A stretch of 28,291 nucleotides of DNA from a virus. Below, piece by piece: positions 1 through 28,291 of the stretch; within the stretch, counting starts at the first letter, position 1; each line of letters starts with the position of its first letter. The position numbers and the translations under genes are program-made. Under the pieces are notes generated by a model that was not told where the DNA came from, did not search any database, and worked only from the letters and a program-made list of their open reading frames with translations. The DNA lies in IMG/VR virus record IMGVR_UViG_3300021425_000133, positions 1-28,291 of that record; one strand, 5' to 3'.

Positions 1-148
1 AGCCCCCAATCCAACATCTACAGCGTAGTAGTATCTAACCACCTCACCATTCAATCCATCACCTGTATCGATTGCTTTTGGATTTGAGTTAATTGTGTAG
101 AACTCCTCTTCTGTAAGGTCTTCTACTTTGAACCCTTCGGTATTTGAA
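1..148. repeat. Left copy of the terminal overlap (circular contig junction)
   Basis: Positions 1-126 are identical to 28144-28269. The similarity continues to 148/28291 with three single-base differences (127/28270, 139/28282, 145/28288). The repeat lies inside a gene that reads in frame across the join. It is best explained as the overlap of a circular or permuted genome assembly, not as a biological terminal repeat. Confidence 0.93.
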
Positions 149-342
149 AAGAAGTAGTTTAGTTCTTCACCCTTATCTGAGAAGTGTTGTGTTAATTGAC
201 ATTCTTCACCACATTGTGATTGGTCGTCAAATATTTCCCAATGGTAGTGATGTGCGGGGTTTTCCACAAGGGATAAAGCCTCAACTCCACTTCCATCATC
301 TTCTTCTGTTATATATAATTCTATGATTTTAAAATCGCTCAT
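1..342 (-). CDS. XkdF-like prohead protease/head protein, N-terminal part (continues at 28143)
   Basis: This is the first 114 codons of a gene that continues across the contig junction. Reading from ATG at 342, the frame is open to position 1 and is in register with the reading frame that enters the window at its right end (position 1 equals 28144). The joined protein is about 705 aa. The N-terminus begins MSDFKIIELYI and carries the motif LSLVENPA (around residues 25-32), which in my knowledge of XkdF-type (Peptidase_S78_2) phage proteins is typical of the extreme N-terminus. The start codon overlaps the stop of the tape-measure gene as ATGA, so translation is probably coupled. A shorter start at codon 97 would discard the conserved N-terminal motif and is unlikely. 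The right-hand portion is described at 26368-28291. Confidence 0.9.
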   Translation of the reverse strand, partial: MSDFKIIELYITEEDDGSGVEALSLVENPAHHYHWEIFDDQSQCGEECQLTQHFSDKGEELNYFFSNTEGFKVEDLTEEEFYTINSNPKAIDTGDGLNGEVVRYYYAVDVGLGA

Positions 343-3300
343 AATCTACTGATTTGTTCCAACTTGGAGTTTATTTTGTTTGTGTTCTGTATGTCATCAT
401 ACAATACATATGTTTTAATGGGTCGTTGGTTCTGTTGTCTTATCTCTTGTGCAATGTCTGAGTCATTACCTGACAATGCTCTACCACCTGTAGATAAATT
501 AATCTGTGACAATAGGTCACCAAACTGAGATACGGCATTCCTGTTAATAATAGCCTCACCTCCTTCTAATTCAAGTCCATTTCTTGCAATAACACCTCCA
601 TATTCGTGTGAATCACCCATAATGAGTCCACCCCTTCTTGCTTGGAATTGAGTTGATTTAACGAACCCTATTTGGTCGTTAATAATTGCAAGTTGAGCAC
701 CTGTAAGAATACCATATATACCTGCTAATATCTGACCACCTGGTGCGGGTACAGTTGCAATTGCATTGATGGCTGCTTGTGCACCATTTGCTATTGTCGA
801 TGCAAGTGAGAATTGTAGGTCTGTAAGTCTCGCTTTCTTATTGAGTTCAAACCTGTCTTTCTCTGCTTTTGCTCTAATCTCTTCTTGTATCGCTCTTTGT
901 TTCTCTGTTTCATCACCCACTTGAGCCAATGCTTGTTCTGTGTAGTAATCGAGGGATTCTAATTGTAATGAAATGGAATCTGATATGATACCTTGTATCT
1001 GACCTGTAATGTCATTGAAGATACCCACAATTTTTGATGCAAGTTCATTGATTTTACCAGCCAAGTTCTCTGTTTCAATACCATCGATAAGTGTGTTGAT
1101 ATTTTCAATCTGTTCTTGTGTAAGGTTTGAGTTCTCTTCTGTTGCTGTTTCAAAGAACTTCTTAATCTCACCTATCTTATCTTTGTTTGCTTTAACAAAC
1201 TCTTGTAGTTGTTCAAACTGAGCCTCAGATAACTTTTGGTTTTGTTCTGTAAGATTCTCATTGATTTTGACATTCAATGCCAACAACTGTTCGTTTACAG
1301 TCTTAACTTGGTCATAAACTTTGGTTTGGTCTAACAATGCTGTTGTCGTTTGTTCAACAAGTGCAAGTTGGTCTTCTTGAAGGTCGTTTACACTCTCCAC
1401 ACCAAACAATCGGTTTGCAACAAGGTTATTGATTTCTTCTTGTTGTGCTATCGTTGAGAGTCCCCTATCAACAGCAGTATCTTGTATCCTTAATATATCT
1501 TTGAGTAGTAGGTTGAAATCTACCTCTCTTGAGTATAAGTCGTTTCTTAGGTCAAGTTGTTTTTGTAGTTCCTTGAGTTGTTCTGTGTAAACCTCAAATG
1601 TGATTTCTTCATTTGCAAGTTGTTCTGTCAATATACCTTGTGCTTCAGATAGTTTGACAATCTCTTCATCCAACTTCTTGTTGAAATCTTTTTGTAGGTC
1701 GTCTATACGAACTTGGTTGTCATAGAAGTCAATCAGAATCTGTCTTTGTTCTTCATCTAATAGTGAGGGGTCAACTTGGTCTAACTTTTCCAATAGTAAT
1801 GCTAATTTCTCAGCCTCAGTATTGGCTTCAGCAATAATAGTTGTCACACCATCGTCAACTACTGCACCACTTATCATACCACCTTCTTCATTGATGGTTT
1901 CTAATAAATCGTTGAATATATCTCGAAGTTCAATAATACTATCGGGGACTTGGTCGGGTCTTAACAACCTATCCAATGAGTCAGCAAAGTCTTCTGTCTC
2001 ACCTTGTGTTGTACCCAATATCCCTAATCTTTCTTCAAGGAGTTCATTCTGTTTTTCAAGGATTTTATTTGCTCCTTCAATAACCGCAACTTCGTCTCTT
2101 TCTGCAACTGCAAGGAGTTCAATTTCTTTTCTTGCTTTTTCTGTACTTCGAGCAATGTCGTTAAGAATCTTTGTATAATCTTCATCTAACTTGTTTCTTT
2201 CTTCTTTTTGTTTATTTCGTGTCTTTGTCTTCTTATCTGATTCTTCCCTTGTCTTAGAGAGTTTTGCTTCACTTGCATTTAACTTCTCAAGTATAGACAA
2301 GTATATCTCTTGGAACTTGGTTACTTCCTTACCAGTGGTCTCTATCGCTTCTTGTTGGTTCTCCAATGCGTCTGTTGCATTTTGTTGTAAGAACACATAT
2401 GAATTACCGAATGATGTGAATGAGTTAATGAGTTGGTCAAAGAAGGTGAGGTTGTCTTCCAAACTTGAGTTTTGTGCTTCAATCTGTGCCTCAAATGCTT
2501 GTGACAATAGTGATGCTGCGGCTTCAGCCTGAGCCTTAAGTAAGATGTTCTCTCTTGCAAGTTCTAACCTTTCATTTAGGGTCTCCAATGCATCTGCTTG
2601 GTCTAATGTTATATCTTCTGTTATAACCCCCAATTCATTGAGTTTTTCAAGTGCTTGAACCCTCTCTTCTTCACTCTTACTAACATCGTTTACAATACCA
2701 GCATAGAAGTCAAGTTCAACACTTGTCTTAGCGATACTCTTCTGTGCTTCTTCGTTAATGTCATTGAATGCGTCTTGTGCATCACTTGCACCACCAATAG
2801 ATTTTGTTAACTTATCCCAATTTGCTATTAGAGCACCTAAAGCAACAACAATAAGTCCAATACCTGTCGATGCTAATGCAAGTCTAAATGCTTTGAGTGC
2901 ACCTGTTGATGTTCCTACTACTGCGGTGTATGCGGCTTGTAGACCTGTTGCAATTTTTGTTTGAACATTAGTTGCAACATCTGCTGCGAGTCTCTTAAGT
3001 TGTTGTGCTTGAACCAAACCTTCAGCAACCGCTCTAACACCCAATGCGATGTTTACTGCTTCAAGTGCTTGTGCTTCCAACTTTTCTACCTCTTCAATAC
3101 TTTCTGCACTGGCTCCGAAGGTTCTTGCGGCTGATGATGCAATGAGGAATGAACCTGCAACAAGTTCTGTTGCACCAGCAAGAGCGGATAACCTTTGTTC
3201 GGTATCCAACCCCTCTATTTCTTTATCCACATCTCTGAGTCCTGCTTTGAGTTTTGCAAGGTTACCTGCGGCTTTGTCATACTCTTCAGAACCGAAGTCT

Positions 3301-3419
3301 AAGGTTTTTATCTCTTCCGATAAATCTTCAATTGCTTTTTCAAGTTCATCGATATTCTTGATGACTTTTTCTTCACCTGTGGATTCAAACTGAACTTTTA
3401 TTGCTAATGTCTTTGCCAT
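339..3419 (-). CDS. Tail tape measure protein
   Basis: This 1026-aa protein is the longest in the genome, alanine-rich and mostly predicted helical or coiled-coil, as expected of the protein that sets siphovirus tail length. Residues 1-80 are charged heptad-like helix, an uninterrupted hydrophobic segment lies at about 182-200 (STGIGLIVVALGALIAN), and residues 380-800 are long charged coiled coil. The C-terminal ~120 residues contain a second hydrophobic stretch and the Gly-rich signature GGLIMG...GGVIARNG...EGGEAIINRNA that I know from tape measure proteins of Bacteroidota phages. It follows the large tail-tip-like gene after a 21-bp gap and overlaps the protease start as ATGA. At about 1.5 angstrom per residue it would imply a tail of about 150 nm. 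No lysozyme or peptidase domain is visible. Confidence 0.9.
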   Translation of the reverse strand: MAKTLAIKVQFESTGEEKVIKNIDELEKAIEDLSEEIKTLDFGSEEYDKAAGNLAKLKAGLRDVDKEIEGLDTEQRLSALAGATELVAGSFLIASSAARTFGASAESIEEVEKLEAQALEAVNIALGVRAVAEGLVQAQQLKRLAADVATNVQTKIATGLQAAYTAVVGTSTGALKAFRLALASTGIGLIVVALGALIANWDKLTKSIGGASDAQDAFNDINEEAQKSIAKTSVELDFYAGIVNDVSKSEEERVQALEKLNELGVITEDITLDQADALETLNERLELARENILLKAQAEAAASLLSQAFEAQIEAQNSSLEDNLTFFDQLINSFTSFGNSYVFLQQNATDALENQQEAIETTGKEVTKFQEIYLSILEKLNASEAKLSKTREESDKKTKTRNKQKEERNKLDEDYTKILNDIARSTEKARKEIELLAVAERDEVAVIEGANKILEKQNELLEERLGILGTTQGETEDFADSLDRLLRPDQVPDSIIELRDIFNDLLETINEEGGMISGAVVDDGVTTIIAEANTEAEKLALLLEKLDQVDPSLLDEEQRQILIDFYDNQVRIDDLQKDFNKKLDEEIVKLSEAQGILTEQLANEEITFEVYTEQLKELQKQLDLRNDLYSREVDFNLLLKDILRIQDTAVDRGLSTIAQQEEINNLVANRLFGVESVNDLQEDQLALVEQTTTALLDQTKVYDQVKTVNEQLLALNVKINENLTEQNQKLSEAQFEQLQEFVKANKDKIGEIKKFFETATEENSNLTQEQIENINTLIDGIETENLAGKINELASKIVGIFNDITGQIQGIISDSISLQLESLDYYTEQALAQVGDETEKQRAIQEEIRAKAEKDRFELNKKARLTDLQFSLASTIANGAQAAINAIATVPAPGGQILAGIYGILTGAQLAIINDQIGFVKSTQFQARRGGLIMGDSHEYGGVIARNGLELEGGEAIINRNAVSQFGDLLSQINLSTGGRALSGNDSDIAQEIRQQNQRPIKTYVLYDDIQNTNKINSKLEQISRL

Positions 3420-3440
3420 ATGGATAAATAGTTTTTTTGT

Positions 3441-6008
3441 TTAAGAACACTTACTTGTTGCAACAGTACCATTACTATCGATGACCACATAGACATTGAT
3501 TGAGGGGTATTGGTCTGTTGGTAATAAGAATCTACCAGCACTCAATGGAACAGAACAACTACTATCAGAATATACCTGACAACCTGCAGTTATTGTAGAA
3601 CAATTTGAGTGTAATGTGTTTATCGTTGCTTCACCATCACAAACTGATGATTGGTTAAGTGAAGTATAACATTCATGTGATATACATGCGGGTGGAGTCG
3701 GTGTCGGTGTGGGGGGTCGTGGTGTGTTTTGTTTTGTATAATCAGGTGCAACCAAATCTATCTCACCCAATTCATAAGGTTCTTTGATGAATGTACATGA
3801 TACCATATTCTCATTAGTAATATCTGCATCACTCATCTCATATAACCTCCATGCTGCATTTAAGAAGTATACAGTGTCATTAAAGTTTATTGTGGACATA
3901 TCTTCAGGTGTCAACTTAAATGTTCCCGTAAAGAGTCTTGCATCGTCTGAATACAATATATCCAAATATTGTTTATAGAATTGTCTATACACATTGTTTG
4001 ATGTATATATCTCAAAATCTGCTTTTGACTTAAAGAAATCCCATGTTGGTTGGAAGTTTAAATCAGAGAACTCATCAGTTGTGTCATTTGTCAACAATGA
4101 CAAGTGATTGATTGCGGGGTAGTAGTTATGTGATATACTATCTGTACCCCCTGACTGAATATAATAGGTCGCCAGTGAAGTATCGGTAGATGCGGTATAG
4201 AAAGGTACTTGTCCACAATAGAAACCGATTTTCATACCATTAGAAACGGGTTGGTCTTGTATCTCTGCTTCAGGTTCTCTCTTAAATAATGAGGGGACAA
4301 CCATAGTAGTCCCTGAGTCACCAACAGATTGACAAGGCATAGATTCAAATGTCACAGCAACATCTAATTCACCAGTAAGTAATTGTGATTGTTTCTCATA
4401 TGTCAACTCACCAAATATTTTGTCATAGTTCTCATAATATCTTTGTGATAGAAAATCACTACCTAAAGTATATTTAAAATTCAGTTGTTGGTTGAGACTA
4501 TAGTCCAATGGCTCTATCTCATAACTCTGTGAATGGTCTAATTTGTTCGACCAATCTAATGTTGTCCCTGAACTTGTACTTAAATAATTGACAAATGGTT
4601 CAATAAGGAAATTGTTTTGTCCATCGACAATAGTTGTAAGGTTAAACAAGGTCACAATATTTCTAAAGAAATCAAGACCTGTCATACACATCAAGTTATC
4701 AGAAACTTTTATATCACCCAATGTTGAAATGATACTTGGTGAAACAAATGATTCATAGAATGAACCCTCTTGGTTAAACCCTATATTGTTATAGGGGTCA
4801 CCGGCTGTTGTTACCCTATTGAATTGTATTGCAACTCTCTGACCTTTTGTCAGTGAACCACTCAATAGAAAGTCATATGTATTTGGTGAACCTGCTGGTA
4901 TAACAACATTCTGTATGTCGTCAATTATTGTACCTGAGTCAATGTCTCTTAATACAATATTGATATATGTGGGAGCATATACCACACCACTCAAATACAT
5001 CGTTTGTTGTAGTCTGAATTGATATGTACCATCCAAAGGAACTAAGTAATGGTTTTGTCCTGTTCCTGCACCGGTATCAGGGAAACCACTAACAGTATAT
5101 TGTTGTAGATAGTCATACTCTATTGTGTTATATACAATATATTCATATGCATTGATTACATCAGGTGGAGGGTAGATATATGGTGTCCCCTCATAAGAAA
5201 CTCTAAAGAAGTTTTGGTTTTCAGGTCTATCACCTATCGTTGCAGTTGATGAGGTATTGTTTGACCCACCCAATACAAATAAACTCTTGAAGTAGTCTGA
5301 TTCGAAGAACTCTGAGTTATATGTAAAACCAGCATCACTGAATACCTTATCCAACAAATACTTTACATTGAACCATGGCTTGAATTGACCTACGGTAAGG
5401 GGTGTCCCTGAGTTGGTAAGTCCTGATGTACCGAAGTCCCATCTACCAAAACCGATTTCAGTGTCATAACCTGTATTACATAATGGATATAATACTCTAC
5501 CTACAATACCTGAATAGTTAGTATATGAACCACCTGAGAAATCCCATGTAGATACAATATTGTCATAGTCAACCTCATGGTCAACATCAGTATAATCCAA
5601 ATCACATAGACTGAATGATTGTAATGATGTGGATAACGAACTAACCTCCTCCAAGATATAAACCTCATAGAACACACCATTGGGGGTAACCTGAATCTTA
5701 TTCAACCTCATCGTACCATTGAATATATCACCACCCCCTGATTGAATAACACAATCGACAAGGAGTGATGAGTTGAAATCTGTGACATTAACATCGAATG
5801 CATTTTTGAAGAATGCTTCGTTTACATCTGTACCAGGTAATGTGAATGTCTTTGAGAACCCTGCTCTTCGTTGTGTAATATCTTCAATCTCTTCTATGGA
5901 ACGATTTAATGATATTGCAATATTCTTGTCAAGGTCTAAATTGACCCAATCATTTCCTGATTCACCTAACCTTATGGGTGTTCTTTCTCTTACTAATAAT
6001 TGAACCAT
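3441..6008 (-). CDS. Large tail-tip/baseplate-type protein with C-terminal PTP linker and Cys-rich module
   Basis: This 855-aa protein has an N-terminal region (residues ~20-75) with the pattern 'LDL...I.SLNRSIEEIEDITQRRAGFSKTF.LPGT..NEAFF', which I associate with tail-tip proteins of Bacteroidota phages. The body is rich in aromatic, Ser/Thr and Asn residues and is probably beta-structured. Near residue 760 a short Pro-Thr linker (PPTPTPTPP) leads to an 82-residue C-terminal module with seven cysteines, unlike the rest of the protein, which looks like an added surface-exposed domain. The gene sits between two smaller tail proteins and the tape measure; its start overlaps the upstream stop as TAATG. 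Its exact role (distal tail, tail hub or receptor binding) cannot be fixed from sequence alone. Confidence 0.65.
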   Translation of the reverse strand: MVQLLVRERTPIRLGESGNDWVNLDLDKNIAISLNRSIEEIEDITQRRAGFSKTFTLPGTDVNEAFFKNAFDVNVTDFNSSLLVDCVIQSGGGDIFNGTMRLNKIQVTPNGVFYEVYILEEVSSLSTSLQSFSLCDLDYTDVDHEVDYDNIVSTWDFSGGSYTNYSGIVGRVLYPLCNTGYDTEIGFGRWDFGTSGLTNSGTPLTVGQFKPWFNVKYLLDKVFSDAGFTYNSEFFESDYFKSLFVLGGSNNTSSTATIGDRPENQNFFRVSYEGTPYIYPPPDVINAYEYIVYNTIEYDYLQQYTVSGFPDTGAGTGQNHYLVPLDGTYQFRLQQTMYLSGVVYAPTYINIVLRDIDSGTIIDDIQNVVIPAGSPNTYDFLLSGSLTKGQRVAIQFNRVTTAGDPYNNIGFNQEGSFYESFVSPSIISTLGDIKVSDNLMCMTGLDFFRNIVTLFNLTTIVDGQNNFLIEPFVNYLSTSSGTTLDWSNKLDHSQSYEIEPLDYSLNQQLNFKYTLGSDFLSQRYYENYDKIFGELTYEKQSQLLTGELDVAVTFESMPCQSVGDSGTTMVVPSLFKREPEAEIQDQPVSNGMKIGFYCGQVPFYTASTDTSLATYYIQSGGTDSISHNYYPAINHLSLLTNDTTDEFSDLNFQPTWDFFKSKADFEIYTSNNVYRQFYKQYLDILYSDDARLFTGTFKLTPEDMSTINFNDTVYFLNAAWRLYEMSDADITNENMVSCTFIKEPYELGEIDLVAPDYTKQNTPRPPTPTPTPPACISHECYTSLNQSSVCDGEATINTLHSNCSTITAGCQVYSDSSCSVPLSAGRFLLPTDQYPSINVYVVIDSNGTVATSKCS

Positions 6009-6745
6009 TAGTTATTCTGTCTTACTTCGGGATAACCCCCTTTATATTCAATTACAACATCAACCTGACCAGGTATCTGTAAGTTTGGTTTTATGACTTC
6101 TGAGTTCGTTAATATAATCGGGTATAGGTCACCTTCACTATCGACAAGATATACTCTTGGACTTCTTAATAACTCTTCTGTCAACCAATCAGCATCTGAC
6201 TTTGGGATATACCCTGTATGTAAGATTCCTGTTTTAGATTGCGTATTGTCCCATACCTTTGTTTCTGAATTCCAACCATAGTATGTTAACTCAGTCCATC
6301 CGTCTTGATATAAGGGGGGTGATTGTTTAAACTCTTGTTTGTTTACATCATAACCCACATCTTCTCTTGCTCGGAAGTTATAATAATCGTAAGCCCCATA
6401 TTGATTGAGGAACATAACTTGTTGGTCACCAACAGAACAATTATCGTCCAAATAGAAATAGAAGTATTCTGATATTCTTGATGTGGTCTGACAATCTTCT
6501 TCAAGGCCTGGTTCTAACACACAAGGACATACAGCATATGCCAATGCATATGTTGCATAGAATGTTGCAATATCTACTTGTGTCGTACCAGCACCTCCTA
6601 ATGAAGTTATTTCATAAACCTCGAAATTAAAACAGAAGAACTCACCAACTGACCCAAATCCAAAACCATAGTTGTTTTGAAAGGTCGATGATTTTCCTGT
6701 ACATCTGTTTAGTGCTATAAATCTTGTATAATTTGGTGTTGCCAT
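6008..6745 (-). CDS. Putative tail/virion protein, 245 aa
   Basis: I do not recognise a named family with certainty. The middle of the protein has the phrase VMFLNQYGAYDYYNFR (around residues 109-124), which resembles a recurring 'LNxxGAYDxxxF' motif in tail proteins of Bacteroidota phages. The rest is aromatic-rich and probably beta-structured. It starts four bases after the stop of the PTP-linker protein upstream and its stop overlaps the start of the 855-aa tail-tip protein (TAATG). That places it in a coupled set of tail-tip genes. Cysteines cluster at residues ~73-84 (CPC...EEDC). The fold suggests it may be the partner or split half of the adjacent 418-aa protein, since both lie together ahead of the tape measure. 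Confidence 0.6.
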   Translation of the reverse strand: MATPNYTRFIALNRCTGKSSTFQNNYGFGFGSVGEFFCFNFEVYEITSLGGAGTTQVDIATFYATYALAYAVCPCVLEPGLEEDCQTTSRISEYFYFYLDDNCSVGDQQVMFLNQYGAYDYYNFRAREDVGYDVNKQEFKQSPPLYQDGWTELTYYGWNSETKVWDNTQSKTGILHTGYIPKSDADWLTEELLRSPRVYLVDSEGDLYPIILTNSEVIKPNLQIPGQVDVVIEYKGGYPEVRQNN

Positions 6746-6749
6746 TTTC

Positions 6750-8006
6750 TTATCTACATGCTCCTTCGTTTATGATTGCGTAGTTCGTAGAACCTCCGAC
6801 TCTTTGTGGTTGACCACAAGTACAGAAACAGACTGAACTTTCTGTTCCTACACTATAACTTCTTGATAGACCTGTCTCACATTCCACATAAGTGATGTTG
6901 AGTGATTGTGTCTTACTATAGTTGTAGATACAATATCTTGCACATCCAACAACACAATCATATGGTGGGGTATTACTTGGTGTCGGAGTGATACTCGGTG
7001 TGGGAGTAACTGACGCAGGTACTGGTACCGTTGGGTCAGGTAAACTTGTCGGACTCGGTGTGGGGGTGGGTTGAACACTTGTACTTGGTGTCGGTGTCGG
7101 AGGTACTGCAGTATTATTTGACTTATGTAAACTCACCCTCCAATATTTTGCTGTTGGGGGAACACCGATACCCATATCCACAAGGTTAGGTTGACCGACT
7201 CCTACATATGAAATGTATTTCTTATAGAAGTCAGTATATACAACTTGTGCATCAGTATTACCTGAACAGTCATATCTCCATCCCCCATTTACGATGAGGT
7301 TATGTGTGATACCTGTTGTCAATAAGTTATTACCTTCGTCGAAGAACTCAAACACAGCAGCATAGATTGGGTCAGATGTGGAATAGTCCTCCACATTGTT
7401 GAAGTTAAGTGCTGATAAGGTCTGATAGTCACCTTCTCTTACATATTGTATTCTCGGTGCATTGGTTAAGAACCTATGGTCATCAGCATTATAATCATAT
7501 TGACCTGGTAGGTCTGTGGTGTTTAGATAGAATGGGGAAAGGTTATAGTTCTTTCCATCGTTCCATTCTTTGATTCCGTTAAACACATATCTATATTCGG
7601 TTGGTTGGTATTCGGGGTCTCCTTGTGTCCCCAATCCATTATATAGTATTGGTTCTTCTGTAGGAGCGTTTGCATATTCTTCACCGATATATACTTCATA
7701 TTGTAACCAATCTTCATCTAACCATCCCCAATTTGCTTTTGATATAGGTTCGTTTTGATTTGTTGACCCTTGATTGACGGGTGATGATTTAACATAATTT
7801 TGTAATACCCTTGCAATATCTACTTGTCCCCAACTCTGATTCTGTGGGGTCACCTTTAATCTTGCAATCTTTACATCATTGATAAAAACATCAAATACAT
7901 ATCTGAACTTATACTTAGTAGATTGGTTTGACGATTGAACTTGGAATACAATATTACCATATGCTGGTGAATACTTATTCGGTATATTTAATGAACTAAT
8001 ACTCAT
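6750..8006 (-). CDS. Tail-associated protein with long PTP linker and Cys-rich C-terminal module
   Basis: This 418-aa protein divides into three parts. Residues 1-300 are a beta-rich body starting 'NIPNKYSPAYGNIVFQVQ', similar in style to tail-tip proteins of Bacteroidota phages. Residues 301-348 are a low-complexity linker of Pro, Thr and Ser (repeats such as PTPSITPTPS). Residues 350-418 are a small module with eight cysteines, ending in CFCTCG...GACR. The linker suggests an extended, exposed stalk carrying a small disulphide- or metal-stabilised domain, possibly for surface binding; that is inference. Its start overlaps the stop of the tail-completion-type gene upstream as ATGA. Linkers of the same composition occur in four other genes here. 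Confidence 0.65.
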   Translation of the reverse strand: MSISSLNIPNKYSPAYGNIVFQVQSSNQSTKYKFRYVFDVFINDVKIARLKVTPQNQSWGQVDIARVLQNYVKSSPVNQGSTNQNEPISKANWGWLDEDWLQYEVYIGEEYANAPTEEPILYNGLGTQGDPEYQPTEYRYVFNGIKEWNDGKNYNLSPFYLNTTDLPGQYDYNADDHRFLTNAPRIQYVREGDYQTLSALNFNNVEDYSTSDPIYAAVFEFFDEGNNLLTTGITHNLIVNGGWRYDCSGNTDAQVVYTDFYKKYISYVGVGQPNLVDMGIGVPPTAKYWRVSLHKSNNTAVPPTPTPSTSVQPTPTPSPTSLPDPTVPVPASVTPTPSITPTPSNTPPYDCVVGCARYCIYNYSKTQSLNITYVECETGLSRSYSVGTESSVCFCTCGQPQRVGGSTNYAIINEGACR

Positions 8007-8551
8007 TCTACTGTCAATTCAAAATTGTCTTTACTCAACAATACGATTTTATCTAACAGGTCGTCTATGTTTAGACCTAACCCTTTAAAATCATCTCGTT
8101 CAAGTAATTCGTTTATTATTGTTTGGAACTCGTCAAAAACTTCCTCATCATATAAGTTAAATAGGTTCAATGCACCTATACCTCTCTGTCCAATGTTTCT
8201 GGCTATGACAAATGCGATACCTTTTTGTTTTGACTCACTTAAGTTAACAAAACCTGGTATTGCAATCTGTGCCCAACTCCTAATCTTATTTGAGGGGGGT
8301 TGTTTTGCTCCGGCTCTTCTACCTTCACCAAATAGAATGTCTGCACCATAGAAGTCCATTAATACAAGAATATCACCATCGTCGACTCTTACTTCCACAG
8401 ATTGTTCTAATTGACCTGTTCCTTGTAATCGTCTTGGTGAGGGGTTGATGATACCCCCTATCTTATTGGGTCTTTCAAACTTTCTGTTTCTTAGTTGGTC
8501 TTTAATCCAACCTTCAGTAAAGTTTGCTAATTCTTGTAGTAACTCTTCCAT
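8003..8551 (-). CDS. Putative tail completion/neck protein (HK97 gp10-like position)
   Basis: This 182-aa protein begins MEELLQEL with ATG at 8551, which overlaps the upstream stop as TAATG. An upstream in-frame TTG at 8560 is possible but less likely. Features seen are a helical N-terminus, a central GTGQLEQSVEV strand region, the segment 'YGADILFGEGRRAGAKQPP' and the phrase KQKGIAFVIARNIGQRG. These resemble small neck or tail-completion proteins that join head and tail, where 'YG..l..G...G..pP' and 'iA..IarkI...G' patterns are common. It lies between a tail-terminator-type gene and tail-tip genes. The family assignment is by motif recall and position, so the exact role is tentative. Confidence 0.55.
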   Translation of the reverse strand: MEELLQELANFTEGWIKDQLRNRKFERPNKIGGIINPSPRRLQGTGQLEQSVEVRVDDGDILVLMDFYGADILFGEGRRAGAKQPPSNKIRSWAQIAIPGFVNLSESKQKGIAFVIARNIGQRGIGALNLFNLYDEEVFDEFQTIINELLERDDFKGLGLNIDDLLDKIVLLSKDNFELTVE

Positions 8552-8973
8552 TATAAACAATATGTTCCTTCAACCCTTAAGGTAATCTGTGCTTCGACAC
8601 CTGCAACATAGATTGAAAATCTGTCCAAGAATGGACTGAATGTAACGGGTGTGACCAAGAAGAAGTCAAAGTCTTTTCGTTGGTTTATATAGTACTCTAT
8701 GAAGTCCTGAAGTATAAGGTGACATGTCTCGACAATGTCAATGTTGTTATCTTGAATGTCATCCAACATAGATGCGAATATAACATTGAAGTTGAAGTCT
8801 GTGTATGTGTCATTTATCGTTGAAGGTAAGGGGACAATGTGCATTAGAGGAAAGTCCAACAATTCCTCATCTTGACCCACATCAGACATTTGACCAAATG
8901 TAAATGTTTTGATTACGGGGTGTTGTTCAGAGAAACCTGAAAAACTATCTATGATGGATTTGAAATTATTCAT
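8551..8973 (-). CDS. Putative tail terminator-type protein, 140 aa
   Basis: This small mixed alpha/beta protein begins MNNFKSIIDSF and contains 'DFPLMHIVPLP' and 'YINQRKDFDFFLVTPVTFSPF...SIYVAGVEAQITLRV'. Size, strand-rich C-terminus and position between the tail-assembly chaperone and the tail-completion gene fit a tail terminator or minor tail protein, but I do not recognise a diagnostic motif. The start codon overlaps the stop of the -1 frame extension of the chaperone gene as TAATG at 8973. This is independent support that the extension is genuinely translated. Its own stop overlaps the next gene in the same manner. Confidence 0.5.
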   Translation of the reverse strand: MNNFKSIIDSFSGFSEQHPVIKTFTFGQMSDVGQDEELLDFPLMHIVPLPSTINDTYTDFNFNVIFASMLDDIQDNNIDIVETCHLILQDFIEYYINQRKDFDFFLVTPVTFSPFLDRFSIYVAGVEAQITLRVEGTYCL

Positions 8974-9266
8974 TATCTACGGGTTTTTTTGCGAGCCTTT
9001 TCCATTTCCTCTTTTTCTCGCTTCCATTTATTAATCTTATACAATAAATAGGTGAGGGCTTCCTGAAGAGAAAGGTTTAATACATCATCTATCTTTAGGG
9101 GGTCTTCTTTAGATAGAATCATATAGGTGTTGTAGTAAAAGTCAGTTAGGTCTTTTAGTTTTTCTTCGTGTGACCTTTCGTCTGGCGGAGCAACTCCCTC
9201 ATCTTCTTCTTCTTGACTTCCATAGAGTCCTTCTGCTTGTTTGTAAGTGTCTTCGCGTAATTTATG
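8973..9266 (-). CDS. Frameshift extension of the tail-assembly chaperone (-1 frame, 97 codons)
   Basis: Downstream of the T10 run the -1 frame stays open for 97 codons and ends in TAA at 8975-8973. Upstream in this frame a stop lies at 9320-9318 with no ATG between it and the slip site, so the frame can be entered naturally only by frameshifting (an internal ATG at 9122 would give only 49 aa). The encoded segment starts HKLREDTYKQAEG, has an acidic linker (EEEDEG) and then a helical, charged C-terminus (LQEALTYLLYKINKWKREKEE). A -1 slip gives a fusion of 169 + 97 = 266 aa. This matches the G/GT arrangement of tail-assembly chaperones in siphoviruses. The stop overlaps the next start as TAATG. 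Confidence 0.85.
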   Translation of the reverse strand, partial: HKLREDTYKQAEGLYGSQEEEDEGVAPPDERSHEEKLKDLTDFYYNTYMILSKEDPLKIDDVLNLSLQEALTYLLYKINKWKREKEEMEKARKKTRR

Positions 9267-9772
9267 AAAAAAAAAACAGATGAATATATCACTGACATTG
9301 GGAAGTCCCCCATATCTTTACTTCTTTCTAAACACTCTTCATAGTCGTATTTGACGATGGTTCTATCTAAGGTTTCTACAGAGAATGTGTTACAAGGTCT
9401 ATACAGAATTGCACATATATGTTTTAGGTTCTTCTGTTCTTGTGAGAATAGAACCTCAAGGTCTGTCCATTCACCCCATGACATTTGTGATGGTTGTGTA
9501 AGTCCCAACATCTCACCTTTGTATTCGACAAGTTGTCTAAGGGGTTTCTGTTGTGTGGTATTGCTAAACCATGACTCCAATACCTTTGCAACAAAACCTA
9601 TTTGAGGTATCGTGGCTTGTTTTATTTCCTGTAGGGGTATGTTTGTCATCAACGATATAAACTCAGGGTCAGTAAGGTTCTGTTCTGACATATTGATTTC
9701 TTTAACCTTGTTCCATTGGTTTAGAGTTAGTTCACCCAACTCATATTCGTTTTCATCTAATACAATTTTCAT
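9155..9772 (-). CDS. Tail assembly chaperone, zero-frame product
   Basis: This 205-aa protein begins MKIVLDENEYELGELTLNQWNK, then has helices with 'LMTNIPLQEIKQATIPQIGFVAKVL' (residues ~60-90) and 'SWGEWTDLEVLFSQEQKNLKHICAILYRP'. That is the pattern I associate with tail-assembly chaperones of Bacteroidota phages. Residues 166-169 (VFFF) are encoded by GTTTTTTTTTTC, a strong slippery run. Without slippage 36 more residues follow, rich in lysine. With a -1 slip the protein acquires the 97-residue extension at 8973-9266. The two forms would coat and recruit the tape measure for tail-tube assembly. The start overlaps the methyltransferase stop as ATGA. In other phages the chaperone usually sits directly before the tape measure; here five genes intervene. 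Confidence 0.75.
   Translation of the reverse strand: MKIVLDENEYELGELTLNQWNKVKEINMSEQNLTDPEFISLMTNIPLQEIKQATIPQIGFVAKVLESWFSNTTQQKPLRQLVEYKGEMLGLTQPSQMSWGEWTDLEVLFSQEQKNLKHICAILYRPCNTFSVETLDRTIVKYDYEECLERSKDMGDFPMSVIYSSVFFFINYAKTLTNKQKDSMEVKKKKMRELLRQTKGHTKKN
9267..9277 (-). other. Probable -1 programmed ribosomal frameshift site (T10 slippery run)
   Basis: On the minus strand the mRNA reads G followed by ten U and then C (A10 at 9267-9276 on the plus strand). It includes the heptamer U UUU UUU in the zero frame. Slipping back one base converts VFFF-INYAK to VFFF-HKLRE and opens 97 further codons. No clear downstream stem-loop was found by eye. Confidence 0.8.
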
Positions 9773-10581
9773 ATTAATTTCATTTGTATATTGTTCATAA
9801 GTTTTAAACTTGCTTCATAGTAATCTTTGTTTAGTTCACTACCCAAATATTCTCTGTTTAGTTGTTTTGCAATTTTGGTTGTTGTCCCCGAACCATTGAA
9901 CGGGTCATATACCAAATCACCTTCATTAGTCCAACTCTTGATGTGTCTTATTGCAATTTCCTCTGGCATGATTGCTGGATGACTCTCTATTCTTCTTTGG
10001 TCTGTCTTTTTGAACTGATTAGATATATACCATACATTATCATCTATACCATACTCTTTTACTTGTATAGTTCTGTTTACCCTTTCAAACTCACCATTAT
10101 GGTTTCTTTCTCTTCTACTAAATCTTTTTGCTCCCCCTGTCTTATTCTTTTTGAGTATGGGGTTGAATGTATTTGGTTTACCTTTACTGAATATAAACAT
10201 ATTCTCCCATACATTCCTGTATCGGTATATTGACGGAAATGGTGTTCCTGTCTTATACCAAATAAGATGGTCGTGTAAAAATAGTCCACACTCTTCCATA
10301 AAGTATAATGCTTGTCTCATACTATTACCAGTCCTTGAACCTTTGATTGTTTGGTCTTGAACATTCCACATTATTACTCCCCCTTCTTTTAGTGTCCTTG
10401 TTAGTTCTTTTGCTATTTCTTCAAACTCAAATGAATAACCTGTGTCTTTTAACCTTTGATGATAATTCTTACCTCCACCATACTTTCTCATATTATCATA
10501 AGGGGGTGAAGTCAATACAAGGTCTATTGTATTGTCCTCCAACCTTCTCATCGTATCCAAACAATTTTCATTATAAATCAT
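9769..10581 (-). CDS. Site-specific DNA methyltransferase, beta-class amino-MTase
   Basis: This 270-aa enzyme should transfer a methyl group from S-adenosylmethionine to an exocyclic amino group of DNA. The catalytic motif IV TSPPY is at residues 24-28. The SAM-binding motif I DPFNGSGTT comes late, at residues 226-234, followed by YLGSEL at 245-250. This motif order (IV before I) defines the beta class; SPPY is most common in N4-cytosine enzymes but also occurs in N6-adenine ones, so the base is undecided. No restriction endonuclease lies next to it. It overlaps TerL upstream and the tail chaperone downstream, both as ATGA, so it is expressed with the late genes and may protect or mark progeny DNA at packaging (inference). 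Confidence 0.9.
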   Translation of the reverse strand: MIYNENCLDTMRRLEDNTIDLVLTSPPYDNMRKYGGGKNYHQRLKDTGYSFEFEEIAKELTRTLKEGGVIMWNVQDQTIKGSRTGNSMRQALYFMEECGLFLHDHLIWYKTGTPFPSIYRYRNVWENMFIFSKGKPNTFNPILKKNKTGGAKRFSRRERNHNGEFERVNRTIQVKEYGIDDNVWYISNQFKKTDQRRIESHPAIMPEEIAIRHIKSWTNEGDLVYDPFNGSGTTTKIAKQLNREYLGSELNKDYYEASLKLMNNIQMKLI

Positions 10582-11726
10582 AAGAAGTGGTATGTTGTTT
10601 TTGGTTTATTGAACATCTCCAAACAATATCTGATTGCGTCAATGGAGTGGTTGTTATCGTCTATGGGAACATCGAGTGTTTTACCATCTTTGTTCGTCTT
10701 CCATTTATAGGAATTGAACTCATCCACAATATTAGTCGATTCTTCGTGAATGTATACTTTGTGTCTTTTGATTAAGTCAATTCCATGTAAGATGGTATGT
10801 TTCTTTACAGGTTTTGCATTTACCCCCTTTCTCTTTAGGTCTTCTATCATTTCAGGACGAGCAGAATCACACCATAAATCGTCTGTAAGGTCTATGTTAA
10901 GGGTTTGTATCTTGTAGACCAAATCATCCGCTGTAAGACCCCTTAAATAAAGTAATTCCTTTATGTATAATTTGTCGTCAATGACACGACATTCGACAAG
11001 TGCTGTGGGGTCTTGATAACCGAAGTCTAATGCTCTAATAACTTTACCACCATCTAAGGGGAATTCATCGGTGATGTGGAATGTATTGAATACATTGGTT
11101 GTGGATACTCCCCTTTCTCCTAAACCGAATACCCTCCATAAGTTTTTGTCTTTGTCTTTAAGTGATTCAATCTCTTTGATGATTTCTTCTGTAAGGAAGG
11201 GATTGTCTTTGTATGTCGATTTATGGAATAGACAATTGTCTTCTGTTTCGATAAGGTCATAGATGTATGACTCAATATCACTTGGGTTGTAGTCCATTAC
11301 AATCTGACCTGTGGTTCTGATTGCCAGTTGGACATAATCATCTCTTGTAAGTTCGTTACCTTCGTTGATAAAGAGTATCTCGCGCTTTCGGCCTCTAAGT
11401 TTTTGTTCTTCGTCTGTGGAAAACCATTCTATAACCGAACCATTGGGGAACTCATAGTATCCATCTTGTTTCTTCCACCTTTGGGGGTCGTATTGATTTA
11501 GTTCCTCAAGTATTTCCTTAAGGTCTCTCAATACTGACCCCTTCAATGCTGGTAGTGTTTTCCTTACGATAGAGAGAGTTTTGTTTGGGTTCTGAAGTAG
11601 ATGTATAACCAACCATATTAAGATGTTCCATGTCTTCCCTGAACGAGCAGAACCTTGAAACAACAATAGTCTTTTGTCTCTATTGTTTTCAAGTATCTGA
11701 TATATCTCAGTCGTCTTTATCTCCAT
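10578..11726 (-). CDS. terL: Terminase large subunit
   Basis: This 382-aa packaging motor combines an ATPase and a nuclease. ATPase motifs are Walker A GSARSGKT (residues 25-32), Walker B ILFINE with the catalytic glutamate (117-122) and the coupling motif MDYNPS (144-149). The nuclease domain has ALDFGYQDPT (D234), CDSARPE (D287) and a C-terminal HSIDAIRY (D363), the three acidic positions of the RNase H-like fold. Spacing fits the Terminase_3 type. It is slightly short, but all motifs are intact. It overlaps the small-subunit gene by 20 bp at its start and the methyltransferase by ATGA at its end. Confidence 0.96.
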   Translation of the reverse strand: MEIKTTEIYQILENNRDKRLLLFQGSARSGKTWNILIWLVIHLLQNPNKTLSIVRKTLPALKGSVLRDLKEILEELNQYDPQRWKKQDGYYEFPNGSVIEWFSTDEEQKLRGRKREILFINEGNELTRDDYVQLAIRTTGQIVMDYNPSDIESYIYDLIETEDNCLFHKSTYKDNPFLTEEIIKEIESLKDKDKNLWRVFGLGERGVSTTNVFNTFHITDEFPLDGGKVIRALDFGYQDPTALVECRVIDDKLYIKELLYLRGLTADDLVYKIQTLNIDLTDDLWCDSARPEMIEDLKRKGVNAKPVKKHTILHGIDLIKRHKVYIHEESTNIVDEFNSYKWKTNKDGKTLDVPIDDNNHSIDAIRYCLEMFNKPKTTYHFL

Positions 11727-12138
11727 CAGGGGTGATTATCTTAACATCTATGGTATTGTCGTTTATCTTATCTCCTTGTGTTGTTACATCCATCTCTTTT
11801 CGGTCTGACCAATCGTCTTTGAATCTGTTTCTCATAACCAGTGACCATAGGTTGGAATTGATTGATTTGGAATCCCCTTTTATGAATGATTCTCTCATAA
11901 AACCAACCCAATAATTCTGAGCATATACCTCTGCCTTCTTGACGGCGTCAGAAAAATTCACATCTCTTTTGATTAGTTTATAGAATGTCTCTCTCGATAA
12001 GTTGAATTTCTCCATGATGTGGGTGTGTTGTTTTCCTTCTCTACCCATCTCATAGATTACCTCTTTCCAGTCTTCAGGCCATATACCTTTCTCTACTAAA
12101 TCTTCTACTATTATTTTTGGTCTTCCTCTTTTACCCAT
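11707..12138 (-). CDS. terS: Terminase small subunit
   Basis: This 143-aa protein has a basic N-terminus (MGKRGRPK) and a helix-turn-helix-like region around residues 30-58 (GREGKQHTHIMEKFNLSRETFYKLIKRD), in which a short helix and recognition helix 'SRETFYKLIK' are apparent. An acidic C-terminal tail ends TPDGDKDD. Size, DNA-binding N-terminus and position directly before terL with a 20-bp overlap identify it as the DNA-recognition subunit of the packaging terminase. It overlaps the holin-like gene upstream by 28 bp. Sequence families of small terminases are diverse, so the call depends strongly on context. Confidence 0.85.
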   Translation of the reverse strand: MGKRGRPKIIVEDLVEKGIWPEDWKEVIYEMGREGKQHTHIMEKFNLSRETFYKLIKRDVNFSDAVKKAEVYAQNYWVGFMRESFIKGDSKSINSNLWSLVMRNRFKDDWSDRKEMDVTTQGDKINDNTIDVKIITPDGDKDD

Positions 12139-12335
12139 CTCTCTTTATCTTTGAAGAAACCGAGAATAGTCATTACAATACCAACCAATGTGGTTATTGC
12201 TGCAAATAGTCCGTCCAAGTTCCCTTGTAGGTATTCTACTACCGGTATAAGTTTATCTATGCCGAACATAGTTAAGAAAACACCTATTGCTGTTAAGAGG
12301 TGTCTGACCAATGATTTAATTTGTTCTGTACTCAT
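12111..12335 (-). CDS. Holin-like protein with two membrane segments
   Basis: This 74-aa protein has two predicted transmembrane helices, about residues 13-32 (LLTAIGVFLTMFGIDKLIPV) and 43-61 (LFAAITTLVGIVMTILGFF), joined by a short turn. It ends in a charged tail (KDKERWVKEEDQK). Size and topology are those of small phage holins, which form membrane lesions that release endolysin and end the cycle. It lies just upstream of the small terminase gene and overlaps it by 28 bp. No endolysin gene was recognised next to it or elsewhere in the genome, so the role as holin is inferred from topology and context. Confidence 0.7.
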   Translation of the reverse strand: MSTEQIKSLVRHLLTAIGVFLTMFGIDKLIPVVEYLQGNLDGLFAAITTLVGIVMTILGFFKDKERWVKEEDQK

Positions 12336-12336
12336 G

Positions 12337-12510
12337 TTATTTTTTATTTAACCAATTTATTATTTCCTCCTCTGTTCCGTAGGTCTGATGTTGTTTGTGA
12401 TATAGACCTTCGATTTGTCCTTTTTCCACATCGTTGAGTGATTCCCATTTTCTGTTATGTAGAATTACTCGGGCTCTTTTTACCATATTGTTTTTGCAAT
12501 TGCATCCCAT
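12337..12510 (-). CDS. Small phage protein with N-terminal MGCNCK
   Basis: This 57-aa protein starts at ATG 12510 with MGCNCKNNMVKRARV and ends ...EEEIINWLNKK. A longer in-frame reading to 12573 exists but would overlap the preceding small gene and lacks a good start. The CxC at the N-terminus followed by a basic segment is a style I have seen in small proteins of Bacteroidota phages, but I know no function. The stop is one base from the holin-like gene's start, so it belongs to the late operon. Confidence 0.65.
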   Translation of the reverse strand: MGCNCKNNMVKRARVILHNRKWESLNDVEKGQIEGLYHKQHQTYGTEEEIINWLNKK

Positions 12511-12511
12511 G

Positions 12512-12649
12512 TTACTTCTTTGCTTGTGATATACACACCGCATATCTTTGACGATTATCAGGGAACTCTGCAATCATTTTATTATCTGACATACATCTTT
12601 GGATGAATTGAGTTCTTTGTTCTGTTGGTTTTCTTTCAATCAAGGGCAT
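12512..12649 (-). CDS. 45-aa protein with RCM-EFPD-QRYAVC motif
   Basis: ATG at 12649 opens a 45-codon frame ending at 12512, one base before the next start. The sequence contains FIQRCMSDNKMIAEFPD and QRYAVCISQ. This 'RCM....M..EFPD..QR.AVC' pattern is, as I recall, a recurrent short motif in aquatic phage head proteins, often as part of an XkdF-type protein, so conservation argues that this small frame is real. The gene overlaps the upstream gene's end by 14 bp. The two cysteines and the compact pattern suggest a small folded domain, function unknown. Confidence 0.7.
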   Translation of the reverse strand: MPLIERKPTEQRTQFIQRCMSDNKMIAEFPDNRQRYAVCISQAKK

Positions 12650-12890
12650 CTTTCATGTGTGTTAACAATATGTTTATGATTTCTGAGAATTCGTAGTTCT
12701 CTTCATCTATCGACTTTTCTAATTCTTTATGGAGTGTGTGCATAACTGATAACTTTGCATTCTCTTCACCTGTTGTCTCTTTTAATAAATCATATGCACT
12801 TATGAGTTGTTTAACTACAACATCCATTATCTCATCTCTCCTTTCGTTTGTGAGGTTGAAATATTCTTTGAGTAATGCGTCTGGTATCAT
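12636..12890 (-). CDS. Hypothetical helical protein, 84 aa (first gene of the late run)
   Basis: I do not recognise this gene. ATG at 12890 gives an 84-aa, mostly alpha-helical, acidic protein starting MIPDALLKEYFNLTNERRDEIMDVVVK and ending LLTHMKDALD. A longer frame to 12968 starts inside a GC-rich stem-loop and is an unlikely start. It is the first gene downstream of the structured intergenic region, so it may lead the long leftward operon. Its end overlaps the 45-aa gene by 14 bp. The helical charged composition would suit a small regulatory or structural accessory protein, but nothing in it decides. Confidence 0.65.
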   Translation of the reverse strand: MIPDALLKEYFNLTNERRDEIMDVVVKQLISAYDLLKETTGEENAKLSVMHTLHKELEKSIDEENYEFSEIINILLTHMKDALD

Positions 12891-12918
12891 AACTATAAAT
12901 AATTTGTATTTGAGTGAA

Positions 12919-12998
12919 TAGGAATTGGGGGGTAGAATACAAACTAAAAATAGAACTGGATTACACAATAGAACAAATGACTTCCTACCCCCCTCCTA
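12919..12998. other. Long stem-loop in the late-operon leader region
   Basis: A nine-base arm GGGGGGTAG (12927-12935) pairs perfectly with CTACCCCCC (12985-12993). After a three-base bulge, five further pairs form between TAGGA (12919-12923) and TCCTA (12994-12998). The loop is 49 nt. The G6/C6 tracts stand out against AT-rich surroundings. Possible roles are RNA structure at the operon start, a terminator boundary or a replication or packaging element. Confidence 0.65.
12940..12968 (-). promoter_or_regulatory. Candidate Bacteroidota-type promoter for the late leftward operon
   Basis: On the minus strand a TTG (12968-12966) is followed after 18 bp by TTAGTTTG (12947-12940), one mismatch from the TAnnTTTG -7 box. 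It lies in the loop of the long stem-loop and about 50 bp upstream of the first late gene. Spacing and box are imperfect, so this is only a candidate. Confidence 0.35.
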
Positions 12999-13006
12999 AT
13001 AAACTT

Positions 13007-13032
13007 CACATCTTGTTGGCAGACTTGATGTG
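13007..13032. other. Short hairpin next to the long stem-loop
   Basis: CACATC (13007-13012) is the reverse complement of GATGTG (13027-13032), with a 14-nt loop. It is part of a 238-bp gene-free stretch (12891-13128) that holds three inverted repeats. Confidence 0.35.
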
Positions 13033-13083
13033 GTTGTTAAAATAATAAAATAACTATAAACTAAAACAGATTTGTCATTTGTG

Positions 13084-13099
13084 AGTCAGCGTTCTGACT
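13084..13099. terminator. Hairpin downstream of the 227-aa gene, possible terminator or operator
   Basis: AGTCAG (13084-13089) and CTGACT (13094-13099) form a perfect six-base stem with a CGTT loop, 30 bp beyond the leftward gene's stop at 13129. There is no following T-run on the minus strand, so a protein-binding palindrome is as likely as a terminator. Confidence 0.4.
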
Positions 13100-13128
13100 T
13101 ATATATAAATATAAATTACTTTGGTGAT

Positions 13129-13812
13129 TTAGTCAATTATATGGAATACATCGATTGTGTTTGACATTCTTTTTATTTTCTTTGACACCACCGGTCTTGT
13201 GAATTTGAATTCTGTTTCTTCAGTTTTAGAATTGTTGTATGGATTTTCTTCTCTGACATACTCTATTGATGGGTATGTCTTTTTTGCTTTGAACATCCAA
13301 GTTCTAATATCACTTATGATTCTGTAGTGTCTTTGACAAGTCAATTCGTCAAATGACAGGTCATTGTCGTCAAGTATTCTTTCAAAGTCCTCTGTGCTCG
13401 TTTTAAGGTACCTATAAGGTAATAAAATGTTGTGAGAGTATATACATCCATCTGAACCTATTTTGTAACCTACACCGTTCTTATTTTCCCTTCCTTCTTT
13501 GAGTGTTACATTCAGGTGTGTTTCTTTTATTCCAATCGTATCTACAATTTTTTTAACACATAGTTTAATCCAAGTCATTACATCTGATGCATCATCTCCA
13601 TTTGATAAATCAGGTTTTCTCTTGAATATCATTGCGTCATCAGGCGCATTCTCCAAATAGTATTCTGCCGCTAAATGATATTTTGCAATATCAGATGTTG
13701 GTTTAGTCTCAATATCTTTCAAACAATTTATGATTGATATACAAGTCATCTCAATTCCCTTATCCGTTGAGAAGATGTAAGGGTTTCCGTATTCGTCTAT
13801 TTTCTTTTTCAT
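13129..13812 (-). CDS. Hypothetical protein in the replication-type block, 227 aa
   Basis: I do not recognise a family. ATG at 13812 follows an AAAGAAAAAAG purine stretch and lies 11 bp after the upstream stop; a TTG start at 13836 would overlap the upstream gene and is less attractive. The protein begins MKKKIDEYGNPYIFSTDKG, has a helical middle (DVMTWIKLCVKKIVDTIGIKE), a segment 'YSHNILLPYRYLKTSTEDFERIL', then 'CQRHYRIISDIRTWMFKAKKTYPSIEY', and a basic C-terminus (VVSKKIKRM). It is encoded with the RHH protein and the KD-repeat replication-type protein, so a role in phage DNA replication or its control is plausible by context only. Confidence 0.6.
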   Translation of the reverse strand: MKKKIDEYGNPYIFSTDKGIEMTCISIINCLKDIETKPTSDIAKYHLAAEYYLENAPDDAMIFKRKPDLSNGDDASDVMTWIKLCVKKIVDTIGIKETHLNVTLKEGRENKNGVGYKIGSDGCIYSHNILLPYRYLKTSTEDFERILDDNDLSFDELTCQRHYRIISDIRTWMFKAKKTYPSIEYVREENPYNNSKTEETEFKFTRPVVSKKIKRMSNTIDVFHIID

Positions 13813-13823
13813 CTTTTTTCTTT

Positions 13824-14486
13824 TTACACTACCCAAATTTTTTGACTATCTGGTAATTGGTCATTTGGTATTTTATGATTTTTTTTCTGTATTGTCAAAT
13901 CCCATTCCCACTTTCTATCTTTGAGATAGTACATCAGATTGGTTGATTCGTTTCCTCTACTCTTATCCCATAAGATATATTTTTCTGCTTTCTCCAAAGC
14001 ATATTTCTTTTGGAACTCATCCAACACTATCCATTCTTTCACTATCTTGTTTTTTGCAAAGTCAGGTGATTTAAAAATCTCAAATAGTCGTGACAAGACA
14101 TTGTCTTTATCTGTATCTTTATCTATATCCTTATCTATATCCTTATCCTTATCCTTATAAAGGTTTTGATTAGGTTTAACCTGAGTTTTATCTTGGGTTT
14201 CAGTTAGGTTATTGTTAGGTTTCTGTTGGGTTTTTTTACCTCTTGGTCGACCACCTTTTTTACCATTCTCAACTGACGCCTTATATCTCTTTGTACTTGA
14301 ATCCAATGTTGGTTTAATTAAAATCCAAATTGATTTTTCGATACCGCTTAAATCAGGTTCAACATCAGAGAAGACATAATTACAGATTGCATCTATAACT
14401 TTACATCTACTTAACTCATCGGGTAGATTACTAATAGCATCCCAATAACTTTTATGGAATATAAATCCTGTAATGTCATCACTCAT
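13824..14486 (-). CDS. Replication-type protein (DUF6291-like N-terminus) with KD-repeat region
   Basis: This 220-aa protein starts MSDDITGFIFHKSYWDAISNLPDE. Its N-terminal ~90 residues follow a pattern known from phage and mobile-element proteins of the DUF6291 type: a domain 'F...Y..AI..LPD...C.VI.AI.NY.F....P.L.G', a helical 'IKPTLDSSTKRY' and the loop ENGKKGGRPRGKK. A hydrophilic linker (residues ~95-140) contains repeated Lys-Asp pairs (KDKDKDIDKD...), which in related proteins links the N-terminal domain to a helical C-terminal domain; here that is residues ~140-205. Such proteins are often found where a replication initiator is expected. Its start overlaps the RHH gene's stop as ATGA, so both are co-translated from the leftward early promoter. 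Confidence 0.65.
   Translation of the reverse strand: MSDDITGFIFHKSYWDAISNLPDELSRCKVIDAICNYVFSDVEPDLSGIEKSIWILIKPTLDSSTKRYKASVENGKKGGRPRGKKTQQKPNNNLTETQDKTQVKPNQNLYKDKDKDIDKDIDKDTDKDNVLSRLFEIFKSPDFAKNKIVKEWIVLDEFQKKYALEKAEKYILWDKSRGNESTNLMYYLKDRKWEWDLTIQKKNHKIPNDQLPDSQKIWVV
14104..14159. repeat. Hexanucleotide tandem repeat inside the replication-type gene
   Basis: About nine imperfect hexamers (AAGGAT or ATAGAT on the minus strand) encode the Lys-Asp / Ile-Asp run. The array is short, AT-rich and lies within a probable replication gene, an arrangement seen at some phage replication origins, but the repeats may simply encode a flexible linker. Confidence 0.6.
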
Positions 14487-14623
14487 TTGTCTACCTTTTC
14501 TAAATATTCATTTATGATTTTATCCATAGTGAATCCCAATTTATAACCTTTGCGATTACAAAATTCTTTTAGTCTTTCTTTTGTTTCAATTCGAACATGA
14601 ACTGGTTTTGTTTCTATCTTCAT
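14483..14623 (-). CDS. Small ribbon-helix-helix DNA-binding protein
   Basis: ATG at 14623 opens a 46-codon frame: MKIETKPVHVRIETKERLKE, then a loop (FCNRKGYKLGFT), then MDKIINEYLEKVDK. The pattern is a beta strand (KPVHVRIE), helix A (TKERLKEFCNRKG), a turn (YKLGFT) and helix B (MDKIINEYLEK), the Arc/MetJ/CopG fold. Such proteins act as dimers that insert the strand into the major groove, often as autorepressors. It is the first gene downstream of the leftward divergent promoter, 28 bp from the -7 box, and overlaps the following gene as ATGA. A plausible operator lies across the intergenic region. It probably regulates the early switch; the target site is inferred. Confidence 0.8.
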   Translation of the reverse strand: MKIETKPVHVRIETKERLKEFCNRKGYKLGFTMDKIINEYLEKVDK

Positions 14624-14650
14624 AGTTTTTGATTTAAATGTTTATAACAA

Positions 14651-14681
14651 TAAATATATGATGAATTGTTTTTTTTGTCAA
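14651..14681 (-). promoter_or_regulatory. Leftward early promoter
   Basis: On the minus strand TTGACA (14681-14676) is followed after 17 bp by TATATTTA (14658-14651). It therefore fits both a sigma70-like -35/-10 pair and the Bacteroidota TTG-N20-TAnnTTTG pattern with one mismatch. It lies 28 bp upstream of the ribbon-helix-helix gene. Confidence 0.75.
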
Positions 14682-14682
14682 C

Positions 14683-14713
14683 TTTACAAAAAAAACTTTA
14701 TTTCCTATATTTA
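14683..14713 (+). promoter_or_regulatory. Rightward early promoter
   Basis: TTTACA (14683-14688) is followed after 17 bp by TATATTTA (14706-14713), the same arrangement as the leftward promoter. The two upstream boxes are back to back, separated by a single base (14682). It precedes the HTH gene by 46 bp. Confidence 0.7.
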
Positions 14714-14717
14714 TAAT

Positions 14718-14733
14718 TGTAGTGGCTGCTACA
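14718..14733. promoter_or_regulatory. Putative operator palindrome at the rightward promoter start site
   Basis: TGTAGTGGCTGCTACA has perfect five-base inverted arms (TGTAG / CTACA) with a 6-nt centre. It starts four bases after the -7 box, so it would cover the transcription start. It may be bound by the RHH or HTH protein encoded on either side; the binder is inferred. Confidence 0.55.
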
Positions 14734-14759
14734 TAAATGAAATATAAAAAAAATACACA

Positions 14760-15071
14760 ATGACCCAAAAAACAAAAATAGGTGCATCAAAACTAAACTA
14801 TAACACCGCAGAAAGAATTAAAACACTCTGTGAAACAACAGATTTAACAGATGGTGAGATTGGTAGAGTCTTCGACATATCAAGACCACATATAAACCAC
14901 ATAAGACATTCAAGGAGATGGTTTGATGTGGAATCTATATCTACACATATAAAGAAAGAGAAAGTCTCTAAAAACCCCCTTAAAATGATTCATGACCTTA
15001 TGGTAAATTATGGGTTAGATAAATTGGAGTATGGAGATATGGAAGTATTTATGTATAAAGAGAATGAGTAA
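14760..15071 (+). CDS. Helix-turn-helix DNA-binding protein, first rightward early gene
   Basis: This 103-aa protein carries a resolvase/Xre-like helix-turn-helix at residues ~15-47 (YNTAERIKTLCETTDLTDGE then IGRVFDISRPHINHIRHSRRW). 'LTDGEIGRVFDISRPHINHI' fits helix 2-turn-recognition helix. The rest is basic and ends in an acidic tail. The gene is the first one behind the rightward promoter and its operator, opposite the RHH gene. That makes it a candidate regulator of the divergent pair. ATG at 14760 follows an A-rich leader with no obvious Shine-Dalgarno sequence. The stop overlaps the next gene's start by 8 bp. Confidence 0.8.
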   Translation: MTQKTKIGASKLNYNTAERIKTLCETTDLTDGEIGRVFDISRPHINHIRHSRRWFDVESISTHIKKEKVSKNPLKMIHDLMVNYGLDKLEYGDMEVFMYKENE

Positions 15072-15372
15072 GAGAAGGAACAACAGAAGAGTAATGAGTG
15101 GTGAAGGTGAATGGACATACAGATGTTCATTATGTCAAGAGTTCAAAACCTCTGACAACTTCCATTCTGACAACTCAAAACCTCCATTCAACCTCGCATA
15201 CAATTGCAAGGAATGTAGGAAATCATCTTGTAATAGACAACCCATACTTCTTGATTGGGAAACAGAACAAGGTTATCTTGCATTGGAATCATTGGGTTTT
15301 GATGTAAAAGAAGACATACATCAACAATTCATAGACAGAGTTGAGAAGAAGTATGGTGTAGTCCTTGTGTGA
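15064..15372 (+). CDS. Zinc-ribbon/treble-clef protein, copy A
   Basis: ATG at 15064 (MSKRRNNRRV) gives a 102-aa protein; an upstream ATG at 15031 lies inside the previous gene and is less likely. Two cysteine pairs, CSLC (C21, C24) and CKEC (C48, C51), bracket a 23-residue insert with 'F.TSDNFHSDNS', the pattern seen at the N-terminus of many phage HNH-type or zinc-finger proteins (CxxC...F...CxxC). No HNH catalytic residues follow. The C-terminal ~30 residues (LGFDVKEDIHQQF...KKYGVVLV) are clearly homologous to the second zinc protein at 16755-17060, so the two are paralogues. DNA binding or recruitment is the likely role; the target is unknown. Confidence 0.75.
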   Translation: MSKRRNNRRVMSGEGEWTYRCSLCQEFKTSDNFHSDNSKPPFNLAYNCKECRKSSCNRQPILLDWETEQGYLALESLGFDVKEDIHQQFIDRVEKKYGVVLV

Positions 15373-15596
15373 TTATATTTATCGTTATGAAAGATTTTAT
15401 ATTGGACAAAGTTATGTGGATTAACTTTAGTGTCATGACATTGTCATTTGCTGAGATTGAGTCACTCCTAAAGATTGTATTATTGATAGCATCAATAGTT
15501 TACACAATCATCAAGATTGTATACAACAAGAGTGGTGATGAACAACTCAACAAGAAGATAAGAGATTACTTTAGGCAAGATAACAAACCTGAATAA
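15369..15596 (+). CDS. Small membrane protein, single predicted TM segment
   Basis: The frame is open from a GTG at 15369 (75 aa), which overlaps the previous stop (GTGTGA), and contains an ATG at 15387 (69 aa, MKDFILDKVMWINF). Residues ~32-50 of the longer form (LKIVLLIASIVYTIIKIVY) are a strong hydrophobic helix. A charged C-terminal tail (NKKIRDYFRQDNKPE) follows. This could be an early membrane protein such as a superinfection-exclusion factor or an antiholin, but no specific family is recognised. Which start is used is undecided. The gene is the last before a strong terminator. Confidence 0.6.
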   Translation: MIIFIVMKDFILDKVMWINFSVMTLSFAEIESLLKIVLLIASIVYTIIKIVYNKSGDEQLNKKIRDYFRQDNKPE

Positions 15597-15613
15597 TATT
15601 TATATATACCTCC

Positions 15614-15637
15614 ATGATGAGAGTCTAGTATCATCAT
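15614..15637. other. Inverted repeat upstream of terminator
   Basis: ATGATGA (15614-15620) and TCATCAT (15631-15637) form a perfect seven-base stem with a 10-nt loop, 18 bp beyond the previous gene's stop. It is probably part of the transcript's 3' end or an operator for the promoter that follows. Confidence 0.5.
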
Positions 15638-15655
15638 AAAGTTTATACTTTTTTG

Positions 15656-15684
15656 CCCCCACTTGAAATATAGTGGGGGTTTTT
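15656..15684 (+). terminator. Rho-independent terminator of the first early transcript
   Basis: CCCCCAC (15656-15662) pairs with GTGGGGG (15673-15679) around a 10-nt loop and is followed by TTTTT (15680-15684). There is no T-run on the other strand, so it acts rightward. It ends the transcript of the HTH, zinc-ribbon A and membrane-protein genes. Confidence 0.9.
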
Positions 15685-15685
15685 C

Positions 15686-15716
15686 TTGTGAGAACGAAAA
15701 CTCTGCCGTATATTTG
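15686..15716 (+). promoter_or_regulatory. Bacteroidota-type promoter directly behind the terminator
   Basis: TTG (15686-15688) is followed after 20 bp by TATATTTG (15709-15716), a perfect TAnnTTTG -7 box. TTGTGAGAAC at the -33 end recurs at the next promoter (15959-15968). It drives the 71-aa gene from a short leader of about 20 nt. Confidence 0.8.
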
Positions 15717-15741
15717 TGGAACAATAACAAACACAAATACT

Positions 15742-15957
15742 ATGACTTACAAAAAACAACTTGAAATGGAAATGAGTGAAATGAGTTCTGTAATCAATCA
15801 CTTTGAGAACGGAAACGAAGTGGTAATCTCTCGTTGGACTGAACGATTTGGTTATACTCTTGAAATGATTGTAAATGAATTCAACGAACTCGTTGATACA
15901 TACAATCGTAAGTATGGTAAGCGTTTCGGTTGTTGTAAGAAAAAATCTGTTAAATAA
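15742..15957 (+). CDS. Small early protein, 71 aa
   Basis: I do not recognise the family. ATG at 15742 (MTYKKQLEMEMSEMSSVINHF) is preferred over an in-frame start at 15673, which lies inside the terminator stem and ahead of the promoter. The protein is mostly helical, with a Met/Glu-rich first helix and a basic, cysteine-containing end (KRFGCCKKKSVK). It has its own promoter and is followed by another at 15959. It is a typical small early gene, possibly one that alters host functions, but this is context only. Confidence 0.65.
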   Translation: MTYKKQLEMEMSEMSSVINHFENGNEVVISRWTERFGYTLEMIVNEFNELVDTYNRKYGKRFGCCKKKSVK

Positions 15958-15958
15958 T

Positions 15959-15989
15959 TTGTGAGAACCAATCTAATTCCCTATCTTTG
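15959..15989 (+). promoter_or_regulatory. Bacteroidota-type promoter giving a near-leaderless mRNA
   Basis: TTG (15959-15961) is followed after 20 bp by TATCTTTG (15982-15989), and ATG begins at 15994, only four bases later. The predicted start of transcription falls at or next to the start codon. The TTGTGAGAAC -33 end is shared with the promoter at 15686. Confidence 0.75.
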
Positions 15990-15993
15990 ACCT

Positions 15994-16233
15994 ATGACAC
16001 CACTAAGTAAAGACTGGTTTAAGAACAACGATAAGAAAGTGTTTAGAGGGGTCAATTACGACCTTGAGTTTATCAAGATACATCAAGGTATGATTGGTAC
16101 GGTATATAACAAGGACAACCCCTCAAAATCGGAATGGTATGTTGTTACAACACAAGAAGACTTGAACAATGTACTTGACCGATTCTTCAACGATAACCCA
16201 AAAGAATTAACAAACGGAAACTATAACATATGA
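15994..16233 (+). CDS. Hypothetical early protein, 79 aa
   Basis: I do not recognise this family. The protein starts MTPLSKDWFKNNDKKVFRG and has a mixed alpha/beta pattern with 'NYDLEFIKIHQGMIGTVYN' and 'SEWYVVTTQEDLNNVLDRFFND'. The start codon sits four bases downstream of a strong -7 box, so the mRNA may have almost no 5' untranslated region. An internal Met (MIGTV) is possible but would remove most of the protein. The stop overlaps the following kinase-like gene as ATGA, which implies coupled expression. Confidence 0.65.
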   Translation: MTPLSKDWFKNNDKKVFRGVNYDLEFIKIHQGMIGTVYNKDNPSKSEWYVVTTQEDLNNVLDRFFNDNPKELTNGNYNI

Positions 16234-16580
16234 TAATTAAAGCATCGACACGAACTGTAATCATACTGAAAGACAGAGTATATAAGATACCTGTCGATTA
16301 TAGGGGTTATTTGCAAGGAAAGAATGAAGGTGTGGTGTGGAATGAATATAAAGATACAAACAAACTTGCACCACTTATATGGGAGAGATTTGGTATTGTA
16401 TGTCAAGTCAAGTGTGATATGATTTGTCATAGACCACCAATCGAAGAAGTAAAAAAACTAATACCTCAACTCAATATAGATAATTGTGACCTACACAACA
16501 TTGAGAATTGGGGAATGTATAATGGTAATACCGTATTATTAGATTATGGTATCGATGAACGAATTTCAAAAATGTATTAA
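16230..16580 (+). CDS. Minimal kinase-like (protein-kinase-fold) phage protein
   Basis: This 116-aa protein shows both ends of a kinase fold in miniature. The N-terminal part has a strand pair 'TRTVIILKDRVYKIP' with a lysine (K19) in the position of the ATP-binding VxK, followed by 'KNEGVVWNEY' (E33, E39) that could supply the helix-C glutamate. The C-terminal part has 'CDLHNIENWGMYNGNTVLLDYG', which resembles a catalytic loop (D87, H89, N93) and the DFG-like DYG (D105). The D-to-N spacing is six rather than the usual five. Active kinases normally need about 250 residues, so this may be a degenerate pseudokinase or a nucleotide-binding derivative. I recall similar short phage proteins with these motifs. 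It is coupled to the upstream 79-aa gene by ATGA. Confidence 0.6.
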   Translation: MIIKASTRTVIILKDRVYKIPVDYRGYLQGKNEGVVWNEYKDTNKLAPLIWERFGIVCQVKCDMICHRPPIEEVKKLIPQLNIDNCDLHNIENWGMYNGNTVLLDYGIDERISKMY

Positions 16581-16582
16581 CA

Positions 16583-16738
16583 ATGAGCAAGACAAAAGAC
16601 CTATACGAAGAATTCTATGAACAACAGAAGACCTATATGCAAAACAAAAGATTGTCTTTGTATAGATGGACAGGTGAGATAACCAACAAACAATTAAATG
16701 ATTCAGGTTGGGAAGAGGACTTTAAATCAAAGAAATAA
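16583..16738 (+). CDS. Small hypothetical protein, 51 aa
   Basis: A 51-codon frame starts at ATG 16583, two bases after the previous stop, and reads MSKTKDLYEEFYEQQKTYMQ then 'NKRLSLYRWTGEITNKQL' and ends DFKSKK. It is charged and helical at the start. No family is recognised; position in a tightly packed early cluster supports that it is real. Confidence 0.55.
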   Translation: MSKTKDLYEEFYEQQKTYMQNKRLSLYRWTGEITNKQLNDSGWEEDFKSKK

Positions 16739-16750
16739 CCTTTAGGTTTG
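16721..16750 (+). promoter_or_regulatory. Candidate Bacteroidota-type promoter, near-leaderless
   Basis: TAGGTTTG (16743-16750) matches the TAnnTTTG -7 box and ATG starts at 16755, again exactly four bases later. The upstream box is weak (TTT at 16721-16723, 19-bp spacer). Confidence 0.45.
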
Positions 16751-16754
16751 TAGT

Positions 16755-17060
16755 ATGCCTATAAGAGAGAGTAAGATTATTAATGACCTACTACATTTCA
16801 AATGCAATAAATGTGATGATTGGAAATCAATGGAAGAATACTATCTTAATAGACAATCTAAACATGGTATATCTTCATGGTGTAAGAAGTGTATGAAAAA
16901 GGAGAATGAGGCAAGATATATGAAACCAAAATCTGCACCTGATTATACTAAAGAACCTGTCGATAACTTTTTTAAGAACTTGGGGTATGACTTGAAAGAA
17001 GATATACACGAACAATTCAAAGAAAAGATGTTTGAAAAGTATGGTGTTAACTTGTTATAA
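16755..17060 (+). CDS. Zinc-ribbon/treble-clef protein, copy B
   Basis: This 101-aa paralogue of the protein at 15064-15372 has cysteine pairs CNKC (C17, C20) and CKKC (C43, C46) with 'WKSMEEYYLNRQSKHGISSW' between them, a classic spacing for phage zinc-finger or HNH N-terminal domains. The C-terminal segment (NLGYDLKEDIHEQFKEKMFEKYGVNLL) matches copy A at about two thirds of positions. No nuclease HNH residues follow. The gene ends convergently with the leftward 50-aa gene; their ends overlap by six bases. Confidence 0.75.
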   Translation: MPIRESKIINDLLHFKCNKCDDWKSMEEYYLNRQSKHGISSWCKKCMKKENEARYMKPKSAPDYTKEPVDNFFKNLGYDLKEDIHEQFKEKMFEKYGVNLL

Positions 17061-17207
17061 TAACTTTCTCTGTAGTTCCTCTGACTCTTGACACAGTTGT
17101 CTTTTGTATTGATAAGCCAGTGGTAGTTCTCTCATCTCTCTTGTATTGAGACATTTTTGAACATAACCCGCTCTTGAGTCGTTTCTTCTTCTTTCAGGTA
17201 AAATCAT
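17055..17207 (-). CDS. Small basic protein, 50 aa, last gene of the late operon
   Basis: ATG at 17207 overlaps the upstream stop as ATGA and opens a 50-codon frame ending at 17055. The protein starts MILPERRRNDSRAGYVQKCL and ends CQESEELQRKLL; it is basic at the start and helical at the end. No family is recognised. The tight coupling to the head-completion gene and an intact frame argue for a real gene, possibly a small head or neck component. Confidence 0.6.
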   Translation of the reverse strand: MILPERRRNDSRAGYVQKCLNTREMRELPLAYQYKRQLCQESEELQRKLL

Positions 17208-17704
17208 ATAACCAACCCTCCGTAGAACTTATTGTTTGGATTTGCCGGTTGTTCACCATCAGAAGAACAAATCTCGTATTCGGGAAATAATCCTCTGTTT
17301 TTAAAAACCCATTTATTACATCTCTGAGAGAAGTATTCTGCAAGGTTCTGAAACTCACTCTTAAGAGTTCTATAAACAGTTATATCTGCTTGTGAGGAGT
17401 TCTCACTAAATTCCTGTTGAAGTCCTCTATTGGAGATTTTTGACAATAGGTTGGTCGTAGCATAATACAATGTCCAATAAGTCACAACATCAACAAGATA
17501 ATCATCAACCAATGTCTTGTAGTTACCAGTCAAACTACTTGAGTTAATATCACTATAAATCTTATCCAAGAGTTTATCACCCAAGATTTCTGTAACATTG
17601 ACCTTTTGTGCCAATATCATTGATGCTTTCAAGTTGTGAGATAGTAAGTTTCTATCCATGTTTGTCTTATCCAAGACATACGATTCTGTTACCAAGAATA
17701 CCAT
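17204..17704 (-). CDS. Head completion/connector protein (DUF6712-like)
   Basis: This 166-aa all-alpha protein begins with a strand then helices. 'VTESYVLDKTNMDRNLLSHNLKASMILAQKVNVTEILGDKLLDKI' fits a family of Bacteroidota phage head-completion proteins (DUF6712 type) I know, in which '...YVL..TNID...L...I..AQ...I..ILG..L...I' recurs. Aromatic helices 'DYLVDVVTYWTLYYATTNLL' and 'KSEFQNLAEYFSQRCNKWV' follow. The protein would bind the portal to close the head and receive the tail. The gene is coupled to the portal gene upstream by TAATG. Confidence 0.75.
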   Translation of the reverse strand: MVFLVTESYVLDKTNMDRNLLSHNLKASMILAQKVNVTEILGDKLLDKIYSDINSSSLTGNYKTLVDDYLVDVVTYWTLYYATTNLLSKISNRGLQQEFSENSSQADITVYRTLKSEFQNLAEYFSQRCNKWVFKNRGLFPEYEICSSDGEQPANPNNKFYGGLVI

Positions 17705-18786
17705 TATGACCAGTAATTTGTGAATTTATTTATAATCTCAACAGGTTGATTGTATTTCATTGATAGAACTATATTCAACGATTCATTCAATCCCATGAGT
17801 TTGGGTTTGATGATATAGTTTAACCAATGTTCAGTTGCTACTTGTAGTTCGTCAGCATTCTGTGAGAATGGGTTTGAACTGAATGAGTGGATACCCAATA
17901 ACAGAGGTGAGGAGATTTGCCATGATGTGAGGACGGATTGTGAAGCATAACTCAATACATCCACATAATATCCATCACCAACTGTTGATTGTATTGGAGT
18001 AATCTGTGCGGCTTCTTCAGGACTTGATGCAAAACCTAACATAAGTTTCTGACCATCTTTACCTGAATACACATCCATAAGTTCTTTCTTAACTCTTTCT
18101 CTTTCTGACTCTGTTGGATTACCATAGAGTTGAACGAATAGATTTGGAGTTAGATTTGAGTTCAAGGCTGATTTGTGCCATTCAAAGATTTGACCTTCCA
18201 AGACAATTGCAGGAATTCCTGATTGATAAGGTACAACAGGGTATGTTGAGTTTTCTGTTGGAACATATCTCTTGTAATATACCATCTGTCTTTGTGATGT
18301 ATTGTCAGGGTCTAAATCACCATACACAATGATTGGGTTCTTTCTTGTGTCATTCCAGTCATCGCAATAGAAGTAAGTATCAGGTTCTGTCTTATCCATT
18401 TCAGGTAAACCTGTTCTTACTTTTTGAAATGGGACATGGTAAATCGATGCAATTGAACTTCTATCTTTTGACCATATAACCTCGACAGCATAACCACCGA
18501 AAAGATAGAAGTCATATAGTATCTTATGATATAGACCTGAGATTGTTTCTCTTTTATTTACGAGGACATTACCTAACCCCTCAATTTCGACTCCATCTCC
18601 AAAAGACATGGTAACTGTTGAGTCAGCAGCAACGGCGTGAATAGGGGACTTCTGATAGAGTCCCAATAGGTATTGTGGATAGAGGTTGTTCTTACCCCAA
18701 AATAGGTAATCATACCTCTTGTTTTTTACTTCTACATTTGATTCTATGTCAATGTAGTCTATGTTAAATGCTTCGAAATTTGTCAT
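17704..18786 (-). CDS. Portal protein (HK97-like)
   Basis: This 360-aa protein forms the dodecameric ring through which DNA enters the head. Features are 'NLYPQYLLGLYQKSPIHAVAADSTVTMSFGDG' near the N-terminus, 'ILYDFYLFGGYAVEVIWSKD...IYHVPFQKVRTG' at residues ~88-125 (the wing/stem region), a C-terminal helix region with 'ISSPLLLGIHSFSSNPFSQNADELQVATEHW', and 'PKLMGLNESLNIVL'. All are diagnostic for portal proteins of this group. Length is slightly short for portals but the core is intact. The gene is unusual in lying at the far end of the late run from terL, after the fibre genes. Confidence 0.85.
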   Translation of the reverse strand: MTNFEAFNIDYIDIESNVEVKNKRYDYLFWGKNNLYPQYLLGLYQKSPIHAVAADSTVTMSFGDGVEIEGLGNVLVNKRETISGLYHKILYDFYLFGGYAVEVIWSKDRSSIASIYHVPFQKVRTGLPEMDKTEPDTYFYCDDWNDTRKNPIIVYGDLDPDNTSQRQMVYYKRYVPTENSTYPVVPYQSGIPAIVLEGQIFEWHKSALNSNLTPNLFVQLYGNPTESERERVKKELMDVYSGKDGQKLMLGFASSPEEAAQITPIQSTVGDGYYVDVLSYASQSVLTSWQISSPLLLGIHSFSSNPFSQNADELQVATEHWLNYIIKPKLMGLNESLNIVLSMKYNQPVEIINKFTNYWS

Positions 18787-19217
18787 ACTGCTGCAAAGTT
18801 ATCTATTTCTGTTAATACCAATCCACCATTAACCACATAACCTTGATAGAGATTCCATGCATTGTTTGCTGGATTTGGTAAAGTACCACCCACACTATAC
18901 ACATTACCACCTGATGATAATACCATACTATCTATTGTATTGTTTCCTGTTGAATAGACCCAAAATAAGAATGTCTCACCCTCTTTTTCGTTAGATAGTG
19001 TTACTTGTACATTACCAACCAAATTGAATATGAACCACCTTCCTGTAGATAAATCAACAGTTAAAGCACCTGATACATTACCTGCGTCTAATACAGGTTC
19101 TCTGATGAAATCCTCAACAGTTATTTTCTTTGTCGTACCTCCGTTTACAATTGCAACAACATCTTGTTCAGTTCTTGCGGTTAGTTCAGTAAGTTGTGAT
19201 ATTTTTAAATCAGCCAT
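18783..19217 (-). CDS. Putative fibre or appendage-associated protein, 144 aa
   Basis: This protein begins MADLKISQLTELTARTEQDVVAIVNGGTTKKITVEDF. In other phages the phrase 'KISQL.EL......D..PIV.GGTTKKI' marks the start of tail-fibre and structural proteins. The body is Gly/Ser/Val-rich and beta-structured. It overlaps the portal start as ATGA and the upstream gene's stop as TAATG. Its small size suggests a tail-appendage or decoration protein. No receptor-binding motif is recognised. Confidence 0.6.
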   Translation of the reverse strand: MADLKISQLTELTARTEQDVVAIVNGGTTKKITVEDFIREPVLDAGNVSGALTVDLSTGRWFIFNLVGNVQVTLSNEKEGETFLFWVYSTGNNTIDSMVLSSGGNVYSVGGTLPNPANNAWNLYQGYVVNGGLVLTEIDNFAAV

Positions 19218-20161
19218 TATTCTTGAGTTAATAAGTTGTTATCTTCAGTTAATATGTGGAAATCATCTTCTTGTAAAATATGATATGTTTGTGTTTCAGT
19301 GGGGTCATAAACATTCACAGTACCACCTGTATAATAATAAGTATCGGTGAAGTCCTGTGTCAAATAAAGTAAACCTGTTTCCAATTTATCTCCTGATAAA
19401 GAACAATTTGTGTTTATCTTTGATGTTTGTTCCCTAATTGAGTAATAGAATTGACCTACTTCATCAATATTAACAGTTGTTTCACCAAGATATGTTGTGG
19501 GATAACCTGGACAACCTGCTGCAGGTAATATACCAACATTACATGGATTAGTGTAATAGTCCCAAGGCTTATATTCATCTATCTCATCCATACTGGTTAA
19601 ATAAAGTGTATCACTAAATGTTCTACCACTATTTGTTGTGAATGAATATTGATATGTCGTTCCTGATGTATTTGAACCATCTACCCATACTGAAATACCT
19701 ATATTACCTTTACCAAAATCTAATATTTGTTCAATGGGTACTGAAACACCATCAATAGTCCAAGTACCACCAGTGACAACTTCACCTACATTTGGACTGT
19801 CAATGTACACACCCCATTCACCATCAGGTGCACCTTCCCAACTCATAAAGATATATCTATTACCTTTATTTGCTGATTGAGTTAAATTAGCATATTGTAT
19901 TGTTGGAGATATTTGATAATACCACGCTCTTGTACCACCAGTCAAATCAACACCTGATTCTGCAACCTTAAACCTGAATAAATCATATCTATCGTTATAA
20001 GGTGAACCACTGAATGATGTTATATTTTGTGGAATGAATGAATATTTCTTTCCTGATTGGGCATGTTCAAGACACATCAAATAAGTGGGATTTGATATTG
20101 TCTTGTGTGGACTAACCGAAGTGTAGACCGTATTAAATTGATTTGACTTTATATATAACAT
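19217..20161 (-). CDS. Putative virion appendage protein, 314 aa
   Basis: I do not recognise a specific family. The protein is rich in Tyr, Ser, Thr and Asn, probably beta-structured, with 'RDYLFRF...GVDLTGGTRAWYYQISPT'-like features (the exact text is around residues 60-90) and ends in a region 'YYTGGTVNVYDPTETQTYHILQEDD'. It sits in the cluster of fibre-type genes between the PTP-linker protein and the small fibre-associated protein, with a 23-bp gap from the upstream gene and a TAATG overlap with the next. A role as tail-fibre or head-decoration protein fits the neighbourhood. Confidence 0.5.
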   Translation of the reverse strand: MLYIKSNQFNTVYTSVSPHKTISNPTYLMCLEHAQSGKKYSFIPQNITSFSGSPYNDRYDLFRFKVAESGVDLTGGTRAWYYQISPTIQYANLTQSANKGNRYIFMSWEGAPDGEWGVYIDSPNVGEVVTGGTWTIDGVSVPIEQILDFGKGNIGISVWVDGSNTSGTTYQYSFTTNSGRTFSDTLYLTSMDEIDEYKPWDYYTNPCNVGILPAAGCPGYPTTYLGETTVNIDEVGQFYYSIREQTSKINTNCSLSGDKLETGLLYLTQDFTDTYYYTGGTVNVYDPTETQTYHILQEDDFHILTEDNNLLTQE

Positions 20162-20184
20162 CTATGATAAATATTAATATTTCC

Positions 20185-21702
20185 TTATATACATGGTAAG
20201 TATTCCACATCACCAAATGTCGTAGAACCTGACACAGGGAATGATAAACTACAATATGTCGTTGCTGAACCAGTAAAGTTATATCCAAAGTCTCTTGAAC
20301 TATCGAATAATCTTGTATTACAAGAGAATGGATTATTGGGGTCAGATGGTATTTGTGAAGTTAATGAACCACTATATAATCTAACTACATTACCACCATT
20401 AAATGATTCAACATTAACGAATTTATCATCATCATTGATGTTCTTGTATAGGTTACCATAAGGTGGTATAAAAGTAGCGGGGTTTATACATACCCAACCA
20501 GTGTAGAATTGACCGGCAGATGAACCTCTAAATTGGTCATAGAACCCTGTATTTGCTAATACATATGTTCCATCCATACCTAAGTTTGTATTAGTCAGTT
20601 TAAATCCATTCTGATATACAGAACTTGGTGTTGGTGTGGGAGTTAAACCAGGTGTTGCACTTGGAGGTATAGAACCACAGTAATAGTCAACACCACTTCT
20701 ACTTGGGTAATGATACCCATTTGTTGTTGTATTGTCTGTATATGGGGTAGTTCTTTGTGAATTTAATGATGGGAATGTTTCACCATCTGTCCAACCAGTA
20801 CTTGTTTTATTAGGTATATTGATTGTAGCCCATTCCCATGTTTTTGGTTCAAATCTATCAGTAGTCATCCAACATAATGCAACAGTATCTGCACTTAGAT
20901 TTTTAACATAGAATGAATAGTTGTTACCATCGGGGTGTGTACCTTCAACAAATTGATACTCTGATATACTTATTCTTTCAATATAACCTGTACCACTCAA
21001 TGAGAAACATCCATATGAATATGAAGTTGGTGTAGTGAAGAATTGGTCAACCTCAACATAAGAGTCATTTGGTAAAGGTACTTCACTCGGAGTAATACTC
21101 GGTGTGGGAGTCAGTGTCGCACTTGGTGTCGGTGTCGGACAAACTCCACCATATGTAATATAACCCTGAAGGTCTGATTGGTCAGGGTAAATAATACCAT
21201 CACAAGTGAAAGTTGTTGGTGTGGGGTATTCAACAAGTTGATATTTTACTTCAAAAAGAAATGGTGTACATGCAAAGTTACCTGATAGTAGTTCAAAGTG
21301 TAAGAAATCACCATTAGTATCAAACATCCAAACACCAGTTGTTGATGCCGCTGTTGTTCCTGTATAAATTGCATAATTTGAACTACAATCTATTTCACCT
21401 TCATAAGTAGTTCCTGAAATGTTAGTTAAAGTTACCGCACCTGATTTACCTGGTATTCTATTGTATATACCATTAATATAACTCAATCCATCTGAAGCAT
21501 AGAAACAGAATGATTGATATAAAGTACAAGGTGGTAAACTTGCACTTGGAGTCGGAGTTATAGATGGTGTCGTAGTTGGAGTAATCGATGGTGTCACAGA
21601 TGGTGTAATCTTGAAAGGTTGTGGCACAAACTTGTCATAGAAGTTAAATGTTTTTTTACCCCTATGTTTCGATTGTAAGTTATAAAACTCTTCTTGACTC
21701 AA
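20185..21702 (-). CDS. Modular appendage protein with three PTP linkers
   Basis: This 505-aa protein is a string of modules separated by Pro-Thr-Ser linkers. Residues 1-32 form a short basic head region. Linkers lie at 33-58, 188-211 and 346-361 (for example ITPTPSASLPP, TPTPSATLTPTP). Three globular, Cys-containing, aromatic and Gly-rich domains fill the gaps. The stretched composition fits an exposed fibre with several binding domains. The start is TTG at 21702, which overlaps the upstream stop as TTGA; no ATG occurs nearby in frame. The linkers resemble those in the 418-, 855-, 343- and 346-aa proteins. Function in adhesion is inferred. Confidence 0.6.
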   Translation of the reverse strand: MSQEEFYNLQSKHRGKKTFNFYDKFVPQPFKITPSVTPSITPTTTPSITPTPSASLPPCTLYQSFCFYASDGLSYINGIYNRIPGKSGAVTLTNISGTTYEGEIDCSSNYAIYTGTTAASTTGVWMFDTNGDFLHFELLSGNFACTPFLFEVKYQLVEYPTPTTFTCDGIIYPDQSDLQGYITYGGVCPTPTPSATLTPTPSITPSEVPLPNDSYVEVDQFFTTPTSYSYGCFSLSGTGYIERISISEYQFVEGTHPDGNNYSFYVKNLSADTVALCWMTTDRFEPKTWEWATINIPNKTSTGWTDGETFPSLNSQRTTPYTDNTTTNGYHYPSRSGVDYYCGSIPPSATPGLTPTPTPSSVYQNGFKLTNTNLGMDGTYVLANTGFYDQFRGSSAGQFYTGWVCINPATFIPPYGNLYKNINDDDKFVNVESFNGGNVVRLYSGSLTSQIPSDPNNPFSCNTRLFDSSRDFGYNFTGSATTYCSLSFPVSGSTTFGDVEYLPCI

Positions 21703-21866
21703 CGATTGATTATTTTTTTTGTATCCTCCAACAGTTTATCTATATCCAAGGCTTCGGGCATTGAGAACCAATATGTTTTTACCCTCTGTTTGTCCTTAAA
21801 GTAGGTCATTACACCCACCAAATCATCTTCAAGGTCTATGGTTATGTTCTTGAATTTATAATCCAT
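21699..21866 (-). CDS. Small phage protein, 55 aa
   Basis: ATG at 21866 directly follows the preceding stop (TAAATG) and opens a 55-codon frame: MDYKFKNITIDLEDDLVGVM, then 'TYFKDKQRVKTYWFSMPEA', then LDIDKLLEDTKKIINR. It is acidic with a strand-strand-helix pattern. No family is named, but the intact frame and tight spacing inside the operon support a real gene. Its stop overlaps the 505-aa gene's TTG start. Confidence 0.65.
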   Translation of the reverse strand: MDYKFKNITIDLEDDLVGVMTYFKDKQRVKTYWFSMPEALDIDKLLEDTKKIINR

Positions 21867-22109
21867 TTACTCCCCCAAGAAATCACCCGTATCACCTGTG
21901 ATAGGTGGTACTGGTTTTGGACAATAATCTGATAATGCTAAATCATATAACCAATCAAATTCAGAATAGATGTTTGCATCAATCTCTTCCTTTGAAATTA
22001 TCCAATCATCATTACAATCTTGGATGGGATTAAAGTATGATACACTATCATATTTCTGACCCACTAAAGAGTCTTTTTCGTTCACTGTTAAAATTGCTAC
22101 TTGTGCCAT
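21867..22109 (-). CDS. Small conserved-type phage protein, 80 aa
   Basis: This protein reads MAQVAILTVNEKDSLVGQKY then 'DSVSYFNPIQDCNDDWIISKEEID' and 'FDWLYDLALSDYCPKPVPP'. I recall small proteins with 'YFNP.QD...W.IS.EE' and a final 'L....Y.PK' in Bacteroidota phages, near fibre genes, with no known function. The pattern is mixed alpha/beta and acidic. It lies in the fibre cluster after the tandem fibre genes, separated by 12 bp from the upstream gene. Confidence 0.65.
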   Translation of the reverse strand: MAQVAILTVNEKDSLVGQKYDSVSYFNPIQDCNDDWIISKEEIDANIYSEFDWLYDLALSDYCPKPVPPITGDTGDFLGE

Positions 22110-22121
22110 ATTACTTTATTT

Positions 22122-23153
22122 TTATGTGTATGTATTTCTTCCCAATGCTGTTTGGAAGTCGTTTATTATTCCTGCAAATGTTGCTACCTCTGCGTCTGTG
22201 TAGTACCTCGTATAGAACAAGAAACTATAAGTTCTAGTATTAGTAGCGCCACCACCTCCACCACCTTTACCTAACCAACTATCACCTGTTGTTGTGCATT
22301 GGTCGGTTTGTACTGTATTAATAAGTGTGATATTACCATTTCTAATTAATTTACCTGTACCACTCGTTGTTCCCGTTTGAGTACTAACAAATAGTCCTGT
22401 TCTATTAGTATTAGAACCTGTCTTAAATCCACTTGCTCTTCTAACATATGCTGTTGTACCATTATATGACCCGATAACAACATTATTATCAACAAAACTC
22501 ATTTGCATATCATATTTTGCTTGAGCACTTGGGTCGTTTTGTATTTCCATACCGTATGATGAATCACCACAAGCACCAACAGTTCCTCTGTGAACGCCTA
22601 CGAGTTCACCATAACCATTAGTTCCGTTACCTGTTGCACCACTAACTGTGTGTGTGACACCACCCTGCCAAGTAATATCGTTACCACTTAATGTTGCTTC
22701 AATTGCGTGTGATGCAGCGGTACCTCCCATCATTGGATAGAAGATAATATCTGAGTAGAAACCTGCCGCTTTTAAGTCAACAAACAATGTGTTGGTTGCT
22801 GCACTCATAGCGGCATCAACTGTACCACCTGAAGCAACAACTTCTGCTAAGTAAGCGGCAGCATCAGCGTCAAATGATGGTACTGATGCTGATGGTGTAG
22901 GTGTTGGAGTCGGAGTAATAGTTGCAGTCGGAGTTGGCGTAGGACTCGGTGCAGTACCAACAGTTAAGAAACAAGTCTTAGGGACAGAAGGAATGTCTAT
23001 TGTATAAACACCTTCATAATTTGTTGATAAGTAATCATAAGGTATTGTCTGTGTCCCCAAATTTATTGTACCACCTGTGTATGGTGCAAAAGATATATCT
23101 ACACTCTCACCGTTAAAATTACTACTCTCTATTGTTATTCCTATTTGTGACAT
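22122..23153 (-). CDS. Fibre-like protein with PTP linker, tandem copy 2
   Basis: This 343-aa protein has a unique N-terminal domain (residues 1-65), a PTP linker (about 67-95), then a C-terminal domain starting DADAAAYLAEVVASGGTVDAA. The latter holds the phrases 'NTLFVDLKAAGFYSDI', 'YPMMGGTAASHAIEA' and a Gly/Asn-rich 'GATGNGTNGYGE', and ends 'FQTALGRN'. These are typical of a widespread appendage domain in Bacteroidota and their phages. It is homologous along this whole domain to the next gene upstream (23155-24195), one base apart, so the pair is a tandem duplication. The N-terminal head domains differ. It is likely a surface-exposed fibre or head-decoration protein. Confidence 0.7.
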   Translation of the reverse strand: MSQIGITIESSNFNGESVDISFAPYTGGTINLGTQTIPYDYLSTNYEGVYTIDIPSVPKTCFLTVGTAPSPTPTPTATITPTPTPTPSASVPSFDADAAAYLAEVVASGGTVDAAMSAATNTLFVDLKAAGFYSDIIFYPMMGGTAASHAIEATLSGNDITWQGGVTHTVSGATGNGTNGYGELVGVHRGTVGACGDSSYGMEIQNDPSAQAKYDMQMSFVDNNVVIGSYNGTTAYVRRASGFKTGSNTNRTGLFVSTQTGTTSGTGKLIRNGNITLINTVQTDQCTTTGDSWLGKGGGGGGATNTRTYSFLFYTRYYTDAEVATFAGIINDFQTALGRNTYT

Positions 23154-23154
23154 A

Positions 23155-24195
23155 TTAATATGTATTTCTACTTAATGCAGTTTGGAAGTCGTTTATTATT
23201 CCTTGTAATGTGATTGTCTCACTATAATCTATATCTGAACCGAAATAACAGAAGCCTAAAGTATCATCTCTATATGTGCCTGCTGTTGGTGAACCACTTG
23301 CAGTAAATACAAATAAACTCATTAAGTTTGTTGCCGCAGCAGTACTATACCCTGAAGCGGTTGCGTGTTGTGTTTCATTAACATATACAGCAAACTCTGT
23401 TGTTCCTGTTCTTACTACGGTATGGTTTCCATCTATATTTGTTGGTTGTGAAATACCAGGTGATGGTGAATACATAAAGTTATAACGATTAACAGTAGAA
23501 GTTGCCCTATATGGAGCAATTGTTGTTCTATCCGCATCAAAGTTTCCGTGTAATCCATTATTTGATGCTGAGTTTGCGTCTGTTATATATAATCCCCAAG
23601 AACCTAATGTTCTTGTTGTTAAATCATCAATAGCAAAGGTTAAATCACCCCAACCATTTGAACCATTACCTGTTGAACCAGATACCCCATGCGTCATACC
23701 ACCATTCCAACTAATATCATAAGTTTTATTACGCAATGCATTTATTGCATGTGATGCTGCTGTTCCTCCAACAAATGGATAGAATAAATCTAATTTACTA
23801 TAAAGTCCTGCTGACTTAAGGTCTTTGAATAATGTATCAGTCGCACCACTAATTGTTGCGTTTGTTGTACCACCTGAAGCAATTACATCAGATAAATAAG
23901 CCGCAGCATCACTATCAAACGCTATTGGTGAAGGACTTGGTGTCGGTGTCACAGTAACCGATGGGGTGATAGATGGTGTGGGAGTGACACTTGTTGTAGG
24001 AGTGATTGTTGGAGTCACAGTGCTTGTGGGTGTCGGACTTTGTGGGAATATTGGTGAGAATGTAAAGTCACATGCAAATGGGTCAGTAACTCTTCTACCA
24101 CCTTTGCGTGGATAATACACCAATAGACGATTGTAATCATTGACATTGGTATATTCGAATACTGTTGGTTTAAAATCTTTATCTATATAAGGCAT
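23155..24195 (-). CDS. Fibre-like protein with PTP linker, tandem copy 1
   Basis: This 346-aa protein starts MPYIDKDFKPTVFEYTNVND (residues 1-50: a distinct head domain). A long Thr/Pro/Ser linker follows (about 52-92). The C-terminal domain begins DSDAAAYLSDVIASGGTTNAT, continues with TLFKDLKSAGLYSKL, FYPFVGGTAASHAINA and 'SGSTGNGSNGWGD', and ends 'DFQTALSRN'. It is the paralogue of 22122-23153. Binding specificity is unknown; such domains may recognise glycans (inference). The gene starts about 27 bp beyond the hairpin at 24222, which lies between it and the tail-tube gene. Confidence 0.7.
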   Translation of the reverse strand: MPYIDKDFKPTVFEYTNVNDYNRLLVYYPRKGGRRVTDPFACDFTFSPIFPQSPTPTSTVTPTITPTTSVTPTPSITPSVTVTPTPSPSPIAFDSDAAAYLSDVIASGGTTNATISGATDTLFKDLKSAGLYSKLDLFYPFVGGTAASHAINALRNKTYDISWNGGMTHGVSGSTGNGSNGWGDLTFAIDDLTTRTLGSWGLYITDANSASNNGLHGNFDADRTTIAPYRATSTVNRYNFMYSPSPGISQPTNIDGNHTVVRTGTTEFAVYVNETQHATASGYSTAAATNLMSLFVFTASGSPTAGTYRDDTLGFCYFGSDIDYSETITLQGIINDFQTALSRNTY

Positions 24196-24221
24196 ATTAT
24201 CTTACAAAGTTTAGGCTATAA

Positions 24222-24244
24222 AGGGGGGACACTACATCCCCCCT
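24222..24244 (-). terminator. GC-rich hairpin, probable attenuator after capsid and tail-tube genes
   Basis: AGGGGGGA (24222-24229) and TCCCCCCT (24237-24244) are perfect eight-base arms with a 7-nt loop. On the minus strand the stem is followed by TTAT, a weak U-tract. It would lower transcription into the fibre genes after the highly expressed capsid and tail-tube genes. Confidence 0.7.
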
Positions 24245-24264
24245 CTGTTTTATAGGTTAACAGA

Positions 24265-24834
24265 TTACTCTCTGTCAACAGAAAGATTTGTACCACTAAA
24301 GAAAGTAGCCAAATCAGATGAAACATCCATTTCAGGAACTGAAATCAATTCATCAGAAGTGAATGTCAAATCGTACAACTGTGAGTCACCAGGTACGGAA
24401 CCTGAGTTGATAGTTGCACTTGAGATATACATACCACTTGGTGAAGCCAAGAAGTATTTTCCGCTTTTGAGTTTGACAATAAACACCGAACCTACACTCT
24501 TAACCAATTCTTGGTAAAGTTCAGTATATTCCTGATTCCAACCTGGAATCTGAAACTGTAATGAAGGAACAAATGTAAATGACAAACTTGCGGTATTAAC
24601 ATTAACCTCTTCGGAAAGGACAGCCGCTGAGTTTCTTACTAAGTCAACTTTTCTAAACACACCTGTTACATCAGAGTTCATCGCAGTGATTTCACCACTT
24701 GATGCATAGGTTATGCCTGTTAAGTCGATAGAAGTTCCAGTGGTTGTCAACACATGGAGTGAATCGATTCCCGGTTGGTTATTAACACATGAATTTAGTG
24801 TTAATCCTGTTGTAATTACGCAGTTATTAGCCAT
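24265..24834 (-). CDS. Major tail tube protein
   Basis: This 189-aa beta-rich protein begins MANNCVITTGLTLNSCVNNQPGIDSLHVL. An N-terminal 'I..G......C....PGI..L.V' is, as I recall, a mark of tail-tube proteins of Bacteroidota phages. It continues with 'VFRKVDLVRNSAAV..EVNVNTASLSFTF', 'ELVKSVGSVFIVKLKSGKYFLASPSGMYISSATINSGS', and ends 'YDLTFTSDELISVPEMDVSSDL'. The gene lies directly after the major capsid gene (25-bp gap), as expected of another abundant virion protein. A hairpin follows it. Whether it is the tail tube or a head-decoration protein rests on pattern recognition. Confidence 0.7.
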   Translation of the reverse strand: MANNCVITTGLTLNSCVNNQPGIDSLHVLTTTGTSIDLTGITYASSGEITAMNSDVTGVFRKVDLVRNSAAVLSEEVNVNTASLSFTFVPSLQFQIPGWNQEYTELYQELVKSVGSVFIVKLKSGKYFLASPSGMYISSATINSGSVPGDSQLYDLTFTSDELISVPEMDVSSDLATFFSGTNLSVDRE

Positions 24835-24859
24835 TGTATTTTGTTTTTAATCGGGTTTA

Positions 24860-25780
24860 TTACGAAATTCTCACACAGAGTTCAGGGAAGAAAACAACTC
24901 CACCCGCTCTCCAAGCGACATTAATTCTGTACTGTTTATTGTCCTTACTGTACCATGCGTCAGCGTTAGACGAATCATTTAACAAGTCACATCCGTAAGC
25001 GAGGTTCTGACCATAAGTTAATAATGCTCTACCAGCACCAATCTCTGTGCTGACAGCCATTGTGTTTGTCGCAGGAATTAAGATTGCTCCTGGCATCTGT
25101 GTTTGACCTTCAACGGTATAAGCGAAGAAGTTAGCGTCTCTAAGAGCCAATAACAATGCTTGATAATCACCTCTGTTCAAGAACAATGTGGTTGGTGAGA
25201 ATTGTAAAGCGTCGGGTAAGTTGGTGACATAAGTATCAACAACATCCAAAGCGTTTGATGGTGTCATAGCAGTGTATGTAACATTCACTGTTGATGCAGA
25301 TGCTGTATCCAACTGTTCGTTGATACCAGCAGCACAATCAGCAGCAGATGTACCTTGCCAGAACTTTCTCTCTGTGAATACAGCCGCCTTAGCCGCCAAG
25401 TCATCGATGAATGCTTCTTCAGCACCTGTTGATTCGTTATAAGAACCTGGTGCTAATCTCATACCCATGATGGTAGTTGCTAATTGCTCAGGACAGTATC
25501 CTTTGTTTATATTGTAGTCACAAACTGTGAGTTGTTTTTCGGTCATTGTTACATCACCGAAATTAGTACCACAGTGACCAGTTGTTGCGATTGTGTCAAT
25601 GTCACCTGTGTTGAAGATTGGAACTAACTCCGCATTCTTTATATTAGGGAAAACTGAAACAACTTCCGCAAGGTTAGAACCGATTACGATTTTTGTTAAA
25701 AGTTCTGTTTCGTTTGCTGCAACATAATCAGACATTGCAGAAATGTCAAAACTAAACTTTTCCTTTCTTAAGTTACTCAT
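24860..25780 (-). CDS. Major capsid protein
   Basis: This 306-aa protein begins MSNLRKEKFSFDISAMSDYV and has 'LTKIVIGSNLAEVVSVFPNIKNAELVPIFNTGD', a helix region 'ATTIMGMRLAPGSYNESTGAEEAFIDDLAAKAAVFTE', 'RDANFFAYTVEGQ', and a C-terminal segment 'YRINVAWRAGGVVFFPELCVRIS'. Size, composition and position (after a scaffold-like protein, before the tail tube) fit a HK97-fold capsid protein. Several cysteines are spaced along it, which may add cross-links (inference). The A-rich leader has no Shine-Dalgarno. The start is two bases from the upstream stop. Confidence 0.88.
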   Translation of the reverse strand: MSNLRKEKFSFDISAMSDYVAANETELLTKIVIGSNLAEVVSVFPNIKNAELVPIFNTGDIDTIATTGHCGTNFGDVTMTEKQLTVCDYNINKGYCPEQLATTIMGMRLAPGSYNESTGAEEAFIDDLAAKAAVFTERKFWQGTSAADCAAGINEQLDTASASTVNVTYTAMTPSNALDVVDTYVTNLPDALQFSPTTLFLNRGDYQALLLALRDANFFAYTVEGQTQMPGAILIPATNTMAVSTEIGAGRALLTYGQNLAYGCDLLNDSSNADAWYSKDNKQYRINVAWRAGGVVFFPELCVRIS

Positions 25781-25781
25781 T

Positions 25782-26378
25782 TTAGTATTTTTTATTTTCT
25801 TTAAGTTTATTAATCATACCTACTCTAAAGTCAGAAAAGTTTTCTTTGTATTCCTTATCTGATTTGAGGGGTGGAATTGACTCACTTTTTTTGAATTGGT
25901 TGTAGTCAGCCTCCAATGTTGTGAATTTCTCATTCATAGCGTCAATCTGTGTATTAAAAGCCAATAACAAATCGTGAATAGCCTCTTTGAGTTCTGTGAT
26001 TTGTGTATTAGATGTTTCAAAATCTTCAGATGATTCTGTCTCTTCAGACATTTCTTCTTCGTCTTTTGACGCTTCTTCTACAACCACTTCTTCCTCTGAT
26101 GAGGGCTCTTCACGAACTTCAACCAATATTGATTCTTCATCCAATACAATCTCTCTACCATCATCTAAACGATGAGTACCAGCAGGTGCTGGTTCAAATC
26201 CTTCTTCAGTTTCGATATAGATTGTATCACCTAAAGTTAAATCACCTTCAGATTGGTTTGATATGAATACCTCACCACCTTCAAGTGCAACTCTTTCGAA
26301 TTCAACTTTGGTTATTTCGTCATTGAACTTATAACCCACTAATTCAGCAATTTTACTCAATGCGTCTTTATATTGCAT
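25782..26378 (-). CDS. Scaffold-like protein
   Basis: This 198-aa protein has an N-terminal beta region (residues ~25-85, with 'GDLTLGDTIYIETEEGFEPAPAGTHRLDDG' and 'EIVLDEESILVEV'), then a strongly acidic segment (88-122) of Glu, Ser and Asp, then a coiled coil (about 124-165: 'TQITELKEAIHDLLLAF' ... 'MNEKFTTLEADY'), and a basic end. Proteins of this architecture before the capsid gene in Bacteroidota phages act in head assembly; the acidic part and coiled coil suit a scaffolding protein. The start overlaps the protease stop by 11 bp; the stop is one base from the capsid start. Confidence 0.75.
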   Translation of the reverse strand: MQYKDALSKIAELVGYKFNDEITKVEFERVALEGGEVFISNQSEGDLTLGDTIYIETEEGFEPAPAGTHRLDDGREIVLDEESILVEVREEPSSEEEVVVEEASKDEEEMSEETESSEDFETSNTQITELKEAIHDLLLAFNTQIDAMNEKFTTLEADYNQFKKSESIPPLKSDKEYKENFSDFRVGMINKLKENKKY

Positions 26379-28291
26379 TATTTTGTGATTTATAAAAATT
26401 GTTTATGATAGACTTAATCTCTGATATAAATACTTCATCTTTTGAATTATACAAACTATTTTGTACATCGATTAGAATATCGTGTGCTTCACAAGGCATA
26501 TACTCACCTGGTCTATGTTGGTGTACTCCAACACACCCATATTTCTCAAGTCCGTATTTTCTTGCTTCTTCTTCATTATCAAATATGGGGAGACCATCCA
26601 TCTCACCTATTTGTTTCATTCCTACAGCATTTAGATTACCAGGTCTTGATAGGAAACTCCCTTCAAGTGATATACCTTTTGTCTTATCTGATAGGACATA
26701 TTTTTCAAACATCTGTTTATTATCCCACTTGATTGTTGCCATCCAAGTGCCAGGGTTTACTTTGAATCCCATTGTTGCTGCTTTATCTTTTTCAGGGTCA
26801 TCAACAATCCAAGATTCATATACATATCCCCCATTCAATTCTAAACCAGAATGTTCATAATTAAATGATTTGTGTCTGTCCTCTTTGAAGAACTTACGAG
26901 CCATCTTTCTAATGGTATCTTCACTAAAGAAGACATAGTATAAGTCACCTAACTCCGACCTACGGGGGATGTACCTATTGGGTTCCATTACAACTGTTGT
27001 AACCTCGTAATTCAATTCATCAGCAAAGTTCTGATTTGCTTTTACACAGTTTGGAACTTCTCTACCATCTTTGATTTTTGTTCCATATGCGATATAACCT
27101 TCTTGACATGGATTGGGTGTAATGAAATCTTCTGACAATGGTAATACATCATCGGGGTAACCTCTTGTTTCAGGGTATCTTTCCTCATAACATTTCATTC
27201 TCGCTTCATCTTCACCATAACCATTATCTAAGTAACCCTGAACACAACCCATTCTATACTCATATCTTTTTACAAGTTCTTCTTGTATTTGTCTTAACTT
27301 TCTTTCACTCCAACCTAAGGCTTCCTCACCACCCCATAACAAATAAGATATTGTACCACACGCTTCAGTGTCAGATGGGTTGTAATATTCTTTTGCTCTT
27401 GAAAGATATGAGTACATTCTTGCTATAGTTTCCTCTGAAATGGGTTCACCTTGTGCTAATTGCTGAGCCCTGACTTTACCAGTTTGGGTCGCACACTTAT
27501 TACCCACTTCCTCGTTCAATCTAATACCTCTTGCTGCGTTATCTCTAATCACTTGGGGGTAGTCATCATATGATTCAAATTCCTCCATTCTAACGGAGTT
27601 TAAGACCTTCACATCTGCATTGAAGTAGTCATCATTTTCAGGTATACCACCGATGAAACCTCTAACACCTTCGAACTCTATTTCACATATTGCTGTTGCA
27701 TATGGTTCACCTTCAAACATTGCTTTGGGGGAATTATAAACAACAAGACCTTCCAATAGACCGATTGCACCTTCTTGTGAGTTCATATAAATCTTATACT
27801 CACTGATACCACCTCTACCTGCTTGTAGTTCTACTGATGGTCTACCTTCACCTATGTTCGATGCCAATGCTGTCTTTGCTCTCTTTGGAATCTTACTGAC
27901 AAACTCTTCTGTTGAAACACCCTGAGGTATCTTCCAAATAATCTTCTTGAACAAATGTCTACAATACTTACCTGATTTGTAAATCTTCAAGTTAACGGAT
28001 GTACCGGCAGTTCTTGGAACTAACTTTCTATTGTTAGCATCAGCATTTACTTCTGCTGATAGTTGAACCAAATCATCATCTCTATAAACCAAATCTTTTC
28101 TGATTAGTTGTCTACATAACTTCCTTGATTCTTTGATTAGAGTAGCCCCCAATCCAACATCTACAGCGTAGTAGTATCTAACCACCTCACCATTCAATCC
28201 ATCACCTGTATCGATTGCTTTTGGATTTGAGTTAATTGTGTAGAACTCCTCTTCTGTAAGGTCTTCTACCTTGAACCCTTCCGTATTGGAA
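26368..28291 (-). CDS. XkdF-like prohead protease/head protein, main part (continues at position 342)
   Basis: This is residues ~67 to 705 of the protein that begins at 342 in the left end. Regions in order are 'SRKLCRQLIRKDLVYRDDDL...CRHLF' (about 115-185), a phage head motif; a middle domain with 'ARGIRLNEEVGNKCATQTG', 'KVRAQQLAQGEPI' and 'YLLWGGEEALGWSERKL' (305-390), common in aquatic phages; and a Peptidase_S78_2/XkdF domain (505-610) with 'YYVFFSEDTIRKMARKFF', 'YESWIVDDPE', 'PGTWMATIKW' and 'GISLEGSF'. A C-terminal 'GVHQHRPGEYMPCEAHD' follows. It is probably a maturation protease fused to head-assembly domains. A frame read from 28197 alone would miss the N-terminus. It overlaps the scaffold gene's start by 11 bp. 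Confidence 0.85.
   Translation of the reverse strand, partial: SNTEGFKVEDLTEEEFYTINSNPKAIDTGDGLNGEVVRYYYAVDVGLGATLIKESRKLCRQLIRKDLVYRDDDLVQLSAEVNADANNRKLVPRTAGTSVNLKIYKSGKYCRHLFKKIIWKIPQGVSTEEFVSKIPKRAKTALASNIGEGRPSVELQAGRGGISEYKIYMNSQEGAIGLLEGLVVYNSPKAMFEGEPYATAICEIEFEGVRGFIGGIPENDDYFNADVKVLNSVRMEEFESYDDYPQVIRDNAARGIRLNEEVGNKCATQTGKVRAQQLAQGEPISEETIARMYSYLSRAKEYYNPSDTEACGTISYLLWGGEEALGWSERKLRQIQEELVKRYEYRMGCVQGYLDNGYGEDEARMKCYEERYPETRGYPDDVLPLSEDFITPNPCQEGYIAYGTKIKDGREVPNCVKANQNFADELNYEVTTVVMEPNRYIPRRSELGDLYYVFFSEDTIRKMARKFFKEDRHKSFNYEHSGLELNGGYVYESWIVDDPEKDKAATMGFKVNPGTWMATIKWDNKQMFEKYVLSDKTKGISLEGSFLSRPGNLNAVGMKQIGEMDGLPIFDNEEEARKYGLEKYGCVGVHQHRPGEYMPCEAHDILIDVQNSLYNSKDEVFISEIKSIINNFYKSQNNAI
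28144..28291. repeat. Right copy of the terminal overlap
   Basis: This repeats positions 1-148 with three mismatches at 28270, 28282 and 28288. Each is at a third codon position of the gene across the junction and leaves the amino acid unchanged. The identical part is 126 bp. Confidence 0.93.

Follow-up and report, generated by a model that had tools for sequence, protein, structure and literature searches.

In the phage DNA analysed here, a gene proposed to act in tail assembly contains an uninterrupted run of ten T, and its relatives keep at the same site a run never shorter than nine T, followed by a conserved and constrained extension in the -1 frame. To judge from the sequence, it is likely that the short product of this gene is obtained by standard decoding and the long product by programmed transcriptional slippage. 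We also lean, with somewhat less confidence, towards the broader view that, throughout a whole widespread lineage of phages of Bacteroidota, the tail chaperone pair arises via slippage of RNA polymerase instead of ribosomal frameshifting, plausibly in relation to the way the host handles Shine–Dalgarno (SD) sequences.

The cistron, its neighbours and its probable function

The T10 run GTTTTTTTTTTC is the sole A/T run of nine or more within the window, by which we mean the whole stretch of 28,291 bases (Table 1). From codon 166 onward the 205-aa gene reads GTT TTT TTT TTC, while the -1 frame, open from position 9317, ends at a TAA (8975-8973) that shares bases with the start of the next gene (TAATG). 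The initial annotation had described a 205-aa gene with this run, a 266-aa fusion arising by a -1 shift, a -1 frame devoid of ATG before the slip site and an extension TAA overlapping the ATG at 8973, and our coordinates agree with it in each of these respects. Five genes separate the fusion cistron from the likely tape measure ORF; this gap, at first regarded as unusual, is normal for the family. Scanning the window for Rfam families and tRNAs returned nothing.

Table 1. Features of the fusion cistron and of its surroundings in the window
Feature	Position	Strand	Remarks
Frame-0 gene, 205 aa	9772-9155	minus	Short product, proposed “G-like” chaperone; ORF, family alignments, AlphaFold2 model
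Proposed slippage run T10, GTTTTTTTTTTC	9276-9267	minus	T9-T11 in relatives reaching the site
-1 frame ORF: extension (proposed “T-like” domain), 97 codons past FFF	9317-8973	minus	
Complete fusion cistron; a -1 shift within the run would give the long product of 266 aa	9772-8973	minus	Inferred mechanism
Next gene, 140 aa, possible tail terminator	8973-8551	minus	Start overlaps the fusion stop
185-aa gene	8560-8003	minus	Same position in relatives: tail-completion/Neck1 (HK97 gp10-like); Pfam just under cut-off
Coiled-coil ORF, 1026 aa, likely tape measure	3419-339	minus	Assigned by its position and composition; no strong match to a family
Terminase large subunit	11726-10578	minus	Upstream of the methylase gene
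DNA methylase gene	10581-9769	minus	Between the terminase and the 205-aa gene

Some other features of the window may be mentioned here. Several tail-region proteins encoded on the minus strand (6750-8006, 20185-21702, 22122-23153 and 23155-24195) have common Pro-Thr-Pro-Ser linkers, and the last two resemble tandem duplicates. Within the methylase gene, positions 10162-10441 give a 68% DNA match to the unannotated 144-kb record “Staphylococcus phage PG-2021_1”.

The two products probably work like a G/GT pair, and we place them in this type because of their organisation and position. The gene order in relatives is terminase, chaperone candidate, a gene of about 150 aa, a tail-completion/Neck1-like gene (phrog_5 in loci L174 and L034) and then long tail genes. 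The classic position of a tail chaperone is immediately upstream of the tape measure. Locus L023 has this arrangement, its tape measure gene (phrog_3336, E 1e-13) directly following the candidate; in the majority of relatives, as in the window, the tail-completion gene and others lie in between. By analogy with lambda gpG/gpGT, abundant short copies would coat the tape measure and scarce long copies would recruit the tail-tube subunits.

Comparison with characterised proteins gave little beyond this. Searches of Pfam and NCBIfam across the family yielded just scattered weak matches, among them Pfam TAC_7 in one of 42 members (E 0.009), and the function-unknown group phrog_32199 was matched by 23 of the 42. 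Alignment by hhalign with single sequences of lambda G, lambda T and Mu gp41 gave probabilities below 1% throughout, in a comparison of low power. AlphaFold2 modelled the 205-aa protein with a pLDDT of 90, and the extension folded apart from it gave a weak model (pLDDT 76). With the 205-aa model, Foldseek found no match in the PDB and retrieved only uncharacterised phage proteins, including that of P12024S gene 38. The initial proposal of a frameshifted tail chaperone is supported by the nested short and long products, the organisation and the gene order of L023; homology with characterised chaperones was not detected in these comparisons.

The host probably belongs to the Bacteroidota, since the portal sequence was matched only by the Nonlabens phages P12024S/L, by Bacteroides phages and by a single faecal contig. 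For the terminase there are matches in many phages, the best of them in Phocaeicola phages.

Conservation of the T run and of the -1 frame

Peptide patterns, almost all of them located outside the T run, served to retrieve relatives, and 331 loci gave a tblastn match at identities down to about 20-25%, some of them being the same contig fetched again. All 327 true relatives reaching the site have nine or more T in the run (264 T9, 57 T10 and 6 T11), none being shorter. The four other loci are three contigs that stop short of the site and one weak match, Flavobacterium phage 6H. The rule is unchanged after protein clustering into 104 clusters below 70%, 53 below 50% and 27 below 40% identity. 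The homopolymer base was T at all sites seen and never A. The 83 loci gathered first (662 kb) have T9, T10 or T11 at all sites, with just six further runs of nine or more T on the same strand. The relatives with 47-54% G+C (L200-L248) also have T9, a run that is still less likely at their base composition.

In the two relatives retrieved first, with 90% and 68% identity, GTTTTTTTTTTC is unaltered and the extension is retained. Over the whole collection, the -1 frame continues for 76-105 codons past the run in 312 of 312 complete loci. The alignment of homologues suggested in the initial annotation therefore shows both the T run and the -1 extension in every relative reaching the site, and stops breaking the extension, envisaged there as evidence against the reading, do not occur in the complete loci. 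Where both frames are coding, conservation is higher for the -1 protein than for the frame-0 tail in 862 of the 972 differing pairs and lower in 110. Past the frame-0 stop, changes at codon positions 1, 2 and 3 number 9791, 6867 and 20985, respectively, and owing to this third-position excess the extension region is recognised as a coding frame.

The weak relative in Flavobacterium phage 6H (L090, KC959568, minus strand, 10927-10352; E 6e-5) has only GTTTTTTC near its end; its -1 frame shuts immediately while another frame goes on, and it may rely on another type of shift or be arranged differently. In Phocaeicola phage BD26P1 and Bacteroides phage BF1-2, no such gene follows the terminase. 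When 85,000 species genomes were scanned with one pattern, the single match was L084 (PAPR01000049.1), in which a T9 run is present; this contig is binned as Pseudooceanicola (an alphaproteobacterial MAG) and is probably a stray phage contig.

Among annotated phages, a homologue search with five family members as queries returned only the Nonlabens gene, first located through portal relatives, which matched itself and its twin. In P12024S (L085, JQ823122, 23136-23830) the homologue directly follows the terminase; its gene 38 has T9 at 23578-23586, and the -1 frame of this gene carries an extension of 80 codons past the run. Genes 38 and 39 are annotated in JQ823122 as separate hypothetical proteins, as are the two halves in P12024L (L091, JQ823123, genes 40 and 41). 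Each of these pairs may be read as one slippage cistron.

Proposed transcriptional slippage and its alternatives

We propose slippage of RNA polymerase on these stretches of nine or more T, which would yield mRNAs with differing U counts. Transcripts with one U more (or two fewer) would then bring an ordinary ribosome into the -1 frame and to the 266-aa fusion, a single inserted U leading to exactly this frame. Several properties of polymerases described earlier agree with this scheme. Nine A/T is a slippage-prone length in many bacteria, selection against A/T runs being evident from nine, and runs of 9A/9T are used by IS genes (PMC1088944). Slippage of bacterial (E. coli) RNA polymerase needs at least seven T (PMC6260861); insertions are mostly of a single base, and all homopolymer insertions fall into A/T runs, with an exponential rise with run length (PMC5574713).

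The main alternative, favoured in the initial annotation and in our estimate unlikely though far from negligible, is ribosomal -1 programmed frameshifting of the lambda G/GT kind, in which a pair of tRNAs slips on U_UUU_UUU, the fusion arising at translation. Textbooks give this route for the tail chaperones of phages (PMC5009743), and T_TTT_TTT lies inside every site, so that ribosomes could slip there. The heptamer does not discriminate, however, since every run of nine or more T contains it. The run length required depends on the codon phase: a ribosomal T_TTT_TTT needs seven T when the first of them falls on the third codon base, eight when it falls on the second and nine when it falls on the first. 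The runs start at the first, second and third base in 20, 82 and 225 loci, respectively, and the minimum is nine T in each phase; neither T6-T8 nor any other X_XXY_YYZ heptamer occurs among relatives down to 20% identity.

At the phase-2 (third-base) sites, the last two T lie outside the heptamer and TTT is the only codon seen for the third Phe of the fusion, although TTC at the final position, never used, would leave the fusion unchanged. With TTT making up 71% of the Phe codons in these loci overall, all-TTT would arise by chance with a probability of about 10^-5.5 over 34 clusters less than 50% identical, an approximate value as the relatives are not independent. FFF elsewhere is coded as T9 in none of five cases. 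Phase 1 represents weaker evidence because a conserved Phe or Leu partly sets the extra T, and conservation of FFF or FFL in the fusion protein could account for part of the run length.

Signals that usually attract attention around ribosomal shift sites were also considered. No RNA structure was detected upstream of the run, and downstream of it the mean z over 52 loci, for nested structures only, was 0.04 (60 nt) and 0.13 (85 nt), which shows no excess of structure. SD-like 4-mers are mildly enriched upstream (19/53 versus 15% in the background), and given a Gly codon the figures are 19/38 versus 31%. This enrichment, which is the sole and mild sign of ribosomal stimulation, is partly explained by the conserved Gly codon. 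Moreover, SD sequences are not recognised by the ribosomes of Bacteroidia (PMC9976891), and in Flavobacterium johnsoniae frameshifting at prfB is reported to be poor (PMC12421855), which speaks against a ribosomal shift in such hosts. Three points thus favour transcriptional slippage and disfavour the ribosomal shift: the uniform nine-T minimum over the codon phases, the lack of excess structure 3' of the run, and the translation system of the probable host. Slippage may have taken the place of the ribosomal shift plausibly because the host ribosomes have no usable SD stimulation.

One more feature is suggestive only. The +1 frame, to which loss of one U by the polymerase would also lead, meets a stop within two codons after the run in 65% of clusters compared with 28-34% in the background, as if selection cut a minor slippage product short; conserved codons past the run could produce the same picture.

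The remaining explanations are much less probable. The extension could be a separate protein expressed from an internal start with no fusion at all, as the public annotation of P12024S with its two genes would have it. We consider this very improbable: from the last stop to 30 codons past the run, the -1 frame has no ATG in 86 of 99 non-redundant loci, which makes separate initiation unlikely, and in 64 of the 99 it has no ATG, GTG or TTG. In addition, the conservation of the extension begins at the T run, and the run itself would be left unexplained. Still less credible is replication slippage, i.e., phase variation, in which the run length would vary in the phage DNA and some genomes would encode the fusion directly. 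Long T runs are hypermutable, and T9, T10 and T11 are all present; nevertheless, the frame relation is constant in the DNA of all 312 complete loci, not one of which is fused, which is evidence against phase variation, and T10 becomes T11 by a frame-keeping substitution. Finally, an assembly or sequencing error, put forward at the outset as the main alternative because homopolymers are error-prone, is excluded by the conservation of the run, the arrangement being identical in hundreds of assemblies and in the isolate genomes of P12024S and P12024L.

Relation to known systems

Frameshifting of tail chaperones is taught as a conserved ribosomal event. If transcriptional slippage operates here, selection would conserve the pair of products, not the machine making it, and the choice of machine could follow the translation system of the host; the host polymerase would then set the ratio of the phage proteins. 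It would also add a slippage gene set that is not of mobile elements and extends over dozens of diverged lineages. The site is carried by the isolate phages P12024S and P12024L. For genes now listed as two hypothetical proteins, the combination of a chaperone-like ORF, at least nine T and a -1 ORF may serve as an annotation rule. A search limited to open papers returned no earlier report of a tail chaperone made by slippage. Frameshifted chaperones are known and genes using slippage are known, while none of the open papers covered by the search combines them.

The lambda gpG/gpGT pair and its frameshifted counterparts are the subject of Xu, Hendrix and Duda (2004), as cited in PMC5009743 and PMC3711429. 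The family resembles this pair in having overlapping frames, a short and a -1 extended product and a single tail-region cistron, with the tape measure immediately downstream in L023. It differs in the long pure T run found in any codon phase, as opposed to the fixed heptamer of the lambda type, and in its usual location several genes upstream of the tape measure; similarity of sequence or fold was not detected.

Programmed transcriptional slippage on 9A/9T is represented by Thermus dnaX, Shigella mxiE/spa13 and IS elements (PMC1088944, PMC5009743). These systems share with the phage family a conserved A/T run of about nine and a conserved ORF in another frame, whereas here the gene is the presumed tail-assembly cistron of a dsDNA phage family and the base is T at every site seen. 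Mu gp41/Mu_56 (AF083977) likewise has a short and a long chaperone encoded by one cistron with adjacent tail genes; in contrast, Mu is annotated as having a translational -2 shift, and the hhalign probability is 0.3%. A further counterpart is the pair of genes 38/39 in Nonlabens phage P12024S (JQ823122), which belongs to the same family, with T9 and the terminase upstream, and differs by its two-gene annotation.

Follow-up and report, generated by a model that had tools for sequence, protein, structure and literature searches.

Genes and features of the divergent locus

The locus is a 136-bp spacer between an RHH (ribbon-helix-helix) gene and an HTH gene in the window, the term used here for the whole analysed DNA, a virus record of 28,291 bp. 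Two gene series leave this spacer in opposite directions (Table 1). The leftward series begins with the RHH and DUF6291 genes and runs on to the terminase, and the rightward series is a run of clustered genes for small proteins. A terminal direct repeat was found at positions 1-148 and 28144-28291 (145 of 148 positions identical), and from this 148-bp end overlap the window probably represents nearly all of a genome of about 28.1 kb, circular or circularly permuted. Matches to the terminase were obtained in 2189 phage records; the best 15 of the 2189 were all from phages of Phocaeicola or OM05-12 hosts, the latter of which we take to be Bacteroidota, at about 37% identity. Weaker matches to many phages of other phyla were also obtained. 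Judged by its sequence, the virus is probably a small phage with a Bacteroidota host. In addition, a 640-aa open frame at 26368-28290 matched a phage protease (Peptidase_S78_2, E 1.7e-10) and, more weakly, DUF3721 in one chain.

Table 1. Position and strand of the genes and sequence elements at the divergent locus, in window coordinates.
Feature	Position	Strand	Remarks
Further leftward promoter TTG-N20-TATATTTA	13106..13136	-	3' end of the 235-aa gene; L002 has it at the matching place
235-aa gene	13129..13836	-	Third leftward gene; 61% identical in L002
DUF6291 protein	13824..14486	-	Second leftward gene; PF19808, E 9e-19
46-aa RHH protein	14483..14623	-	First leftward gene; stop overlaps DUF6291 start (ATGA)
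Leftward promoter TTGACA-N17-TATATTTA (TTG-N20-box)	14651..14681	-	Predicted +1 14645-14646, leader 22-23 nt; same boxes and spacing in L002 and L039
Inverted repeat GTTTTTTTTGTcaactttACAAAAAAAAC	14668..14696	.	11-bp arms, spans both -35 elements; candidate shared operator
Rightward promoter TTTACA-N17-TATATTTA	14683..14713	+	Predicted +1 14718-14719, leader 41-42 nt; counterpart in L002 is TTG-N20-TATATTTA
Palindrome TGTAGtggctgCTACA (TGTAG-N6-CTACA)	14718..14733	+	First bases are the predicted rightward +1; perfect 5-bp arms
103-aa HTH protein	14760..15071	+	First rightward gene
Zinc-ribbon (endonuclease VII-like) protein	15064..15372	+	Second rightward gene
Intrinsic terminator-like hairpin	15655..15680	+	-17.5 kcal/mol, z -4.4; may end the first rightward unit
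Promoter-like site TTGTGAGAAC...TATATTTG	15686..15716	+	Just past the terminator-like hairpin
Promoter-like site TTGTGAGAAC...TATCTTTG	15959..15989	+	Box ends 4 nt before ATG 15994

The two flanking genes had been read in an earlier note as encoding an RHH protein on the left and an HTH protein on the right. For the left gene, this reading was supported at the family level. A profile of 18 rows matched PDB 2kel (E 4.8e-12) and ParG 1p94 (E 1.2e-5), and among the 18 members, 10 matched Pfam ParG, 6 Omega_Repress and 5 56B_RHH at E ≤0.1; the window protein alone gave no Pfam match above the cut-off. Its predicted model contained helices at residues 12-25 and 31-45 and an N-terminus with no assigned strand, at middling confidence (mean pLDDT 69), and found no Foldseek match at E up to 10. 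The overlap of its stop codon with the start of the DUF6291 gene suggested coupling of the two genes. For the right gene, a confidently helical HTH-like region in the predicted model (blocks with pLDDT 84-91) was consistent with an HTH protein, and 4 of the 22 proteins in the family matched HTH_7, at best with E 4.9e-5. The window HTH protein alone did not match HTH_7, its model had no Foldseek match with E ≤0.001, and as a direct query it found no relatives in viral contigs or phage records.

Relatives of the DUF6291 protein were found in genome contigs at 29-50% identity, at 21 loci at least, which among the matches listed were mostly from Clostridia and Alistipes/Rikenellaceae MAGs. No mention of DUF6291 by name was found in the full texts searched. 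The 235-aa pair as a query found only L002, the related viral locus discussed below. The DUF6291 protein of the window also carries a lysine-aspartate repeat (KDKDKD...) after the conserved domain, and this repeat is kept in relatives. Downstream of the first two rightward genes, the sites at 15686 and 15959 have the same -33 element, TTGTGAGAAC, and these are its only exact copies in the window. From the position of the TATCTTTG box relative to the ATG, the mRNA of the second site is predicted to be leaderless.

The promoter pair and its recurrence in related phages

Every promoter element that the earlier note had placed in the spacer was found in the place given there. The -35-like elements of the two promoters are separated by a single base, and the leftward and rightward promoters agree at 24 of 31 positions. 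Probable promoters of F. johnsoniae are described as having a -7 box TAHHTTTG, with transcription starting 4-5 nt past the box, a nearly invariant G at -5 and a faint -33 element (PMC6847099). The predicted +1 positions in Table 1 were placed by this published rule. The remark in the note that both boxes satisfy the Bacteroidota TTG-N20-TAnnTTTG spacing was correct, but some of the letters differ from that pattern: each -7 box ends in A where the pattern has G, and in the rightward promoter the -33 triplet reads TTT in place of TTG. The boxes, both TATATTTA, match every fixed position of TAHHTTTG except the G at -5. The leftward promoter has TTG some 20 nt ahead of its box, and at the rightward one L002 has TTG where the window has TTT, in an element that is faint in F. 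johnsoniae itself.

Scans of the single sequence gave counts near expectation. A sigma-70 scan over 2.5 kb found 13 sites where 13.5 were expected. When at most one mismatch was allowed, TTG-N20-TAnnTTTG had 23 sites in the window against 18.9 expected, a number reached in 17 of 100 shuffles, and TTG-N20-TATATTTA had 5 against 2.0, reached in 5 of 100. From the window sequence alone, the promoter pair is barely above chance, and it is the comparison with relatives, not these scans, that raises it above chance. A chance resemblance in AT-rich spacer DNA would be in agreement with the scans, but it is contradicted by the comparative counts, in which boxes and spacing are conserved and in strong excess, and it is hardly credible.

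The same divergent promoter pair was present in L002, whose DUF6291 protein, 235-aa gene and RHH protein were 65%, 61% and 33% identical to those of the window, and the further leftward promoter at 13106-13136 had its match in L002 at 1669-1699. Both -7 boxes and the TTG-N20 spacing were kept in L002 and L039. A pattern scan found 25 stretches with the promoter pair, including L039 and L051, in which the gene order is that of the window, HTH and then zinc ribbon; most of the others lay outside this module. Furthermore, a profile search with the zinc-ribbon protein gave 86 viral loci, and 80 of these were used further. Where at least 700 bp of upstream sequence was available, a divergent RHH, HTH and/or DUF6291 gene occurred within 900 bp in 37 of 68 loci (18 with RHH and DUF6291, 7 with HTH, 6 with HTH and DUF6291, 5 with DUF6291 and 1 with RHH), and a recognised divergent partner was absent in the remaining 31.

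The divergent spacers of the window, L002 and 26 other loci were compared (n = 28; for L002 and L124, the left start was assigned manually). Both promoters were exact in 10 of the 28 spacers (shuffle mean 0.02, maximum 1 in 300 rounds), although this count and those that follow overstate independence because the spacers are mutually related. The left promoter was exact in 19 (mean 0.46, maximum 3) and the right one in 12 (mean 1.0, maximum 4). When one mismatch was allowed, both were found in 19 spacers (mean 3.2, maximum 8), among them that of the window, which was not one of the exact 10; the other 9 lacked at least one promoter even at this level. The exact pair of L111, with sites 248 bp apart, and the looser pair of L086, with sites far apart, are probably spurious and probably not one unit. 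With this comparison, the sequence bore out the description of the spacer, in which an RHH gene and an HTH gene flank two divergent promoters in a compact arrangement.

The distance between the opposed TTG (or TTT) elements differed among members. It was 1 bp in the window, 2 bp in L002, 3 bp in L105, L107 and L124, 5-6 bp in L082 and L094, and 16 bp in L098, and in L070, L072 and L131 the TTG elements overlap by about 15 bp, the -35 elements forming palindromes such as TTGATAAATAATCAA. Since the elements of some members overlap by about 15 bp and those of others are more than 15 bp apart, strict exclusion between RNA polymerases cannot be general; it is plausible for some members and not for all. 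In L072, L131, L070 and L122, the overlap of the opposed -35 elements as a palindrome (TTGATAAATAATCAA, TTGGATTTTCCAA) makes a bidirectional core tighter than that of the window.

The leaders of the relatives were examined upstream of the zinc-ribbon gene. From the 80 loci, 2 with less than 40 nt upstream were left out, and the other 78 were dereplicated to 58 regions, with a threshold of 90% ungapped identity across the final 120 nt; the starts of L073 and L087 were assigned manually. Of these regions, 53 were counted, L104 among them; the rest were left out as cut or wrongly started. A TAnnTTT[AG] box lay 4-8 nt before the zinc-ribbon start in 28 of the 53 dereplicated regions (28 of 58 with no region left out), compared with a shuffle mean of 2.05 and a maximum of 6 in 300 rounds. 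All 28 boxes were TATATTTA, at 5, 6 or 7 nt from the start. The full TTG-N19-21-box promoter was found at the same 4-8 nt in 17 of 53 regions (shuffle mean 0.17). Other ORFs of 52 zinc-ribbon loci served as a control; of these 369 ORFs, 48 had the box at 4-8 nt and 20 had the full promoter, so such promoters also occur internally. By the start rule described above, a box 5-7 nt before the start codon predicts leaders of 0-3 nt, and the messages of the relatives are thus predicted to be near-leaderless. The window and L002 departed from this, their predicted leaders being about 14 to 42 nt long; those of the window are about 23 nt (left) and 42 nt (right). An 8-codon upstream frame lies in the HTH leader of the window (14737-14763), and its TGA overlaps the start codon of the HTH gene (ATGA); on visual inspection, the L051 leader has no such frame.

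Inverted repeats in the spacer

The palindrome TGTAGtggctgCTACA, which the earlier note had located at the rightward start site, does begin at the predicted +1. Its proposed role as the operator of the system did not hold among relatives. It was missing from the aligned spacers of L002 and L039, and when related phages were searched for TGTAG-N4..8-CTACA, 1 of 28 divergent spacers had it, namely that of the window. In related contigs it occurred only away from the spacer, in L011, L094 and L144 (one contig) and in L061. At the aligned place, L051 has TGTG-N5-CACA, a weak inverted repeat with 4-bp arms and a loose echo of TGTAGtggctgCTACA. Inverted repeats with 5-bp arms and at least two G/C per arm appeared in 10.7% of shuffles of the window spacer.

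Two roles were considered for this palindrome. As a clade-specific operator downstream of the rightward start, it would be bound by the HTH or RHH protein, which would thereby block its own early transcription. The perfect 5-bp arms beginning at the predicted +1 and the repeat of L051 at the aligned place are in agreement with this role, but an equivalent repeat is not rare in shuffles, and L002 and L039 do without the palindrome although both encode a member of the RHH family and L039 encodes one of the HTH family as well. We regard this role as unlikely. Because the palindrome starts at the predicted +1, a hairpin in the RNA is as good a candidate as an operator; placed at the extreme 5' end, it would shield the HTH mRNA from decay. 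The first or second palindrome base is the predicted +1, and the RNA can form a 6-bp hairpin of -5.2 kcal/mol, but this stability is unremarkable (z -1.1; 25 of 200 shuffles were as good), and the L051 version is weak (-2.5 kcal/mol; in two stretches offset slightly from each other, 119 and 68 of 200 shuffles did as well). The RNA role is conceivable at somewhat under an even chance. The palindrome may be a young clade-specific operator or a 5' mRNA hairpin.

A genome-wide operator was also considered and rejected. With up to two mismatches, the window had 29 sites compared with 15.8 expected, a number reached in 0 of 100 shuffles, but the TGTAG arm ranked only fourth among 30 letter-permuted arms (range 9-41), so the excess is not specific. 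A search for the TATATTTA box followed by the palindrome found 56 viral stretches, none with the genes of this module in the sequence examined and 4 with TTG at the right spacing. By eye, these were mostly coding sequence, except for two unrelated promoter-like groups. In other phages (L230, L234, L243, L263, L269 and L280, with L234 and L243 being two copies on one contig), a promoter-like stretch TTGACA...TATATTTAATTGTAGGATTTnCTACA followed by AGGAGGG recurred, possibly a phage regulon with a start-site palindrome. In another phage group (L229, L232, L236, L245, L256 and L277), a terminator-like hairpin was followed by TATATTTA-N4-TGTAGTATATACTACA at 32-38 nt before a start codon.

The most marked dyad of the spacer had been overlooked by the note. 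The repeat GTTTTTTTTGTcaactttACAAAAAAAAC, centred on the junction of the -35 elements, was equalled in 10 of 1000 shuffles. It may be largely a by-product of two similar promoters facing apart, or a candidate shared operator. For the -35 dyad of L002, 51 of 200 shuffles were as good, and the long dyad is not clearly conserved.

Early expression and comparison with known systems

Neither a tyrosine integrase (PF00589) nor a serine recombinase (PF00239) was found in the window and 13 related records (0 of 14; 28.2-31.5 kb, possibly incomplete). The remark in the earlier note that no integrase is recognised was supported, and so was its preference for control of early timing over lysogeny, whereas its description of the locus as the layout of a genetic switch was not supported. 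Moreover, no relative of the zinc-ribbon protein was found in genome contigs. In a switch of the lysogeny type, the RHH and HTH proteins would be opposing repressors acting on TGTAG-N6-CTACA and the -35 region to give a two-state choice. Two small DNA-binding proteins flanking a divergent promoter, a palindrome at the rightward start and the distant DUF6291 loci in bacterial genome contigs would suit such a switch, and the last of these leave room for distant prophage forms. Against it stand the results on integrases and on the zinc-ribbon protein, the lack of the palindrome in L002 and L039, and the position of the HTH family, which in 38 of 62 zinc-ribbon loci with at least 900 bp downstream lay behind the zinc-ribbon gene and not directly at the promoter. 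A lysogeny switch is very improbable. The lack of a recognised integrase argues against lysogeny, and other forms of persistence may occur.

Since the layout recurs, the palindrome does not and no integration gene was found, the locus is better read as a starting point of early expression than as a lysogeny switch. From sequence comparison, the spacer appears to be an ordinary kind of divergent early promoter with a well-conserved layout and a putative regulation by the RHH protein. We consider it likely that the pair starts two diverging early operons of an apparently strictly lytic phage; the RHH protein may repress its own operon through the -35 dyad. Two back-to-back promoters with adjacent -35-like elements, of a type that the primary sigma factor of Bacteroidota recognises, would give a leftward transcript of RHH, DUF6291 and the 235-aa gene and a rightward one of HTH, zinc ribbon and further small genes. 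The host RNA polymerase would use both on DNA entry, and the closeness of the -35 elements would limit simultaneous polymerase binding. The RHH protein (46 aa, its gene overlapping the next) would then bind the -35 dyad and autorepress its operon, like CopG before RepB. The TGTAG palindrome would be an accessory element peculiar to this clade, and its simplest role would be that of a 5'-terminal hairpin in the HTH mRNA.

A broader reading is more speculative. A widespread, apparently lytic family of Bacteroidota phages may drive early expression from a single bidirectional promoter core common to its members, with an adjoining regulator that is RHH or an unrelated HTH depending on the member, -35 elements ranging from overlapping palindromes to separated ones, and often leaderless messages. 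An RHH or HTH protein at the -35 dyad would shut both operons, as an early-to-late or copy-number timer without lysogeny. This wider picture is doubtful as a whole.

The lambda-type cI/cro immunity region also has divergent promoters between two regulator genes. The window resembles it in this respect and differs in having no recognised integrase, in a proposed operator that is unconserved and in a layout that recurs in apparently lytic phages. The nearest functional analogy may be the copG-repB operon. CopG is a protein of about 45 aa. It represses the copG-repB operon of pMV158-type plasmids, in which, as in the window, a short RHH repressor gene shares its operon with a second gene (PMC6607859). 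The second gene encodes a replication initiator in that system and DUF6291 here; the RHH family profile of the window matches ParG, Omega (weakly) and 56B, and the window has a divergent second promoter as well. Control of CopG-RepB involves a symmetric promoter operator bound by the RHH protein, for which the -35 dyad is a candidate counterpart.

Pseudo-symmetrical bidirectional promoters of E. coli have an overlapping -10 arrangement. They resemble the window in that the opposed promoters are close enough for polymerase hindrance, and basal transcription at five tested bidirectional promoters is described as too low for competition (PMC12825309). The window differs in that both of its back-to-back promoters are complete, with about 72 bp between the predicted starts. 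Compared with promoters of the Bacteroidota sigma-A (sigma-ABfr; -33 TTTG, -7 TAnnTTTG), as described in PMC6847099 and PMC9723704, the window was alike in the spacing of TTG-N20-box, the TA..TTT core and the position relative to the predicted start. The -7 box of those promoters ends in G, whereas that of the window ends in A, as do the 28 TATATTTA boxes before the zinc-ribbon genes of its relatives.

No work on phage early promoters in Flavobacterium, or on promoters or leaderless mRNA of Bacteroidetes phages, was found by title or abstract opening, and little seems to have been described of how Bacteroidota phages control early transcription. The comparison yields a testable promoter core that recurs in dozens of environmental contigs. 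It also gives a simple prediction of near-leaderless early mRNAs, a class that is rare in the hosts studied and made up 5.5% of the mRNAs examined in F. psychrophilum, as given in PMC9723704.
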